Assembly: GCA_003225315.1 (NCBI GenBank)
Contig: QHZD01000019.1
Span: 62,001-126,000 of the forward strand
Origin: Acidobacteriota bacterium
GTDB taxonomy: Bacteria; Acidobacteriota; Terriglobia; Acidiferrales; UBA7541
Reading direction: 5' to 3'
DNA: 64,000 nt
Both the position numbers and the translations under genes were made by a program. The notes beneath the pieces are model-generated. The model saw only the letters and a list, made by a program, of their open reading frames with translations. It had not been told where the DNA came from and ran no database searches. Below are positions 1 through 64,000 of the stretch, piece after piece. Each line of letters begins with the position of its first letter. The first letter of the stretch is position 1.

Positions 1-1141
1 TGTCGATAATCCGTTGCCAGCGGCCAACTCCATCAGCAATCTCGTCGATGTAGTCATCGCGGAGGCGTTCGTTCAATGCCGTCAAGGCTGGCACATTTTT
101 CTTGATGATTTTTCCGCCCACGACTTCAGAGACAGGGTATTCCGCATCCGTCAGCACGTGGTCGTCATCCAGTTTGGTCTCACGGAAGCGTCCTTTGAGG
201 CCGCTGGTGAAATAGTTCGCGGCATTTGAGGAGACATCGGACCCGTAAAGATCAAGCGTCACGCTGTAGTGAAAATTCAGGTATCTCTGAATCGTTTGCA
301 GATCGATGACTCCCAGCGCACGCATTTCTGACGGATCCTCCACTTTGTGTTCCTTCATCACTTCGCAAGTCCGCTGAATAATGCGGCCGACTCCGGTTTC
401 ACCAACAAACATGTGGTGGGCTTCCTCAGTCAGCATGAAGCGGCAAGTGCGGGCCAGCGGATCAAAGCCGGATTCCGCGAGGGCGCAAAGTTGAAACTTC
501 CCATCACGGTCAGTGAAAAACGTAAACATATAAAAGGCCAGCCAGTCCGGCGTGGGCTCGTTGAATGCGCCAAGGATACGCGGATTATCGGCGTCTCCAG
601 ACCGCCGCGCCAGCAAGGATTCGGCTTCCTCACGGCCATCGCGTCCGAAGTAGCGGTGCAGCAAGTACACCATGGCCCATAGGTGGCGCCCTTCTTCGAC
701 GTTTACCTGAAAAATGTTCCGCAGGTCGTACATTGAGGGACAACTTGCCCCCAGCATCCGTTGTTGTTCCACGGAAGCCGGTTCCGTATCGCCCTGCGTA
801 ACGATCACACGGCGTAAGGTCGAGCGGTATTCGCCGGGCACTTCCTGCCAGGCCGGCTGTCCTTTGTGGATTCCGAAACTCACTTCGCGCTTCTCGTCGC
901 GCGGCTGCAGGAAAATCCCCCAGCGGTATTCGGGCATCTTCACGTAGCCGAATTGCGCCCAGCCGTCGGGCTCCACACTGATCGCCGTTCGCAGATATAC
1001 CTCATAGTTGTGGCTCTCGTTCGGCCCCATGTCATACCACCAGCCCATGTAGGCAGGCTGCCAGTGCTCAAGGGCGCGCTGCAGGACGCGGTCCCTGCCC
1101 AAATCGACGTTGTTCGGGATTTTTTCCGTGTAATTAATCAT
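1..1141 (-). CDS. boxB: Benzoyl-CoA 2,3-epoxidase oxygenase subunit BoxB (3' end beyond window)
   Basis: BoxB is the di-iron oxygenase that, with the reductase BoxA, epoxidises the ring of benzoyl-CoA in the aerobic hybrid pathway (cytoplasm). The frame is open from an ATG at 1141 to the window edge, giving about 380 of the roughly 475 residues usual for the family. Two EExxH-type iron-ligand motifs are readable (EEGRH near residue 167 and EEAHH near residue 246), as in ferritin-like carboxylate di-iron enzymes. The N-terminal sequence with its Trp- and Tyr-rich WWYDMGPNESHNYEVY stretch matches BoxB well. It lies 38 nt after boxC and is most likely co-transcribed with boxR and boxC. BoxA is not seen and may lie just beyond the left edge. 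The missing C-terminus is due to the window boundary, not to a mutation. Confidence 0.95.
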   Translation of the reverse strand, partial: MINYTEKIPNNVDLGRDRVLQRALEHWQPAYMGWWYDMGPNESHNYEVYLRTAISVEPDGWAQFGYVKMPEYRWGIFLQPRDEKREVSFGIHKGQPAWQEVPGEYRSTLRRVIVTQGDTEPASVEQQRMLGASCPSMYDLRNIFQVNVEEGRHLWAMVYLLHRYFGRDGREEAESLLARRSGDADNPRILGAFNEPTPDWLAFYMFTFFTDRDGKFQLCALAESGFDPLARTCRFMLTEEAHHMFVGETGVGRIIQRTCEVMKEHKVEDPSEMRALGVIDLQTIQRYLNFHYSVTLDLYGSDVSSNAANYFTSGLKGRFRETKLDDDHVLTDAEYPVSEVVGGKIIKKNVPALTALNERLRDDYIDEIADGVGRWQRIID

Positions 1142-1179
1142 TGCGATTCCCCCAGGGCTCCAGACTCAAACCCGTTCAT

Positions 1180-2862
1180 TCACACTCTTTCCCAACTGAA
1201 TTTCACCGGCGCTCCAGTTCCATACACTTTGAGCGCACCACTCGCACCGACGGCGTTCGGGCGGTTGAATATCCAGTTTTGCCATGCGGAAAGCCGGCCG
1301 AAGATCCGCGTTTCCATCGTTTCTCCGGGTCCGAACCGCAGATTTGCTTCAAGTCCCGTCAAAGCGTCGGGCGATTGCGCGGCGCGCGATTCGATGGCTT
1401 GGCGAATTTCATCTTCCCAGTCGAGATCATCGGGCGCGGCCGTAACCAAGCCAGCTTCCAGTGCCTCGCGCGCAGAAAGGTTTTTTCCAATCCCTGAGCG
1501 CAAATTGTCGATATGCGTCTCATCGTTGTAGAATCGCGCTGTCAGCCGAGAGAGCCTGTTCACCATTGGGAGCGCCCCGAAATTCATTTTTGAAAGCGTC
1601 ATGCTTGGGGCATCCCCGCTTTCCTGCGTATCGCGCATGTAGACGCGGTCGGCTGCGAGAGCCAATTCCAGCAATGTGCCGGCAAAGCAGGATCCGGGTT
1701 CAACGATTGCGTAGATGGAACGGGACGTGACATCGATTCGCGCAAACGTTCGTCGCATCATTCCCAGAACTTCGCGAACGAACCAATTCCGCTGGTGATT
1801 CAAAAGGAATTCGTCGATCGTAAGAACGACGTCTGGGTTTCCCGTAGTTTTAAAAATCCAAAGTCCCAAATCCGGTTCGTTGGCACGTAGATTCAGAATG
1901 GCATCATCCAGCTCACGCGCCATTTGCAGCGGCCACCAATTCGAACCTGCTGCAATAACCTTTTCAAATGTATCTTCGGCAATGGAGTCCGGACCGCGGA
2001 CCGTAATGGTTGCGGTACGCGCTTCGCGATTGCATTGCACTTCGACGTATTCGTAGTGCACTCCGGCTTCATCGATTGTGCGCTTCAGCGGCGTCAGAGC
2101 TACTCCCTTTGCTCCGGCAGGCCGATCGCTTTCTTCAGCAAATTTCAATGCGCGCTGTTTGATGTGTTCCGCAAACTGCTGCGGTTTGACGGCGTCATCG
2201 ACCAGCCGCCATTCTTTTGCACGTTGACCGCGAACGCCGTCCGAATTCGTGCAGAACATGTCGGCATGGTCGCGGCGCACTTTGCGCTTGTCCGTCACGC
2301 GTGTCAATCCGCCCGTTCCGGGCAAAACGCCCAGCAACGGGAGCTCCGGCAGACTGACCGCCGAAGAGCGGTCGTCCACAAGAATGATTTCGTCGCAAGC
2401 CAGCGCCAGTTCATAACCGCCTCCGGCGGTCGTTCCATTGCAGGCGGCAATAAACTTCAGTCCGGAGTGCGCGCTTGCGTCCTCAATCCCGTTCCGCGTC
2501 TCATTCGTGAATTTGCAGAAATTCACTTTCCACGCGTGCGAAGAAAGCCCCAGCATATAAATGTTAGCGCCAGAGCAAAAAATACGGTTCTTCGCGCTGG
2601 TGATGATGACCGAGCGAATCTCCGGATGTTCGAATCGAATGCGCTGCAGGGCGTCGTGCAGCTCGATGTCCACGCCGAGATCATAGGAATTCAATTTCAG
2701 CTTGTAGCCCGGTCGGATTCCGCCGTCTTCAGCAACGTCCATCGTCAACGTCGCTATTGGACCGTCAAACGCGAGACGCCAATGCTTGTATCTCGAAGGA
2801 TCGGTCTGGAAATCAACAGCCTCTTGCTTCGCCTTAGATTCTTGAGTCGTGACAACGTCCAC
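1180..2862 (-). CDS. boxC: Benzoyl-CoA-dihydrodiol lyase BoxC
   Basis: BoxC hydrolytically opens the 2,3-epoxybenzoyl-CoA ring, giving 3,4-dehydroadipyl-CoA semialdehyde and formate. The 560-residue protein has the family's usual length and an enoyl-CoA-hydratase/crotonase fold in its N-terminal half, with the oxyanion-hole stretches SAKNRIFCSGANIYML and NGTTAGGGYELALACDEI and a following GVLPGTGGLTRV. A second, more divergent crotonase-like half follows, as is known for this family. The start is GTG at 2862, supported by a GGAGG Shine-Dalgarno 5 nt upstream. Only 9 nt separate it from the boxR stop, so boxR and boxC are surely one transcript. It is almost certainly controlled by the operator ahead of boxR. 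Confidence 0.95.
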   Translation of the reverse strand: MDVVTTQESKAKQEAVDFQTDPSRYKHWRLAFDGPIATLTMDVAEDGGIRPGYKLKLNSYDLGVDIELHDALQRIRFEHPEIRSVIITSAKNRIFCSGANIYMLGLSSHAWKVNFCKFTNETRNGIEDASAHSGLKFIAACNGTTAGGGYELALACDEIILVDDRSSAVSLPELPLLGVLPGTGGLTRVTDKRKVRRDHADMFCTNSDGVRGQRAKEWRLVDDAVKPQQFAEHIKQRALKFAEESDRPAGAKGVALTPLKRTIDEAGVHYEYVEVQCNREARTATITVRGPDSIAEDTFEKVIAAGSNWWPLQMARELDDAILNLRANEPDLGLWIFKTTGNPDVVLTIDEFLLNHQRNWFVREVLGMMRRTFARIDVTSRSIYAIVEPGSCFAGTLLELALAADRVYMRDTQESGDAPSMTLSKMNFGALPMVNRLSRLTARFYNDETHIDNLRSGIGKNLSAREALEAGLVTAAPDDLDWEDEIRQAIESRAAQSPDALTGLEANLRFGPGETMETRIFGRLSAWQNWIFNRPNAVGASGALKVYGTGAPVKFSWERV

Positions 2863-2871
2863 GAGATCCTC

Positions 2872-3783
2872 CTACAGCAAATTCGCTTGTAATGATGTCT
2901 TCAATCTAGAAAAACTTTCTTCCACGGAACTGCACGAAGTGTCGAGCTCCATGTCTGCTTGCCGGTAGAGCGGCTCCCGAGCCTCGAGTATCCGCCGCAG
3001 GTCTTCCATTGCCTGATCGTTCCCCGCGATAGCACGAAAATCCCCCTGCTCAAGCACGCGCGACATGTGCTCCTCCGGCTGGGCCTTAATCCAAATCGTG
3101 TAGCAATGCGCGAGGAGGTAGTCAAAGGTTTCTTTTTCAGAAACCATTCCTCCACCCACAGACAAAACCGCGCTTTCGTGCTCACTGAGCACTTTCGTCA
3201 GGGTGCGCTGCTCGATTGCTCGATACCCGGATTGTCCATAGAGCGAAAATATTTCTCCGAGCGGCATTCCCGTTTGCTTCTCGATTTCGCCATCCAGCTC
3301 GATGAAAGGGACGCGCAATTCCAGCGCCAGTTTTGATCCCAGAGTAGATTTGCCGGCTCCTCGCAGCCCGATCAATGCGATGCGCTTGCGGCGCGCGCTT
3401 TCCCCCGGGCTGAAGTCGCGCATCAGGCGAAAGAGCACATCCTCAAGGCGATGATTCGGGAGTCGTTCAAGGAATCGCCGGATCACCTGTTTTTCGGCGG
3501 TCTCTTCCGCTTCAGGCGCAAATAACTCGGCAAGCGAAGCGTGCAGAGCAGCCGCAATCCTGCGCAGCAATACGATCGAAACGTTTCCTTCTCCCGCTTC
3601 GAGCTGCGCGAGATGACGTTCCGAGACGTCCGATTCCTGCGCTACTGTCTTGCGCGTTATTCCCCGGAGGTTACGAAGTTGACGGACTCGCTTCCCAAGC
3701 ATGAGAAGGAAACCTTCATCGGGAATTGACGTGGTCCGGTGTAGACTCACAACCTTGGAATTCGGGCTTGCAGATGCGCTCAT
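2872..3783 (-). CDS. boxR: BoxR-type regulator: HTH domain plus shikimate-kinase-like benzoyl-CoA sensor
   Basis: This is a transcriptional regulator of benzoate degradation. An XRE-type helix-turn-helix lies at about residues 25-80 (GKRVRQLRNLRG, ESDVSERHLAQLEAGEGN). It is followed by a shikimate-kinase-like domain with a P-loop (GLRGAGKSTLGSKL), IELDGEIE and a VGGG loop. In the BzdR/BoxR family this second domain binds benzoyl-CoA as inducer rather than making shikimate-3-phosphate. The frame can also start at 3804, but that ATG lies inside the operator/-10 palindrome, so the ATG at 3783 (303 aa) is preferred. The leader would then be only about 13 nt, without a Shine-Dalgarno. It leads the boxR-boxC-boxB operon and is divergent from boxD. 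Function is inferred from domain architecture and neighbours. Confidence 0.92.
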   Translation of the reverse strand: MSASASPNSKVVSLHRTTSIPDEGFLLMLGKRVRQLRNLRGITRKTVAQESDVSERHLAQLEAGEGNVSIVLLRRIAAALHASLAELFAPEAEETAEKQVIRRFLERLPNHRLEDVLFRLMRDFSPGESARRKRIALIGLRGAGKSTLGSKLALELRVPFIELDGEIEKQTGMPLGEIFSLYGQSGYRAIEQRTLTKVLSEHESAVLSVGGGMVSEKETFDYLLAHCYTIWIKAQPEEHMSRVLEQGDFRAIAGNDQAMEDLRRILEAREPLYRQADMELDTSCSSVEESFSRLKTSLQANLL

Positions 3784-3796
3784 GAGTTGCAACCGA

Positions 3797-3816
3797 ATAT
3801 GCATTATAATGCATAT
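3797..3816. promoter_or_regulatory. Probable BoxR operator: 20-bp perfect palindrome with TGCA-N6-TGCA
   Basis: A perfect 20-bp palindrome contains TGCA at 3800-3803 and 3810-3813 with a TTATAA spacer. TGCA repeats are the recognition core known for the BzdR/BoxR regulators. The palindrome covers the -10 hexamer of the boxR promoter, so bound BoxR would block its own operon. That it is the BoxR site is inferred from position and motif. Confidence 0.75.
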
Positions 3817-3833
3817 GCCGATGGTGGCGTCAA
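3803..3833 (-). promoter_or_regulatory. Candidate sigma-70 promoter of boxR-boxC-boxB
   Basis: Read on the minus strand, TTGACG (3833-3828) is followed after 19 bp by a consensus TATAAT (3808-3803) that lies inside the operator palindrome. Transcription would start near 3796, about 13 nt before the preferred boxR ATG at 3783. The spacer is slightly long. Confidence 0.55.
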
Positions 3834-4072
3834 CGCAGTTACTGCTTCTCGCCCGGAGTTTTCCATTAATTCAGGACAACAGTTCCTAATAACACGTTCA
3901 TAATCATGATGTTACAAATAGCCACAGAGTGCGAGACATTTCGATGAAGACCCTACTTCAACTGACATAGACATGCAGTATTATTCCGAGTTCTCTGTGC
4001 GTTCAGGATTTGGTTTTCACCTTTGGATGCTTATCCCGGGGCCGTGCTATTGAATCTAAAGGAGGCACTGCA

Positions 4073-5650
4073 ATGAAGCTGCTTAACTACGTGAGTGGTC
4101 AATGGCGCGAGGGTACGGGCCCTGGCGAGACCCTTATTGATCCGGTCACCGGAGAGGAACTTGCGAGGATATCTTCGCAGGGAATCGACATCGAAGCTGC
4201 TCTCGCGTTTGCACGAACTCGCGGGGGACCTGCGCTTCGTCAGTTCACCTATGCTCAGCGCGCTGAAATGCTGGGCAAGATCGCCGATGTCCTGGCGGCA
4301 AACCACGACGAATATTTTCGGATCTCGCTATTGAACCTTGGAGCAAACCAAGCCGACGCGTCCTTCGATGTGGACGGCGCGATTTACACCATGAAGTACT
4401 ACGCGAAAATCGGCCGTGCGCTGGCGGACGGAAAGATGTTGAAGGAAGGCTCCCCTATTCCGCTGTCGAAGACTAACGTGTTTGCCGGGCAGCATTTTCT
4501 GATGCCTGCAAAAGGCGCGGCCGTTTTCATCAATGCATTCAACTTTCCCGCCTGGGGTTTCTGCGAAAAGGCTGCGCCCGCACTGCTGTCTGGTGTCCCA
4601 GTTGTGGTGAAGCCTGCTTCCCCCACGGCCTGGCTCACGCAACGGATGGTGGAAGATATCGTGAAAGCAGGGATCTTGCCGGAAGGGGCAATTTCTATCG
4701 TCTGTGGCTCTGCTCGCGACTTATTGGGCCATGTTCGGGAAGAGGACATCGTTTCCTTTACAGGCTCAGCGGATACCGCCGCGCGCATTCGGTCTCATGT
4801 GAATGTCCTGCGCCGTTCCGTTCGGGTGAACATTGAGGCTGACAGCATCAACTCCGCTATTCTCGGGGCCGATTGCTCTCCCGGGACGGACCCGTTCGAG
4901 CTTCTTACAAAAGAAGTTGTCCGAGAGATGACCCTCAAAGCCGGCCAGAAGTGCACGACTATCCGCCGCGTCATGGTTCCTCGCCAGCATCTCAAAGCCT
5001 TTGGTGATGCCGTCGCGGCACGCCTGGCTTCGATGAAAGTGGGTAATCCCAGGAACTCCGAAGCGAAAGTGGGCCCGGTCGTGAACAAAAGGCAGCAGTC
5101 CTCTTGCTTTGAAGGACTGGACAAATTGAAAGAGGAATGCGAAGTACTCTTTGGCGGAGACAAGGATTTCCAGCCTCTAGATGCTGATCCACAAAAGTCC
5201 GCTTTTGTTCAACCTGCACTTCTGTCTTGCAAGAATGGGCTCGATGCAAAATATGTTCATGACCTCGAAGTTTTCGGCCCGGTGGCGACTCTTGTGCCTT
5301 ACGAAGGTCTGGGGGACCTTATCGCCATCACGCGCCGAGGGTTAGGGTCACTCGTTGCCTCGGTTTTTTCCGACGACGCGAGTTTCACCCGTGAAACAAT
5401 CCTTGGAATTGGGGATCTCCATGGAAGAATCCTGGCAGTTAGTTCAGCCGTCGGCGCGCAGCATACGGGGCACGGCAACGTCGTGCCCAGCTGCTTGCAT
5501 GGAGGTCCCGGCAGAGCTGGGGGCGGCGAAGAACTTGCCGGTTTGCGCGCCTTGTTGCTTTACCATCGCAGATTCGTTGTACAAGGGCCCGTTGATTGCG
5601 TCACTGACTTGACGGGACTCTGTGCCGACACTGCCTCTTTGTATTCGTAA
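4073..5650 (+). CDS. boxD: 3,4-dehydroadipyl-CoA semialdehyde dehydrogenase BoxD
   Basis: This NADP-dependent aldehyde dehydrogenase oxidises 3,4-dehydroadipyl-CoA semialdehyde, the BoxC product, to the acid. The fold is that of the PaaZ/BoxD branch: INAFNFPAWGF near residue 150, a cofactor-binding FTGSAD near residue 230, and the catalytic cysteine in LKAGQKCTTIRR (Cys294). An upstream in-frame ATG exists at 4010, but the ATG at 4073 has a strong AAAGGAGG Shine-Dalgarno just before it and the expected MKLLNYVSGQW start, giving 525 residues, the family's usual size. It is divergent from boxRCB. A TATTAT hexamer at 3979-3984 could be its -10, with a lone TGCA at 3974-3977, but no good -35 is visible. 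The C-terminal ~25 residues look less conserved. Confidence 0.93.
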   Translation: MKLLNYVSGQWREGTGPGETLIDPVTGEELARISSQGIDIEAALAFARTRGGPALRQFTYAQRAEMLGKIADVLAANHDEYFRISLLNLGANQADASFDVDGAIYTMKYYAKIGRALADGKMLKEGSPIPLSKTNVFAGQHFLMPAKGAAVFINAFNFPAWGFCEKAAPALLSGVPVVVKPASPTAWLTQRMVEDIVKAGILPEGAISIVCGSARDLLGHVREEDIVSFTGSADTAARIRSHVNVLRRSVRVNIEADSINSAILGADCSPGTDPFELLTKEVVREMTLKAGQKCTTIRRVMVPRQHLKAFGDAVAARLASMKVGNPRNSEAKVGPVVNKRQQSSCFEGLDKLKEECEVLFGGDKDFQPLDADPQKSAFVQPALLSCKNGLDAKYVHDLEVFGPVATLVPYEGLGDLIAITRRGLGSLVASVFSDDASFTRETILGIGDLHGRILAVSSAVGAQHTGHGNVVPSCLHGGPGRAGGGEELAGLRALLLYHRRFVVQGPVDCVTDLTGLCADTASLYS

Positions 5651-5716
5651 ACGCGCTGCCTTCTCTAAGGAAAATGCGACCATAGCCTGAAATTTTTTGC
5701 CGAGGGCCATCCAACT

Positions 5717-8452
5717 ATGCCACGAACCCAGACGACTGAAGACCGCCGGCTCGAAGAAGCGCGCGCCCGCAAGAAGCATTGGAAGCGCTGGGGGCCTTAT
5801 CTTTCTGAGCGGCAGTGGGGAACGGTCCGCGAGGATTACAGCCCCGGCGGCACGGCTTGGGAATATTTTCCGCACGACCACGCGCGTTCCCGCGCCTACC
5901 GCTGGGGAGAAGACGGCATCGGCGGGATCAGCGACCGTCACCAGATGATGTGTTTCGGACTGGCGCTTTGGAATGGGCGTGACTCCATCTTGAAAGAGCG
6001 CCTCTTCGGCCTCACCGGAAATCAGGGCAATCACGGCGAGGACGTGAAGGAGTATTACTTCTACCTCGATTCAACTCCGACTCACAGCTACATGCGCATG
6101 TTGTACAAGTATCCGCAAGCCGAATTTCCGTATCAGACTTTGCTCGATGAGAATCGCCGGCGGGGACGCAGCCAGCCGGAATTCGAATTGCTCGACACCG
6201 GTGTTTTTGGTGAAAACCGCTACTTCGACCTCTTCGTTGAATACGCCAAAGCCGACGTCGAGGACATTCTGATCCGAATCACAGCGGTGAATCGCGGCCC
6301 GGAATCCGCTACATTGCACCTGCTGCCCCAATTCTGGTTTCGAAACACATGGGCCTGGGGCAGGGACCTACGCCGCCCGGTGGCCCGAAAAGCCGCTTTC
6401 ATACCTGGAAGTGCCTGTGCGGAATTACAACATTGGCAGTACGGCAAGCGCTGGCTGCTGTGCGGCGGGCAGCCCGAGTTGCTTTTCACGGAAAATGAAA
6501 CGAATAGTGCGCGTCTCTTCAGCGTAGGAAATCGCTCACCCTATGTGAAAGACGCTTTCCACGAATATGTGATTCATAGCAACAAAGCCGCGGTCAACCC
6601 CGGGCAGATGGGAACGAAAATGGCTGCCTATTACTTGTTGCAACTTGCCCCCAGCCAGTCCGCCACTCTCAAACTGCGACTCACCGATATAGAACCGCTT
6701 AGCGGGATGGACCCGAACTCCGCAATGGTCGGGATCATCTCGTCGCCCGGACACGCTGAGCGCGCCGAAGGCGTTCCCGCCACCAATGACTTTGAAGGCG
6801 GATTCGACGGACTTTTCGCAACGCGCCAAAAGGAAGCTGAAGAGTTTTACGCTGCAAGGATTCCCAAAGATCTTTCCGAGGACGCGAAGGCCGTAATGCG
6901 GCAATCGTTTTCAGGAATGCTCTGGTCCAAGCAGTTTTATCACTACGATGTTCGAACTTGGCTTGAAGGCGATCCTGGTGGCTCCCCGCCACCCCCAGAG
7001 CGCTGGCACGGCCGCAACAAGGATTGGACGCATCTTTACAACGAAGACATTCTGTCCATGCCGGATAAATGGGAATATCCGTGGTACGCAGCGTGGGACC
7101 TCGCGTTTCACTGTATTCCCCTGGCGCTCGTCGATCCCGATTTCGCCAAGGATCAGCTCATCCTTCTTTTGCGCGAGTGGTACATGCACCCCAACGGCCA
7201 ATTGCCCGCCTACGAATGGGCTTTCAGCGATGTCAACCCTCCGGTTCATGCCTGGGCCGCATGGCGTGTTTACAAAATCGAGCGGCGCATGCGCGGTGTG
7301 GCCGACCGTGGTTTTCTCGAAAGGGTGTTTCACAAATTACTCTTGAATTTCACCTGGTGGGTCAACCGCAAGGATCCCGACGGCGCGAATATCTTTGAGG
7401 GAGGATTCCTCGGCCTCGATAACATCGGTGTCTTTGACCGTTCCGCGCCTCTCCCGACCGGAGGCCACCTCGAACAGTCTGACGGGACCAGTTGGATGGG
7501 CATGTACTGCCTCAATATGTTGGCGATCGCCCTGGAATTGGCCAAAGAAGATCCTGCTTATGAAGACGTCGCCAGCAAGTTTTTCGAGCATTTCGTTTAC
7601 ATCGCTCGCGCCCTGAACGATTTCGGCATCGGCGGGATGTCCCTCTGGGACGATGCCGATGGCTTTTACTATGACGTCTTAAAGCTTCCGAACGGAGAAG
7701 AGCATTTCTTGAAAATCCGTTCCATGGTTGGATTGATCCCGCTATTTGCAGTAGAGACCCTCGAGCCGGAGATCGTCGATCGCCTCCCAGGCTTCAAGCG
7801 CCGCATGCAATGGTTTATTGACAATCATCCGGATGTTTCCGAGCACATCGAAATGACGGAACATTCTGCGCGAGGCGTACGGCGTCTCCTCTCTCTCGTC
7901 AACCGCAAGCGCCTCAAGCGCGTGCTCAGCCGCATGCTCGACGAAACCGAATTCCTTTCGCCCTACGGAGTGCGCGCCCTTTCGCGTTACCATAAGGAAC
8001 ATCCGTACGAAGTGCAAGTGAACGGAATGACGAACCGCGTCGAGTATGAGCCGGGCGAATCCACGACCGGCCTCTTCGGCGGGAATTCAAACTGGCGCGG
8101 CCCCATCTGGTTTCCCGTCAACTACCTGCTGGTGGAATCGCTGCAAAAATTTCATCATTACTTCGGGGAAGATTTCAAAGTGGAGTGCCCCACGAATTCC
8201 AGAACCGAGTCCGATCTCTGGCAGGTAGCCGCGGAAATTTCCCGGCGGTTGATTCGCATTTTTCTTCGCGATTCAAGCGGGCGTCGGCCCGTGGCTGGCG
8301 CTACTCAGCTTTTTCAGAGCGACCCGCACTGGCGCGACCTCATCCTTTTCTACGAATGCTTTCATGGCGACGATGGCTCGGGGATTGGCGCCAGCCATCA
8401 AACCGGCTGGACCGGCCTGGTCGCAAAGCTGATCGAACAGAGTGGCGAATAA
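5717..8452 (+). CDS. GH63 / MGH1-like glycoside hydrolase (glucosidase)
   Basis: This 911-residue protein without a signal peptide matches the bacterial glucosidase family related to GH63 (mannosyl-oligosaccharide-glucosidase-like, MGH1-like domain). Family features are the N-terminal [20 protein letters not shown] start, an N-terminal beta-sandwich region (residues about 30-320) and a C-terminal (alpha/alpha)6 barrel with [29 protein letters not shown] and [18 protein letters not shown]. Such enzymes cleave alpha-glucosidic bonds in oligosaccharides or glucosyl-compatible solutes; the exact substrate cannot be told from sequence. It is followed after 65 nt by an amylo-alpha-1,6-glucosidase gene on the same strand, which points to glycogen, maltodextrin or trehalose metabolism in the cytoplasm. 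A GAGGG lies about 10 nt before the ATG. Confidence 0.85.
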
Positions 8453-8517
8453 CGCATCAGAACGCTGATGTTTACGGGCGTTCACAGATTCACCTCTCTG
8501 CGGCCAAGGAGCGGCCA

Positions 8518-10536
8518 GTGTCAGAGCAAGCGGAGATTCAGTTTGGCCGCGAGATTTGTGGCGATCTTGCTGTTGCCGAATCGCGCGAGTGGCTTGTCAC
8601 CAATGGAATCGGTGGATACGCTTCCGGCACGGTCGGCGGCAGCCAGACTCGCCGCTATCACGGGCTGCTCGTCGCGGCTCTGCAGCCGCCTTTGGGGCGC
8701 ACGCAACTCGTCTCGGCCATCGATGAAATTGTCCACTACACCGGAGCGGATTTCTCTCTCGCCACCCATCGCTGGGGCAGCGGCGCGGTCGATCCCAAAG
8801 GTTTTCTCCTCCTCGAGGATTTTCATCTGGAAGGCTCGACGCCTGTTTGGACTTACGCGCTAGCCGACGCGCTTTTGGAAAAGCGCGTCTGGATGCGTCA
8901 GTGCGAAAACACCACTTTCATTCAGTACACGCTTCTGCGGGGTAACGGCGCGCTCGAATTGGAAATGAAAGCGCTCGTGAATTATCGCGACTTCCATTCC
9001 TTGACACACGCAGGCGATTGGCGCATGGACATCGCTCCCGTAGAGCAGGGCATCAAGGTGCAGGCATTTGACGGTGCGACTCCTTTTTACCTGAAAAGCT
9101 CTTCTGCAACGTGCGAGCCCCGCCACGAGTGGTATCTGGGCTGCTATTTCGCCGAAGAAACCGAGCGCGGCCTCGAGGACCGTGAAGATCGCCTTTTCGC
9201 CGCCCTATTCCGCACAAAATTGCAAGTGGGTTCCAGCGTCACGCTCGTGGCGACCACGGAGTCGACGGCTCCCTTCGATGGGGAAACAGCAAGAGCGGAG
9301 CGAGCCAATCACGATGTGAAGCTGTTCCATGAGTGGCAAGCGAGAAACGAAGCCCTTGCGGAAGAAACCCCTTCATGGCTCTGGCAGCTCATTCTCGCAG
9401 CCGATCAATTCATCGTTAAGCGCAGCCTTCCCGAAGAGCCGGACGGCCGCAGCATCATTGCGGGCTATCATTGGTTTGGCGACTGGGGGCGTGACAGCAT
9501 GATTGCGCTTTCGGGGCTCACGCTCGCAACTGGCCGCGCCGATGTTGCCCGCCAAACTCTTTTGGCCTTTTCCAGATACGTGGATGCTGGGATGCTCCCC
9601 AACAATTTTCCGGACGCTGGTGGCATGCCAGAATACAACACTGTCGACGCTGCGCTCTGGTTTTTCGAAGCCATCCGGCAATATGTTGCGGCAACCCAGG
9701 ATACCGCGACGCTACAAAAACTTTTTCCTGTTCTCGCCGCCATGATCGAGGCGCACGTCGCGGGCACTCGCTACAACATCCATGTCGATCCCGCCGATGG
9801 ACTTCTTTACGCCGGCGGTCCCGCAGTTCAGCTCACGTGGATGGACGCAAAAATCGGCGACTGGGTGGTGACGCCCCGCACCGGGAAGCCCGTCGAAATC
9901 AACGCACTGTGGATTAGCGCCCTCGAAACGATGGCGGGATTTGCCCGTTTGCTCGCGAAACCCACCGATGCTTACGAAAGACAAGCGGCCAAAGCTAAGA
10001 ACAGTTATCAGAAGTTTTGGAATGCGGACCGCAATTGCTGCTTCGACGTCATCGATTCACCTGGCATCGGAAACGACGCCTCCCTTCGACCGAATCAGAT
10101 TTTTGCCGTCTCCTTGCCGGTCAGCCCGCTCACCCAGGAGCAACGAGGGGCAGTCGTCGATGTTTGCGCGCGCCATCTCTTGACCTCGAATGGATTGCGC
10201 AGTCTCGCCCCCGGCGAACCCGGATACACGGGGCATTACGGTGGCGGCCCGCGCGATCGTGACGCCGCTTATCATCAAGGTACTGTCTGGGGCTGGCTTC
10301 TCGGACCCTTTTCGCTGGCGCATTACCGCGTCTACCAGGATCGCAAGGCGGCGCTGCGTTTTCTCGAGCCGCTCGGTTGCCAGATTTATGCGAGCGGACT
10401 CGGCACCTTAAGCGAGATTTTCGATGGCGATCCTCCCTTCACTCCGCGCGGCTGCATCGCTCAAGCATGGACGGTCGCCGAAGTCTTGCGGGCTTGGCAG
10501 GAAATAGCAGACGGAAAAAAATCTGCAAGCGCATAG
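8518..10536 (+). CDS. Amylo-alpha-1,6-glucosidase / glycogen debranching enzyme family
   Basis: The 672-residue protein has an N-terminal debranching-enzyme domain (REWLVTNGIGGYASGTVGG, RRYHGLLVAAL) and a C-terminal (alpha/alpha)6 glucosidase domain with GYHWFGDWGRDSMIALSGL, NFPDAGGMPEYNTVDAALW, LTWMDAK and YHQGTVWGWLLGPF. The two expected acidic patches are present. It hydrolyses alpha-1,6 branch points in glycogen or limit dextrins. The frame is open well upstream into the preceding gene, but that part overlaps the GH63 gene. The start chosen is GTG at 8518, with AAGGAG 6 nt upstream, giving the typical family length. It forms a two-gene unit with the upstream glucosidase. Confidence 0.9.
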   Translation: MSEQAEIQFGREICGDLAVAESREWLVTNGIGGYASGTVGGSQTRRYHGLLVAALQPPLGRTQLVSAIDEIVHYTGADFSLATHRWGSGAVDPKGFLLLEDFHLEGSTPVWTYALADALLEKRVWMRQCENTTFIQYTLLRGNGALELEMKALVNYRDFHSLTHAGDWRMDIAPVEQGIKVQAFDGATPFYLKSSSATCEPRHEWYLGCYFAEETERGLEDREDRLFAALFRTKLQVGSSVTLVATTESTAPFDGETARAERANHDVKLFHEWQARNEALAEETPSWLWQLILAADQFIVKRSLPEEPDGRSIIAGYHWFGDWGRDSMIALSGLTLATGRADVARQTLLAFSRYVDAGMLPNNFPDAGGMPEYNTVDAALWFFEAIRQYVAATQDTATLQKLFPVLAAMIEAHVAGTRYNIHVDPADGLLYAGGPAVQLTWMDAKIGDWVVTPRTGKPVEINALWISALETMAGFARLLAKPTDAYERQAAKAKNSYQKFWNADRNCCFDVIDSPGIGNDASLRPNQIFAVSLPVSPLTQEQRGAVVDVCARHLLTSNGLRSLAPGEPGYTGHYGGGPRDRDAAYHQGTVWGWLLGPFSLAHYRVYQDRKAALRFLEPLGCQIYASGLGTLSEIFDGDPPFTPRGCIAQAWTVAEVLRAWQEIADGKKSASA

Positions 10537-10570
10537 ATGTTTGTCTCGGATGTTGGGCGAATTCGAGTTT

Positions 10571-11149
10571 TCATCCTCGAGATTGCAATTCATAGAGTTC
10601 GATGAGGACCTTGCCTCCATCCGGGGAGAAGACAAGGAAAAAATTGACCCGCGTGCCATCTGTCCCAGCCCGGGTTTCAGGATAAACAGGCGCGACTCTG
10701 AATTCTTTCTTCAGGATTTCCGTGGCGCGCTCCAGGTTGGAGCAGCGATACTCCACCTGCTGAATGCCCTCTCCAAATCTGGCGAGATATTTTGCAATGG
10801 CGCCTGAACCTCCCGGCTCCCGCGTGGTCAGAATATCCAGCGAAATCCCTCCAACGAAATCAAGCTCGAATTCCTCGGCATCCTGATCTGGTGGCACGTC
10901 AGCGAGTCTCGGCGTGCCGTTCGCAACTCGAATATGCCCAAAAGTATCGCGCTGAACCGCGATTCCAACGGTTATGGCGGGATTGGGTCCGTGCAGCAGC
11001 GCAGAGAGTTCGCGGTCAGCCCACCATTCAGAAACCGCAGAACCAGCGATTGCACGGCCCAGGCGATAAATGTCACTCGCGGCCGCAAGCCGTTTGGATT
11101 CATCCACGGACGAGAGGTCTGCGATAGATTGAGCCAGAGGACTGGACAT
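10571..11149 (-). CDS. VOC-fold (glyoxalase-like) protein
   Basis: A 192-residue protein with a helical N-terminal segment (residues 1-45) followed by a vicinal-oxygen-chelate-like region: HIRVANG and VQRDTFGHI around residue 70, VEYRCSNLERATEIL near 130 and a C-terminal FFLVFSPDGGKVLIELYEL that looks like the metal-ligand Glu end of methylmalonyl-CoA-epimerase or glyoxalase domains. The reaction cannot be assigned. It is convergent with the debranching enzyme (34 nt between stops) and divergent from the receiver/reductase fusion. No clear Shine-Dalgarno precedes the ATG. Confidence 0.65.
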   Translation of the reverse strand: MSSPLAQSIADLSSVDESKRLAAASDIYRLGRAIAGSAVSEWWADRELSALLHGPNPAITVGIAVQRDTFGHIRVANGTPRLADVPPDQDAEEFELDFVGGISLDILTTREPGGSGAIAKYLARFGEGIQQVEYRCSNLERATEILKKEFRVAPVYPETRAGTDGTRVNFFLVFSPDGGKVLIELYELQSRG

Positions 11150-11254
11150 GGAACCGCAGGAATTGTAGCGTGAGGGCGGTTTGAAAAGAAGCCGAAGCCA
11201 TGCAGCCTCCCTCTAAGGACGCATCGAAAGCCGCGTTCGCTGCATCTGAGGGAT

Positions 11255-12928
11255 ATGCCAAAACCAGTTTTATTAACAGTAGATGACGACCCGGAAGTCC
11301 TCCGGGCCATTGAGCGCGATCTGCGCAGCCGTTACGCGGATCGCTACCGCGTTATGCGCGCGAATTCCGGAAGCGCCGGCCTTGCCACTTTGCGCGAATT
11401 GAAAGCACGCAACAACCCTGTAGCGCTGTTGCTAGCGGATCAGCGTATGCCCCAAATGGACGGCGTAAATTTCCTCTCCGAAGCCATGGAGATGCACCCT
11501 CTTGCCAAGCGTGCCCTGCTGACCGCATACGCGGATACCAACGCTGCCATCGACGCCATCAACGAAGCCCGCGTGCACTACTACCTGATGAAGCCGTGGG
11601 AGCCGCCTGAAGAAAAGCTCTTTCCCGCACTTGATGATCTGCTGCATGACTGGACAGCGACGTTTCGCCCGCCCTATGAAGGCATTCGCGTTCTCGGCAC
11701 GCGCTGGTCAAATCGTTCCTATGAGCTGCGCGAATTCCTTGCGCGCAATCAAGTCCCGTATCAATGGATTGACGTCGAGTTGGCCCAGTCTGATCCCGAA
11801 GTGCGCGGCCTGATTGATTCCCTGGGGCCGGAGGCCGAAAAGCTTCCGTTGATCCTTTTCCAAGATGGCACCCGCCTGCCGGAGCCGCCTCTGCCTACCG
11901 TCGCGGACAAAATCGGGCTGCGTACGCATGCGCAAACCAATTTCTATGATCTTGCAATTGTCGGAGGCGGCCCTGCGGGTCTTGCGGCGGCTGTGTACGG
12001 CGCGAGCGAAGGCTTGCGCACGGTAATCGTCGAACGCGAAGCCCCCGGAGGCCAGGCGGGTCTGAGTTCTCGTATCGAGAACTATCTCGGCTTTCCTTCC
12101 GGACTCACTGGACTTGACTTAGCCCGCCGCGCCGTTGCGCAGGCCCGGCGCTTCGGCGTGGAGATTATCGCGCCGCAGGAAGCCGTCGGCATTCGTGTTG
12201 AGGGCCCGTACCGGTTTTTGAAACTCGCCGATGGTTCGGAGATCTCCTGTCACGCTCTTCTCTTGGCCATGGGCGTTCAGTGGAGGACCCTGGACGTTCC
12301 GGGGATTGACCACTTGCAGGGCGCCGGTGTGTATTACGGCGGAGGAACCTCCGAAGCGATGGCTTGCAAGGGCGAAACGGTGTACATCATTGGCGGCGCG
12401 AATTCCGCCGGCCAGGCCGCCATGCACTTTTCGAAGTTTGCCGAAAAGGTGGTGATGCTGGTGCGAGGAGTGTCCCTTGCTGCCACAATGTCTCACTACT
12501 TGATCGAGCAAATCGAGAAGACTCCCAATATTGAAGTGTGGTCGCGGGCCAGCGTTGTTGAGGTAGAAGGAGAATCGCGGCTCACGGCAATTACTGTGGA
12601 GTGCTCCCCTTCGGGAGAAAGAAAGAAATTGCCGGCCTCAAGCCTGTTTATTTTCATCGGCGCGCAGCCGCGCACCGAATGGCTTGGCGCTTCGATTGAT
12701 CGCGACGAGCGCGGTTTTGTTCTTTCCGGCCCGGACCTTCTTCGCAACGGAAAGAGGCCAGCGTCTTGGACCCTCGATCGTGACCCGGGTTTGCTTGAAA
12801 CGAATGTGCCTGGAATTTTTGTCGTCGGTGATGTGCGCCACGGTTCTGTCAAGCGCGTGGCCTCCGGTGTCGGAGAGGGCGCCGTCGTCGTGCAATTCAT
12901 GCATCAATATTTAGCGAAGGTCCAATGA
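11255..12928 (+). CDS. Receiver domain fused to glutaredoxin-like and thioredoxin-reductase-like (FAD/NADPH) domains
   Basis: A 557-residue, three-part protein. Residues 1-130 are a CheY-like receiver with TVDDD, phospho-acceptor Asp62 in LLADQRMP, the switch Thr in LLTAYAD and Lys in LMKPWEP. Residues about 143-225 resemble a glutaredoxin/thioredoxin fold (RVLGTRWSNRSYELREFL), but its active-site cysteines are absent. From about 230 there is a thioredoxin-reductase-like flavoprotein: FAD motif LAIVGGGPAGLAAAVYG, NADPH motif VYIIGGANSAGQAA and C-terminal GIFVVGDVRHGSVKRVASG. At the place of the usual CATC redox dithiol the sequence is GGGTSEA (about 362-368), so ordinary thioredoxin reduction is unlikely. 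The stop overlaps the start of the histidine kinase gene by 4 nt, which suggests the kinase phosphorylates this receiver. Such fusions recur in bacteria, but their substrate is not established. Confidence 0.88.
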   Translation: MPKPVLLTVDDDPEVLRAIERDLRSRYADRYRVMRANSGSAGLATLRELKARNNPVALLLADQRMPQMDGVNFLSEAMEMHPLAKRALLTAYADTNAAIDAINEARVHYYLMKPWEPPEEKLFPALDDLLHDWTATFRPPYEGIRVLGTRWSNRSYELREFLARNQVPYQWIDVELAQSDPEVRGLIDSLGPEAEKLPLILFQDGTRLPEPPLPTVADKIGLRTHAQTNFYDLAIVGGGPAGLAAAVYGASEGLRTVIVEREAPGGQAGLSSRIENYLGFPSGLTGLDLARRAVAQARRFGVEIIAPQEAVGIRVEGPYRFLKLADGSEISCHALLLAMGVQWRTLDVPGIDHLQGAGVYYGGGTSEAMACKGETVYIIGGANSAGQAAMHFSKFAEKVVMLVRGVSLAATMSHYLIEQIEKTPNIEVWSRASVVEVEGESRLTAITVECSPSGERKKLPASSLFIFIGAQPRTEWLGASIDRDERGFVLSGPDLLRNGKRPASWTLDRDPGLLETNVPGIFVVGDVRHGSVKRVASGVGEGAVVVQFMHQYLAKVQ

Positions 12929-14334
12929 GCGAAGCACTCGATCAAGCGCGGATGGAGGCCTTGGTTGCGGAGCTGAGGAAAATTCCGCCGTTCGCGGATC
13001 AGCCTCAAACCGATCTCGAATGGTTTGTGGCGCAAACGGAAGAACGCAAGGTCGAAGTGGGTGGAATCATCGTCAAGGAAGGCGCTCCGGCGGACACCAT
13101 GCTGGTGATCCTGGAGGGTGAATTCCGGGCCCGGCGCGAGAACGGCCCTCAAGATGGCCCAGTCTTTACTGCCCGTGCCGGAGATGTAACAGGCGTCCTG
13201 CCTTTCTCCAGAATGAAAACCGTTAGCGTAACCGGGCGCGCTGTGCTTCCTGTTCGTGCCCTGACGTTTCCGGCCGCTAAGTTTCCGGAACTCTTTCAGC
13301 GGATGCCCGAGCTTTCCCAGCGCCTCGTTGGCCTTCTGACCGACCGAGTCCGAAACGTCACCAGGGAAGAACAACAAAGAGAAAAGCTGGCTGCGCTCGG
13401 CAAGCTCTCCGCCGGGCTCGCGCACGAGCTGAACAACCCTTCCGCGGCAGCGCGGCGTTCTGCGGCTTCGCTTCGCGATTGCCTCCAGCGGCTGCGCGCC
13501 GCCGGCCGCAGTTCGCGCCTGGGTCCGGAGGATTGCGGTTTGCTTGCGCAACGCGAGGAAGAAATTCGCGCCACGCTGAAGCCTGCTGAAAGCAAGGATG
13601 AATTTGCACGCGTCGAGCGCGAAGAAGCCATTCAATCCTGGTTGGAACACCGCGGCGTTACCGAAGCCTGGAAACTCGCGCCTCTTCTAGCCGACGCAAA
13701 CTTGACGGACGCGCAACTGGAGAGCTTTGCCGGTGCCGCCGGAACTTCGCTTGGGCCAGAGCTCGCGCGCTTCGCCACTCTCCTCGAAATGGAACGCATC
13801 GCCGACGAACTCGATCACAGCACTGCGCGCATCTCGGATCTCATCAAAGCAATCAAAGAATATTCCTACATGGACCAGGCGCCGCTCCAGGAAGTGGACA
13901 TCAAGAACAGCCTGGAAACGACGCTCATCATCATGCATCACAAGCTGAAGCGTGGCATCGTGGTCACGCGCGAATTTGCCTCCGACTTGCCGAAGGTAAT
14001 GGCTTACGGCAGCGAGTTGAATCAAGTATGGACAAACCTTATCGATAATGCCGTCGACGCCATGAAGGAAAAGGGCAAGCTGGTCGTGCGTGCCGTGCGC
14101 GAAAATGAGTACGTGCTCGTGGAGATCGCCGACGACGGGCCGGGTATCCCGCCGGAAGTACAATCGCGCATCTTTGAGCCGTTTTTTACGACTAAGGGCG
14201 TTGGCGAAGGAACCGGCCTCGGCTTGGATGTAGTCCATCGCATCGTGAAGAAAATGCGTGGGCTCATCAGCGTAAAGTCCGTTCCCGGAGATACGCGGTT
14301 CCAGGTGCGAATTCCAATTCAAGCTGCAATGTGA
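12925..14334 (+). CDS. Soluble sensor histidine kinase with N-terminal cNMP-binding-like domain
   Basis: A 469-residue protein. Residues about 10-140 form a Crp-like cyclic-nucleotide-binding beta-barrel (FADQPQTDLEWFV, GGIIVKEGAPADTMLVILEGE), although the phosphate-binding cassette of true cAMP sensors is not recognisable. A coiled stretch leads to the kinase core: H-box with His167 in LSAGLAHELNNP, N-box NQVWTNLIDNAVDAM, G1 DDGPGIP, F-box FEPFFTTKG and G2 GTGLGLDVVHRI. About 170 residues separate the H-box from the N-box, longer than usual, and may hold an extra helical module. There are no membrane segments, so it acts in the cytoplasm. The ATGA overlap with the upstream receiver fusion implies translational coupling and a cognate pair. 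The signal is unknown. Confidence 0.88.
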   Translation: MSEALDQARMEALVAELRKIPPFADQPQTDLEWFVAQTEERKVEVGGIIVKEGAPADTMLVILEGEFRARRENGPQDGPVFTARAGDVTGVLPFSRMKTVSVTGRAVLPVRALTFPAAKFPELFQRMPELSQRLVGLLTDRVRNVTREEQQREKLAALGKLSAGLAHELNNPSAAARRSAASLRDCLQRLRAAGRSSRLGPEDCGLLAQREEEIRATLKPAESKDEFARVEREEAIQSWLEHRGVTEAWKLAPLLADANLTDAQLESFAGAAGTSLGPELARFATLLEMERIADELDHSTARISDLIKAIKEYSYMDQAPLQEVDIKNSLETTLIIMHHKLKRGIVVTREFASDLPKVMAYGSELNQVWTNLIDNAVDAMKEKGKLVVRAVRENEYVLVEIADDGPGIPPEVQSRIFEPFFTTKGVGEGTGLGLDVVHRIVKKMRGLISVKSVPGDTRFQVRIPIQAAM

Positions 14335-14350
14335 TTTCGCGGGAGAAAGC

Positions 14351-14617
14351 ATGGCGGAAAACTGTACTCATCTCGATCAAATCAAGAACGTGAAGCCGAA
14401 GACCAGGGGCTGCGAAGAGTGTCTGAAGATGGGCGATAGCTGGGTGCATTTGCGTCTGTGCTTGAGCTGCGGTCATGTCGGATGTTGTGACTCTTCCAAG
14501 AACAAACACGCCACAAAACATTTTCATGCCACGAAGCATCCCATTGTCCGGTCACAGGAGCCGGGCGAAAACTGGATGTGGTGTTACGTCGATGATCTGA
14601 TGTTTGAAGAGGAATGA
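14351..14617 (+). CDS. UBP-type zinc-finger protein
   Basis: This 88-residue protein is almost wholly a UBP/BUZ-type zinc finger. The ligand series is C5-x-H7, C21-x2-C24, C37-x2-C40, C45, then H53, H57/H59 and H63, with the family's TRGCEEC and CLSCGHVGCCDSS signatures. In eukaryotes this fold binds the free C-terminal Gly-Gly of ubiquitin; bacteria with such a finger generally lack ubiquitin, so the ligand here is unknown. It lies 16 nt after the kinase stop with GGGAGA upstream of its ATG, so it is probably the third gene of the receiver-reductase / kinase unit. A signalling adaptor that docks on a protein C-terminus is one possible role (inference). Confidence 0.88.
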   Translation: MAENCTHLDQIKNVKPKTRGCEECLKMGDSWVHLRLCLSCGHVGCCDSSKNKHATKHFHATKHPIVRSQEPGENWMWCYVDDLMFEEE

Positions 14618-14619
14618 CC

Positions 14620-15537
14620 CTACTTTTTCTTCTTTCCTGGGATCAGGACCGAAGCCAGCAGAGCAATCAGCAGTACTCCCCCCACAACGCCAAGAGATAC
14701 GGTCTCGGGAATGTGCACCCACTGTTCGCCGATCATTTTTCCCCCGATAAAAACCAGGACGACCGCCAATCCCTCATCCAAGAAGCGCAAACGGTCGATG
14801 ACTCCCGCCAACAGAAAGTACAGCGCCCGAAGCCCCAAAATCGCGAGCACATTCGATGTGTACACAATGAAAGGATCGCGAGTAATGCCGAACACCGCGG
14901 GGATGGAGTCCACGGCCAGCGTGACGTCCGTAATCTCCACCACAAGCAAAACCAGAAACAATGGAGTCGCAAACAACCGGCCCGCATTGCGAACGAAGAA
15001 ACGATCACCATGATACTCGTGGCTTATTCGGAGATGCCGGCTCGCGAAGCGCACGATCCTGCTTTGCTCCGGATGAATATCTCCCTTGTGAAAGAAGAGC
15101 ATGCGCGCACCGGCGTAGACGAGGAACGCTCCCAGCACATACAACACCCAGGAAAAATGTTGGATTAGCTCCGTGCCCAGCGCGATCATCACTCCTCGCA
15201 TGAGCAATGCCCCCACAACGCCCCATTCCAGAAGGCGGTGCTGCAGCCGTTCATCCACGGCAAACGCGCGGAAAATCACCAGGAAAAGGAACAGGTTGTC
15301 GACGCTGAGAGCCTTTTCGATCAGATAGCCCGTGAAAAATTCCAGTGCCAGTTGCTCGCCATAAAAATAGAGCACTCCGAATCCAAAGAGGACGGAGACC
15401 GCGATCCAGCCAAAACTCGCAAGCGCCGCCTCGCGAATCTCGATCTTGTGCGGTCGCCGGTGGAATACACGCAGGTCCAGCGCGATCGCAATGGCGATGA
15501 AGAGGTTGAACGCAATCCAGTGGAGGGGCGTCCCCAT
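14620..15537 (-). CDS. TerC/Alx-family integral membrane protein
   Basis: A 305-residue polytopic membrane protein of the TerC family, with about eight to nine hydrophobic segments. Family hallmarks are LIEKALSVDNLFLFLVIF (residues about 73-90), the paired acidic EITDVTLAVDSIPAVFGIT and GLRALYFLLAG. TerC/Alx proteins act in metal-ion handling; Alx has been tied to manganese export and some TerC homologues to metalation of secreted enzymes. The C-terminus ends in a run of lysines. Its stop lies 2 nt from that of the convergent UBP-finger gene, so the two transcripts probably overlap at their 3' ends. Confidence 0.9.
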   Translation of the reverse strand: MGTPLHWIAFNLFIAIAIALDLRVFHRRPHKIEIREAALASFGWIAVSVLFGFGVLYFYGEQLALEFFTGYLIEKALSVDNLFLFLVIFRAFAVDERLQHRLLEWGVVGALLMRGVMIALGTELIQHFSWVLYVLGAFLVYAGARMLFFHKGDIHPEQSRIVRFASRHLRISHEYHGDRFFVRNAGRLFATPLFLVLLVVEITDVTLAVDSIPAVFGITRDPFIVYTSNVLAILGLRALYFLLAGVIDRLRFLDEGLAVVLVFIGGKMIGEQWVHIPETVSLGVVGGVLLIALLASVLIPGKKKK

Positions 15538-15555
15538 CGTGGCGCTCGAATGGCG

Positions 15556-16410
15556 CTAGGGAGTAGAGCCGTGCGCGTCGATGGAGTTTAGGTTTGACAG
15601 TTCGATGCGGACGGTCTTGCCGCGTTCAATTCTTACGGGTACGTCCCAGCGCACCCGCATATCTCCGGCGTCTGCATCCAGGTTGAGCGTGCTGACCCAA
15701 TAGTCTCCCGGCGCAAGCCCTGAGACTGCGGCGCGCCCTTCGAGATCCGTGTCCGCCTTGGCTGCAAGAAATTTGATTTGCGCCAAATCCGGTGCGACAC
15801 GTTGAATACGCTTGCGGCGGTCGTTCTGGAGCATCTGCCACTTTTTTTGCGGATTGACGGCGTCTAGTTCCATCTCGACGCCCGAAATGGTCTCAGGCCG
15901 CTTCCGAATGAATTTCCTGAGGGCCGTAAAGTAGTCTTCTCTTAATTTTTTGTATTTCTCGGGATGTTCTGTCTGGTCGACCTCAGAGAATTTTGGTTGG
16001 GGGAAACCCATTGTCACGCCGCCGCTGTTCGTCCGCTGATACGCCAGCAGGAATTCCGGAGTGTTGAGGATATCGTCCGGTGCAAGCAGTTTGTCGAGGT
16101 CCAGTTGCGTGAGGTCCAGCGTGTCATGAGCCTTCAGCCATGTCCGCAGCTCCGGAGAAACCTTAAGCCCGTCAATGAACTGATCTCGCTGCGGTGCCGG
16201 GTCTTTCTCTTCCACTTCCTTCACGATGTCCGCGTAGCTCTTGGTGAGGATGTAAAACGTGAATTGGCGCACGGGTTCCGGCCGCGCCGCTGTCGGCGTG
16301 ATGCGCGCGACGAATTCGACCGCGCCAGTATCGCTTTGCGCCTGCGCACCACTCACAAAAACAAGTGCGCACAGCGCCACACTCATACTGAAAACAGCTG
16401 TTTTTCTCAT
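15556..16410 (-). CDS. Secreted protein of unknown function
   Basis: A 284-residue protein starting at the ATG at 16410 (MRKTAVFSMSVALCAL), with a signal peptide probably cleaved after SGAQA. The frame is open to 16482, but the extra N-terminus would spoil the signal peptide. The mature part is soluble and charged. Its last ~70 residues (LEGRAAVSGLAPGDYWVSTLN, VPVRIERGKTVRIELSNL) resemble a carboxypeptidase-regulatory or transthyretin-like beta-sandwich. I do not recognise the central part. It is the last gene of a minus-strand series with two TonB proteins, so an envelope role is likely. Confidence 0.75.
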   Translation of the reverse strand: MRKTAVFSMSVALCALVFVSGAQAQSDTGAVEFVARITPTAARPEPVRQFTFYILTKSYADIVKEVEEKDPAPQRDQFIDGLKVSPELRTWLKAHDTLDLTQLDLDKLLAPDDILNTPEFLLAYQRTNSGGVTMGFPQPKFSEVDQTEHPEKYKKLREDYFTALRKFIRKRPETISGVEMELDAVNPQKKWQMLQNDRRKRIQRVAPDLAQIKFLAAKADTDLEGRAAVSGLAPGDYWVSTLNLDADAGDMRVRWDVPVRIERGKTVRIELSNLNSIDAHGSTP

Positions 16411-16508
16411 GTCAAAATCGTAACAGAATTGCAAAACCAAAAGGCAGAACTTCCCGCGCCGTATCCTGAACCGATAAACCAACGGTCCTCACTCGAACTG
16501 CAAACTGC

Positions 16509-16874
16509 CTATCCGCCCTTGGCCTTGTTCTTAAGGAGCTTGGCGAGCTTTTCTATTTCCTCGGTTTTCTTGACCATGTGGACGGAGAGCACTTCGGTCG
16601 TCGTGGTTTTCTGGACTTCCTCGCGCAATTGGCTTGTCAATTCGTAAAGCCGCTCGACCCCTTCGCGGAATTCCTTCTCGTTTTGCTGCATGCGCGCGCG
16701 TCGTGCGGCAGCGGCGGCTCGCGGATTCGAGCGCATCTCCGCCGGGTTTGGTGTCTCCGCCGGCTGCGGCGGCGGAGGCGGAGTTGGCGGATATTGAGCG
16801 AGTAACTCCTCCGCTGCTAGAAAGCCGGCCGCTCCGGCCATCGCCAGGACAAACACGCGCCTCGTTTCAAGCAT
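16509..16874 (-). CDS. Small secreted coiled-coil protein
   Basis: A 121-residue protein with an Arg-containing signal sequence (METRR-like start, then VFVLAMAGAAGFLAA), a proline-rich linker (QYPPTPPPPPQP) and a charged helical region (residues about 60-118) likely to form a coiled coil. It ends in KGG. No enzyme motif is visible. It lies between a secreted protein and the TonB genes on the same strand and may be a periplasmic partner of them (inference from context only). Confidence 0.65.
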   Translation of the reverse strand: MLETRRVFVLAMAGAAGFLAAEELLAQYPPTPPPPPQPAETPNPAEMRSNPRAAAAARRARMQQNEKEFREGVERLYELTSQLREEVQKTTTTEVLSVHMVKKTEEIEKLAKLLKNKAKGG

Positions 16875-16931
16875 ACTGGCCCTCCTCGCTGGAAAATTGA
16901 TGATTGGGTTTTCGCGGCGCTCATGAACTGT

Positions 16932-17171
16932 TCAGCGAATTGCAAAGAGCAAGAAGAAAAGTGCCGTGGCAAGGCCGGCAAGCACTGCTCCCGCCAAGAT
17001 TCGGAACATCATGGAAGAAGGCACTGTGGGAATGGGTCCAGGCGGCCTTTTGGGCGGAAACGGCGGATCCAAGACTCCAGCCCCCGTCAATTTGCGAGGC
17101 GGGCCGCCACCGCGGGCGGAGGAAGCTTGCGGGTCAAGTTCGTATTCGTTTTCGGCGAAGTCGTACGGCAC
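16932..17171 (-). CDS. Small C-terminally anchored membrane protein
   Basis: A 79-residue protein beginning at GTG 17171 (read MPYDFAENEYELDPQ), with a GGAG 14 nt upstream, which is a rather long spacing. It has a Gly/Pro-rich middle and a single C-terminal membrane helix (FRILAGAVLAGLATALFFLL). The open frame extends to 17318, but that part overlaps the TonB gene ending at 17206, so the shorter form is preferred. The acidic start, Pro-rich linker and tail anchor look like a real coding sequence. It fills the 16932-17205 gap of the TonB operon. Function unknown. Confidence 0.55.
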   Translation of the reverse strand: MPYDFAENEYELDPQASSARGGGPPRKLTGAGVLDPPFPPKRPPGPIPTVPSSMMFRILAGAVLAGLATALFFLLFAIR

Positions 17172-17205
17172 GCTAAAAAATGCTACTCCGTCGTAGAAGA
17201 ACTGT

Positions 17206-18150
17206 CTAGAAGAGGCGGAAGACCGCTTCGACCGTGACCCACGCCGGCACGGCTCGGCGCGCGTCATCATGCGCCGGAACAAATTTCCAGCCGCGAATGG
17301 CCTGCGCCGCGCGCTCATCCAGTCCCAGCCCTATTCCCTGCACGATTCGAATTTGCGACGCGCGCCCGTCCGCCCCGACCAGAACGCGCAGGATCACCCT
17401 TCCTTGTAGTTTGGCTTCGCGCGCTTCGTCTGTGTATTGCGGGTCGGGGCAATACGCGCATTTCGGTAACGTAACGCCGTTCCGGTATCTCGACTCCGAC
17501 TCACCCAGCCCGCCCGGCCCATCTCGCCGACCATCACCCATGGTATTGCCGTCGCTGCCAATCGTGTTGGAATCGCCCGGTCCTGGCGAGTTTGTATCGT
17601 CTTTCATCCACGGCAGGCCGATTTTGCTAATCGGAGTCAGCGCTGGCGCTGCCGTTGGATCGAATATCGTCGGCGGCACTGGCATGTGTTCTTCCTGTTT
17701 CGGTGGGATCGATGGCCGGACGATCTGAATGGAGGCAAGCGCCGCGAAATCTCCAGCCGTCGTTGGAATTGGCAGGCGGCCCCCTCCGCTGCCGCTTCCC
17801 GGATCAGGAGCGCGGCCCGTGGTCGGTACAAACAAGCGCGGCGGAATCGTAAGGCCTCTCAGGACTTTCATAGCGCCATTTTCCGGGGGATTCTCTGGCC
17901 TAAACGGATGAGCGGCGACTAGCGCAAGTGCCATGATGATTGCCGCATGCGTTAGAAAAGATACGTCCCGTGCGTGGCTCGAATATGCCGGGTCGCCAAG
18001 CCGCAAAAGATGCAGCGGTGCTCCATTCGCTGAACTCATCTTCCATTTGCCTGGAGTCAGGGCATCGCGAAAGTTTTCACGGATACGTTGAATCAGGGAA
18101 TCTCTTGAACTCGCTGAGGAAAGCAAGAAACGCACGAAGGAATCGCGCAC
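17206..18150 (-). CDS. TonB-family energy transducer (second of pair)
   Basis: A 314-residue TonB-type protein: N-terminal cytoplasmic segment, one membrane helix (FLTHAAIIMALALVAAHPF, residues about 64-83), a long Pro/Gly/Ser-rich periplasmic linker and a C-terminal TonB domain (about 225-314) with PQYTDEAREAKLQGRVIL, VGADGRASQIRIVQG and GLDERAAQAIRGWKF. A CxxC pair (CAYC) sits directly before the TonB domain. The start is GTG at 18150, supported by GGAGG 7 nt upstream. It transmits proton-motive force to an outer-membrane receptor, perhaps the one at 49043-52708. It lies 329 nt downstream of the larger paralogue on the same strand. Confidence 0.88.
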   Translation of the reverse strand: MRDSFVRFLLSSASSRDSLIQRIRENFRDALTPGKWKMSSANGAPLHLLRLGDPAYSSHARDVSFLTHAAIIMALALVAAHPFRPENPPENGAMKVLRGLTIPPRLFVPTTGRAPDPGSGSGGGRLPIPTTAGDFAALASIQIVRPSIPPKQEEHMPVPPTIFDPTAAPALTPISKIGLPWMKDDTNSPGPGDSNTIGSDGNTMGDGRRDGPGGLGESESRYRNGVTLPKCAYCPDPQYTDEAREAKLQGRVILRVLVGADGRASQIRIVQGIGLGLDERAAQAIRGWKFVPAHDDARRAVPAWVTVEAVFRLF

Positions 18151-18479
18151 GGGCAGTCCTCCGTGCCCGCCTCAAATTTGGCCGCACTCCTCGACGAAGC
18201 GGGCAGCGAACGCTTGATGAGAAGCCTGGCGCCTGCGATTGTTTGCCCGCAAACCGAGCTTGGCTCGATTTTTCATGATGGTCTCGATCCCCGTAATCCC
18301 CAAAGCGAACACATTGTCATCCTGAAGCGAACCGGAGGTTCGCTGAAGAATCTCAACTAATGCGTTGTGCAGGAATTGTCAGCGGAGAATCTTGCCTGGC
18401 CTTGTTGAGTGGACACAAGACGACACACACCGGTGGGTATCGCTCCTGGCAGATCAAGCATTTTTGCTGTAAATGTTGG
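18151..18479. other. Intergenic stretch between two TonB genes
   Basis: No gene is supported here. It holds the GGAGG/GTG start region of the downstream TonB gene, a short GCACGG...CCGTGC inverted repeat close to that start, and a dispersed palindromic repeat at 18314-18357. The remainder shows no recognisable structure. Confidence 0.6.
18314..18357 (+). repeat. Dispersed hairpin repeat, TGTCATCCTGAAGC family, copy 1
   Basis: TTGTCATCCTGAAGC is followed by an inverted repeat (AGCGAACC, GGA, GGTTCGCT) and ends GAATCTCAAC. A related copy in reverse orientation lies at 58087-58132, with the same flanks but a different stem sequence. Shared ends with a variable stem are typical of dispersed REP/MITE-like elements. 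Confidence 0.65.
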
Positions 18480-19697
18480 CTAGTAGAGGTGGAAAGTAAC
18501 TTCAATCTGCACGCGGCAATTGACCGGTTTGCCGCTGGGGCCCACGGCCGGCCGCATCTTCCAATTCTTTACTTGTGAGAGAGCCTTTTCTTCCAAGCCG
18601 AGTCCGGGGCCCTTAATAACCACCGGGCTGATTACGCGCCCATCGGCAGTGACCGTTACGTCGAGCAGCACGGTCCCTTGATACTTGGCTTTCCGAGCTT
18701 CGTCAGAGTACTCCGGCTGCGGGCAGTAGATGCACATCGGCGAGCCCACGCCGTTCAAGCCTGCGCGGAAAACTCCGCCGCCTGTGCCGCCACCTTCGCC
18801 GGGGCCAAGGCCTCCGCCGGAACCGCTGCCGATACCAGTGCCATTACCATTCCCCAGCGAATCCGTGACATTTTTCGCCAGCGGATCACCGAAGTTCGCC
18901 ATGTTAGGGCTCTGGATCTTCAGGTCCGGTGGACCAAGCAGCGAAGGATCCATCGCCAGCTTGGGATTCAAATTCTGAATCTTCGCCTGAGGTGGCGTGA
19001 ATTGTGTGTACGAAAACTTGGGCAGTTTGCCCTTCGACGTCGGAGTCAGCGTGTGGTTGTTTGCTCCGCCACCGCCGCCGGCCTTGTCATTTCCCGCGGG
19101 CAGCTTCGCTATGTACGGCGAAATGTCCAGCGGCGTGACAGTAACTTTGTTCTTTGCCTCCGTCGAAGCGGGCAGCACATTCGTGAAAAGCGGAATCACC
19201 AGCAACCCGATCACCCCGATGTGCAGGACGACAGCAAGTATCTGGCTCGTGCCAAAGTTTTCATCCTTGGACCAGATGTCTTTCACTTTCACCGGCCGAA
19301 TTCCAGGCGGCAGCGGCGCCTGCTTTGGAGGCGAGAAGAAGTCCCTGAGCCGGTCACCGAATCCGCCGAAATTCGCGCCCCAGGCTACTGCCAACCTGCT
19401 GTTTACTCGCCCTCTGGATGCCGGGCCAGGACGCAAAAATTCAGCAAGGTTGCCCGCCAGTCCCGAGCCGAAATTCGTCTGTGTAAAGGGCGCATCTTTG
19501 CGCTCGCGCACCTTCACCGGGCGTTCCGTAAGGAACTGCTTCAGGTTCGACCAGAAATTATCCGGGATCAGAAGATCGGGTTTCGTGAACTTCGGCACCG
19601 CCGAAGATGGGACCGGAACAGCAGGCGCGCGGCCCGCGGTAGACACCTTGGGTTTTGTAATTTGAGGCGGCAGCAGATTGATAAATTTGCCCGGCAC
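18480..19697 (-). CDS. TonB-family energy transducer (first of pair)
   Basis: A 405-residue TonB-type protein with an unusually long cytoplasmic N-terminus (residues 1-150, Pro-rich, with repeated Phe/Trp segments such as PDNFWSNLKQFL and GDRLRDFF). It has one membrane helix (SQILAVVLHIGVIGLLVIPL, about 151-170), a Gly/Asn-rich linker (about 190-310) and a C-terminal TonB domain with PEYSDEARKAKYQGTVLLD and GLGLEEKALSQVKNWKM. CIYC precedes the domain, as CAYC does in the paralogue. The start is GTG at 19697, with GAGG about 6 nt upstream. It appears to lead a minus-strand envelope operon running to 15556. Confidence 0.88.
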   Translation of the reverse strand: MPGKFINLLPPQITKPKVSTAGRAPAVPVPSSAVPKFTKPDLLIPDNFWSNLKQFLTERPVKVRERKDAPFTQTNFGSGLAGNLAEFLRPGPASRGRVNSRLAVAWGANFGGFGDRLRDFFSPPKQAPLPPGIRPVKVKDIWSKDENFGTSQILAVVLHIGVIGLLVIPLFTNVLPASTEAKNKVTVTPLDISPYIAKLPAGNDKAGGGGGANNHTLTPTSKGKLPKFSYTQFTPPQAKIQNLNPKLAMDPSLLGPPDLKIQSPNMANFGDPLAKNVTDSLGNGNGTGIGSGSGGGLGPGEGGGTGGGVFRAGLNGVGSPMCIYCPQPEYSDEARKAKYQGTVLLDVTVTADGRVISPVVIKGPGLGLEEKALSQVKNWKMRPAVGPSGKPVNCRVQIEVTFHLY

Positions 19698-19905
19698 CGT
19701 TTACCTCGTCAGTTTAGACGCACGTTCCCCATATTCGGTGTACCTGACCATATGATTCGCGCTGGCGGGTAAAGGTTGCGCGCCCCATGCGGCTGACACC
19801 GATTGCCATTCATTGTAACATAGCTGATTACGCTGCTTCCCGATGTTTCCCGCCGTATACCTGTACAAACGGACGGCATAGAAGGGATTTACAAGCGCTC
19901 CAATT

Positions 19906-22755
19906 ATGGCCGAACCACTCGAACTCAAGAAAACGCTGAACCTGCCGAAAACGGATTTTCCGATGAAGGCCAGCCTGCCGCAGAACGAGCCCAAGCAGCT
20001 CGAAGCCTGGCATGGTGGAAACATCTATCAACGCATTCTGGAGGCGCGCAAAGGCAAGCCGCTCTTTGTTCTGCACGACGGCCCGCCATACCCCACGGGC
20101 GAAATTCATCTCGGCACTGGTCTGAACAAAATCCTCAAGGATATTGTCGTCAAGACTAACAGCATGGCCGGGAATTACGCACCCTACGTGCCAGGCTGGG
20201 ATTGCCATGGCCTGCCAATTGAAACCCAGGTGGAAAAAGAGCTGGGTGGAAAGGGAAAAGTTCCGCCCGCGGAATTCCGCAAGCTCTGCCGCCAGTTCGC
20301 TCTCCGTTATGTCGAACAGCACAAAAAAGATTTCAAGCGCCTCGGCATTTTCGGCCGCTGGAATGATCCCTACCTGACGATGAGCCATGAGTATGAAGCC
20401 ACCATCGCAGCCGCCTTTCTCGATTTCATGGAAAAAGGTTACGTCTACCGCGGCCGCAAGCCCGTGTACTGGTGCCTCTTTGATAGCACCGCTCTCGCCG
20501 AAGCCGAAGTCGAATACGAAGACCACGCTAGCCCTTCAATCTGGGTGAAGTTCGCAGCTGTCGTTGGCGGCAGAGGCGAAGCCCCGAAAATTGGGCCTGA
20601 TGTCAGCGCCGTTATCTGGACCACCACCCCATGGACCATTCCGCACAATCGCGCGCTCGCCTTTCATCCCGACTTTGAATACGCCGTCGTAGAAACCGAA
20701 AAAGGCACGCTGCTTCTCGCTGCCGATCGCGTCGCCGCGCTGCAAGCCGAGTGCGGCATCAAGGAAGCCAAAGTGCGCGCCACGTTCAAGGGCCGCGATT
20801 TCGACGGCATGAAATTTCAGCACCCCTTTCTCCCCATTCAGGTGCCCGGCATTCTTGCCGATTACGTCACGCTCGATCAGGGCAGTGGCATCGTCCACAC
20901 GGCTCCCGGCCACGGCGCCGACGACTTTTATTCCGGCCAAAAATATGGGCTGGAAATCTACGCGCCGCTCGACGACAAGGGCGTCTACCTCGAAGGCTTG
21001 CCCGAATACAAAGGCAAGGATGTTTTCTCCGCGAATCCCATTGTCGTGAAGTTGCTCGCTGATCGCGGCGCTCTTCTTGGCAACCACGAATACAAGCACA
21101 GCTATCCGCACTGCTGGCGTTGCCACAATCCGGTAATTTTCCGCGCCACGGAGCAGTGGTTTATTAAGATGGACCAGGCTGCTCACGGAAAAGAAAAAAC
21201 ACTGCGCCAGGAAGCGCTCGAAGAAATTCATCACGTGAAATGGATTCCCGCCTGGGGCGAAGACCGCATGTACGAAATGATTGAGAAGCGCCCGGATTGG
21301 TGCGTCTCCCGCCAGCGCTTCTGGGGCGTGCCTATCATCGTTTTTTATTGTGAAGGTTGTGGCGCGCGCCTCGAAGATTTCAAAGCTCTGCGCAATGTCG
21401 TCAAATGGTTTGAAAAGGAAGGCGCCGACGCCTGGTACCAGCACACGCCGGAAGAATTGCTCCCCGCGGGGACAAAGTGTTCCTGTGGCTCCACAAAATG
21501 GCGCAAGGAAAATGACATTCTCGACGTCTGGTTCGATTCCGGCTCTTCGAATCTGTCTGTATTGAAAGGTGCCGAGTGGCCCGCCGACGTTTATCTCGAA
21601 GGCCCCGACCAATATCGCGGCTGGTTCCATAGTTCGCTGCTGGTGGCCACCGGCGTGCGCGACGCTGCGCCCTATCGCGGCGTCGTCACGCACGGTTGGA
21701 CGCTCGACGAACGGGGCCGTCCGATGTCCAAGTCTCTCGGCAACGCCCTCTACCCCATCGAGATTTGCGAAAAATGGGGCGCGGATTTGCTTCGCCTTTG
21801 GGTCGGTTCCGTCGAATACCAGGCCGACGTAAAAATGAGCGAGCGCGTGATGACCCAGCTCAGCGAAGCCTATCGCAAGATTCGCAACACCTTCCGTTTC
21901 GCCCTCGGCAACCTCGGCGATTTCAATCCCTCGCGCGACGCGCTTTCGAACGATCAACTCGAGGAATTTGACCGCTGGATGCTCGACCACACCGCCGAGC
22001 TCGTCAAGAAATGCCGCGAGTGGTACGCCAATTACGAATTTCACCGCGTCTATCACGCCATCCACGACTACTGCGTCGTGGATCTCAGCGCATTCTATTT
22101 CGATGTGCTGAAAGACCGGCTCTACACCAAAGCGCCCAGAAATAAATCGCGCCGCTCCGCGCAAAATGCCGTCTGGAAAATCTCCAGTGCCCTCATCCGC
22201 CTCGCCGCGCCAATTCTGGTTTTCACCTCGGAGGAAGTCTGGAAGTATTTCCCCAAGTCACAGAGCGAACCGGAAAGCGTGCACATGTCGCTCTTCCCGG
22301 AAGCCGCAGCGGTTGCTGGCGGAATCGCTAAAGACGCCGCCGAAAAGTGGGAGCGTCTCGCGCAAGTTCGCTCTGCTGTGCTCCTCGCCCTCGAGCAAGC
22401 GCGCGCCGCAAAAGCCATCGGTGGCAACCTCGAGGCCAAAGTCTTGCTCCATGCCGATCCGCACGGCTCTGCTCTTCAAAAGCTCCTCGAAGAAAAACGT
22501 TCCGTTCTTCCCGCTCTCTTCATCGTTTCCCAGGTTGAAGTCCATTCATCGGCGATTCCCGCATCCGTTCCGGCCGAATCATTGCCGGTCCTGACGATCA
22601 AGATCGACCGCGCCGAGGGCGCCAAATGTGAGCGCTGCTGGAACTACTCAACTCATGTCGGCGAGAACCTGCGATACCCAAAGGTCTGCGAGCGCTGCTC
22701 CGAAGCCCTCGCCGAAATCGAGAGAGATGGGTCGGTAAATGTGGCGGCGACCTAA
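19906..22755 (+). CDS. ileS: Isoleucine--tRNA ligase
   Basis: Class I aminoacyl-tRNA synthetase charging tRNA-Ile. The 949-residue protein carries the HIGH-type motif (PYPTGEIHLGTGLNKILKD, about residue 65), the CP1 editing domain (WTTTPWTIPHNRALA, GSGIVHTAPGHGADDF), the KMSKS motif (GRPMSKSLGN) and a C-terminal zinc finger (CERCWNYS ... CERC). Length and order match bacterial IleS of the E. coli type. No T-box or other leader is visible in the 200 nt before it. lspA follows after 57 nt, a common pairing. Confidence 0.97.
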   Translation: MAEPLELKKTLNLPKTDFPMKASLPQNEPKQLEAWHGGNIYQRILEARKGKPLFVLHDGPPYPTGEIHLGTGLNKILKDIVVKTNSMAGNYAPYVPGWDCHGLPIETQVEKELGGKGKVPPAEFRKLCRQFALRYVEQHKKDFKRLGIFGRWNDPYLTMSHEYEATIAAAFLDFMEKGYVYRGRKPVYWCLFDSTALAEAEVEYEDHASPSIWVKFAAVVGGRGEAPKIGPDVSAVIWTTTPWTIPHNRALAFHPDFEYAVVETEKGTLLLAADRVAALQAECGIKEAKVRATFKGRDFDGMKFQHPFLPIQVPGILADYVTLDQGSGIVHTAPGHGADDFYSGQKYGLEIYAPLDDKGVYLEGLPEYKGKDVFSANPIVVKLLADRGALLGNHEYKHSYPHCWRCHNPVIFRATEQWFIKMDQAAHGKEKTLRQEALEEIHHVKWIPAWGEDRMYEMIEKRPDWCVSRQRFWGVPIIVFYCEGCGARLEDFKALRNVVKWFEKEGADAWYQHTPEELLPAGTKCSCGSTKWRKENDILDVWFDSGSSNLSVLKGAEWPADVYLEGPDQYRGWFHSSLLVATGVRDAAPYRGVVTHGWTLDERGRPMSKSLGNALYPIEICEKWGADLLRLWVGSVEYQADVKMSERVMTQLSEAYRKIRNTFRFALGNLGDFNPSRDALSNDQLEEFDRWMLDHTAELVKKCREWYANYEFHRVYHAIHDYCVVDLSAFYFDVLKDRLYTKAPRNKSRRSAQNAVWKISSALIRLAAPILVFTSEEVWKYFPKSQSEPESVHMSLFPEAAAVAGGIAKDAAEKWERLAQVRSAVLLALEQARAAKAIGGNLEAKVLLHADPHGSALQKLLEEKRSVLPALFIVSQVEVHSSAIPASVPAESLPVLTIKIDRAEGAKCERCWNYSTHVGENLRYPKVCERCSEALAEIERDGSVNVAAT

Positions 22756-22812
22756 AATGTTCTCCCCCGCTGTCTCCTGTACCTCCTTAACCTCCTTTAA
22801 TTCCTTAACCTC

Positions 22813-23334
22813 ATGACCCTTCCTTTGCGCCTTCGCTTCCTCTGGCTCACTCTCGCCGTCGTCTTCCTCGACCGCGCCACAAAAGCCTGGATCGAGTCCC
22901 GCCCCGCTGACCGCTTCCCGCACCCTGTCATTCAAAACTTTTTCTATCTCGTTGACTCGCGCAATCCCGGCATCGCCTTCAGTTTTCTCGCAGGTCTCTC
23001 CTCTCCCGCCCTGCGCGTATTTCTCATTTGCGGCTCCCTCATCATCATTGCAGTCATCACTTGGCTGCTCGTCGCTGGCCGCGATACCAGCTCCCTTCAC
23101 GCGGCAGGCCTGGCCGTTCTCCTGGGCGGTGCCACTGGCAACGTCACCGACCGCATCCTCCACGGCGCCGTCACCGATTTCATCGAGGTCTATCTTCATT
23201 TCCTTCCCTGGCGAATTTTCAATCCTTGGCCGGCCTTCAACGTTGCGGATTCCGCTATCACGATTGGCGCCATCCTTATCCTTCTTGACGTATTATTTGG
23301 CCGCCGGTCCGATGCACCCCATTCAAGTTCGTGA
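22813..23334 (+). CDS. lspA: Lipoprotein signal peptidase (signal peptidase II)
   Basis: LspA cleaves signal peptides of diacylglyceryl-modified prolipoproteins in the inner membrane. The 173-residue protein has four hydrophobic segments and the family blocks GGATGNVTDRILHGAVTDFIEV and FNVADSAITIG. The catalytic aspartates are Asp122 and Asp146. The N-terminus contains FLDRATKAW, the usual LDQxTK-like motif. The 57-nt spacer after ileS is almost wholly pyrimidine (repeated TTAACCTC-like units), so the ATG has no Shine-Dalgarno and may depend on coupling to ileS translation. Confidence 0.95.
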   Translation: MTLPLRLRFLWLTLAVVFLDRATKAWIESRPADRFPHPVIQNFFYLVDSRNPGIAFSFLAGLSSPALRVFLICGSLIIIAVITWLLVAGRDTSSLHAAGLAVLLGGATGNVTDRILHGAVTDFIEVYLHFLPWRIFNPWPAFNVADSAITIGAILILLDVLFGRRSDAPHSSS

Positions 23335-24834
<1,500 letters not shown>

Positions 24835-24889
24835 GCTGTTGGAACACCATCGCTGGAAACCATTTTGTCCTAAACAACGTCATAAAATT

Positions 24890-25414
24890 ATGATGAGAAC
24901 TATTCTCGCCGCCATTGTCCTGGCGGTTTTCGCCGTTCCGGTCCTGGCGCAAGACCCGCCACCAACGGCGTCTACCCGTGGCGGCTGCGGCCCCAGCGAG
25001 GCGTATTTCGACGTAAAGACGAACAAGAAGCAGCATCCTGTGGCACCCACGGATAGTGGCAAGGCCCTCGTCTACGTCTTCGAGGATATTGAGCGTGGTC
25101 CCACAATGAGAGTGGGGCTCGATGGCGCGTGGGTCGGAGCCAACAAAGGCAAGTCTTATTTTTTCTTTTCCGTGGATCCCGGCGATCATCAAGTCTGCAC
25201 CAATTGGCAATCGGGCACCTTCAAGGAAACCTCCAAGCGCATTGGTTCGGCCACTACTATTAAGGCCGAAGGAGGCAAGGTTTATTACTTGCGGGTCCAG
25301 GTCTATGAACGAAGCGAGCAGGACCGCAATGTGAAACTGGAACCGGTTGAGCCAGCCGAAGGCCAGTTCCTTATTTCCGCTTCCGCTTTCAGTACCTTCC
25401 GCGCCAAAAACTGA
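24890..25414 (+). CDS. Secreted DUF2846-like protein
   Basis: A 174-residue exported protein: signal peptide MRTILAAIVLAVFAVPVLA, then a compact beta-rich domain (ALVYVFEDIERGPTMRVGLD, GANKGKSYFFFSVDPGDHQV, KVYYLRVQVYE). This pattern resembles DUF2846 proteins, which occur in outer-membrane or periplasmic proteins of unknown role. The frame is open much further upstream within the GH1 gene, but only the ATG at 24890 (or 24893) gives a signal peptide. Function unknown. Confidence 0.7.
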   Translation: MMRTILAAIVLAVFAVPVLAQDPPPTASTRGGCGPSEAYFDVKTNKKQHPVAPTDSGKALVYVFEDIERGPTMRVGLDGAWVGANKGKSYFFFSVDPGDHQVCTNWQSGTFKETSKRIGSATTIKAEGGKVYYLRVQVYERSEQDRNVKLEPVEPAEGQFLISASAFSTFRAKN

Positions 25415-25792
25415 TTGGCTCTAACTTATTGCTGCGCTGGCCAGTTACGCGCCATTCAGGTGTCTCCCATCTTCTTTTGCAGCATCCACCCGATTGCCTT
25501 CGCGTTTCTGGTGGTGCATACCTAGAGTGGCTGCAAACTGCCTCGAAGCTAGCCGAGTGTAAGAAAGGGTGGATGATCAAGCTCAGGGCGTGCGAAGAAG
25601 AACGTAATCGCACTCTAAGCCCAAACGTTTGGAAGGCGCAGCACTTTTAGCGTGAATTCCAGGTGCTCCTCGTCCTTGCCGTTTCCATGACTCTGATTTG
25701 AAGCATGGCGCGCTCGCCCCGCGCGCTTCAGTCATGAGTAGTTTGTTCTGAAAGCGACAGAATCCATCGCCCAGCCATCCTACGGAGGAAAG
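25415..25792. other. Intergenic stretch without recognised content
   Basis: No ORF with coding character and no strong hairpin. The last 15 nt contain the Shine-Dalgarno (CGGAGGAAAG) of the next gene. Confidence 0.6.
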
Positions 25793-28198
25793 ATGCGCAA
25801 GCTGAATGCTGTGCTCCTGCTGTGTCTCGCTTTGCTTTTTTGTTCGAACGTTCAGGCCCAAACCAATTCCGGCGTGAACAATGCTGAGTTGAATGGCAAT
25901 TACGCTTTTACGTTCAGCGGATTCACCGGGAATAACGGTGGCTCGTCCGTTTTTGCAACTGTTGGGAGATTCACAGCGGACGGTTCCGGCAATATTGCCA
26001 GCGGCGAACTGGACGCCAACGGTGTCGCCCCCGGAGCCGTGCTGACCGCGCAAGCGTTCACCGGCACCTACTCGATTGGTGCCGATAATCGCGGCGTGAT
26101 GACCTTGAATATTCCTGGCGGCGCAAAATTCGCCTTTGCCATGACCGCCAACGGTAACGCCGAGTTCATTGAGTTCGACGCTTCGGGCGGAGCGGGAACG
26201 ATTGGATCGGGAAAAATCGAAAAGTCGGACACTTCCGGGTATAGCGCCGCAGCCATTTCGGGTGACTACGCGTTTGGTGCGGATGGGTTCGACGACTCAA
26301 ACAATCGCGCGGCCATTGCCGGCCGGTTTACTTCGAACGGTGCGGGCGCTTTGACCAACGAAGCCGCAGACATCAACGCTTATGGCACGACTTCTTCGAT
26401 GACATTTTCGTCGGCAAATTACACCGTGTCCGATACCGCCACGGGGCGCGGCACAATCAACTTTGCTTTCTCGCTCGGTGGATCGCCATTCAGTTTGAAT
26501 TATGCATTTTATGTTGTAAACGCAGGAAAGCTCTTTGCGATGGGGAGTGACCCGGTCTCGGCTTCCACCCCCTTGCTGAATGGCGTTGTGCTGCGGCAAC
26601 AAAGCCCTGCGGGAGGTTTCTCCAATGCCTCGCTGAATGGCGGCATGGTGATTTACATGACCGGATTCACTTTTTGCGGCAATGGATCCGGCCGCTCCTC
26701 TGACGCGCTGGCAGGTTTGCTTACTGCCGACGGTAACGGCGCTCTCAACGCCACCTTCGACGAAAACTGTGGCGGGGTCTCCAATTCCATCAGCGGCCTG
26801 ACGGGGACTTACAGCGTGGCGAGTAATGGCCGGGCATCCATCGCGGTCGCGAATGGCGCAGTCGCTTATTTGGTGAGTCCGAATCAAGCATTCCTCTTTG
26901 CTACGGACAGTTCCATTGTGTCCGGCTTCGGTGAACCGCAGGCGTCCGCGTCGTTCACGAATAGCACGCTGAACGGAAATTATGCGGGCGTGGCGGCTAC
27001 GCCTGCGTCGTTTGGCGTTCAAGTTTTCTCCGGTGAGTTCACGGCGGACGGCGCCAGTCCCACGGGCAACATGACCGGCACAGAGGACATCGGCGCTTCC
27101 GCTGGACCGGTCTCGGGCGCGGCGTTCCAAGCCGCGTACTCCGTAGCCTCCTCGCCGACAAACGGGCGGGGAACCATGACGGTTTCTTCCGGAACGGGAG
27201 GCAACGCCGTCATTTATATGATCTCCGCCTCGACGTTCGTGGCCGTCTCGCTGAACGATCCAAATCCGGCTGTCTTGCTCTTCGAGCTGTCTCCAACCTC
27301 TTCACCATCCGTTACACTTTCCACGCTATCGCTGAATCCTACGACCGTCACTGGCGGAGATTCTTCCACGGGCACGGTAACGCTGAGCGGGCCAGCGCCT
27401 TCAGGCGGAGCACAAGTTGCGCTCTCCAGCAACGACACATCGGTAGCTACGGTGCCGTCCAGCGTAACAGTTGCGGCCGGAGCCACCAGCGCGACGTTTA
27501 CGGTCAGCACCAGCGCCGTCTCCGCGTCGACCACGGTCACCATCTCGGCGTCCTACGCCGGCGTAACCAAAACGGCTTCGCTTACCGTGAACCCGACGGC
27601 TCCGCCGACACCCACTCTCACTTCGCTGACATTAAGTCCAACGAGTGTGACTGGCGGAAATTCCTCCACCGGAACGGTAACGCTGAGCGGACCGGCTCCA
27701 TCAGGCGGAGCGCAAGTCGCGCTTTCCAGCAGCGACACCTCAGTGGCTACGGTGCCTTCCAGCGTAACGGTTGCGGACGGAGCCACCAGCGCGACGTTCA
27801 CCGTTAGGACTAGCGCCGTTAGCGCGTCGACCACAGTCACTATTTCGGCGACCTTTGCAGGCGTGACCAAAACAGCCTCGCTCACCGTGAACCCCGCGCC
27901 TCCTCCGCCACCGACGCTGTCCTCGCTGACCTTGAATCCCAGCACGGTCATCGGCGGCGTGCAATCTTCCACGGGCAGAGTCACACTAAGCGAGCCGGTT
28001 CCGGCAGGTGGCGTGACGGTCATCCTTTCCAGCAACAGCGGCACGGCCAGCGTGCCGTCCAGCGTGTTCATTCCGGCAGGCGCCACCAGCGCGACGTTTA
28101 CGGTGAACACATCCATCGTTCTCATTTCGACTTCCGCCAATATCTCTGCTACGTACAACGGTACGACGCGGACGGCGACTCTTACCGTACTGCTATAA
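25793..28198 (+). CDS. Secreted multi-repeat protein with C-terminal bacterial Ig-like repeats
   Basis: An 801-residue exported protein. After the signal peptide (LLLCLALLFCSNVQA) come four divergent repeats of about 110-130 residues, each with LNGNYAF-, FTADGxGxxxxGxxDxNG- and GTYSV-like blocks; this repeat type is frequent in acidobacterial surface proteins. From about residue 508 follow three nearly identical Ig-like repeats of about 100 residues (TVTLSGPAPSGGAQVALSS, ATVPSSVTVAAGATSATFTV). No catalytic motif or cell-wall anchor is visible. It is probably an extracellular or outer-surface structural or adhesion protein. The Shine-Dalgarno is GGAGGAAAG just before the ATG. Confidence 0.75.
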   Translation: MRKLNAVLLLCLALLFCSNVQAQTNSGVNNAELNGNYAFTFSGFTGNNGGSSVFATVGRFTADGSGNIASGELDANGVAPGAVLTAQAFTGTYSIGADNRGVMTLNIPGGAKFAFAMTANGNAEFIEFDASGGAGTIGSGKIEKSDTSGYSAAAISGDYAFGADGFDDSNNRAAIAGRFTSNGAGALTNEAADINAYGTTSSMTFSSANYTVSDTATGRGTINFAFSLGGSPFSLNYAFYVVNAGKLFAMGSDPVSASTPLLNGVVLRQQSPAGGFSNASLNGGMVIYMTGFTFCGNGSGRSSDALAGLLTADGNGALNATFDENCGGVSNSISGLTGTYSVASNGRASIAVANGAVAYLVSPNQAFLFATDSSIVSGFGEPQASASFTNSTLNGNYAGVAATPASFGVQVFSGEFTADGASPTGNMTGTEDIGASAGPVSGAAFQAAYSVASSPTNGRGTMTVSSGTGGNAVIYMISASTFVAVSLNDPNPAVLLFELSPTSSPSVTLSTLSLNPTTVTGGDSSTGTVTLSGPAPSGGAQVALSSNDTSVATVPSSVTVAAGATSATFTVSTSAVSASTTVTISASYAGVTKTASLTVNPTAPPTPTLTSLTLSPTSVTGGNSSTGTVTLSGPAPSGGAQVALSSSDTSVATVPSSVTVADGATSATFTVRTSAVSASTTVTISATFAGVTKTASLTVNPAPPPPPTLSSLTLNPSTVIGGVQSSTGRVTLSEPVPAGGVTVILSSNSGTASVPSSVFIPAGATSATFTVNTSIVLISTSANISATYNGTTRTATLTVLL
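27316..28197 (+). repeat. Three tandem ~300-bp Ig-like-domain repeats
   Basis: Equivalent points (TCCACNGG before the GTNACNCT block) lie at 27365, 27665 and 27968, giving unit lengths of 300 and 303 bp. Units 1 and 2 are very similar even at silent positions; unit 3 is more diverged. They encode the three C-terminal Ig-like domains. Confidence 0.85.
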
Positions 28199-28218
28199 CG
28201 GACGTTCACGTTAGCTCG

Positions 28219-28256
28219 GGAGCCGCGCCTTGGCCCAGTTCCAAGCGCGCGGCTCC
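28219..28256 (+). terminator. Strong stem-loop after the repeat protein; possible terminator
   Basis: A 15-bp stem with a single bulged C and a 7-nt loop: GGAGCCGCGC pairs with GCGCGGCTCC and CTTGG with CCAAG. It lies 20 nt after the stop at 28198 and before the convergent acetamidase relic. No T-run follows, so intrinsic termination is uncertain. Confidence 0.4.
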
Positions 28257-28306
28257 ATTGGCCTTGAAAAGCGTTACCGCGGATTGCGGGAAGCAAAAAC
28301 ACCCTC

Positions 28307-28867
28307 TTACTTCTCGGCGCTTGCCAGCAGCTTTAACCGTTCCTTGTTGATCTTGAGCACCATCCCCGCGTTGCGGTCGGCAACTTCGCTCACTTTGTAT
28401 TCCGCAGACGTGCCCAGCACCTGCCCGACCTTGGAAAGCGTTAACTTATATTCTTCCGTTAGCCATTGCGCCATGTTCGCTGTCGCTCCGCGGAATGCAT
28501 CATCCAGCGATCCAGCGAGCCCCATGGCTATCAGGTGCGTTGCGGACTCCACGCGCGGCCCCGGGACTCGTTTCCCCGGAATTACATCCACGGTGAACTC
28601 CACGTCCATCGACGTTTCGAGAGCGTTGCCGTTGAGCTCTCCGTCGCCCTGTAGCGCGTGCCCATCGCCCACGTAGAGCAGCGCGCCAGGCACGCTCACC
28701 GGCAAATATACTGTTGCGCCTTCCACGATCTCGTTGAAGTCCATATTTCCTCCGTAGCGCCCGGAATCGCCGGATCCGGGAGGCGCTTGCGCCACGTTTG
28801 GCGCCACCGCCACGCATCCCAGCATCGGCCGCGGAGAAATCAAACCCGGACTACGGGGGTTGGCCAC
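28307..28867 (-). pseudogene. Acetamidase/formamidase, N-terminally truncated relic
   Basis: The 186 readable residues match the C-terminal half of the acetamidase/formamidase family: LGCVAVAP, GGNMDFNEIVEGATVYLPV, GALLYVGDGHALQGDGE and VESATHLIAMGLAGSLDDA. Family members have over 300 residues. The N-terminal half is missing, because the divergent VWFA gene begins at 28913. The frame can be read a few codons above the nominal GTG at 28867 (to about 28912) without a good start. The C-terminal half lacks no obvious residue, but without its N-terminal part it is probably not a working enzyme. Confidence 0.7.
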
Positions 28868-28912
28868 TCTTCGCCACGCGCTGGCGTCAGAGTATCCAGT
28901 GGGATTTGATCC

Positions 28913-29989
28913 ATGAAAGTCATTCTTTCGAGGAGAGGGCTGGTTGCCGCGATATTAGGTGCTGGCTCTGTACTCGTTCAAGCCAAGCAATCGACTACTC
29001 AGGAAGCTCCACGCTCCCAAACGCAACCCTCCGCTCAGCAAAGCGAAGCCAGAACTAAAATCAACGTCAATTCCGAGCTTGTCGTCGTCCCGGTGACGGT
29101 CAAAGATCGTCACGGCAATCTCGTTCCCGATCTTCAGAAAAACGACTTTCGCATTTTCGACGATAACGTTGAGCAATCCATTGACGTTTTCACTGCCGAG
29201 GCTTTTCCGCTATCGCTTGTCGTCCTGATCGACGACGATTTGAAATCGCAGGACGCCGCCCAGATGGCTCCCACTTTACGCGCCATCACTGGCGGAATTA
29301 GTCCCGACGACGAGGCCATCATCTGCCGCTTTGACCTCTCGTTCTATCCAGGCAATGGGTTTAGCAGCGACTTCAACAAGCTGTGGGCGGATCTAAAGGA
29401 TGCTCAAGATCACAGCGGCCCCTCGACGTCCGGCCCCGTCCCCTTTGTCACTCCTCCATCGAGTCACCAACTCGGAGTGGGCGAACCTCCCCTGGCCGCG
29501 CCGACTAATCTTGGTTCCCGCCCAACCAAAGCTCTCGACGATGCCGTCCATTCTGCCGCTGAATTGCTTCATGATCGCGGGGCCAGTCGGCGCAAGATCA
29601 TCCTTCTGATCTCCGATGGTCTCAACGAGCCCCAATTCAACCACCATACGTACGCCGACACTCTCGAGGTTCTCCTCCAGGACAACATATCTGTATACAG
29701 CCTGGCAGTTGGGCATTCCTTAAAACGAAAGTTCTCCCGCCTGGTCAATTATGCGAACGATTCCGGTGGCGACATCTATTACGCCGTCCAAAGCGCCGCC
29801 ATGGAAAGGCTCTATTCGCGAATAACTGAGCAGGCCCGCCACGAGTACACCCTGGCCTACGTGCCTCACGTCAACAACCGCAACGCCAGCTATCACAAGG
29901 TAGAAGTCCATACCACACGCGAAGGTGTCACTATTAGGACTCGCCAGGGGTACTACACAGGTCCTCTCGTCGTTCCAGCAAAGCAGTAG
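28913..29989 (+). CDS. Secreted VWFA-related protein (modified MIDAS)
   Basis: A 358-residue exported protein of the acidobacterial VWFA-related family. It has an N-terminal signal (LVAAILGAGSVLVQA), a Gln/Ser-rich spacer, the family's lead-in VVVPVTVKDRHGNLVPDL and DFRIFDDNVEQ, and then a von Willebrand A domain (about residues 95-335). The metal-site motif is IDDDLKS in place of DxSxS, the same D-x-D-L-x-S form as in the protein at 40813-41907. The C-terminal part (EYTLAYVPHVNN ... YHKVEVHTTREGVTIRTRQGY) is the family's usual ending. Such proteins are thought to act in protein-protein contacts at the envelope; the function is not known. Confidence 0.85.
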   Translation: MKVILSRRGLVAAILGAGSVLVQAKQSTTQEAPRSQTQPSAQQSEARTKINVNSELVVVPVTVKDRHGNLVPDLQKNDFRIFDDNVEQSIDVFTAEAFPLSLVVLIDDDLKSQDAAQMAPTLRAITGGISPDDEAIICRFDLSFYPGNGFSSDFNKLWADLKDAQDHSGPSTSGPVPFVTPPSSHQLGVGEPPLAAPTNLGSRPTKALDDAVHSAAELLHDRGASRRKIILLISDGLNEPQFNHHTYADTLEVLLQDNISVYSLAVGHSLKRKFSRLVNYANDSGGDIYYAVQSAAMERLYSRITEQARHEYTLAYVPHVNNRNASYHKVEVHTTREGVTIRTRQGYYTGPLVVPAKQ

Positions 29990-30044
29990 CGTTGGCATTC
30001 CCTTACAGGACGTGCCTCTCATCACAGCCTGCTACAATCGGCCT

Positions 30045-31070
30045 GTGCTGGCTGGGGCCCAACCTGAGATTCATGAGCTTCTGGCGCTAGATACGGACGC
30101 CGGGACGCGGTTGGACCGGTTCGTGGCTGCGCATCGCCCTGAACTCTCGCGTTCGCGGGTGCAAGAACTTATCGACGGCGGCCATGTCCTTGTCAACGGC
30201 AAGGCGGAGAAATCTTCGCAGAAACTTCGCGGCGGGGAACTCATCACCTTGTGGGCATATTCCCGGCCGGGGACCCGCGCCGAAGCGGAATCGATTCCGC
30301 TGGATGTGCTTTACGAAGACGACGACGTTATCGCCATCAATAAGAGCGCCGGAATGACCGTTCACGCCGGCGCGGGAAACGTTTCGGGGACGCTAGTCAA
30401 CGCGCTTCTGGGGCGCGGGCAGGCGCTTTCAACGGGTGGCGATCCGCTGCGGCCGGGAATCGTACATCGGCTAGACAAGGAAACGTCGGGCGTGATCCTG
30501 GTGGCGAAGAACGACGCGGCGCATGCCAAACTTGGCGAAGCGTTTCGCCAGCGCGCCATCAAAAAAACATATCTCGCGCTGGTGCAAGGTGTTCTCGCAG
30601 GGGAAAGCGGCCGCATCGAATTGGCGATCGGGCGCGACCCGATTCATCGCACGCGCATGGCGACGCAGCGCAAGTCCTGGCACGGAGCGGGGATCGCGAA
30701 TCCGCGCGAGGCGCGCACGGATTGGAAAGCGCTCGCCAAAATCGACAGCACGACACTGGTGGAAGTCCAACTCCATACCGGGCGAACGCATCAGATTCGA
30801 GTGCACTTCGCGGCGCTGAAACATCCGGTAGTGGGCGATACGCTGTACGGCGCGGCGCGGGAGTTGCGGATAGGCAAGCTCGATTTACCTGCTCTCGGGC
30901 GAAATTTTCTGCATGCCGCAAAGCTGGGATTCGCGCAGCCGCGGACCGGCGCATGGATCGAAGTTCGCGCGGAGTTGCCGGCAGAATTGCGCGATTACTT
31001 GAAGAAACTTTGCAATGCCGCGGGGGAATCGCAGAGCCGAATTGACGCTGCGCTGGCGGGATACCTATAA
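30045..31070 (+). CDS. RluA/RluD-family 23S rRNA pseudouridine synthase
   Basis: A 341-residue protein with an N-terminal S4 RNA-binding domain (RLDRFVAAHRPELSRSRVQELI, residues about 21-80) and the RluA-type catalytic domain with RPGIVHRLDKETSGVIL (catalytic Asp), AIKKTYLALV and TGRTHQIRVHFA. It converts uridines in large-subunit rRNA to pseudouridine and is most like RluD. The frame is open to 29925, overlapping the VWFA gene. The GTG at 30045 is preferred because an extended -10 (TG-C-TACAAT, 30030-30038) ends 6 nt before it, suggesting a leaderless message; no Shine-Dalgarno is visible. The alternative start is GTG at 30012. Confidence 0.9.
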   Translation: MLAGAQPEIHELLALDTDAGTRLDRFVAAHRPELSRSRVQELIDGGHVLVNGKAEKSSQKLRGGELITLWAYSRPGTRAEAESIPLDVLYEDDDVIAINKSAGMTVHAGAGNVSGTLVNALLGRGQALSTGGDPLRPGIVHRLDKETSGVILVAKNDAAHAKLGEAFRQRAIKKTYLALVQGVLAGESGRIELAIGRDPIHRTRMATQRKSWHGAGIANPREARTDWKALAKIDSTTLVEVQLHTGRTHQIRVHFAALKHPVVGDTLYGAARELRIGKLDLPALGRNFLHAAKLGFAQPRTGAWIEVRAELPAELRDYLKKLCNAAGESQSRIDAALAGYL

Positions 31071-31071
31071 T
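31042..31071 (+). promoter_or_regulatory. Sigma-70 promoter at the rluD-like gene's stop codon
   Basis: TTGACG (31042-31047), an 18-bp spacer and a consensus TATAAT (31066-31071) whose TAA is the stop codon of the pseudouridine synthase. Transcription would begin near 31078-31080, at the second ATG of the following VWFA gene. Confidence 0.6.
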
Positions 31072-31079
31072 CGATGCAC

Positions 31080-32195
31080 ATGCGACGGATCATTACTTCC
31101 ATCTTTTTGGCGCTGGCGCTGCTGCTACTTCCACTGACCGACCGCGCGCAGCAGTCTTCGTCTGACAAGCCCCAAGCATCCTCGCCGGAGGCGAAGCCCC
31201 AGGCGCCCGCGCCGGCGCAGGTCGCCGCGCCGAAGCAAGACCCTGCGCAGCAAAGCGATCAAACGATCAAGTCGGTTGTCAACCTCGTCGATGTGCTCTT
31301 CACCGTTCTGAACCGCCGCAACAAACTTGTCCCCGAACTCGAAAGGAGCGACTTCAAAATCTGGGACGACAAGTTCCCGCAGGAAATCCGTTACTTCAGC
31401 AAGCAGTCCGATTTGCCGCTGCGCATCGGCATGCTGTTGGATACCTCCAACAGCATCCGCGACCGCATCAAGTTCGAGCAGGACGCTTCGATCAATTTTC
31501 TGTTTAGCGTGCTGCGCCGCAATAAAGATGAAGCATTTGTGATGACTTTCGACGACGAGCCGCAAATCGTGCAGGCCTTCACCGGCGATGCGGGAGCATT
31601 GCGCGACCAGATCACCAAGACGCGCGCGGGCGGGGGCACGGCGATTTACGACGCGATTTACGAAGCGTGCGTGAAGGAGCTGAGCCATCCGCCGCGCCCA
31701 CCGGGCGATCAACCGGACGTGGTGCGCCGCGTGATGATTCTGATCAGCGATGGCGAGGACAACTTATCGACGCACACGCGCACGGACGCCATCGAAATGG
31801 CGCAACGCACCAGCGTGGTCATTTACAGCATCAGCACCAGCACGCAGTGGGTTTCCCTCTCGCAGACCGATCCGAGCAAGGCGGCCGACCGCAAGTATCA
31901 CCTGACGGACGGTGACAAGATTCTCCAGGACCTGGCCGAGGAAACCGGCGGCCGGGCGTTTTTTCCATATCACGTTGACGATCTGGACCAATCGTTCCAA
32001 GACATCGGCGACGAACTGCGCAACCAGTATTCCATCGCCTACCTTCCGACGAACTACGTTATGGATGGCCGCTACCATAAAATCCGCATCGAGGTGCCCG
32101 ATCATAAGGGCTACCAGGTGCGCGCACGCCGCGGCTATTTCGCCCGCGCCAACACGCCGGCCACGCCAACTGCTCCCAGCGGAACGATTCAGTAA
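31080..32195 (+). CDS. Secreted VWFA-related protein (canonical MIDAS)
   Basis: A 371-residue exported protein: signal peptide IITSIFLALALLLLPLTDRA, a Pro/Ala/Gln-rich linker, the VWFA-related lead-in (VNLVDVLFTVLNRRNKLVPEL, SDFKIWDDKFPQEI) and a VWA domain with intact metal site: DTSNS, the Thr of GGGTAIYDA and ISDGEDN. The end (YSIAYLPTNYVMDGRYHKIRIEV, RARRGYF) is the family's typical C-terminus. An ATG also occurs at 31074, but the embedded promoter predicts a transcript starting near 31080, so a leaderless start at 31080 is preferred. Function unknown; probably periplasmic or surface located. Confidence 0.85.
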   Translation: MRRIITSIFLALALLLLPLTDRAQQSSSDKPQASSPEAKPQAPAPAQVAAPKQDPAQQSDQTIKSVVNLVDVLFTVLNRRNKLVPELERSDFKIWDDKFPQEIRYFSKQSDLPLRIGMLLDTSNSIRDRIKFEQDASINFLFSVLRRNKDEAFVMTFDDEPQIVQAFTGDAGALRDQITKTRAGGGTAIYDAIYEACVKELSHPPRPPGDQPDVVRRVMILISDGEDNLSTHTRTDAIEMAQRTSVVIYSISTSTQWVSLSQTDPSKAADRKYHLTDGDKILQDLAEETGGRAFFPYHVDDLDQSFQDIGDELRNQYSIAYLPTNYVMDGRYHKIRIEVPDHKGYQVRARRGYFARANTPATPTAPSGTIQ

Positions 32196-32246
32196 AGCGT
32201 TTTGAAAGTATTTTTGCGCTGCGCGATTCGAAAGTCAGCTTAATTA

Positions 32247-34970
32247 TTAGCGGGGAATATTGCGGAGCAGGACGGCGTCGGAATCGGCGTGGCCCCGTCC
32301 AACCGCGAGCCGCGTGCCGTCCTTCGAATATCCATACCCGCCGATTTTTTCCGAAGTGAAGTGCGTGAGCTGACGGCGCGCCGATCCATCCAGTGGCTGC
32401 ACCCACAGATTGTCGACACCCTTTTCCCGCACCGCATAGAGGATCGCCTTACCGGAGGGCATGAACGCCAGGCTGGGGAGGGCGCGGGGAGCAAATTCGA
32501 AGGAAGATTTTTTTCCATCCAAAAGAGAATACAAGACGAGCATATCCGTGTGATCCGCTTCGCGTGCTTCGAATGTGGCGACAGTTTTGCCGTCGGGAGA
32601 AAGGTCATAAGGCTCTGAGGGGGACTTGATAATTGTTTCAGGCGTGCCGCCGTCGATGGGAATGCGCTTGAGGAAATGGTTTTCTGCGGCGTCGATGAAG
32701 TACAGCCATTTGCCGTCATGCGAACAGACCGGCACTCTATCGTTGACGCCAAAAGTAAGACGCACAAGGTTTGCGCCATTTGAATCGACACGCCAAAGAT
32801 TGGTTTCGGCGCCGCCGGACCGGCCGATACTTCGAAAGACGACATAGCGCCCCTGGCCGCACGAGGCGACCTGGTCTACCGCATATTTCGCGTCGGAGAA
32901 AATGACGCGGTCTCCGCCAGATGGATTGACCAGGCGGATGTCGGAGCCCTGGATAAGAAGAACTTGAGAGTCGGGAGTCAAGTCCCAACTCCGAATAGGC
33001 AGAGTTGATGGTAATTTCAGCGGATTGAAGTTCTCGAGCGAGCCCGCGGGCGCGATCTCCACCTGGTATTTTGCCTGGCTCTGATTGGCAGCTATGGATT
33101 GGCCATCCGCCGAAAGGCTGGGATGAAAGTAGTCGTTGGTATCTGTGGTCAAGAGACGGAAGGCGCCGTCAGGGAAGGAAACGATGCCAATTTGTCTGCG
33201 CCTAAACCCAGTTTCCGCCATGGCGGCAGAGACGAGGAGACCGGTCATGTCCGGGAGCCAGACTGGCTCGTTATAGAGGCGATCCTTGGCAATGGCTACC
33301 TGCTTCATGGAACCGCTCGCGACGTCCACGGCGAGGAATCCGCCGATATCCTGTGGCGTAGGGTGGACGATGGGAATCACAATAGTTTTTCCATCGGGAG
33401 ACCAAGCAAGGGTCAGGTTATCGACGTGAAGTTCCTTGTGATGGAAGAGATCACGTTCGAGTGTGCCATCGCGCCGAGCGATCTTGAGGTCAGCCACATG
33501 GGAATCGCCATGTTGGTGCAAGTAGGCGAAGCGCTGGCCATCTGGTGAAAACGAGATGGGACTGTCCACGTCTTTTATGAGCAGGCGCGGAGTTCCCCCG
33601 AGCATGGGGGCGTCATAGAGGGAAGCGATGGCTTGCTCGGAGTCGTCGCGGCGGACGCAATAAATGTAATTGCCGTCGGGGGAAAACGTAAGTCCAGCGT
33701 ACCGAGTTGCGAGAGGCGCGACGACCTGCGTGTTGCTTCCCGTAGGAATGTGCCGGAGCCAGACGGATTGCAACCCATTCTCGTCAAGGACATGGAGCAG
33801 GTATTTTCCGTCAGGCGAAATTCTGGAGAGGAACACGTGCCCGTTGTTGGTGAGATTTTCGACCGACATTTGTTCGACGGGTAAAACTTTCTTGCGCGGC
33901 AAGAGGGAGTAGACGCCGAACGCGGCAGCGACGAGCAGCAGGACAACGATTCCCAGCAGGAGAGCCGTGCCGAATTTGTTTTTGCTCGCAGCGGCGATAA
34001 GGATGGAACTGCTGGAGGCACGCGGAGACTCGGCGGGAGTGACGGCAGGCGCGGATGATTGGGCAGGGATGCGTGTTGAAGAAGACGTGACAGGAGCGGC
34101 TTTTCCGGAGTCCAATTCGCGCTGAAGGCGTTTGAGGTCGGCGCGCATTTCCGCGGCGACCTGGTAACGCACGTCGCGATCTTTTTCCAGGGCTTTGTTG
34201 AGGATGCGCTCGAGTTCGGCGGGTGTGCCGGGATTCAGGGCGACCGGAGCTACGGGAGCGCTGTGCAGAATGTTGTCGAAGACGACGGCGCTGGTGCTGC
34301 CGGGGAAGGGAAGCTTGCCCGTGGTCAATTGATAGAGCACGCCGCCAAGGGAAAAGAGATCGCTTCGAGCATCGAGTTCCTCGCCACGCGCTTGTTCAGG
34401 AGACATGTAGGAGATGGTGCCGACGGCCGTGCCGGGGCTGGTGAGGAGGAGAGTTTCGGAGTCGCCAATTGTCTCGCCACCCAAGCCAGCATGATGTTCG
34501 GGGAGAAGCTTGGCGAGACCAAAATCGAGGATTTTGACGGTGCCGCGTTCGGTGACGAAAATGTTGGCGGGCTTGATGTCGCGATGGATGATGCCCTTTT
34601 TGTGGGCAGAGTCAAGAGCGTCGGCGACCTGGACGCCGATATCGATGGTGCGCGAAATGGGAAGGGAGCCGGCGGGGATGAGTTTGTCGAGGGTTTGGCC
34701 TTCGAGCAGCTCCATAGCGATGAAGGTTCGGCCATCGTGTTCTTCGATGGCGTGAATGGTGCAAATGCCGGGATGATTGAGCGCGGAAGCCGCGCGGGCT
34801 TCACGGAGGAAACGTTCGAGGGCTTGTTCGTCGCGATGCGTGGCTTCCGGAAGAAACTTCAGGGCCACACGGCGGCCAAGCTTGGTGTCTTCGGCTTCGT
34901 AGACGACGCCCATGCCGCCTTTGCCGAGCTGGCGGAGAATGCGGTAATGGGCGATGGTTTCGTTGAGCAT
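32247..34970 (-). CDS. Membrane Ser/Thr protein kinase with C-terminal TolB-like beta-propeller
   Basis: A 907-residue Hanks-type kinase. The kinase domain (residues about 8-270) has the Gly-loop [13 protein letters not shown], the lysine in VALKFL, the catalytic loop [11 protein letters not shown] and DFGLA, with an APE-like SPEQARGE. A Ser/Ala/Pro-rich juxtamembrane stretch is followed by a membrane helix ([21 protein letters not shown], starting about residue 333) and about 540 residues of WD40-like/TolB PD40 repeats ([37 protein letters not shown]). The propeller should be outside and may sense a ligand or partner. It is divergent from a serine hydrolase gene. Confidence 0.92.
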
Positions 34971-35160
34971 GAGTGAGGAATGAAGAAAGGATGGTAGACG
35001 GTCGGGGGATTGGGGTCAATTCGTGGTGTGTTATACAATGCTCGGCGCTTCCGCCTCTTAAATCTTGAGAGGAGATTTTGACCTCATGATCTGCGATAAC
35101 ACACACCGGATCTTACAAAGCAATGTTAGTTTCACACGAAACAAATATCGATCCAACCCA

Positions 35161-36957
35161 ATGGCATATAGGGGGCACTTGTTCGTTGCGATTCTGTTGT
35201 TGATTGTCTGTGCGCCGGTCGCACACGGGCAGACGCAGGACGTCACAAGCAAACTGAGCGGTTTTGACTCCTACATGGAGCAGGTCCTGAAGGATTGGAA
35301 CACTCCCGGAATTGGCGTGGGCATCGTGGTCAACGACAAACTGGTTTTCGTCAAAGGCTACGGCTATCGCGATTACGAGAAGAAGGTGCCCTTCACGCCG
35401 ACGACGCTGTGCCAGATCGCGTCAAACTCAAAACTGTTCACTGCTGTTTCCACGGGAATGCTCGTCGAAGAAGGGAAGCTGACGTGGGACAAGCCGGTGC
35501 GCGAATCCGTGCCGGCGATTCAGTTTTACAACGACCAGCTCAACAACAACGTTACGCTGCGCGACATGCTCTCGCACCGCACAGGAGTGACGCGGCACGA
35601 TTTGATCTGGTTCCGGTCGCCCTTCACGAGGAAGGAACTCTTCGAAAAGTTGAAGTATCTCGAACCGCAAGAACCGATGCGGGAAACGTTCCTCTACAAC
35701 AACCTGATGTACGCGGCTGCCGGCGAAATCATCGAATTAAAATCCGGGAAGCGCTGGGAGGAGTTCGTGTGCGAGAGGATTTTCTCGCCGCTTGGTATGA
35801 ACACGACGGCCTTCACGATTTCCGATATGACGCAGCATCCGGACCACGGCGTTCCCTACCGCGAAAAGCGCGACTCGTTCGAGCTGTACAAAATTCCTTA
35901 TTATGAGGACACCGAGGGCGTGGCTCCGGCGGGCGCCATCATTTCCAATATCGATGAGCTGTCCCACTGGCTGATTGCGCTGATGAATGAAGGAAAGTAC
36001 AACGGGAAACAAGTCCTGCCGGCGAGTGTGCTCAAAGCCACCTTGCAACCGGCCATTGGTTTGCCAAACACCCTTGGGGAAGCGCTAGGATTTTGGGAGC
36101 TGCTCAATCCAGCTTATGGCATGGGGCGGCAAACCGCGGCTTATCGCGGCCATCTGCTTACCTATCACGGCGGTGACCTTCCCGGTTTCCATTCGCAGGT
36201 TTCCTTCATGCCCAACGACAAGATTGGCGTGATTGTTCTGGTGATCAGCGATCATAGCGCTCCGTTGTACAACATCGTCAGCTACAACGTGTACGAGCGG
36301 CTTCTTGGCATGGACCAGACGCCCTGGAGCCAGCGCCAACTCCAACAGCGGCTCGCGGGAAAGAAAGCAGGCACGGAAGCGCGCGCGAAGGCGGGCGGTG
36401 ACCGAGTTCCAAACACCAAGCCATCTCATTCGCTGGCGGACTACGCCGGCGATTATGAGAATGCGGCTTACGGCATCCTGAAAATCGGGCTAAAGAGCGA
36501 CGCGTTGCAATTCGGTTTTCACGCGTTCGATTTTCCGCTGAGCCACTTTCACTACGATCGCTTTGACACGCCCGACGACGAGCAATACGGCAAATTCTCC
36601 GTCAATTTCCGGACGAATCCGCAAGGTGATATTGATGGCGCCGTGATGTCCCTGGATCAGGCGGAAGTTGTATTCACACGCAAGCCCGAAACGCTGGACC
36701 CGGCGCTGCTCGAAAAACTTGCGGGTGGATACATGACTCCGACCAAGGTGAAATTTGAAGTCCTTTATCAGCCGGGAGCCGGTCTCTCGCTTGCCTTCCC
36801 GGGGGGACCTCCCATCAAGCTGATTCCACTCAAGGGGCTCAAATTCAGGACCCCGCAGTTTGCCGATGTCATCTATGAGTTCGTTATGGAAAATGGCAAA
36901 GTGACCGCGCTGAAGCAGCGCAGTCCGTCCGGCGAATTCACCTTCCCGCGCCAATAA
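35161..36957 (+). CDS. Exported serine hydrolase (beta-lactamase class C-like) with DUF3471-type C-terminus
   Basis: A 598-residue protein with signal peptide HLFVAILLLIVCAPVAHG. Residues about 30-390 form a penicillin-binding-like serine hydrolase domain with the SxxK motif in IASNSKLF (catalytic Ser and Lys), YNNLMYAAAG (the Tyr-x-Asn element) and GHLLTYHGGDLPGF near the third motif. A beta-rich C-terminal region (LADYAGDYENAAYGILKI onward) resembles DUF3471. These enzymes are usually esterases, D-aminopeptidases or peptidases rather than true beta-lactamases; the substrate is unknown. The frame is open to 35065, but the ATG at 35161 gives the signal peptide. Divergent from the Ser/Thr kinase. 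Confidence 0.87.
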   Translation: MAYRGHLFVAILLLIVCAPVAHGQTQDVTSKLSGFDSYMEQVLKDWNTPGIGVGIVVNDKLVFVKGYGYRDYEKKVPFTPTTLCQIASNSKLFTAVSTGMLVEEGKLTWDKPVRESVPAIQFYNDQLNNNVTLRDMLSHRTGVTRHDLIWFRSPFTRKELFEKLKYLEPQEPMRETFLYNNLMYAAAGEIIELKSGKRWEEFVCERIFSPLGMNTTAFTISDMTQHPDHGVPYREKRDSFELYKIPYYEDTEGVAPAGAIISNIDELSHWLIALMNEGKYNGKQVLPASVLKATLQPAIGLPNTLGEALGFWELLNPAYGMGRQTAAYRGHLLTYHGGDLPGFHSQVSFMPNDKIGVIVLVISDHSAPLYNIVSYNVYERLLGMDQTPWSQRQLQQRLAGKKAGTEARAKAGGDRVPNTKPSHSLADYAGDYENAAYGILKIGLKSDALQFGFHAFDFPLSHFHYDRFDTPDDEQYGKFSVNFRTNPQGDIDGAVMSLDQAEVVFTRKPETLDPALLEKLAGGYMTPTKVKFEVLYQPGAGLSLAFPGGPPIKLIPLKGLKFRTPQFADVIYEFVMENGKVTALKQRSPSGEFTFPRQ

Positions 36958-37138
36958 GCGCGGAAATGAACTGACAACGCGCAGTAATAGCAGCCGCGGG
37001 ACTAAATGGCCCGCGCCGGTGTACGCGTCTGGTAAAAACCCAATCAAGAACAGTGTCCAGTGAAATTCACACCCTGTAGGAGCTTTGGGCCGCTGTGACG
37101 TGCCCGAGGGAGCGACCCCTGGGGAGAGAAAATAGTGC

Positions 37139-37166
37139 TTGACATATGCCCATATGGGAATGTATT
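37139..37166 (+). promoter_or_regulatory. Promoter and possible operator of the ArsR operon
   Basis: A consensus TTGACA (37139-37144), a 16-bp spacer and a weak TGTATT -10 (37161-37166). The 10-bp palindrome CCCATATGGG (37149-37158) sits between them and could be the ArsR-family operator. The ATG at 37175 would be close to the transcript start. Confidence 0.5.
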
Positions 37167-37174
37167 GTTGGGGC

Positions 37175-37567
37175 ATGGCACGAGCGGCGACAACTTCGGA
37201 TGCGTTTAACGCGGTGGCCGAGCCGCGGCGCCGGGCCATCCTGAACTATCTTGCAATGCAGGAACGGCCCGTTGGTGAGATTGTGGATTCGCTGGGGCTG
37301 GAGCAGCCTTCTGTGTCCAAACACTTGCGCGTGTTGCTGGAAGTAGGTCTGGTTAACGTGCGCCGCGACGGCCGCCGCATGCTCTATCGAACCAACGCCG
37401 AGGCGATCCGGCCGCTTCACGAGTGGACGGAAACGTTTGAGCGATTCTGGCGTCACCAATTGAGCCGCATCAAGGAGCGCGCCGAAGGGAAGAGCAATCC
37501 GTCAAAAGATTCAGGGCCCCACTTCATTCCACGGAGGAAAAATGATTTCGACAGCAACAAGAATTGA
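37175..37567 (+). CDS. ArsR-family transcriptional regulator
   Basis: A 130-residue winged-helix repressor of the ArsR type: AFNAVAEPRRRAILNYLA, PVGEIVDSLGLEQPSVSKHLRVL (recognition helix) and a wing VNVRRDGRRMLYRTN. There is no metal-binding Cys pair, so it is of the non-metal subgroup commonly paired with SRPBCC proteins. Its 3' end overlaps the SRPBCC gene by 26 nt. It probably represses its own operon (37175-39582) from the palindrome at 37149-37158. The start may alternatively be ATG 37154; no Shine-Dalgarno decides it. Confidence 0.87.
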   Translation: MARAATTSDAFNAVAEPRRRAILNYLAMQERPVGEIVDSLGLEQPSVSKHLRVLLEVGLVNVRRDGRRMLYRTNAEAIRPLHEWTETFERFWRHQLSRIKERAEGKSNPSKDSGPHFIPRRKNDFDSNKN

Positions 37568-37997
37568 GGATTTGACGCTAGGCATCACGGAAGAAATCCA
37601 CGTGCGTGCATCGTTAGACGACACGTTCACGGCTCTGCTGGAGCAGTTGGGGCCGTACAACGGAGCTGAGAGCGGGCCCATGCCGATGAAGCTCGAGGCT
37701 TGGCCGGGCGGCAGGTGGTATCGCGACCTCGGCAACAATAACGGCCACTTCTGGGGAGTAGTGCAGGCCATCAAGAGGCCGACCTTGCTCGAAATCACGG
37801 GGCCGTTGTTTATGTCCTATCCGGCTGTTTCCAACGTGCAGTACCGCTTGAGCGAGAAAGATGGTGGAACACTGATCAGCTTCCATCACACGGCGCTTGG
37901 ACTGATTCTGGACGATCACCGCAAAGGAGTTACGGGCGGCTGGAAGCACATCAACGATGGTGTCAGGAAGCGGGCGGAGGCGGCGCGTCCGCGGTGA
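37542..37997 (+). CDS. SRPBCC / AHSA1-like domain protein
   Basis: A 151-residue START-like protein with EEIHVRASLDDTFTALL, PGGRWYRDLGNNNGHFWGVV and GGTLISFHHTALG, the usual elements of the AHSA1/SRPBCC fold, which has a deep hydrophobic ligand pocket. The ArsR-SRPBCC pair is common in soil bacteria; its ligand is generally not known. The ATG is preceded by GGAGGAAAA and lies inside the 3' end of the regulator gene, so translation is coupled. Confidence 0.85.
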   Translation: MISTATRIEDLTLGITEEIHVRASLDDTFTALLEQLGPYNGAESGPMPMKLEAWPGGRWYRDLGNNNGHFWGVVQAIKRPTLLEITGPLFMSYPAVSNVQYRLSEKDGGTLISFHHTALGLILDDHRKGVTGGWKHINDGVRKRAEAARPR

Positions 37998-38025
37998 GCG
38001 TTGTTGTCGAGAAAGGAGATACTTT

Positions 38026-38181
38026 ATGTGCCCGGCGTGTATTGCGAGTGCGACTATGGTGCTCGCGAGCGTCATGTCGACGGGTGGATTGACCGCACTT
38101 GTCCTGAAGGTTAGGGCGAACAAGGGCGCAAAGAATTCAGTCCAACACACAAATCCAAAGGAGGAAACATGGGCCAAGTAA
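38026..38181 (+). CDS. 51-residue protein with N-terminal CPAC motif and one membrane helix
   Basis: A short protein beginning MCPACIASATMVLASVM, with a Cys-x-x-Cys pair at positions 2 and 5, a hydrophobic, Gly-containing stretch (STGGLTALVLKV) and a basic, polar tail. A strong AAAGGAGAT Shine-Dalgarno precedes the ATG. Its last codons overlap the next gene by 13 nt. Similar tiny CPxC membrane proteins often accompany ArsR-SRPBCC genes (my recollection of the family). Redox or metal binding by the CxxC is conceivable, but not shown. Confidence 0.75.
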   Translation: MCPACIASATMVLASVMSTGGLTALVLKVRANKGAKNSVQHTNPKEETWAK

Positions 38182-38645
38182 CGAACGAGCAAGTGAATCT
38201 GATGTTGCGGCTGTACGAGGACCGGCGCGAGCCAAAGTTGAGAGAAGCGCGCGACTGGTTCTCGGCAAACTTCCATGTGAAAACTGCCGACGATTTGATA
38301 CGCGTGTGTCCTCCCGGCAGCAAGGAAAATATCTACATGCGCATGGTGTTGGGTTACTGGGAGATGGTGGCCAGCATCGTGAACCGCGGGCTGATCGACG
38401 AAGAGTTCTTCTTCGAAAGCAACGGGGAACAGTGGGTTGTCTGGGAACAGGTGAAGCCCGTGATCGGCGCGTGGCGCGCCATGTTCAGCAGTCCGAACTT
38501 CCTCGCCAACCTCGAGACGCAGTGCAATCACCTGGAGGCCTGGAGAGAAAAGCGCAGCCCAGGATCCAACGAAGCCATCCGTAAAGTGCTCGCGCAAATG
38601 CAACAGGCGACGCAGGCACAAAAGGCACAGGCCGCCGCCAGCTAG
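38169..38645 (+). CDS. Conserved protein, possibly DUF4760-like
   Basis: A 158-residue soluble protein, mostly helical: QVNLMLRLYEDRREPKLREARDWF, IYMRMVLGYWEMVASIVNRGLIDEEFFFES and AWRAMFSSPNFLANLETQ. The pattern resembles DUF4760-type proteins, but I cannot confirm the family. It overlaps the 51-residue gene by 13 nt, with GGAGGAAAC before its ATG, so it belongs to the ArsR operon. Function unknown. Confidence 0.75.
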   Translation: MGQVTNEQVNLMLRLYEDRREPKLREARDWFSANFHVKTADDLIRVCPPGSKENIYMRMVLGYWEMVASIVNRGLIDEEFFFESNGEQWVVWEQVKPVIGAWRAMFSSPNFLANLETQCNHLEAWREKRSPGSNEAIRKVLAQMQQATQAQKAQAAAS

Positions 38646-38675
38646 AACCGCAGTTCGCACAGTTATCGGTAACAG

Positions 38676-38726
38676 CCAGTGGATGCGGGGCTCGGCCGAA
38701 GCTCGGCCGGGCTTCGCATTCACTGG
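38676..38726 (+). ncRNA. 23-bp RNA hairpin in the ArsR operon, 5-nt loop
   Basis: The arms 38676-38698 and 38704-38726 pair over all 23 positions around an AAGCT loop. Nineteen pairs are Watson-Crick and four are G-U wobbles (at 38682, 38688, 38689 and 38692) that exist only in plus-strand RNA. It lies 30 nt after the previous stop and 52 nt before the DUF899 start. It could be an mRNA processing or stability element, or a dispersed palindromic repeat. There is no following T-run. Confidence 0.6.
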
Positions 38727-38778
38727 ATGCAACACTGTCCTTCGGTGAGAGCAGACAATCGGGAGAGGAGAATCAGGC

Positions 38779-39582
38779 ATGGCAACAAGAGCGATGGAGA
38801 ACCCAAAAGTTGTGTCGCCGGCGGAATGGCTGGCCGCACGCAAGGAATTGCTAAAGAAGGAGAAGGAGTTCTCGCGGCTTCGCGACCAGTTGAGCAAGAA
38901 GCGCCGCGAACTGCCTTGGGAGAAGGTGGAAAAACAGTATGTCTTCGATGGGACAAAAGGCAAAGAGACGCTCGCGGATCTTTTCGGCGGCAGAAGCCAG
39001 CTGATCGTGTACCACTTCATGTTGGGTCCGGGGTGGGCGGAAGGCTGCCCGAGCTGCTCGTTTATCTCAGATCACATTGACGGCAGCGTGGTACACCTTG
39101 CGGCGCGCGACGTCAGGCTGGCGGTCGTCTCTCGCGCGCCGCTGGCGGAAATCGAGGCGTTCAAAAAGCGCATGGGCTGGCGATTCCATTGGGTATCGTC
39201 GCAAGGCAGCGACTTCAACTATGACTACCAGGTGTCGATGAAGAAGGAAGAACTTGGGAAAGGCGAAGTTTATTACAACTACGGAATGCAGCAATTCCCC
39301 AGCGAGGAACGCCCCGGGACGAGTGTGTTTTACAAAGACGCGGCCGGCAATATCTTTCACACCTATTCGAGCTACGCTCGCGGACTGGACATCCTCATCG
39401 GCGCGTACAACTGGCTGGATATCACGCCAAAGGGTCGCGACGAAGAAGGATTAAAACATACCATGGCCTGGGTGCGGCATCACGACAAGTACGATGAGGG
39501 GTACAAGGTAGACGCGAAGGCCGAATACGTGCAACCGGCCAAAGCCGCAGACGCTGCAGGCAGTTGTTGCGAGCATCATTGA
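38779..39582 (+). CDS. DUF899-family thioredoxin-like protein
   Basis: A 267-residue protein of the DUF899 family, a thioredoxin-fold group. Family blocks visible are VSPAEWLAARKELLKKEKEF, RRELPWEKVEKQYVF, HFMLGPGWAEGCPSCSF (with the CPSC pair in the thioredoxin-like active-site position), GWRFHWVSS and FHTYSSYARGLDI. Members often sit beside SRPBCC/ArsR genes. A C-terminal SCCEHH tail may bind metal. GAGAGGAG precedes the ATG. It is the last gene of the operon, after the large RNA hairpin. Confidence 0.85.
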   Translation: MATRAMENPKVVSPAEWLAARKELLKKEKEFSRLRDQLSKKRRELPWEKVEKQYVFDGTKGKETLADLFGGRSQLIVYHFMLGPGWAEGCPSCSFISDHIDGSVVHLAARDVRLAVVSRAPLAEIEAFKKRMGWRFHWVSSQGSDFNYDYQVSMKKEELGKGEVYYNYGMQQFPSEERPGTSVFYKDAAGNIFHTYSSYARGLDILIGAYNWLDITPKGRDEEGLKHTMAWVRHHDKYDEGYKVDAKAEYVQPAKAADAAGSCCEHH

Positions 39583-39688
39583 TCGCGAAGCTTTCGGATT
39601 GCACGCAAGCACGATCGGGCGGCCACGCTGACGCGTACTTCTTCAGAAGGAGTCTGCGTTAGCTTTGCCGCCCACGACTTCGGAAGGC

Positions 39689-40666
39689 TCACTCTTTAGG
39701 CGCGTAGTATCCCCTGCGGGCGAGAGCTTTCAATTCTTTGTCGGCCGTTTCCACTTTGATCTTGCGGAATTTCCCATCGTGTGCCGGGTTCGTTGGGTAG
39801 TAGCCGAGCGTGTATTGGTCACGCAACTCCTCTGCGATCTGGTCGAACGCTTCCTGCAAGTGCTTCATCGATCCCACGTCAATAACTCTGCCACCGGTTT
39901 CCTCGGCCATTTTTTTGGCGACGTCGGGCCGCGTGCCGTAGCCGGGATCGTGGACCAGCAGGATGTGAATCACCGCGTCCGTGCGCTCCGCGACTTCGAT
40001 GGCTTCCTTCAGCTCTACTTTGCTCCCTTGATCGTCAGCGTCGGTGATAATCACAAGCGCCTTGCGCCCTGCCTCGGTCGCCAGCTTTTCGGTACACGCC
40101 ACCCAAACAGCGTCGTAGAAAGCCGTTCCGCGCAAGCCGCGGGTGCGCGATTCGGGCGGCAGCGGCCCCGCATTAACCATGCTCACGTTCGGTGCGTTGA
40201 TGCGGGCGCTGCGGATGGCGCGGTCAAGCTGGGCGCGGTCATCGGTAAAGTCTGACAATAGGTCTACGTCAGTCCCGAACGAAATCACCATGGCTTCGTC
40301 GCCTTTGCGTAGGACCTGGTCCAGAAACTTTGTTGCCGCCTCCTGTTCGGCAGGCAGACGATTCTCCTCGCTGAGGCTGGTATCGATGAGCAATCCGAGG
40401 GTAACGGGTAGAGCTCTCTCATTCGAGAAGAAGGCGATCTTCTGCTCCTGGTCATCTTCGAAGACATGAAAGTCTTCCTTCTTCAGGCTGGGCATGATGT
40501 GTTTTTTCTTGTCGCGGACGGTGGCAAAAATGTTTACGAGGCTGACTTGGCTTTTGATCACCGGCGGTGCTTGCGCGGCAGGCTCCTGCGACGTGGCGGG
40601 AATCGATAAACTCGCCGCAACCGTTGCCGTCACACAGTGCATCAAAAGCTTATGCATCGATTGCAT
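39689..40666 (-). CDS. Secreted VWFA-related protein (canonical MIDAS)
   Basis: A 325-residue exported protein of the VWFA-related family: signal peptide up to about residue 26 (ATVAASLSIPATSQE), lead-in SLVNIFATVRDKKKHIMPSL and EDFHVFEDDQEQKI, and a VWA domain with DTSLS, a Thr in GTAFYDA and ITDADDQ. The C-terminus YTLGYYPTNPAHDGKFRKIKVE matches the family. GAGGAAAG lies 6 nt before the ATG. It is divergent from another VWFA gene (147 nt between starts). Confidence 0.85.
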   Translation of the reverse strand: MQSMHKLLMHCVTATVAASLSIPATSQEPAAQAPPVIKSQVSLVNIFATVRDKKKHIMPSLKKEDFHVFEDDQEQKIAFFSNERALPVTLGLLIDTSLSEENRLPAEQEAATKFLDQVLRKGDEAMVISFGTDVDLLSDFTDDRAQLDRAIRSARINAPNVSMVNAGPLPPESRTRGLRGTAFYDAVWVACTEKLATEAGRKALVIITDADDQGSKVELKEAIEVAERTDAVIHILLVHDPGYGTRPDVAKKMAEETGGRVIDVGSMKHLQEAFDQIAEELRDQYTLGYYPTNPAHDGKFRKIKVETADKELKALARRGYYAPKE

Positions 40667-40812
40667 GTATACTTTCCTCAGCGAGAGATGCCCGGCTGTA
40701 AAAATGCCGCGGGGTTACTGCCGCCCTGTAGGATGCCGCGAAGCGGTGCGATGGATGCGTGACCGAAATCGCCGGCGCGGATAATTTCAATAGGAAGTTT
40801 GGCTTGAGGACT

Positions 40813-41907
40813 ATGAAAAGTCTACGAAAAACAGTGTGGATGGCTGGAGCGCTGTTCTTCGCTGTACCCTTTGCCTATCTTGGCGCGCAAACCACGGAGC
40901 AAAGTGCTCCTCCTGCAACGCAGGAACAGGGCTCTCCGGCGCCCGCTCAACAAGGCGGTCCAGCCATCATCCGCATTCCTGTTAACCAGGTCATCGTCCC
41001 AGTCACCGTTAAAGATGGAACTGGCCGGCTCGTTCCCGACCTTCGCCGGGATGAATTTCGCGTCTTCGAGGATAACGTCGAGCAAAAAATCGCTTCCTTT
41101 ATTGCCGAGCCGATTGCCATCTCCATGGTTGTGCTGATTGATAACGACCTGAATTCCAGGGACGCCAGGCAGGTAGAGCAAAGTCTCCGCGCGATTGTTG
41201 CCGGACTGAGTCTGACTGATGAAGCCTGGGTTTGCCGCTTCGACCAGCGCTTTCACCCGGGCAAAGGTTTTCTCAGCGATCAGGACAAGCTCCTCATCGA
41301 GCTAAAACGGACGCGTCTGGACAAGGAACCGTCTGCTGGCTCTTCGAGCGCGGCCATCGCCAATAGCCCTTCGATTAACGGACATTCCGCCACGGGGGAC
41401 GCGCCGAATATGACCGGCCCCACCTTGAACATCAAGGGCCAGCCGACCAAAGCCTTGGACGACGCGGTCTACGCCGCGGCCCAGTTGCTGAAAGACCGTG
41501 ATCCGGAGCGCCAGCGCCGGAAGATTATTTTTTTGATTTCCGATGGCGTCAACGGGCCAAAGTTCAATGTGAATAACTACGACACCGTACTGAAGGAACT
41601 GCTTCGCTACAACATTACGGTTTACGGAATTGGCGTGGGCAGCGCTTATTTCGAACGAAGATTCGAACGCCTTTCCAAATACGCGCACGATACGGGAGGC
41701 GATGTCTACTATGGAATGAAGAGCCGGGCCATGGAGGAGCTATACGCCCGAGTTACGGAAGAGGCTCGCAACCAATACACGCTGGCCTACGCTCCCAGCG
41801 GAACGGACCGCGGCCTGGAATATCATTCCATAGAGGTCCGTGTGAGACGCGAAGGCTTGACCATCCTGACCCGCGAGGGCTATTACGCTGGCGCCACGCC
41901 GAGGTAG
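40813..41907 (+). CDS. Secreted VWFA-related protein (modified MIDAS)
   Basis: A 364-residue exported protein: signal TVWMAGALFFAVPFAYLGA, a Gln/Pro/Ala-rich linker, VIVPVTVKDGTGRLVPDL and EFRVFEDNVEQKI, then a VWA-like domain. The metal-site motif is IDNDLNS, lacking both serines, just as in the paralogue at 28913-29989 (IDDDLKS), to which it is clearly closest (also CRFDQRFHPGKGF, QPTKALDDAVYAAAQLL, NQYTLAYAP). The ATG at 40813 has GAGGA just upstream; the frame is open to 40759. Function unknown. Confidence 0.85.
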   Translation: MKSLRKTVWMAGALFFAVPFAYLGAQTTEQSAPPATQEQGSPAPAQQGGPAIIRIPVNQVIVPVTVKDGTGRLVPDLRRDEFRVFEDNVEQKIASFIAEPIAISMVVLIDNDLNSRDARQVEQSLRAIVAGLSLTDEAWVCRFDQRFHPGKGFLSDQDKLLIELKRTRLDKEPSAGSSSAAIANSPSINGHSATGDAPNMTGPTLNIKGQPTKALDDAVYAAAQLLKDRDPERQRRKIIFLISDGVNGPKFNVNNYDTVLKELLRYNITVYGIGVGSAYFERRFERLSKYAHDTGGDVYYGMKSRAMEELYARVTEEARNQYTLAYAPSGTDRGLEYHSIEVRVRREGLTILTREGYYAGATPR

Positions 41908-41932
41908 TCGTATTTTTTTCTTGTAAATTTCC

Positions 41933-41961
41933 TTGACTCTTGCACGCACCACTCGTATATG
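41933..41961 (+). promoter_or_regulatory. Sigma-70 promoter of the small lysine-rich peptide unit
   Basis: TTGACT (41933-41938), an exact 17-bp spacer and TATATG (41956-41961). Transcription should begin near 41968, about 57 nt before the peptide's ATG. Confidence 0.6.
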
Positions 41962-42024
41962 AGGTCGGAGGCGAGTGGCTGGCGGTGACGCTGGTTGTCT
42001 GCCCAGACTGAGGAGGAATTTCGC

Positions 42025-42078
42025 ATGAAGAAAAAGGCTAAGAAGGAAGAGAAAAAGGTCCCCAAGAAAAAGAAGTAA
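42025..42078 (+). CDS. 17-residue lysine-rich peptide
   Basis: The reading frame encodes MKKKAKKEEKKVPKKKK (11 of 17 residues are lysine). The GAGGAGGAA Shine-Dalgarno at 42010-42018, 6 nt before the ATG, is one of the strongest in the window. The frame has its own promoter upstream and a Rho-independent terminator 28 nt after the stop, so it is an isolated transcription unit of about 175 nt. Such a peptide could bind nucleic acid, ribosomes or acidic lipids, or the transcript could be a small RNA with an incidental ORF. Low-complexity lysine peptides of this kind are usually skipped by gene callers. Confidence 0.6.
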   Translation: MKKKAKKEEKKVPKKKK

Positions 42079-42105
42079 TTGATCACCAACAAGATTTCGC
42101 AGTTT

Positions 42106-42143
42106 AGGCGCCCTGACGCAGGTTGGGGCGCCTCTTCTTTTTT
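42106..42143 (+). terminator. Rho-independent terminator of the small peptide unit
   Basis: A perfect 8-bp GC-rich stem (AGGCGCCC at 42106-42113, GGGCGCCT at 42126-42133) with a 12-nt loop, followed by CTTCTTTTTT. On the other strand there is no T-run, so it works in the plus direction. Confidence 0.85.
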
Positions 42144-42173
42144 GCCTTAGTCACGAAGGAAGAGGCGATTCGG

Positions 42174-42530
42174 TCAGGTCTTGTCCACCGCAACAGCTTC
42201 ATCTGTTCCCGGTAGTCCTTCCGTTGCGCGTTCGCGAAGATACAGAAACAACGGGAAGGCCAGGCTCACCCCAACTGCGCATAGACCGGCAATCGGGAGC
42301 CAACGGAACCGCAGCCCGAGCCGACGTCCCTCGATGCGCATAAACACCAAGAGGACTATGGAAGAGACGAGGACGTCCAGACCGAAGAACGCGCTGATTC
42401 GGTTGGCGAAAAGCTGGCGCATCATCAGCCCGAGCGGCAGTCCATTCTCCATGACCCACGGAACGAATTGCGAGTAGGGAAGCGCCGCTCCTAGAATGCA
42501 AAGGAGCAAATAAATATTTTTGCGGTTCAT
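42174..42530 (-). CDS. DUF2834 small membrane protein
   Basis: A 118-residue protein with three hydrophobic segments (NIYLLLCILGAALPYSQFV, FFGLDVLVSSIVLLVFM and WLPIAGLCAVGVSLAFPLFLYL). The start YLLLCILGAALPYSQF and the central DVLVSSIVLLVF are typical of DUF2834 proteins. Function unknown. It is transcribed alone or with the helicase gene 63 nt away, whose stop precedes its start on the plus strand (same strand, opposite order). Confidence 0.8.
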   Translation of the reverse strand: MNRKNIYLLLCILGAALPYSQFVPWVMENGLPLGLMMRQLFANRISAFFGLDVLVSSIVLLVFMRIEGRRLGLRFRWLPIAGLCAVGVSLAFPLFLYLRERATEGLPGTDEAVAVDKT

Positions 42531-42593
42531 AGGATACTCTCTAATTCGTAAAGCGTTGGGAGGTTTGCGGATACTCCTCCAAAAAAACTTGCT

Positions 42594-45566
42594 TCAAGCG
42601 CTCAGCGTTTCTTCATGCGCCGGGCAAATCGGCCTGTAGGCGCAATTGCGGCAGATGAAGCCCCGTTTCGCCGGGAATTCTCCCGCGCGAATGTCTGCTG
42701 CGGCTTCTTGCACGATTTTCTGCGCTTCATCCAATTGCTTGGCGTCCCGCGTGGTTTCTTGCCGCTGATTGTCTTGCAAATAATGAAACACGAGCCGCAC
42801 CGGGTTCAGCTCCAAAATTTCTTTAACAGCCAGCGCGTACAAGCTCAACTGTAAATCTTTCTTCGCGTCCACATCCTTTTTTGGGCGTCCCGTTTTGTAA
42901 TCGACGATTTCCACGTCGCGCTTGTTCCCCAAGGAATTGATCTGGTCGATGCGCCCCTTGATGATCACGTCGTTGTCGAGGGGCAATTCGAATCCTCTCT
43001 CTTGCGCCAGAGTTTCCGGGGGCTCCTCCATCATGCCGGCATGGAACGCTCGTAACTGCTCCAGCCCGTCCTTCTTGTATTCCTCTTCCTGATATTCGTC
43101 TTCAAATCCTTTCGAATTCCATTCCGTCTCAAAAATTCTCTGTACTTCTTCGAACGGCAGCTTCACGCCTTTGCGGAGTTGATCTACAAAACGTTTTATC
43201 GTCGTGTGCATCACCGCGCCAAAACTCATCGCCGCCTTTGGCCCCTCCCGCAGCGACCACAAATATCCGAACAGGTACCGTTGCGGGCAGGTCCGGTAAC
43301 CGCTCAGGGCTGAAGGGCTGAGTGTCAAGGGCTCCGGTGAAGGCGGGCGAAACTCCTCTGCCCAATCCGCGATCCGCGAAAAAATCTTTGCCGATCCTTC
43401 GGCGGCCGGAAAAAGCTCCGAATCTTCCCAAAGGTTTTCCTGTACCCCATCATCTCTTCCAGCAGGAGGCAGCTTTGGCATGAGTTGGCGCACATCTTGC
43501 CGTTTTATGGCCGGATCCATCACGATGTCTTCGATGAACACGGGCATTTTTCCTTTTTTCTCTGTCACCGTTGTGATGGTGAGCCGGTCTTCTGCTCGCG
43601 TCAGGGCCACGTAAAACAGCCGCCGCTCTTCCTGGATATGAAACTGCTCCGCGGGAGCGCCCTCTTTCATAAGTTCCACCGGGAATTCGAATACGCGTGG
43701 TCGCTCGGTGGCCGGAAAGGCGCGGTTGTTCACGCGCAATAGAAACACCTGCGGAAACTCCAGGCCTTTCGCTCCATGAACGGTCATCAACTGCACTGCG
43801 TCTGGAGGCGCGTCGTCTTCCAGGCTCACGACTCCACCAGCCTGGGCGTAGTAATCCAGATATTCGATAAACTCCGGCAAGCTGCGCGTTTCGCTTTTCG
43901 GTTCCCACCCCTTCATGAATTCCGCCAGCCGTTTGACGTATTTTCGGTCGTGCTGCTTCGCGCGCTGCGGAATCTCCAGCCACTCTGTCAGAGCTCCCAG
44001 AATCTCTCGTGCCGTGGAGCGCTTCAGCGTTTTCCTTTGCGAAGAAATAAATTCCACGAGTTCCCCGAGCGCCGCATGCGATCGGTCGAACGCCAATTGT
44101 CCCTGGGGCAGTTGCAGGAGGTCGTAGATTGCCTTTTTCTCTTTTCGCGCGCGCTCTGCCAGGCGCACTAAATCCGCCGCTTCCAAGTGCCATGCCGGCG
44201 CTGCCAGCACGCGCGCGCAGGCGATGTCGTCGTACGGCGCGGCAATCAGCCGCAGGTACGCGAGCACGTCTCTTACCAGCGGATGCTCCAGGATGGAAAG
44301 TCTCGTGATTACAAAAGGAATCTTTCGCCGCGATAGCTCTTCCACCAAATGATCCCGGTGCGCATGCTGTCGGTACAGCACGCCAAAATCCTTCCACCGC
44401 CGCCCCGCTCCATGAATACGCTCGAGTTCGCTTGCCACCCATCGCGCTTCTTCTTCGGGAGTCGCCAGCTCGACAATGCGGATTTTTTCTCCTGGAGGTT
44501 TGTTTGGTGAGAGGACTTTCTTTGGAAAGTCGGCGCTCACGGCGTTTTGTCCGATCACCTGCATCGCCACGCGCAGGATGTTCGGCGTCGAGCGGTAGTT
44601 CTCCGTCAGCGCCACGCGAAACGCCGTGGAATCCTGGCTTTCCCTCCATCCCGCAAGCCGCTCCAGGAACAATTTGAAACTCCCGAACGAAGCTCCGCGG
44701 AACCGGTAAATCGCCTGGTCGTTGTCGCCCACCGCGAGGATATTCCTCGCCGGCCCGGCCAGCAGCTCCAGCAGGCGGAGCTGTGCAATGTTGGTATCTT
44801 GAAATTCATCCACCAGGATATAGCGGTATTTGTTTTGCAGACTCTCGCGCAATTGAGCGTCTTGCTCTAGCAGCGCAACCGCGCCGGTGATCAGCGAGCC
44901 GAAGGAAACGCGGTTCTTTTCGCGCAGGAGCTCTTCGCTCGCTCGGTAGGCGCGCGCCAGTTCCTGCTGGAGCGCCACCGTCTCCAGCCGTTCCGCGAGC
45001 GTGTCTTCGTCCAGGATTTCCCGCTCTGCCTCCAGGCGCGCCGCCAACCTCTCGGCATAGCGCTGATAGTCTTCGCCGGATACCAGTTCGTCCTGGCAGC
45101 GCGAAAAAAACTCCACGAAATCGTTCAGGAATTGCCCGGGGTCGGCTAACCTCCGGTATTTTTCCAGATGCAGCCGCCTTAAGTTGCGCCGCAGCAGGAT
45201 CCAGTGATCGAACTCGTCGAGCATCACCCGTTGCGGCTCGGCCTCCGCCAGCAGCGTTTCGCAGAAGGAATGAAACGTCGCCAGCGTCACCGCTTTGCCG
45301 CGCTCGCCGGTGGCTTTCACCACACGCGCTTTCATTTCGCCAGCAGCTTTCTTTGTGAATGTCAGCCCAAGAATATTTTCACCGGAGAGCGTTTCATCCG
45401 ATTGCAAGAGATGCCGGATGCGCTCGGTGATGACGCGCGTTTTTCCGGTCCCCGCCCCGGCAATCACCAGCAGTGGACCTTCGCCGTGTGTGATCGCGCG
45501 CCTCTGCGCGTCATTGAGCTTCAGCCCGTTCGCCTCGAGCGGCGCCATGTCAAACAGCGTGGTCAT
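42594..45566 (-). CDS. UvrD/PcrA-type helicase fused to PD-(D/E)XK nuclease with Fe-S cysteines
   Basis: A 990-residue SF1A helicase-nuclease. Helicase motifs are all present: I AGAGTGKTRVIT, II VDEFQDTN, III GDNDQAIYRFRGA, IV ENYRSTPNIL, V TVHGAKGLEFPQVFL and VI FYVALTRAEDRL. From about residue 745 there is a C-terminal nuclease domain: a first cysteine in YRTCPQRYLFGYLW, then GRIDQI and VEIVDYKTGRP (catalytic Asp and Lys), and a final FICRNCAYRPICP. The four cysteines fit the iron-sulfur clamp known from AddB-type and Cas4-like nucleases. It probably acts in DNA end processing or repair; no AddB partner is visible nearby, so it may work alone. Confidence 0.92.
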   Translation of the reverse strand: MTTLFDMAPLEANGLKLNDAQRRAITHGEGPLLVIAGAGTGKTRVITERIRHLLQSDETLSGENILGLTFTKKAAGEMKARVVKATGERGKAVTLATFHSFCETLLAEAEPQRVMLDEFDHWILLRRNLRRLHLEKYRRLADPGQFLNDFVEFFSRCQDELVSGEDYQRYAERLAARLEAEREILDEDTLAERLETVALQQELARAYRASEELLREKNRVSFGSLITGAVALLEQDAQLRESLQNKYRYILVDEFQDTNIAQLRLLELLAGPARNILAVGDNDQAIYRFRGASFGSFKLFLERLAGWRESQDSTAFRVALTENYRSTPNILRVAMQVIGQNAVSADFPKKVLSPNKPPGEKIRIVELATPEEEARWVASELERIHGAGRRWKDFGVLYRQHAHRDHLVEELSRRKIPFVITRLSILEHPLVRDVLAYLRLIAAPYDDIACARVLAAPAWHLEAADLVRLAERARKEKKAIYDLLQLPQGQLAFDRSHAALGELVEFISSQRKTLKRSTAREILGALTEWLEIPQRAKQHDRKYVKRLAEFMKGWEPKSETRSLPEFIEYLDYYAQAGGVVSLEDDAPPDAVQLMTVHGAKGLEFPQVFLLRVNNRAFPATERPRVFEFPVELMKEGAPAEQFHIQEERRLFYVALTRAEDRLTITTVTEKKGKMPVFIEDIVMDPAIKRQDVRQLMPKLPPAGRDDGVQENLWEDSELFPAAEGSAKIFSRIADWAEEFRPPSPEPLTLSPSALSGYRTCPQRYLFGYLWSLREGPKAAMSFGAVMHTTIKRFVDQLRKGVKLPFEEVQRIFETEWNSKGFEDEYQEEEYKKDGLEQLRAFHAGMMEEPPETLAQERGFELPLDNDVIIKGRIDQINSLGNKRDVEIVDYKTGRPKKDVDAKKDLQLSLYALAVKEILELNPVRLVFHYLQDNQRQETTRDAKQLDEAQKIVQEAAADIRAGEFPAKRGFICRNCAYRPICPAHEETLSA

Positions 45567-45643
45567 AACTCAGGCAGAGTATCGGATTGCGGGGCGAAGG
45601 GGAAGCGAAGAGATGATGGAATTGGTGCAAACAGTCGGTCAGT

Positions 45644-46099
45644 CTAAGGCGCTGGGCTCGTCTTAATTCGTCCACGCCAGCTTTCCCACTTCTCTTTGAG
45701 TTGCGGAAGTATGAACGCAAGATTTCGCCGTGCGTTATCACGGCTTGTCATGGTGTGCGGGAAGTTTACGGCCCACACGCCCCATCGTTCGTAGTCCGTG
45801 CAGAGTATTTCTGAAAAGTAAGGTTCATTAGAGACTTCCCATACGATTCCGGCTCGACTGTTGTCAGGAGCTACGACAAAAGCATCCCCGGAGTCGCAGT
45901 GTTCGGTCTCGAAGTCAGTTATTTTGCCCAGGCTGAATCCCTCTACGACAACATCCTTCAAGATCGGGAAACCGTGATAAACCGGCGCACCTTCAGGAGG
46001 ATTCAGAAACGCGGGGCCGTCAACAGATGCGCTTGCGGCTTCGGGATCAATCGCCATAGGTCTTCCCTTTATGATTTCGTCCTTCTTCTTGTGAGCCAT
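45644..46099 (-). CDS. Conserved protein of unknown function
   Basis: A 151-residue soluble protein starting at the ATG 46099 (MAHKKKDEIIKGRPMAIDP), with a G-rich ribosome-binding stretch upstream. The frame is open to 46237 but would overlap the neighbouring DUF1572 gene. The middle contains WEVSNEPYFSEILCTDYERWGVWAVNFP, a stretch of which (EPYFSEILCTDYERWGVWAV) suggests a compact alpha/beta domain. I do not recognise a family. It follows the DUF1572-like gene by 10 nt on the same strand, so they are co-transcribed. Confidence 0.7.
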   Translation of the reverse strand: MAHKKKDEIIKGRPMAIDPEAASASVDGPAFLNPPEGAPVYHGFPILKDVVVEGFSLGKITDFETEHCDSGDAFVVAPDNSRAGIVWEVSNEPYFSEILCTDYERWGVWAVNFPHTMTSRDNARRNLAFILPQLKEKWESWRGRIKTSPAP

Positions 46100-46109
46100 A
46101 TCGCGCCCC

Positions 46110-46658
46110 CTAGCGTTGTGATTTCTCGCCCGCGGCAACCTGCTTGTTGAACTCACCTGACTTCCTTTTCTGGATCGTAAGCGATTGCCATTTGTCACCA
46201 GCGAAATGCCTTGCGAGATAAACGATCTGCCCCACATGATAAGAGTAGTGCGCGATCTGGCGGTTGATTGCTTGCGTTACGGAATGCGGCTCAGTACGGA
46301 TAGTAATTGTTCGCGTTAGATCCGCGTCACTCAGCGGCTCTAGGGCGCTGAAGAGAAGTTTCCATCCGTGTTCCCACATCTCCATCAATTCCGCACGTGT
46401 TTTGGGCGGATCTTCAAACTCGGTGTCGCGATTACGGTCTGGTTTCTCTCCGTCGCTGGTCAGAAAATCCGTCCAGCGCGAGCGCATATTTCCCTCCATG
46501 TGCTTCACGATGATAGCAATGGAATTGGATTCGGCATCAAGAGTCGTGGTGAGCGCCGCGTCCGGACACTGCGCCATCGCGCGCTCGCCCAGCTTCTTGT
46601 AGTAACGAAAGAGGTCGATGGAATCTTTCAAGTAGGACGTCGTGAACTGGTGTGCCAT
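46110..46658 (-). CDS. DUF1572-type DinB-fold protein
   Basis: A 182-residue four-helix-bundle protein of the DinB/YfiT superfamily, DUF1572 branch: IIVKHMEGNMRSRWTDFL with a first histidine, PKTRAELMEMWEHGWKLL, and a C-terminal INRQIAHYSYHVGQIVYLA with the second and third metal-ligand histidines. The three-His set suggests a divalent-metal enzyme, perhaps a thiol S-transferase as known for some family members. The ATG at 46658 is preferred to GTG 46673, because GGAGA lies 8 nt upstream of it. Confidence 0.82.
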   Translation of the reverse strand: MAHQFTTSYLKDSIDLFRYYKKLGERAMAQCPDAALTTTLDAESNSIAIIVKHMEGNMRSRWTDFLTSDGEKPDRNRDTEFEDPPKTRAELMEMWEHGWKLLFSALEPLSDADLTRTITIRTEPHSVTQAINRQIAHYSYHVGQIVYLARHFAGDKWQSLTIQKRKSGEFNKQVAAGEKSQR

Positions 46659-46813
46659 AGCGCCATTCTCCACCGCCGAGCGAACCTGTCAACCCCGGTC
46701 TTGATTTGGGCACTCATCAATTTTCATTCATCGCAGGCAACCGAGCGCTTCGCTCGCGCAACGAAACAGAGCACGAGTTGAGCCGCCCGAAGAACGGTTG
46801 TAAGAAGAAACGC

Positions 46814-46844
46814 TTGACAATTCGCTTTTTATTCGCCCTAATAT
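46814..46844 (+). promoter_or_regulatory. Promoter candidate of the DinB-family gene
   Basis: Consensus TTGACA (46814-46819), a 19-bp AT-rich spacer and TAATAT (46839-46844). The start codon follows 41 nt later with an AAAGGGAGG Shine-Dalgarno. Confidence 0.5.
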
Positions 46845-46885
46845 CGCTGCGCTGAATTTTCGAATCTCAACAAAGGGAGGTCGGT

Positions 46886-47419
46886 ATGACGATTGGACAA
46901 ACCATGCTGTCCGAATTCGACGAGGAGATGAAAAACACTCGCAAGGTCCTGGAACGCTGTCCCGACGAAAAGTGGAACTGGAAGCCGCACGAAAAATCCG
47001 GCACGCTCGGCTGGCTCGCCGCCCACGTCGGCACTGTCCCTGAGTGGATTACCATGACCATTAACACGGAAGAGCTCGATTACGCCCCCGTTGGAGGCCC
47101 CGCCTTTGAGCCGCCGAAAATCACGAACCGTAAGGAACTCCTTGCTGCTTTTGATAAAGGCGCAACCGAAGCCCGCGCTGCGCTCGCCAAAGTCAGTGAC
47201 GCCGACATGGCGAAAGGTTGGAAACTGCTGGCAGGTGGCCAGGAGATCTTCACCATGCCGCGTGTCGCGTGCATTCGCGGCATGTGCCTCAACCATCTCA
47301 TCCATCATCGCGCGCAGCTCACGGTTTACTTCCGGCTCATTGGAGTTCCCGTGCCGGGCCTCTATGGTCCTAGCGCGGATGAAAGCCAGCCGGGCGCGGC
47401 CGAAGCTGCGGCTCATTGA
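46886..47419 (+). CDS. DinB-family protein
   Basis: A 177-residue DinB/YfiT-like four-helix protein: GQTMLSEFDEEMKNTRKVL, WNWKPHEKSGTLGWLAAHVG (first His ligand) and RGMCLNHLIHHRAQLTVYFRLIGVPVPGLYGPSAD (the H-x3-H pair, followed by the typical PVPxxYGPS ending). This subgroup is probably a metal-dependent transferase; its substrate is unknown. AAAGGGAGG lies 7 nt before the ATG. It stands alone, with its own promoter and a terminator after it. Confidence 0.85.
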   Translation: MTIGQTMLSEFDEEMKNTRKVLERCPDEKWNWKPHEKSGTLGWLAAHVGTVPEWITMTINTEELDYAPVGGPAFEPPKITNRKELLAAFDKGATEARAALAKVSDADMAKGWKLLAGGQEIFTMPRVACIRGMCLNHLIHHRAQLTVYFRLIGVPVPGLYGPSADESQPGAAEAAAH

Positions 47420-47439
47420 GCCCAGAATGATGTGTCCGG

Positions 47440-47473
47440 GGGCGGAGGACGCTCCGCCCGCGGAGTCCTTTTT
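47440..47473 (+). terminator. Terminator-like structure after the DinB gene
   Basis: An 8-bp stem (GGGCGGAG / CTCCGCCC, tetraloop GACG, 47440-47459) overlaps an alternative stem GGAC-TCC / GGA-GTCC that ends directly before TTTTT (47469-47473). The second form looks like an intrinsic terminator. Confidence 0.5.
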
Positions 47474-47538
47474 GCCACGACAGCCTCGTTCATCGCATCG
47501 CGCTATAATGGTGCTCGTCTCTCCTCTGGAGGCTCGTT

Positions 47539-48729
47539 ATGACCACGGAAACTCCCGTTATTCTCTCCGCTGTTCGAACGCCCATCGGCAAATTCCAGGG
47601 CGGCCTCGCCGGATTTTCCGCTCCCGAACTTGGCGGCAAAATCGTCGCTGAAGCGATTCGCCGCGCCGGCCTCGATTCGAACCAAATTGATGAAGCGATC
47701 CTGGGCAACGTGGTGCAAGCCGGCCTCGGACAGAATCCCGCGCGCCAGGCTGCGCTCAAGGGCGGCTGCAATCCTCGCGTCGCTGCCATGACCATCAACA
47801 AAGTTTGCGGCTCAGGACTCAAAGCCGTGGCGCTGGCTGCGCAAGCCGTGCAGCTTGGCGAATCGGAAATCGTCGTCGCCGGCGGCATGGAGTCGATGTC
47901 GAATTGTCCATATCTTTTGCCGCAAGCGCGCACGGGTTACCGCATCGGTGATGGAAAAATTGTCGACTCCATGATCAATGACGGCCTCTGGGACGCTTAC
48001 GAAAATTTTCACATGGGCATGACCGGCGAACTGGTCGCCGAAAAATACGGCATTACGCGCGAAGAGCAGGACCGCTTCGCGTTCGAGAGCCACCAGAAAG
48101 CGGTGCGCGCGCGTAAGTCCTGCTTCTTCGAAGCGCAAATTCTGCCCATCGAAGTGCCGCAGAAAAAAGGCGAGCCGTTCGTCATCAAATACGATGAATC
48201 GCCGCGTGAAGACACGAGCATGGAAGCGCTCGGGAAATTAAAGCCCGCGTTCAAAAGAGATGGGACAGTCACCGCAGGCAATGCGCCCGGCACCAACGAT
48301 GGCGCGGCGGCGCTGGTGGTCACCAGCGAGCGCAATGCTTCGCGTCTCGGCAAGCAGCCCGTCGCGCGGATCGTTGCGCAAGCCGTCAGCGGCGTTGAAC
48401 CCAAGTGGGTGATGATGGCGCCCGTTGAGGCTGTCGAAAAACTCCTCACGAAAACAGGTTGGAACCGCGACAAAGATGTTGATTTGGTCGAGTTGAACGA
48501 AGCTTTTTCCGTTGCGGCCATCGCCATCACGCGTCAGCTCAAACTCAACCCCGAAAAAGTAAACGTCAACGGCGGCGCGGTCGCGCTCGGTCATCCCATT
48601 GGCGCGAGCGGCGCGCGCATCCTCGTTACGCTGCTCTATGAATTGGAACGCCGCAACCTCAAACGCGGCATCGCCGCACTTTGCCTTGGCGGAGGCAACG
48701 CCGTCGCCCTCGCCGTCGAACGTTTCTAA
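47539..48729 (+). CDS. Thiolase (acetyl-CoA C-acetyltransferase)
   Basis: A 396-residue thiolase II-type enzyme that condenses two acetyl-CoA or cleaves 3-ketoacyl-CoA. The nucleophilic cysteine is in [16 protein letters not shown] (about residue 90), followed by [14 protein letters not shown], the His in [19 protein letters not shown] and the second catalytic cysteine in [17 protein letters not shown]. The length is typical. GGAGG lies about 7 nt before the ATG, and TATAAT at 47504-47509 may be the -10. It could act with the 3-hydroxyacyl-CoA dehydrogenase at 56517 in short-chain beta-oxidation, or finish degradation of the box-pathway products (inference). Confidence 0.93.
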
Positions 48730-49042
48730 ATTTTCAAACGTTTATAACCTACTGGATGCTCGAGAAACTCTCGGGCGCATACGCCACTGCCTCGCAGATC
48801 TTCCACGGGCTGGGTATCGCACCTTGCGGCAATATCCGAGGACCTTCATTCTACATACGCTCTGTCGTCAAAAATTATTCTGGTGTTTACCTGTTGAATT
48901 TTCAGGATGGCAAGAATAGAGTATCGCCCGGGCGGGGAGGGTGGTTTCCACGCCCGGTCGGTGTTCAAGAAACAGGGTCGGTGTCCGGAAAAACAAGTCG
49001 GCCCAGGAAACAGCTTTCATTCTTCTCGCGATGGGGTGCCGT
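48730..49042. other. Leader region of the TonB-dependent receptor
   Basis: No gene is supported. It holds a 7-bp inverted repeat (CCGGGCG at 48928-48934, CGCCCGG at 48951-48957) about 85 nt before the receptor start, which may be a leader hairpin. No other structure was recognised. Confidence 0.5.
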
Positions 49043-52000
49043 ATGATCAATTCCTTCTGCAAATGGATTCTCGCAGTGTGTTTTGCCTTGCTCGTTTCGC
49101 AAGGAGTGCTCGCGCAATCAGACCTCGGCAAGATTTCAGGTTTTGTCAAGGACCCGTCGGGCGCAACGATCGCCAACGCCAAACTGACGATCCGAAACAA
49201 TACGGGTGTCGAACGCCAAACAACGACGAACGAATCCGGGTATTACGTCATTACGAACGTGCCGCCTGGCCTCTACACCATGATCGCAGAGGCAACTGGG
49301 TTCCAGAGATACGAAAGTTCGAACAACAAGCTCGATCCGAGCGCAGATTTGGTCATTGATGCGACTCTGACCGTGGGCACGGCTAGCCAAACGGTCGAAG
49401 TTTCTGCATCGGCGGTCCAGCTTCAGACGGAATCCGCGGCTGTGCAAAAGCTAGTCACGCGGGAGCAGATTGATTTGCTTGAGTTGAACGGGAGAAACCC
49501 AATTGGCCTTGCTGCGCTGATGCCTGGTGCTCGTTCTGGGACGCTTGCGAACCTCACCTTCGCTTTCAGCCAGGGTCCAGCGAATTTTAACGGCTCAAGA
49601 AATCCGGAGAATCTGATTACTTACGACGGTGCTCCGGCTACCCGCACACGTTCCAACGGCACCAGCCTGGGCGCCGCCGATGTGGATTCCACACAGGAGG
49701 TCGAGATCCTCGGTACGAATTACCCCGCAGAGTACGGCCGCACGTCCGGTGCGCAAATTCGCATTGTCACTAAGACCGGCACGCAGGACTTCCACGGTGC
49801 CGCCTATGAATACCTTAAGAACGACGCCTTCAACGCCAACACCTGGGCGCGCAACGCGAATGCTCTGACAGCGCATGTGGCGCCGCTTAAGTACAACCAG
49901 TTTGGGTACAACCTCGGCGGCCCGTTCTACATCCCCGGCAAATTCAACACAGATAAGAATAAGGTCTTCTTCTACTGGGGCGAGGAATGGGTCAAGTACC
50001 ACTTTCTCGAATCAGGTTCATCGGTGGGTTCGGCTGGTCTGCTGGCGGTTCCGACGCTCAAGATGCGCTCTGGTGACTTCAGCGAATTGCTTGACCCGAA
50101 CAATCCCTTCGTCACTCGCACGGTAGTAAACCCAGCAGATCCTACGAAGACTAAAATCAAGGTCCCCGTGTACGTAACGGATCCACAATCGCCGGCGGCT
50201 TCGCAATGCGGCCAAGTCATTTCCTACGGTCCTCCGGTCGTCCAGAACACCAACGGATGTTTCGCTGGCAATTTGATCCCGTCAACTCGGCTTAGCCCCA
50301 ATGGCATCGGCATTCTGAATGCGTGGCCGATTCCCACACAGTTAACCCCCGCCACCTTCATCGGCGGCAACGGCAACTGGTTCGCCGCGAAGCTGCACAC
50401 GTTCGACCAGCGCAAGGACACCGCCGGTGTGGATGTGAATCTTACGGAGAAGCAGCGCCTAAGGTTTCACGCCATGAATTACGCATACCTGGAGTATCAA
50501 CCTCTCGACGGCAACACTGACCGCACCCCAAAGTTTTTCAATCGCCCCAACAAGACCGGCTCACTCAACCATACGTGGACGATGAGCCCCAAAATGGTGA
50601 ATGAGGTTCTGATCAGCGCTAGCGAGGACGTCGTGTTGATACCCGTGGACACGGCGAACTTCTTTGATCGAACCAAGGCGTGCTCACAATCAACCGTGCC
50701 GTGCAGTCTCAATTACCCCTACATATTTCCGACTGGCAAGCTGCTTCCAAATCGCATCCCAACGGTGAATTTGTCCAACTTTTCGGGACTGAGCGGCGGG
50801 CCGTATCCGTCGCACTCCGCAGGTCCCATCTATGACATATCGGACAGCTTTACCTGGATAAAAGGAAATCACACGCTAAAATTCGGTGCTCTTTGGGAAC
50901 GCTCCGGCGAAAACGACAATGACGAGATAAACGTACAAGCTTGCCCGACTTGCACTAACAACCAGAATGGCCAATTTCTGTTTACCGATGGCCGGGCCGG
51001 CGGGACGGGAGTCGCGGTTGCCAACGCCGCCCTGGGCCTGTTCGACACGTATTCGGAGATCGGCCACCGCGCGTACACTATCTTTCGCGCCAACATGTGG
51101 GAGGGGTTCGCGCAAGACTCCTGGAAGACGAGGCAGAATCTGACTCTCACCTTTGGCCTCCGTTATTCCATAATCGTTCCCTATCATGCCCTGTGGGGAA
51201 ATATGATCGTCTTTGACCCGCGGTTTTATGATTCGTCCAAGGCTGTTACAGTCAGCCCGACAACCGGCCTCATCCAAGGCACGGTTGATCCGAAGACAGG
51301 GCTTATTGCCGGTACCGGGGCGGATACGCTTAACGGCATGGTCATTCCCGGCAGCGGATTCCCTTCTTCCGCAATAAAGCACTTTCCGGAAGCCGACCCG
51401 AGCCAGTTCGACTTCAGCCGCCTGTTTCGCGGCGTTTCCGACCATTACTCCGACATTCAATGGGGTGAGATCCAGCCTCGTCTCGGCATTGCCTACCAGT
51501 TGAATAAGAGGACTGTGTTTCGCGTTGGCGCGGGTCGGTACACGACACGCTTGGGCGTGAGCGACTCGATTTTTCTCGGTGGGAATCCGCCGTTCCAACC
51601 GAACGCCAGCATCAGCAACGGCTTGGCAGATAACCCCGGAGCTGGCGGCGGAGCCAACGTTCCGCTGGTGGTCACAACGCAGAGCAAAGCCTTTAAGCCC
51701 CCTGAATCGTGGGCCTGGAACGTTACTTATGAGCGTGAACTGTTCTGGAAGTCTCTCGTAAGTGTGGGATATGTAGCGCGTCGCGGCGTGCATCTGCAGC
51801 GCGAGGCCGACATCAACCAGCCGACGACAGCAGTCGTGGCGGCAAACCCATGCCTTCTGCCAGGGGCGGCAAACCCCTGTAAACGCGACGCTTTCCGCCC
51901 ATATCAGGGCTTCGGTTCTATTCGGCAAACGGACAATGTGGCCAACTCGATGTACAACGCGCTCCAGGTGGCCTGGAACCGCCGGTACTCGGGCGGGCTG

Positions 52001-52708
52001 CAGTTCGGCGTGTCCTACACGCTTTCCAAAAGCACGGACAATGGCTCGAACCAGCGTGACGTTGTCCCCGATACATATGACATAAGCATGCTATGGGGCC
52101 CGTCGGAATTCGACGCCCGTCACATCTTGGTGTTCAACTACCTCTACGACCTGCCATTCTTCAAGAACCACTCGACGCTGGGCGGTAAGCTGCTGGGCGG
52201 ATGGCAAATCAGTGGCGTAACACAGTTCCAGACCGGCTTACCCTGCAGCGTGGCGGGCCCCACGGACTACACCGGAGTGGGTCTGGACTCCAACTTCGGT
52301 TGCGGTCAGAACGGCCAGTACTGGGTCGTCAGCGGCACTCCAAAAATCATCGGGACTTTCGGTGCTAACGGCCAGTGGTTCGATACCTCGGTCTTTACCA
52401 TACCGGCTACCGGAACGTTTAACACGCAGCGCGTGCGCAACCTGATCTACCAGCCTGGATTCCAGAACTGGAACCTCGGATTGTTCAAGTCCTTTCCGAT
52501 TACCGAGAAAACAGGGCTGCAGTTCCGCGCCGAGGCGTACAACTTCATCAACCACCCGAATTGGTGTGGTGGCAGCGGTTGCAGCGGGACAACCAATATT
52601 GGCCTCAACCCCACCAGCCTCTCCACGTTCGGAAAAGTACTCACCAAGGGAGGCGGTGTTGGCGGCGGCGAGCGGAACCTGCAGCTCTCGCTGCGCGCCT
52701 ATTTCTAG
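49043..52708 (+). CDS. TonB-dependent outer-membrane receptor, Oar-like
   Basis: A 1221-residue outer-membrane protein. Signal peptide WILAVCFALLVSQGVLA; residues about 28-110 are a carboxypeptidase-regulatory-like beta-sandwich (GKISGFVKDPSGATIANAKL, TNESGYYVITNVPPGLYTM); then a plug region (TREQIDLLELNGRNPIGL, EVEILGTNYPAEYGRTSGAQI) and a large beta-barrel ending in the aromatic LSLRAYF expected for Bam-dependent insertion. Acidobacteria encode many such receptors, thought to import oligosaccharides or peptides; the substrate is unknown. It must be energised by a TonB protein, such as those at 17206-19697. The frame is open to 48941, but the ATG at 49043 gives the signal peptide. Confidence 0.92.
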   Translation: MINSFCKWILAVCFALLVSQGVLAQSDLGKISGFVKDPSGATIANAKLTIRNNTGVERQTTTNESGYYVITNVPPGLYTMIAEATGFQRYESSNNKLDPSADLVIDATLTVGTASQTVEVSASAVQLQTESAAVQKLVTREQIDLLELNGRNPIGLAALMPGARSGTLANLTFAFSQGPANFNGSRNPENLITYDGAPATRTRSNGTSLGAADVDSTQEVEILGTNYPAEYGRTSGAQIRIVTKTGTQDFHGAAYEYLKNDAFNANTWARNANALTAHVAPLKYNQFGYNLGGPFYIPGKFNTDKNKVFFYWGEEWVKYHFLESGSSVGSAGLLAVPTLKMRSGDFSELLDPNNPFVTRTVVNPADPTKTKIKVPVYVTDPQSPAASQCGQVISYGPPVVQNTNGCFAGNLIPSTRLSPNGIGILNAWPIPTQLTPATFIGGNGNWFAAKLHTFDQRKDTAGVDVNLTEKQRLRFHAMNYAYLEYQPLDGNTDRTPKFFNRPNKTGSLNHTWTMSPKMVNEVLISASEDVVLIPVDTANFFDRTKACSQSTVPCSLNYPYIFPTGKLLPNRIPTVNLSNFSGLSGGPYPSHSAGPIYDISDSFTWIKGNHTLKFGALWERSGENDNDEINVQACPTCTNNQNGQFLFTDGRAGGTGVAVANAALGLFDTYSEIGHRAYTIFRANMWEGFAQDSWKTRQNLTLTFGLRYSIIVPYHALWGNMIVFDPRFYDSSKAVTVSPTTGLIQGTVDPKTGLIAGTGADTLNGMVIPGSGFPSSAIKHFPEADPSQFDFSRLFRGVSDHYSDIQWGEIQPRLGIAYQLNKRTVFRVGAGRYTTRLGVSDSIFLGGNPPFQPNASISNGLADNPGAGGGANVPLVVTTQSKAFKPPESWAWNVTYERELFWKSLVSVGYVARRGVHLQREADINQPTTAVVAANPCLLPGAANPCKRDAFRPYQGFGSIRQTDNVANSMYNALQVAWNRRYSGGLQFGVSYTLSKSTDNGSNQRDVVPDTYDISMLWGPSEFDARHILVFNYLYDLPFFKNHSTLGGKLLGGWQISGVTQFQTGLPCSVAGPTDYTGVGLDSNFGCGQNGQYWVVSGTPKIIGTFGANGQWFDTSVFTIPATGTFNTQRVRNLIYQPGFQNWNLGLFKSFPITEKTGLQFRAEAYNFINHPNWCGGSGCSGTTNIGLNPTSLSTFGKVLTKGGGVGGGERNLQLSLRAYF

Positions 52709-52765
52709 TCGTTGCGAAATAGCGTCGTCAAAAATGTAACCAGAGTCTTTACCCTGCGCACGGCA

Positions 52766-53404
52766 CTAGGTTGTGCCTTGCGCAGGAACCTCGGCGGCGT
52801 TCAATGCTGATTTCAGATCGCTGCCGCAGTAAGGGCAGAACTTGTCGGATTCCGCGGTTTCGCGCTTGCACTGCGGACACGAAGGATGCAAGTTGCACTT
52901 GCAGTTGGGACAAAAGTTGAACCGCGCGCCCACGGTGTTTCCGCATTGCGGGCAAGGATACGGCAACGGCTCGCGCATCAAAAAATAAATCACGAAGCCG
53001 ATGAAGCCCCACGCGGGCAGAAGAATAAGCACCAGAATTGTCCACAAGGCAGCGCTCATTCCGCGGCGTGACGCATCGCGGTTGACGTACGCGATCATGA
53101 AAATCATCACCGCCATGCAAAGGCTGGCTGCGGTGACGATTCCTGCCAAAGCCAACGATGCCAGCGCCGGGTTATCCCGCAGTTCCGGCGGAAAAATCTG
53201 GTCCCCGCGCTGAGGCGCGCTCATGTTCACCAGAAAAGCGATTGCTTGCGCGGCGAGGAAGAGCACAATCACCAGAATAATCAGCCATCGGGGAATAATT
53301 CCAAATTCTTGCCAGAAGCGCAGGTTTTCTTTCCGCCGCCGAAGGCGAATCAGACGCTTTCTCTCGTTGAAGGAATCGGTCACGCGTTGTTGGTAGTCAG
53401 ACAT
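52766..53404 (-). CDS. Zinc-ribbon membrane protein
   Basis: A 212-residue protein: charged N-terminus, three membrane helices (WLIILVIVLFLAAQAIAFLV, LASLALAGIVTAASLCMAVM plus continuation, and LWTILVLILLPAWGFIGFVI), then C-terminal zinc ribbons with CPQCGNTVGARFNFCPNC, CPQC and FCPYCGS. This is the last gene of the sigma / anti-sigma cluster (25 nt after the anti-sigma gene), so it may be a membrane partner of that regulatory unit. The enzymatic role, if any, is unknown. Confidence 0.78.
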   Translation of the reverse strand: MSDYQQRVTDSFNERKRLIRLRRRKENLRFWQEFGIIPRWLIILVIVLFLAAQAIAFLVNMSAPQRGDQIFPPELRDNPALASLALAGIVTAASLCMAVMIFMIAYVNRDASRRGMSAALWTILVLILLPAWGFIGFVIYFLMREPLPYPCPQCGNTVGARFNFCPNCKCNLHPSCPQCKRETAESDKFCPYCGSDLKSALNAAEVPAQGTT

Positions 53405-53429
53405 TCTTTTCTCTCTCCACGTCTCCCAG

Positions 53430-53918
53430 TCAGCTTCCCTGATTGATCCAATCGGCCTGCTCGCCCCTGCGCGAACTTTCCATCAACAGCACCGCCACGG
53501 CAAACAGCGCCGGAATCGACCACCACAGACCAAATCCAACTTCCCAGACCAGCTTGGGAACTCCGGTGCGCTGGCCGAGCCATTGAAACAAGCTCCACAC
53601 GTACGGCGCGCTCGCAACGCCAAAAATCCACGACATGCCGCAAGCCAGCCACAGCGCGCGGCGCTTGGGTTCGCGCTCGCGCAATTCTTGTGCGCGCAGG
53701 CGTACGCGGAATTGCGTGCGGCTGGCAAGACCGGCCGGAAGGGAAATTGGCGCGGTCCGCAACAACCGCAAAGCGCGATCGGTCCGGCGCGCATGCTCGG
53801 CGCAGAAATCACATTCTTCGAGATGCGCGCGGAGCCAGTTGCGGTCGGTTTCCGGCATTCCTTCCACGCGCGCTTGCGCGATCAATTGCAGGGCGCGTTG
53901 GTGCGAATCTGCCTTCAT
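53430..53918 (-). CDS. Membrane anti-sigma factor with zinc-finger HxxxCxxC motif
   Basis: A 162-residue protein with the anti-sigma zinc-binding motif near the N-terminus (HLEECDFCAEHA, residues about 32-43), a helical linker and two membrane helices (LWLACGMSWIFGVASAPYVW and LWWSIPALFAVAVLLM). It should sequester the ECF sigma factor encoded 85 nt upstream until a membrane signal releases it. A perfect 22-bp palindrome lies in the spacer just before its start. Expression is probably coupled with the sigma gene. Confidence 0.82.
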   Translation of the reverse strand: MKADSHQRALQLIAQARVEGMPETDRNWLRAHLEECDFCAEHARRTDRALRLLRTAPISLPAGLASRTQFRVRLRAQELREREPKRRALWLACGMSWIFGVASAPYVWSLFQWLGQRTGVPKLVWEVGFGLWWSIPALFAVAVLLMESSRRGEQADWINQGS

Positions 53919-53937
53919 TTGCAGCTCTCCTCAAAAT

Positions 53938-53959
53938 GGGGCGCAGCATGCTGCGCCCC
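53938..53959. repeat. Perfect 22-bp GC-rich palindrome between sigma and anti-sigma genes
   Basis: The halves GGGGCGCAGCA and TGCTGCGCCCC form an uninterrupted palindrome, flanked on the minus strand by GTA and on the plus strand by TACA. It looks like a dispersed palindromic element of the GGGGCGC...GCGCCCC type. As RNA it would form an 8-10-bp hairpin ahead of the anti-sigma ribosome-binding site. Confidence 0.65.
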
Positions 53960-54003
53960 TACAAGGACATCCACATGATCGATGCTACCGTGCGTTTTAT
54001 GGT

Positions 54004-54567
54004 TCATGCGGCGCCTCCCTGGAGCGCTCCGCGAAGGGCTTCGAGGCCGCGATATAGCCGCGACTTCACGGTCGAGAGGGGAATGCTGAGCACGCCGGCC
54101 ATCTCGTCGATTTGCAATTCTTCCTGGAAGCGCAGGACCAACACTTCGCGATAAATGGCGGGAATTCTCTGCAGGGATGCTTGAACGCTTTCTTCGGTCT
54201 CTTGGCTAAGAACCTGGCGCAGCGGCGAAGGATCATTTTCGTCCGCGAGTTGGAGCGGATACTCCTGTTCGGGATCCATCAGCGTGTCCAGACTTTGCGC
54301 TTTCTTGGAGCGTTGCCAGTCGATCACCAGGTTTCGCGCAATCGCGAAGAGCCAGGCTTCAAATTTTGATTTGCCATTGTACTGATGGCCGCGCTCGAGA
54401 ACGCGAATCCAGGTCTCTTGGAAAAAATCTTCGGCGCGCTCCCTGTTTCCCGTGATGTAGACGAGGTAGCGGAACAGCCGGTATTGATACTGCTCGATCA
54501 GGCGGTCGAGAAGATCGGGGTCGCGACGCTGCAGGCCGCGCGCGATGGTCTTTGCTTCATCGCCCAT
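54004..54567 (-). CDS. ECF-type RNA polymerase sigma factor
   Basis: A 187-residue sigma-70-family ECF factor. Region 2: LLDRLIEQYQYRLFRYLVYITGNRERAEDFFQETWIRVLE, with core-binding and -10 recognition helices. Region 4: LQRIPAIYREVLVLRFQEELQIDEMAGVLSIPLSTVKSRLYRGLEALR, the -35 helix-turn-helix. The frame is open to 54660; the ATG at 54567 (MGDEAKTIARG) gives the usual ECF length, but neither start has a Shine-Dalgarno. The anti-sigma and zinc-ribbon membrane genes follow on the same strand. Confidence 0.9.
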   Translation of the reverse strand: MGDEAKTIARGLQRRDPDLLDRLIEQYQYRLFRYLVYITGNRERAEDFFQETWIRVLERGHQYNGKSKFEAWLFAIARNLVIDWQRSKKAQSLDTLMDPEQEYPLQLADENDPSPLRQVLSQETEESVQASLQRIPAIYREVLVLRFQEELQIDEMAGVLSIPLSTVKSRLYRGLEALRGALQGGAA

Positions 54568-55035
54568 CAGTGTCGAGAAGAATAGCGTTTGCCCCGGCAA
54601 GGCCGAGGTCGCGAAAAAGCTGGACGGCTGCGGCGTCAAGCATGAGGTCGTGGCGCTCATTCTAATGGGTATACGAGGAAGTATGAAAAAAGACTCAGCA
54701 GGTGACAGAGAGGCTAGATGCCCCCCCCACCCCCCCTATGATTTTGTATGAATATCAAAACAAAAGAGTTACAGAAAAAGCATTTCGTAAGTCGTTGATT
54801 CTAAAGGACGCGATTTTGGTTGTTTTGGGTTGGCAACGGGCCGAATTGCCGGTCTGAAAAGAAAAAGCGGGAGCAAGCTCCCGCACTCCAAATGCAGTTT
54901 TCTACGGAAGAAAGTGTACCACAAATTACTGGAAAGTCAAAAGAAAACCTTGGGAATGTCAAACCTCTTTTGAAATGTCCCCTAAGCCAGAGTCGAGAAA
55001 GTGTAACCTTGGGGGCTGGAAAGGCCAGGAGCACC
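54568..55035. other. AT-rich intergenic stretch with poly-C tract and hairpin
   Basis: No gene is supported between the sigma factor and the zinc-ribbon/DUF2007-like gene. At 54721-54736 there is a C8-A-C7 homopolymer tract; next to it the sequence turns AT-rich (about 54737-54800), probably the sigma gene's promoter region. A terminator-like hairpin lies at 54857-54884. Confidence 0.55.
54857..54884 (-). terminator. Minus-strand terminator-like hairpin
   Basis: GCGGGAGC / GCTCCCGC with a 2-nt loop (54867-54884), followed on the minus strand by TTTTTCTTTTC. No minus-strand gene is seen upstream of it, so it may instead be a dispersed palindromic repeat. Confidence 0.4.
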
Positions 55036-55806
55036 ATGTATTGTCCCCAGTGTAAAGCGGAGTATCGACAAGGGTTTACCCGCTGTTCGGACTGTGACGT
55101 GGATTTGGTGCATGAGCCTCCCGCATCTGCGAGCGGTCCAGTGGAGGCAAGTGGGCAAGATGAAAATCCGGAGGATCCTTTTTGTTCCTTTTGGCGCGGC
55201 GACGACCCACGCATTCATGCCGAACTTTGCGAACTGTTGAACGAGGAAGGGATACCTCACAGGACTGTCCGGCGGGAAGACCACCTTTTCAACCTGAATA
55301 CCAAGAGTGCCTTTGAGATTGGGATTCCGTTTTCGCAATTTGAGAAGGCGGAAGCTGCGATTAAAGCTGCGTATGGGACAGAAGAGGAGCAGCAGGAGGC
55401 CGCGCTCCTTCTGCCTTATGGAGAGGGGTACGCGCCGGGGGTTCGCAGCGTTTTTCCGTGGCGACCTTCGGTAAAGGGTTTTGTTCGAGCCGCAATTGAT
55501 GGGGAAGAGGAACCCGAGAATGAAATGACGCCGGCTTCTGAAGAACCCGATATAGACGAGCAAGCGGAAAACATCCCGAAGGGTTGGGATCCCACGAACT
55601 GGAATCCCGAAGAGGCCACGGTGCAAGTGTGGCTAGGGGAACAGTCTTATCCCGGAGAGATGATCGAGATGGCGCTGCGGGAAAACCAGATTCACGCACG
55701 CTTCGAAAAGAAAACTGGAAGAAACACCATTTGCGTTTTATCAGAGGATGAAACGCGCGCCCGAAGAATTGTGAAGGAAATCATGGAAGGAGCGCCGCCG
55801 GAGTAG
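55036..55806 (+). CDS. Zinc-ribbon protein with two DUF2007-like domains
   Basis: A 256-residue soluble protein. It begins with a zinc ribbon (MYCPQCKAEYRQGFTRCSDC, C3-x2-C6 and C17-x2-C20), then a first DUF2007-like unit (HAELCELLNEEGIPHRTV, EIGIPFSQFEKAEAAIKAA) and, after an acidic linker, a second (VQVWLGEQSYPGEMIEMAL, ENQIHARFEKK, VLSEDETRARRIVKEIME). DUF2007 is a small ferredoxin-like domain related to PII-type signalling folds. The ATG at 55036 has AGGAG 4 nt upstream. Gene order suggests co-transcription with the next gene (8 nt gap). Function unknown. Confidence 0.75.
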   Translation: MYCPQCKAEYRQGFTRCSDCDVDLVHEPPASASGPVEASGQDENPEDPFCSFWRGDDPRIHAELCELLNEEGIPHRTVRREDHLFNLNTKSAFEIGIPFSQFEKAEAAIKAAYGTEEEQQEAALLLPYGEGYAPGVRSVFPWRPSVKGFVRAAIDGEEEPENEMTPASEEPDIDEQAENIPKGWDPTNWNPEEATVQVWLGEQSYPGEMIEMALRENQIHARFEKKTGRNTICVLSEDETRARRIVKEIMEGAPPE

Positions 55807-55814
55807 ATCTTGCT

Positions 55815-56462
55815 ATGGCTCAATCGAAAGAGGCGGCGGTGGGGTTTCGCGTGCACTCGGGTTGGAGCGCGGTTGTTGCGGTGTCGCTTGAAAAGGGTGC
55901 GCCGGTTGTGCTGGCGCGGCAGCGTGTCCACCTGGTTGAAACTTTCACATATGAATTCCGGCAGCCGTATCACACGGCAGAAAAGATGCTGGCGGGACAG
56001 GCGCGTGAATTCATTTCGCGGATGATGGCCGAGGCGAGGCGATTGTCCTACCGCGCAATCCGCGAGCTTGAATCGAGAACGCAAGAACAGGGCGTGAAAC
56101 TCACGCGGTGCGGGCTGCTGCTTGCTTCCGGCAGAGCGCTTCCTGAGTTGGACAAGATTCTTGCTTCGCATGCACTGATACACACTGCAGATGGGGAGCT
56201 ATTCCGCGAGGGGATTCTCCACGCGATCGCCCGCTGTGGCCTGGAAGATTTCCGAGTCAAAGAAAAAGAACTCCTGGACCGCGCTGGGCGAACGCTGCGT
56301 ATCAAGCCAAATGCGCTAATGCGACGCGTTACCGACCTTGGGCGGTCGGTTGGCTCCCCGTGGTCGCAGGATGAAAAATTTGCGATGTTGGTCGCATGGC
56401 TGGCCCTGGCCGCTCCCTCGAATAATAATTCCAAGAAGCGCGAGAAGGCTGCGGCATCTTGA
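55815..56462 (+). CDS. Conserved protein of unknown function
   Basis: A 215-residue soluble protein. The N-terminal part (AAVGFRVHSGWSAVVAVSLE, PVVLARQRVHLVE) looks like the start of an RNase-H/actin-like alpha/beta fold, and a helical region follows (EKMLAGQAREFISRMMAEARR, LFREGILHAIARCGL). No catalytic motif is certain. It follows the DUF2007-like gene after 8 nt and precedes a hydroxyacyl-CoA dehydrogenase gene. I do not recognise the family. Confidence 0.65.
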   Translation: MAQSKEAAVGFRVHSGWSAVVAVSLEKGAPVVLARQRVHLVETFTYEFRQPYHTAEKMLAGQAREFISRMMAEARRLSYRAIRELESRTQEQGVKLTRCGLLLASGRALPELDKILASHALIHTADGELFREGILHAIARCGLEDFRVKEKELLDRAGRTLRIKPNALMRRVTDLGRSVGSPWSQDEKFAMLVAWLALAAPSNNNSKKREKAAAS

Positions 56463-56516
56463 CGTTCCTGCTTGTCCTGTGATTCTGTTGCCGCTGACGT
56501 TTTCTCTGGAGGTTTC

Positions 56517-57377
56517 TTGAACTTTGCTGATATGAAGACGGTGGCGGTGCTGGGTGCGGGGACGATGGGGAATGGCATCGCGCATGTGTTTGCACGGTCG
56601 GGATTCAAGGTGATTCTGCGAGACGTGGAGCAGAGATTTCTTGAGTGCGGGATGGAAACGATCGGGAAGAATCTCGACCGGGAAATCAAGAAGGGGAAGA
56701 TTGCGGAGGCGGAGAAGGGAACAGTGCTCGGGCGGTTGCGGCCGGTGACGGATATGGGCGCGATTGCAGTGGCGGATTTTGTGGTCGAAGCGGTGCCGGA
56801 AAAAATCGAGATCAAACGGACGGTGCTTGGCGAAGCGGACGGAATTTTGCGGCCGGAGGTGATTATTGCGAGCAATACATCGTCGATTTCCATGACGGCA
56901 CTGGCGGCGTTGACGAAACGGCCGGACCGGTTTGTGGGGATGCACTTCATGAATCCGGTGCCCGTAATGGCGCTGGTGGAAGTGATTCGCGCGCTGCAAA
57001 CGAGCGACGCCACGTTTGAAACGACGATGAAGCTGGCGGAGAAATTGGAGAAGAAGCCGGTGGCGGTGAATGATGCGCCGGGCTTTGTTTCGAACCGCGT
57101 GCTGATGCCGCTGATTAATGAAGCGGCTTACTGCGTTATGGAAGGTGTCGCCACGGCAGAAGCTGTAGACGCGGTGATGAAGCTGGGGATGAATCATCCC
57201 ATGGGGCCGCTGGAGCTTGCGGATTTTATTGGCCTGGATGTTTGCGTGGACATCATGCACGTATTGCAAGAAGGCTTGGGGGACCCGAAATATCGCGCGT
57301 GCCCGTTGCTGAAGAAATATGTGGCGGCAGGTTGGCTGGGGCGGAAATCGGGGCGCGGGTTTTACGGCTACTCTTAG
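56517..57377 (+). CDS. 3-hydroxyacyl-CoA (3-hydroxybutyryl-CoA type) dehydrogenase
   Basis: A 286-residue NAD(P)-dependent dehydrogenase oxidising (S)-3-hydroxyacyl-CoA. Rossmann motif [18 protein letters not shown], catalytic region [12 protein letters not shown] and [19 protein letters not shown] (with the His of the catalytic dyad), and a C-terminal helical domain ([46 protein letters not shown]). The size fits the single-function 3-hydroxybutyryl-CoA dehydrogenases. The start is taken as TTG at 56517, 4 nt after a GGAGG; the ATG at 56532 ([10 protein letters not shown]) is the alternative. It may pair with the thiolase at 47539. Confidence 0.93.
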
Positions 57378-57421
57378 GATCAATAATTTTCGCCTTGAGC
57401 ATAGGAGACTTGGAGTTCATC

Positions 57422-57763
57422 TTGAGATTCATACCAGTGATTGTGATTCTTGGCTTGGTGGGAGCCTTTGTTATCTTTAAGGTTCTTACTCGGAATAAGC
57501 GGTATAAGCGTACAAGCACGGAAGTTGCGGATCTTCTAGAGGCTTTCTTGTTGCCAACTGGTGATCCTTGGGCCTTTGACACTCTTACCTCCTTTCCACT
57601 TGAGGATGAAGAACTCGAGAAGATTCGCATTCGGTGTGCGAACCTCGACTCTGAGTTCCCGCCGGAAATAAAAGGACACTTCTGCGGTGAAAAGGGACTT
57701 GAAGTGATTCGGGGCTATATTAGCCAGTTGCGAGCGGCGGCGAAGACAGGCGGGTCGAAATAG
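57422..57763 (+). CDS. Small membrane-anchored protein of unknown function
   Basis: A 113-residue protein with one N-terminal membrane helix (PVIVILGLVGAFVIFKVL) and a soluble tail (TSTEVADLLEAFLLPTGDPWAFDTLTSF, GYISQLRAAAKTG). The start TTG 57422 has GGAG 6 nt upstream; the open frame reaches 57242 but overlaps the dehydrogenase gene. The base composition is more AT-rich than its neighbours. No family recognised. Confidence 0.6.
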   Translation: MRFIPVIVILGLVGAFVIFKVLTRNKRYKRTSTEVADLLEAFLLPTGDPWAFDTLTSFPLEDEELEKIRIRCANLDSEFPPEIKGHFCGEKGLEVIRGYISQLRAAAKTGGSK

Positions 57764-57845
57764 GCGAACATAAGGCGAATAAATAATGTTTGCTTTTTGT
57801 TCGCCATAGTGATAGTTTGGCCTCGCTGTTTTCAACAGGTGCACC

Positions 57846-58049
57846 ATGCACGGTTTTTCAAGCAGTGTTCTAAGCTGTCTGGAACGTGAGAGACTCGAAG
57901 AGGATCTCTCCGAGGCGCGCATCCGGGGCCGGAACCTTTCCCGGCTGCGGCAACTGACCCAGCGGGAACGGATGGCACTGGATGAACGCGAGCAGACGGC
58001 TCAGGCGCAGCTGAGAGACCATGATGCGGAGCACGGTTGTCAACGGTGA
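57846..58049 (+). CDS. Small charged protein, uncertain
   Basis: A 67-residue frame starting MHGFSSSVLSCLERERLEED, rich in Arg, Glu and Leu with a helical, coiled-coil-like pattern. AGGTG lies 4-5 nt before the ATG. It could be a real small protein, but there is no homology support from sequence reading alone. Confidence 0.35.
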   Translation: MHGFSSSVLSCLERERLEEDLSEARIRGRNLSRLRQLTQRERMALDEREQTAQAQLRDHDAEHGCQR

Positions 58050-58086
58050 TGCGACATTAGGCAGTACGGGGTCGGCACCATTTGCG

Positions 58087-58132
58087 GTTGAGATCCTGAA
58101 GCCATCCTTGTCGGATGGCTTCAGGATGACAA
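58087..58132 (-). repeat. Dispersed hairpin repeat, TGTCATCCTGAAGC family, copy 2
   Basis: Read on the minus strand this begins TTGTCATCCTGAAGCC and ends GGATCTCAAC, the same flanks as the copy at 18314-18357. Here the palindrome is larger: a perfect 15-bp stem (58093-58107 with 58113-58127) and a 5-nt loop. It lies about 170 nt before recA. Confidence 0.7.
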
Positions 58133-58228
58133 GGCCGAGTGTGGTGCAACAATAAAAAAGGATGGCGCGAAGATGAATCGAGTGGTAAACTCCATACTTC
58201 GTTACGTCCCTGGACAAGGGCGATGCGC

Positions 58229-58244
58229 GTTCCCGGCGCGGAAC
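58229..58244. promoter_or_regulatory. Inverted repeat GTTCC-N6-GGAAC upstream of recA
   Basis: A 5-bp-arm inverted repeat 56 nt before the recA start. The GTTC/GAAC core recalls LexA-type operators of several phyla, but the exact acidobacterial consensus is not known to me, so this is only a candidate. Confidence 0.3.
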
Positions 58245-58299
58245 CCCGGCCATCGGCCCCGCAGGCCAAGTTTTCCAATTTCCTCCACCGAGGTGTGAA

Positions 58300-59424
58300 A
58301 TGGCAGACGACAGAGAAAGATTGCTGGCAGCGGCGATATCGCAAATTGAAAAGGACCATGGCAAGGGCGCAATCATGCGCCTGGGCAGCCGGGATATTCT
58401 GGTACCCGTTAGTGTGATCCCCAGCGGATGCCTCTCGATTGACGCGGCGCTGGGGGTCGGCGGCTTTCCACGCGGGCGCGTGATTGAGATTTACGGGCCG
58501 GAATCGGGCGGCAAGACCACGATGACACTGCACGTCATCGCCGAGGCGCAGAAACTCGGCGGGCAGGCGGCGTTCATTGACGCGGAGCATGCGCTCGATC
58601 CCGTCTATGCGCGGAAATTAGGCGTGGACGTGGACAACCTGCTGGTGTCGCAGCCGGATAACGGCGAGCAGGCGTTGGAAATCGCGGAAACGCTGATTCG
58701 TTCCGGCGGCGTGGACATCGTCGTGGTGGACTCGGTCGCGGCGCTGGTTCCCAAGGCTGAACTCGAAGGCGACATGGGCGATCCGCAGATGGGACTGCAA
58801 GCGCGCTTGATGTCGCAGGCGCTGCGGAAGCTGACCGGCATTGTTTCGAAGTCGCGGACTTGCTTGATTTTCATCAACCAGATCCGCGAAAAAATTGGCG
58901 TGATGTTCGGCAACCCAGAAACGACCACGGGCGGTCGCGCGCTGAAGTTCTACGCGTCGATGCGTGTGGATATCCGGCGCATTCAGGCGATCAAAGAAGG
59001 CGATAAGGTAGTTGGTTCGCGGACGCGCGCGAAGGTGGTGAAGAACAAGGTAGCAGCGCCGTTCCGCGAAGCCGAATTCGACATCGTCTACGGCGAAGGG
59101 ATTTCGCGCGAAGGCGACTTGATCGATCTGGGCGTGGATAAGGGTGTGCTGGAAAAGAGCGGCACGTGGATCAGCTTTGGCGGCGAGCGCATGGGCCAAG
59201 GCCGCGAAAACGCGCGCGTCTTCCTGAAGGAAAACAAGGACATTCGCGACAAGCTGGAAAATGTGCTGAGGAAAAAGCTCGAAATCCCGGTACCGGGCAA
59301 TTCAAACGCCGCTACAACTGGGGCGAATGGACACGCTGCTCCTGCGCAGCCAGAGAAGCCACCGATGAAGACCTCGACGGCGACTGCGGGTGCAGATGCG
59401 TCCAAAGCGCGCCCAACCCGCTAA
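58300..59424 (+). CDS. recA: Recombinase RecA
   Basis: RecA (374 residues) forms ATP-dependent filaments on single-stranded DNA, catalyses strand exchange and activates LexA cleavage. Visible motifs: Walker [10 protein letters not shown] (the common form has SGK), [11 protein letters not shown], Walker [16 protein letters not shown], loop L1/L2 with [14 protein letters not shown] and [30 protein letters not shown], and the C-terminal domain. The last ~35 residues are an Ala/Thr/Pro-rich tail. GAGG lies 6 nt before the ATG. The gene appears to be monocistronic. Confidence 0.97.
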
Positions 59425-59448
59425 ACACAACCGTATGACGGTTCGAGC

Positions 59449-59487
59449 CGGCCCTTCTGCCAACAGGCGGATGGGCCGCGTCTTTCT
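59449..59487 (+). terminator. Possible recA terminator
   Basis: CGGCCC (59449-59454) pairs with GGGCCG (59473-59478), with an inner TGCC/GGCG-like pairing, followed by CGTCTTTCTC. The T-run is short, so termination is only likely. Confidence 0.35.
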
Positions 59488-59823
59488 CAAGCGACAGCCA
59501 CGGCTGGAATTCCACGCGCAGGCTGCCGCCTTGACCGGACTAAGGTTCAGGCTCCTGTCCTGATGGTCAGCTATTCAAAATAAAGCACATAGCTCGTACT
59601 AGCGCTAGAAGACTATTGTCGAGCCAGAGGCAAAACTCTAAAATATGTCTCATTCTGAGAGAAAGTGTTTCTCTCGGAGACTGAGACTTGTGGCCGCGCC
59701 GAAGCTAAGTCGCATCAAATCAATGGTGCTCTTGAGTGGCGGGCGGGATGCAATTGTCTCGGCAGCCTGTCCGACGGCAGTAGCGAGCCGGTAGCAGCGA
59801 CCAACACTTTTCGTGAATGTTTG

Positions 59824-59852
59824 TTGACCCTGCAGACTGCGTAAGGTAAAAC
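59824..59852 (+). promoter_or_regulatory. Promoter candidate of the transpeptidase gene
   Basis: TTGACC (59824-59829), an exact 17-bp spacer and TAAAAC (59847-59852). The start codon is 80 nt further on. Confidence 0.45.
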
Positions 59853-59932
59853 ACTGACCCCGGTGGCTTTTTAACGTGGGGCAGAACGGGGCGAGTTGAC
59901 CGGGTCGCGGTCATCCAGAAGAGGCGGGAACG

Positions 59933-61024
59933 GTGAAGCAGTTCGGAAAAGCAAGTATCGCGATATTAATGGCGGCAGTCACTGCCATGCCGCTGCCGGC
60001 AGCGTCCGGAGCTGCGCGTACGCCCGTGAGGCGCGCTCGCAAATCCGTCGCGCGGTATCGCGGAGTCCCTACGTTTGCGGATTCCACCAAGGCGGACGAT
60101 GGCGCATACGATGATCCAATCGTTCGCGAAGCCGCGGTTTCCGCGCTTGGCCGTTATAACGGTGCGGTTGTTGCGGTTGATCCGAACACCGGCCGCATCC
60201 TCACGGTCGTGAACCAAAAGATTGCTTTCGGAGACGGCTACATTCCTTGCTCTACGATTAAGCCGACCATCGCGCTGGCTGCCCTGGAAGAAAATGTCAT
60301 CACCCGTGACACGATGCTTAAGGTGGGACGCCGCAAGTACATGAATTTGACGGAAGCGATGGCGCACTCGAACAACGTGTTTTTCGAGCAGCTCGGATCG
60401 CGGATGGGATTTGAGACGGTTTCCAAGTATGGCCGCTTGCTCGGGCTGGGAGAACTCGCCGGTTACAACCTGCCTGATGAGCATCCGGGTTCTTTTCCGA
60501 CCACGCCACCTGCGTACGGCGGAGTCGCGCGAATGTCCAGCTTTGGCGAAGGGATTCAGGTTACCCCGCTGCAACTTGCCGCGCTCTCTGCCGCCTTTGC
60601 GAATGGCGGGACACTTTATTATTTGCAGTATCCACACAGCCCGGAAGAGGTTGAGAATTTCACCCCGCGAGTGAAGAGGGAATTGAACATTGGCCCGATA
60701 TTGCCAGAAATCCGCGAAGGCCTGCTCGCCGCGGTGCTTTATGGGACCGGCAAATCCAGTTTCGACCGGGGCGGAGACGAGATGCCGCTCGGCAAGACGG
60801 GCACTTGCGACGACCACACGAATCCTTCGAAAATCGGCTGGTTCCTTACGTACGCCGATGACGCGCACCCGAAAATCGCGCTCGCGGTTCTGTTGCGTGG
60901 AAACACGCGCCGAGTAAAGGGTCCTACGGCCGCCGTTGTGGCAGGGCGCATCTACCGCAGACTCCGCGAACAGAATTACTTTGCGGACTCCGCGCACGCC
61001 GTAGCCATCAATACCGGTAATTAA
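59933..61024 (+). CDS. Stand-alone penicillin-binding transpeptidase
   Basis: A 363-residue exported protein with only the transpeptidase domain of class B penicillin-binding proteins. The signal sequence (ASIAILMAAVTAMPLPAASG) is followed by a short basic stretch, the start of the domain (NGAVVAVDPNTGRILTVVNQ), the SxxK motif with catalytic Ser107 (CSTIK), the SxN motif (MAHSNNVFFEQL) and KTG (GKTGTCDD). The N-terminal pedestal domain of PBP2/FtsI is missing, so the enzyme is shorter than usual and may be a cell-wall crosslinking accessory or a beta-lactam-binding regulator. The start is GTG 59933 with GAGGCGGGAA upstream. Convergent with the CheY gene. Confidence 0.85.
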   Translation: MKQFGKASIAILMAAVTAMPLPAASGAARTPVRRARKSVARYRGVPTFADSTKADDGAYDDPIVREAAVSALGRYNGAVVAVDPNTGRILTVVNQKIAFGDGYIPCSTIKPTIALAALEENVITRDTMLKVGRRKYMNLTEAMAHSNNVFFEQLGSRMGFETVSKYGRLLGLGELAGYNLPDEHPGSFPTTPPAYGGVARMSSFGEGIQVTPLQLAALSAAFANGGTLYYLQYPHSPEEVENFTPRVKRELNIGPILPEIREGLLAAVLYGTGKSSFDRGGDEMPLGKTGTCDDHTNPSKIGWFLTYADDAHPKIALAVLLRGNTRRVKGPTAAVVAGRIYRRLREQNYFADSAHAVAINTGN

Positions 61025-61111
61025 CCCGGTATTTGGATCGCCTGCTCCTCAAACGCTGCAATCTCAAATTTATCATTCGTCCCATCAGAAAATTCATCCA
61101 ATGTGAAGGAT

Positions 61112-61483
61112 TTAGGATTTAAGGAGGCCAAGTAGATCGAGTTTTTGCCGGAGGCTATCCATCGTGCATGGTTTCTGGATGTATTCGTTGGCTCCAGCAT
61201 CCATCGCCGTGCCAACAAAGTCGGATTCCGAGTTTGTAGTCACCATGATCAGGGGAAGCGGGTCGTAGTCGTGCAACTCGCGAACTGCACGGATGAAATC
61301 GATGCCGCTCATCACCGGCATGTTCCAATCGACCAGCACAAGATCGGGAGGGGACATCTTCTTCAAGCGCTCCAAGGCCTCGCGGCCGTCGGCAGCCTCA
61401 ACGACCTGAATGTCCATCTTGTGAAGATATTCGCAGAGGATCCTGCGAATAGTCTTGGAATCTTCAACGACGAGAGCGCGCAT
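61112..61483 (-). CDS. Single-domain response regulator, CheY-like
   Basis: A 123-residue receiver domain only: VVEDS (acidic pair), phospho-acceptor Asp in LVLVDWNMPVMSG, the switch Thr in IMVTTNSES and the Lys in YIQKPCTMDS. No output domain. The ATG at 61483 (MRALVVEDSK) has AAAGAGA about 4 nt upstream; the frame is open to 61510. It lies 103 nt after the HPt gene on the same strand. The obvious partner is that HPt protein, and through it the receiver of the PilB-like ATPase. Confidence 0.9.
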   Translation of the reverse strand: MRALVVEDSKTIRRILCEYLHKMDIQVVEAADGREALERLKKMSPPDLVLVDWNMPVMSGIDFIRAVRELHDYDPLPLIMVTTNSESDFVGTAMDAGANEYIQKPCTMDSLRQKLDLLGLLKS

Positions 61484-61586
61484 GCTGTCTCTTTTCTGCG
61501 CAAAATGCATTGTCCGGCGAGCAATCTCCGCATCTCCCTGGGGAATGAAGAAGTGCCCCTAGGCGCGGCCCCTGCGACGCGCAGTG

Positions 61587-61976
61587 CTAATAAGGCTTCC
61601 GGAGCTGAGTGAGTGTGCTCATCAGAGCCGTATAGTCTTTGCTTCCTTCCTGACCGGTCGCCGCGATTTCCGTCAAGATTTCACGGACCGCATCCACCAG
61701 GGACAGGAGCGCGCTGATGATTTCCTGGTTGGTTACCAAGGTGCCGTCGCGCAGGGGAACCAGCAAGCTTTCGCCGGTGTGTGTCAGCGCGCAGAGTTTC
61801 GTGAAGCCTAGGAAACTCGTAGCTCCCTTTATCGTGTGCATGGCCCGGAAAACTTCAGCCAGCAATTCCCGCGAGCCTGGATTTTTTTCCAACTGAATCA
61901 GGTGGCGCTCGACTTGGTCCGCCTTTTCATTGCCTTCTTCAATAAATTCCGTGACGATGGCGCTCATATCCCCCAT
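61587..61976 (-). CDS. HPt (histidine phosphotransfer) protein, CheA P1-like
   Basis: A 129-residue helical protein with the HPt signature AMHTIKGATSFLGFTKLCALTHTGESLL (the phosphorylatable His is the one in HTIKG), typical of the CheA P1 domain. It lacks CheA's kinase domains, so it must take its phosphate from a separate kinase or pass it between receivers. AAAGGA lies 7 nt before the ATG. It is between the CheY gene and the PilB-receiver gene, in one likely operon (63 nt after the ATPase stop). Confidence 0.88.
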   Translation of the reverse strand: MGDMSAIVTEFIEEGNEKADQVERHLIQLEKNPGSRELLAEVFRAMHTIKGATSFLGFTKLCALTHTGESLLVPLRDGTLVTNQEIISALLSLVDAVREILTEIAATGQEGSKDYTALMSTLTQLRKPY

Positions 61977-62039
61977 AACGCGATCCTTTCTCTAACACTG
62001 GCCTTGACTTTCCTGATGCGGTCCTGGTTCATCTGAAAC

Positions 62040-64000
62040 TCAGGGCACGGGAGCCGGCTGCGCTCGCAGCGACCTCGCGAGTAGAGACCTCACACGAGCC
62101 GCAAGGCGGCGAGGCTCGACGGGCTTCAGGATGTAGTCATCGACTCCAGCCTCAAGCGCGAGCGCTTCTTTTTCGACGCTGTCTTCTGAAGTCAACATCA
62201 AGACCGCGATACCGCGCGTTGCCGCCGCAGAGCGAAGTGCTTTGACCATGGACATGCCGTCCATGCCCGGCATGTTGTAATCCGTTACAATGACGCGCGG
62301 TTGATCTCGTCTGGCGGATTCCAGGCCGGAGATTCCATCCTTGGCCAGCATGACCTCGAAGCCCTCCAGCTCCAGAAAATACTTCACCACTGAGGCAATG
62401 GTGGTGCTGTCCTCGACAACGAGCACCCGTTCTTTGGTTTGCGCTTCGCCGGGGTTGCCCACTTGACTCCTCGGTAGACTAGGCGCTTCATCCAAGTCGG
62501 ACGCTTCCCGCTGTTTGGCTTCTTCTTGGTGCGCTGCGGAGTCGTCACGACGAGCGGGAGAGGAACCTCTCGTTTCTGGTTTGGTGGCTTCCTCTTTGTG
62601 GGCGGCTGCTTCATCCGAGGCCACGACCCGAACGACGTCTTCTAAAGTGGTGAGGCCTTGGGCAGCCTTGAGAATTCCATCTTCAAGAAGCGTGCGCATC
62701 CCTGCGATTCGCGCGGCTTTGCGTACCGCGTGTTCCGACGCACGGCGGGTAATCAACTCCCGCACTTCATCGTTTACGACTAGAAGTTCATGAATGGCAA
62801 TGCGGCCTTTGCTCCCTGACTGCCCGCATTCCTCACAGCCACGACCCGCAAGCCACCTGGCATTGGCCGGCAAGCGGGAAGCTCCTCCCGCTTTTTCAAT
62901 CGAGTCCGCGCAGGGAGGCTGAGGAACACAGCAGGAAGGACAAGGCCTGCGCACCAACCGCTGGGCAAGAATGCCGATCACTGCCGATGAAATCAGAAAG
63001 GGCTCAATTCCCAGGTCCAGCAAGCGGGTGATCGTTCCAGGGGCGTCGTTGGTATGCAGGGTGCTCAGCAACAGGTGGCCGGTCTGGGCCGCTTCAAGCG
63101 CAATGCCAGCGGTTTCCCGATCGCGGATCTCTCCAACCAGAATGATGTTGGGATCTTGCCGCAGAATGGATCGCAGTCCAGCCGCGAAGGTGACGTCCGC
63201 CTTAGTATTGATCTGGACTTGGTTTACGCCTTCCAGTTGATACTCAATGGGATCTTCGACGGTGATGATGTTCTTGGCCGGAGACTTGATCCAATTCAGG
63301 GCTGTGTAGAGCGTCGAGGTTTTCCCGCTTCCCGTTGGCCCGGTAACCAGGACCATTCCTTGCGACCGCGCCAACATCAATTGAAACGCGTGTTTATTTT
63401 CGGCGGTTAGCCCCAATTGCTCCATCGTTACCTGCGCGCGCTTATTGTCTAGAAGACGGATCACTACTTTTTCGCCGAATTGTGTCGGGAGCGTTGAGAC
63501 GCGAAGGTCAATTCGCTTGCCCTCGTATTTAAGACGGCTCCTACCGTCCTGCGGGCGCCGCCGGTCTGCGATGTCCATTCCCGAAATAATTTTCATCCGG
63601 GAAATGGTGGCATCCATTTGGTTTTTTGGAACCTTGATGATCTCGCGGAGGAGTCCGTCCACGCGATAGCGGACTTGCAGGAAATTCTCCTTCGGCTCCA
63701 TATGGATGTCGCTGGCGCCGTTCTTTGCCGCCCCGCTGAGGATCAGATTCACCAGACGAACGACCGGTGGCATCTTGGTGTCTTTTGCTAATTTTGCTGG
63801 GTCGATAACCTCGATCTCTGCATCTCCAACAGTTTCCACTTCGCCTTGGGCATCAGCGCCGCCCAGGGTGTCCAGAGGTGTGGGAACTTCTTCAGGATAA
63901 ATCTGCTGGATCAAGGCCCGGATCTGACTATGGCTGGCAACGACGGCCAGCACCCGTTTGCCGCTGCGAAATTCCGCATCCTGGATCGTCGAATAGTCCA
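62040..64000 (-). CDS. PilB/GspE-type secretion ATPase fused to a C-terminal receiver domain (5' end beyond window)
   Basis: At least 653 residues; the frame continues beyond the window's right edge, as shown by the N1-like sequence DYSTIQDAEFRSGKRVLAVVAS. The motor domain has Walker A TGPTGSGKTSTLYTALNW, the Asp box (ITVEDPIEYQLEGVNQVQI), Walker B IILVGEIRDRETAGIALEAAQTG, the His box LLSTLHTNDAPGTITRLLDLG and a four-cysteine zinc motif (CPSCC ... CEEC). After a charged linker (about 475-525 of the visible frame) there is a complete receiver: VVEDSTTIASVV, Asp in VIVTDYNMPGMDG, Thr in LMLTSEDS and Lys in ILKPVEP. It should power type IV pilus assembly or type II secretion; the receiver implies control by phosphorylation. 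GTG 63953 is not the true start. Confidence 0.9.
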   Translation of the reverse strand, partial: DYSTIQDAEFRSGKRVLAVVASHSQIRALIQQIYPEEVPTPLDTLGGADAQGEVETVGDAEIEVIDPAKLAKDTKMPPVVRLVNLILSGAAKNGASDIHMEPKENFLQVRYRVDGLLREIIKVPKNQMDATISRMKIISGMDIADRRRPQDGRSRLKYEGKRIDLRVSTLPTQFGEKVVIRLLDNKRAQVTMEQLGLTAENKHAFQLMLARSQGMVLVTGPTGSGKTSTLYTALNWIKSPAKNIITVEDPIEYQLEGVNQVQINTKADVTFAAGLRSILRQDPNIILVGEIRDRETAGIALEAAQTGHLLLSTLHTNDAPGTITRLLDLGIEPFLISSAVIGILAQRLVRRPCPSCCVPQPPCADSIEKAGGASRLPANARWLAGRGCEECGQSGSKGRIAIHELLVVNDEVRELITRRASEHAVRKAARIAGMRTLLEDGILKAAQGLTTLEDVVRVVASDEAAAHKEEATKPETRGSSPARRDDSAAHQEEAKQREASDLDEAPSLPRSQVGNPGEAQTKERVLVVEDSTTIASVVKYFLELEGFEVMLAKDGISGLESARRDQPRVIVTDYNMPGMDGMSMVKALRSAAATRGIAVLMLTSEDSVEKEALALEAGVDDYILKPVEPRRLAARVRSLLARSLRAQPAPVP

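Follow-up and report, generated by a model that had tools for sequence, protein, structure and literature searches.

Why would an enzyme built like a thioredoxin reductase (TrxR) dispense with its redox cysteines, and what might it do when paired with a histidine kinase? These questions are raised by three genes in the 64,000-nucleotide stretch of DNA from a soil acidobacterium analysed here, which we call the window. ORF analysis places a 557-aa flavoprotein at 11255..12928, a 469-aa histidine kinase at 12925..14334 and an 88-aa zinc finger protein of the zf-UBP family at 14351..14617, all on the + strand, as are all features described below. The flavoprotein and kinase reading frames overlap by 4 nt (ATGA, 12925-12928). 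A receiver (REC), a degenerate glutaredoxin (Grx)-like segment and a TrxR-like core make up the flavoprotein, the kinase carries a cNMP-binding-fold (CNB) domain, and Response_reg, Pyr_redox_2, HATPase_c, cNMP_binding and zf-UBP all score above Pfam cut-offs. The original prediction for this locus was made from the sequence alone; checks of ORFs, Pfam matches and individual residues bore out its coordinates and domains, the 4-nt overlap and the absence of both cysteine pairs.

A search of other genomes for the three-gene order suggested by that prediction found the trio together repeatedly, in several orders. Because the flavoprotein architecture is conserved at ~50-62% identity in other phyla, its domain and cysteine pattern goes beyond chance; the window protein is not a local oddity, and the module is seen in several bacterial phyla. 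NCBI has names for some of its members; we found no functional paper. Our literature search, with most subscription journals outside its coverage, returned nothing on the fusion, its CNB-fused form or the link to a bacterial zf-UBP. An anti-phage defence system was rejected, as none of the three proteins matched any PADLOC family at E 0.01. On balance, we lean towards interpreting the flavoprotein as a phosphorylation-gated NAD(P)H flavoenzyme that would operate without thiol chemistry.

Loss of both redox cysteine pairs

The TrxR-like FAD/NAD(P) core spans residues 231-545 (11945..12889; Pfam PF07992, 115 bits). Comparison with the separate canonical TrxR of the same genome, which has CATC, confirmed the predicted replacement of this redox pair by GGGTSEA at residues 362-368 (12338..12358). 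The middle segment (residues 142-224, 11678..11926) has no Pfam match of its own at E 0.01, but its profile aligns with the Grx segments of cysteine-intact Grx-TrxR fusions (hhalign 99.8%, E 9.6e-28), and Pfam Glutaredoxin is passed by all three scanned of seven such fusions. Here SNRS (11708-11719, reading WSNRS) replaces the CPxC site, in agreement with the claim that this domain had also lost its cysteine pair. CxxC occurs in 0/97 clade members at the Grx site and in 0/97 at the reductase site, versus 7/7 cysteine-intact fusions at both. Among the 97 rows are many close acidobacterial relatives; the set omits broken or truncated loci (L039, L042), duplicates (L065, L117, L119) and canonical or unrelated proteins (L058, L064, L111), with the plasmid loci L175-L180 lying outside the count; a separate reading of the sites across loci dropped matches below 24% identity.

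On a quick tree of 83 rows, the cysteine-less flavoproteins (71 rows, at least seven phyla) group in a single clade with an SH-aLRT of 100, and cysteine state changes once, such that both pairs of an ancestral Grx-TrxR relay would have been lost on one branch. That tree included the CxxC columns and no rows of the TrxR-like ferredoxin/flavodoxin reductases (FNRs), and 33 loci were left off it for being near-copies, truncated or unrelated; these 33 include L088 and L094, which are relatives of kept rows rather than near-copies.

A redox cysteine pair elsewhere in the fold would have argued against the original prediction, and no conserved replacement was found. The flavoprotein has three cysteines (332, 371 and 450), and only these columns hold Cys in at least 3 of 44 near-relative rows. 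C332 is present in 45/73 rows of the receiver-bearing (REC) form and 0/20 rows of the CNB-fused form, and CxxC anywhere in the Grx-TrxR part is confined to 3/97 rows (L073, L074, L079), at neither active site. The lone Cys371 (12365..12367) is more widespread, occurring in 59/73 REC and 17/20 CNB rows. This frequency (76/93), together with trxA and clpB genes that neighbour the flavoprotein at L106, L136 and L148, is what speaks for residual thiol chemistry, in which Cys371 or the cysteines of partners such as thioredoxin or zf-UBP would still reduce disulfides. We regard this alternative as very improbable: several lineages have Thr, Val, Leu, Phe or Met at position 371, the clade has no second conserved cysteine, and the conserved zf-UBP cysteines resemble the zinc ligands of that fold. 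Judging from these rows, Cys371 is common but dispensable across the clade.

Thiol-related genes occur in the neighbourhood of a few members. Three actinobacterial ones (two CNB-type and one whose N-terminus is unassigned) have a thioredoxin gene nearby, and a member on a Gloeocapsa plasmid is preceded by DsbA-family and thioredoxin-domain genes. Such neighbours hint at thiol partners, and are mildly against a full break with thiol biology.

A retained flavin and dinucleotide core

Structure prediction, as the original prediction had proposed but with no ligands in the model, indicated that the two-domain FAD/NAD(P) fold of TrxR is retained. The core model superimposes on 5mh4 at 1.8 Å over 301 residues (Z 35.2); the PDB matches listed span residues 227-557 and hardly cover the receiver and Grx-like parts. 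The model is also closer to 5mh4, titled as the flavin-reducing (FR) form, than to 5mjk, titled FO (1.8 vs 7.0 Å). Taken as proof of a lost domain rotation, this orientation is weakened by a control and is at most consistent with it: the canonical TrxR of the genome, modelled from an equally deep alignment (23 rows), leans to FR too (3.0 vs 4.9 Å), making the orientation weak evidence.

The claim that FAD and NADPH motifs are both kept was half right. FAD motifs are conserved, but the HRRxxxR motif, described in PMC8564101 as the one for the NADP 2′-phosphate, is degraded. Canonical HRRNDFRA aligns with VRGVSLAA in the window protein, where R404 alone is retained; across REC and CNB rows the first Arg is kept in 93/93, and the second and third sites are R or K in 2/93 and 3/93, respectively. 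NADH is therefore as likely a donor as NADPH. Position 534 (12854..12856) is Arg in 71/71 clade rows and Gln in 23/23 canonical rows and 6/7 cysteine-intact fusions, the seventh having a gap.

Retention of FAD motifs and fold despite loss of the thiol relay suggests that the core is under selection. Would selection act on catalysis or only on binding? A pseudo-enzyme sensor, whose FAD/NAD(P) core binds without turnover and reports redox or dinucleotide state to zf-UBP or the kinase, would account for the loss of the relay in all members read, the degraded 2′-phosphate motif and the attached signalling domains. We nonetheless consider it unlikely, as the highly conserved flavin-facing motifs and clade-specific Arg534 are more typical of kept chemistry, and fusion to a receiver points to output rather than input. 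The enzyme of the module most likely catalyses a flavin-based reaction.

One such reaction would be that of an FNR analogue, in which reduced flavin donates to ferredoxin, flavodoxin or another protein cofactor. According to PMC8564101, TrxR-like FNRs provide a precedent for the fold without CXXC, and FNR structures are among the matches to our model (8c16, Z 28.4, 3.0 Å over 304 residues). The window sequence is nearer to TrxRs (phmmer best E 2.2e-41 against the PDB) than to FNRs (best E 1.5e-15), however, and no gene named ferredoxin or flavodoxin occurs in 14 annotated plasmid stretches, whose gene tables are incomplete. We judge an FNR analogue to be improbable.

Receiver, kinase and zinc finger

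The predicted receiver in front of the reductase was recovered at residues 7-118 (11273..11608; PF00072, 51 bits). Its acidic pocket (D10-12), the phosphoacceptor D62 (11438-11440), T90 and K113 are invariant in all 23 rows of the flavoprotein alignment. In the kinase, a CNB domain (residues 41-126, 13045..13302; PF00027, 35.5 bits against a cut-off of 27.5) precedes an H-box whose H167 (13423-13425) is invariant in 22 alignment rows, followed by a ~100-aa insert, a second helix that we read as DHp-like, and HATPase_c; no HisKA match was found in Pfam.

A histidine kinase is encoded alongside the flavoprotein in 41/42 named loci, the window gene being one that overlaps it; the kinase of L021 is interrupted by a contig end, and that of L041 lies ~4 kb off on the opposite strand. 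An intact receiver is accompanied by a kinase within the fetched stretch in 63 rows, and a decayed receiver lacks one in 8 rows. These exceptions fall in one actinobacterial branch (n=9, supported at 98 on the quick tree) that lacks a neighbouring kinase and in which 8 receivers have decayed. The joint decay supports kinase-receiver pairing but, as the exceptions form one branch, would count as one event. Since this branch keeps the flavoprotein without a nearby kinase, phosphorylation is apparently not indispensable to it. The central claim of the original prediction, phosphorylation control with an output other than thiol reduction, is partly supported: in its favour are the absence of both redox pairs in 97 rows, the invariance of the phospho-residues, the joint retention of kinase and intact receiver, and the recurrence of the three genes together. 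Switching by the partner kinase is probable.

The "cNMP" label given to the kinase domain is a fold name only here. The window genome has no nucleotide cyclase of the PF00211 class, the one class searched, which is an indirect sign, and cAMP signalling is not supported. CNB domains sit either on the kinase or fused directly to the flavoprotein (20 CNB rows by our own HMM; 3/3 scanned pass Pfam), suggesting two routes by which one kind of input reaches a shared core.

The third gene encodes a zf-UBP protein (Pfam PF02148), and its family co-occurs with the flavoprotein well beyond the window. Both are present in 20/149 Acidobacteriota and 20/119 Actinomycetota genomes (Fisher 1.9e-12 and 2.9e-13, kinship ignored), with zf-UBP missing in 8/28 and 4/24 flavoprotein genomes of the two sets. 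The 28 acidobacterial genomes were called at E <= 1e-60 and the protein was read in 18, one of which (G015) is cysteine-intact; Fisher without it gives 5.7e-13. The 24 actinobacterial genomes were called at E <= 1e-120 and the protein was read in 19. Six of the weaker actinobacterial matches were read as well, and these are cysteine-intact fusions; ~20 genomes with only a ~320-aa match were counted as canonical TrxR unread. None of five actinobacterial genomes holding a cysteine-intact fusion but no clade member has zf-UBP; a sixth, G256, with both a cysteine-intact fusion and a clade member, does have it. In a further count, zf-UBP was found in 14/16 flavoprotein-bearing genomes (missing in 2) and was adjacent at only 4/16 loci.

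Invariant in 13/13 finger rows are C5, C21, C24, C37, C40, C45, C46, H53, H57, H63 and C78, each of which we take to be a zinc ligand by analogy with the UBP fold; counterparts of C5, H7 and C78 are absent from the actinobacterial fingers L101-L103. In ubiquitin-binding zf-UBP domains an Arg, that of CGR in USP16, grips the C-terminal Gly-Gly of ubiquitin. The finger motif CCDSS, with D47 invariant in 13/13, aligns with CGRNS of USP16 and has Asp in place of that Arg. The original description as a ubiquitin-binding-type zinc finger is accordingly right as to family, and ubiquitin-type binding is not supported.

A proposed signal-gated flavoenzyme and its known relatives

For the phosphorylation-gated flavoenzyme that we favour, the CNB kinase would autophosphorylate at H167 and hand the phosphate to receiver D62. 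The phosphorylated receiver, seated on a dead Grx-like linker, may then alter the activity of the TrxR-like core or access to it. The core would accept hydride from NAD(P)H, with electrons unable to reach a disulfide; because the cysteine pairs are lost, reduced flavin may feed a small acceptor directly, such as O2, a quinone or a protein cofactor. The associated finger protein could serve as a target-recognition or adaptor subunit. If this reading holds, a redox flavoenzyme would be a direct output of response regulators, a stress module would be present in many genomes, and the zf-UBP proteins of bacteria would gain a concrete partner. More speculatively, signal-gated flavin effectors might form a widespread unrecognised class, in which a thiol relay enzyme became, on one branch, an NAD(P)H flavin oxidase or electron donor gated by a two-component system or a CNB domain. 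Its dedicated UBP-finger partner would recognise a target other than ubiquitin, given Asp at the place of the gripping Arg, and the module would turn a general-stress signal into a flavin-made oxidant or reductant; we entertain this only tentatively.

How does the module compare with systems already described? The finger matches the structure 2ida, deposited as "Hypothetical protein" and presumably R. palustris RPA1320, over residues 3-86 (E 2.2e-37). Low-Mr TrxR (TIGR01292) and AhpF (TIGR03140) share the fold and the FAD and pyridine-nucleotide domains with the window protein, which is ~28% identical to solved TrxRs. In contrast to low-Mr TrxR, it lacks CATC, has a degraded HRRxxxR, reads KR for RQ and carries a receiver and dead Grx in front; it scores 197.6 bits with TIGR01292, whose curated cut-off is 343.45. 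TrxR-like FNRs, such as FNR1/2 of B. cereus, are not known to have a receiver or CNB input. Proteins named by NCBI "cyclic nucleotide-binding domain-containing thioredoxin-disulfide reductase" or "FAD-dependent oxidoreductase" (L099-L106) fall in the same family at both sites. The former name, a label that databases give to some of these proteins, implies disulfide reduction, whose known mechanism needs CxxC, yet the active cysteines are absent in L099-L106. The Grx-TrxR fusions (e.g. L095, L132), the nearest rows outside the clade on our tree (their own single-clade status is not shown), have the same Grx and TrxR order. The fusions keep CPxC- and CATC-type pairs (7/7), and our own HMMs detect no REC or CNB in them, whereas clade members lack the pairs. 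Together, the two provide a natural before-and-after pair for an enzyme abandoning thiol chemistry.

The three-gene module and its lost cysteine pairs

The three open reading frames of the original prediction are present at exactly the positions it gave. The flavoprotein (11255-12928, forward strand, 557 aa) comprises a receiver, a glutaredoxin (Grx)-like segment and a thioredoxin reductase (TrxR)-like FAD/NAD(P) core, and the kinase (12925-14334, forward strand, 469 aa) has a cyclic nucleotide-binding (CNB) domain and a HATPase domain, with the H-box LAHELNNP (H167) and a ~100-residue insert between them. As claimed, these genes overlap by 4 nt, the kinase start lying inside the flavoprotein stop (ATGA, 12925-12928). 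The zf-UBP finger (14351-14617, forward strand, 88 aa) begins 16 nt past the kinase, and its closest PDB structure is 2ida (E 2.2e-37). The same genome also encodes an ordinary CATC thioredoxin reductase.

GGGTSEA indeed replaces CATC in the flavoprotein, and the Grx-like domain, likewise predicted to have lost its cysteines, reads WSNRS at its active site. Among relatives gathered from named genome contigs, 149 Acidobacteriota and 119 Actinomycetota genomes, and plasmids, CxxC occurs in 0/97 rows of the cysteine-less clade at the Grx site and in 0/97 at the TrxR site. Both pairs are kept in 7/7 Grx-TrxR fusions without receiver or CNB domain; all three of these that were scanned pass Pfam Glutaredoxin, and their Grx segments are homologous to the dead segment of the clade (hhalign 99.8%). 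A lone Cys371 is retained in 59/73 receiver-type and 17/20 CNB-type rows and, being kept in part of the rows only, is not a universal catalytic residue.

In a quick tree of 83 rows with five canonical TrxRs as root, all 71 rows without the cysteines fall into a single clade (SH-aLRT 100), such that one change suffices for cysteine state; input domain requires at least four. The seven cysteine-intact fusions are the nearest rows outside, not necessarily as a single clade. Because canonical TrxRs and cysteine-intact fusions both carry the pair, loss is the economical history: both pairs of an ancestral Grx-TrxR relay would have been lost on one branch, and the product then wired to signalling inputs.

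Proposed wiring of the kinase and receiver

A kinase lies within 4.5 kb of the flavoprotein in 41 of 42 named loci and a zf-UBP gene in 30, these loci having been picked by similarity to the window and two (L021 and L032) ending shortly past the flavoprotein or kinase. Across genomes, flavoprotein (A), kinase (K) and finger (U) occur in the orders A-K-U, A-U-K, U-A-K, U-K-A and K-A-U, the kind of variability that a functional set, unlike frozen synteny, would be expected to show. In Streptomyces and Tsukamurella, plasmids annotated by NCBI carry all three genes with overlapping ends. In the metagenome contig L039, the flavoprotein match (3522-5005) falls in several pieces, followed by kinase and UBP matches of one piece each.

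An intact receiver accompanies a kinase in 63/73 receiver-type rows. In eight others at least one key receiver site has decayed and the ~2 kb flanking each side hold no kinase; L145, close to the end of its contig, retains Lys and the acidic sites but lacks a kinase, and L098 has a kinase but a cut N-terminus. The eight decayed rows and L145 constitute one actinobacterial branch of nine (L138-L146; support 98, quick tree), in which D62 is lost in seven (A, G or N) and the flavin core is still conserved. Since the kinase-less rows all fall in one branch, they represent one evolutionary event, and such joint decay is the outcome predicted for a kinase that serves as donor to the receiver. The 20 CNB-type rows carry a CNB domain on the flavoprotein itself (Pfam passed by 3/3 scanned); judged from domain content, input may thus reach the same core directly or by the proposed phosphotransfer. 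Despite its CNB-domain kinase, the 97.64% complete window genome has no PF00211 nucleotide cyclase.

The zf-UBP finger and genomic neighbors

The finger co-occurs with the flavoprotein beyond linked loci. Among 149 Acidobacteriota genomes, 28 have a flavoprotein match (E ≤ 1e-60), 28 a zf-UBP over cut-off and 20 both (Fisher 1.9e-12, uncorrected for kinship); among 119 Actinomycetota genomes the counts are 24 (E ≤ 1e-120), 27 and 20 (Fisher 2.9e-13, likewise uncorrected). The matched protein was inspected in 18 of the 28 acidobacterial genomes, of which G015 proved cysteine-intact (5.7e-13 when it is dropped), and in 19 of the 24 actinobacterial ones. By Pfam coordinates the two are side by side in 5/20 and 6/20 of these, respectively, with tblastn adding one genome (G066), and elsewhere lie apart or on separate contigs. 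A zf-UBP was found in 14/16 genomes reached through loci and in 0/5 actinobacterial genomes holding a cysteine-intact fusion but no clade member.

The Cys/His set is kept in the window finger and 12 relatives. The predicted ubiquitin-binding type was not borne out: D47 is invariant there where USP16 carries Arg, from which the ligand is probably something other than a ubiquitin tail. D47 recurs in four actinobacterial fingers (L101-L103 and L106). The Cys/His set is partly lost in L101-L103: these fingers, encoded next to the flavoprotein, have neither the N-terminal Cys/His nor the WCY cysteine and may bind fewer zinc ions.

Neighboring genes suggest stress or reserve metabolism. An MGH1-like glycosidase and glycogen debranching genes lie upstream of the module (5717-10536), and such genes are among the neighbors in relatives too; in cyanobacteria, L030 has a glycosidase near the flavoprotein, and L041, L100, L175 and L176 have glgX and AGE-family genes there. 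Other neighbors include a universal stress protein, a DNA starvation/stationary phase protection protein, and ClpB with CbpM. Other plasmid stretches read gave no stress or reserve link. A TerC-family gene on the opposite strand (14620-15537) adjoins the zf-UBP gene, and TerC matches lie near the module in 19 loci. One contig labelled Betaproteobacteria (L016) carries the acidobacterial cluster at 85% identity and is perhaps a mislabelled metagenome bin.

Proposed flavin chemistry and known relatives

The most likely reading in our view, held with modest confidence, is an NAD(P)H flavoenzyme that is gated by phosphorylation and does no thiol chemistry. Clade-fixed columns unlike canonical TrxR (each 71/71; canonical residue in brackets) include S251 (R), Q387 (E), Y415, H550 (E) and R534 (Q), the last within a motif that reads RQ in all 23 canonical rows. 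This position lies at the start of the helix aimed at the flavin pyrimidine in TrxR-type folds, where a positive charge would stabilize reduced flavin. Of the NADPH motifs predicted to be intact, the GxGxxA-type glycines of the pyridine-nucleotide domain are kept, and HRRxxxR is degraded: its first Arg persists in 93/93 rows, and its second and third sites hold R or K in 2/93 and 3/93, respectively. PMC8564101 describes HRRxxxR as the motif for the NADP 2′-phosphate; with it largely lost, preference for NADPH over NADH is not established. That the protein senses dinucleotides without catalysis is unlikely.

Over residues 227-557 the structure model (pLDDT 84.3, pTM 0.68) matches solved TrxRs, most closely 5mh4 (Z 35.2, 1.8 Å over 301 residues), in the flavin-reducing rather than flavin-oxidizing orientation (5mjk, 7.0 Å over 300 residues). 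This orientation is given little weight because a canonical TrxR control of equal alignment depth leans likewise, if less strongly (3.0 versus 4.9 Å).

Three observations speak against the gated non-thiol flavoenzyme: the flavin core persists where the receiver decayed; L106, L136 (both CNB-type) and L148 have trxA and clpB in the neighborhood of the flavoprotein; and a Gloeocapsa plasmid encodes a cysteine-less flavoprotein without input domain right behind genes of the thioredoxin-domain and DsbA families (L178:3775-6311). Residual thiol chemistry, to which these thioredoxin-related neighbors would point, is the least probable alternative, and no trxA match occurs in any other clade locus collected (flank lengths vary). 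The actinobacterial cluster holds clpB, trxA and the flavoprotein (L106:174-5302, L136 and L148), and in L106 and L136 a UBP gene lies between them; thioredoxin is here encoded next to a reductase relative that has no redox pair of its own. The L148 N-terminus is unassigned and has no Pfam CNB match.

Our literature search, most subscription journals being outside its reach, found no paper on the three-gene module, whose members NCBI names 'FAD-dependent oxidoreductase', 'cyclic nucleotide-binding domain-containing thioredoxin-disulfide reductase' and 'UBP-type zinc finger domain-containing protein'. An FNR-like electron donor is improbable, slightly less so than residual thiol chemistry. From sequence, we file the system as a putative two-component output module whose redox flavoprotein would have left thiol chemistry; FNRs, as described in PMC8564101, offer a precedent for a TrxR-like fold without CXXC.
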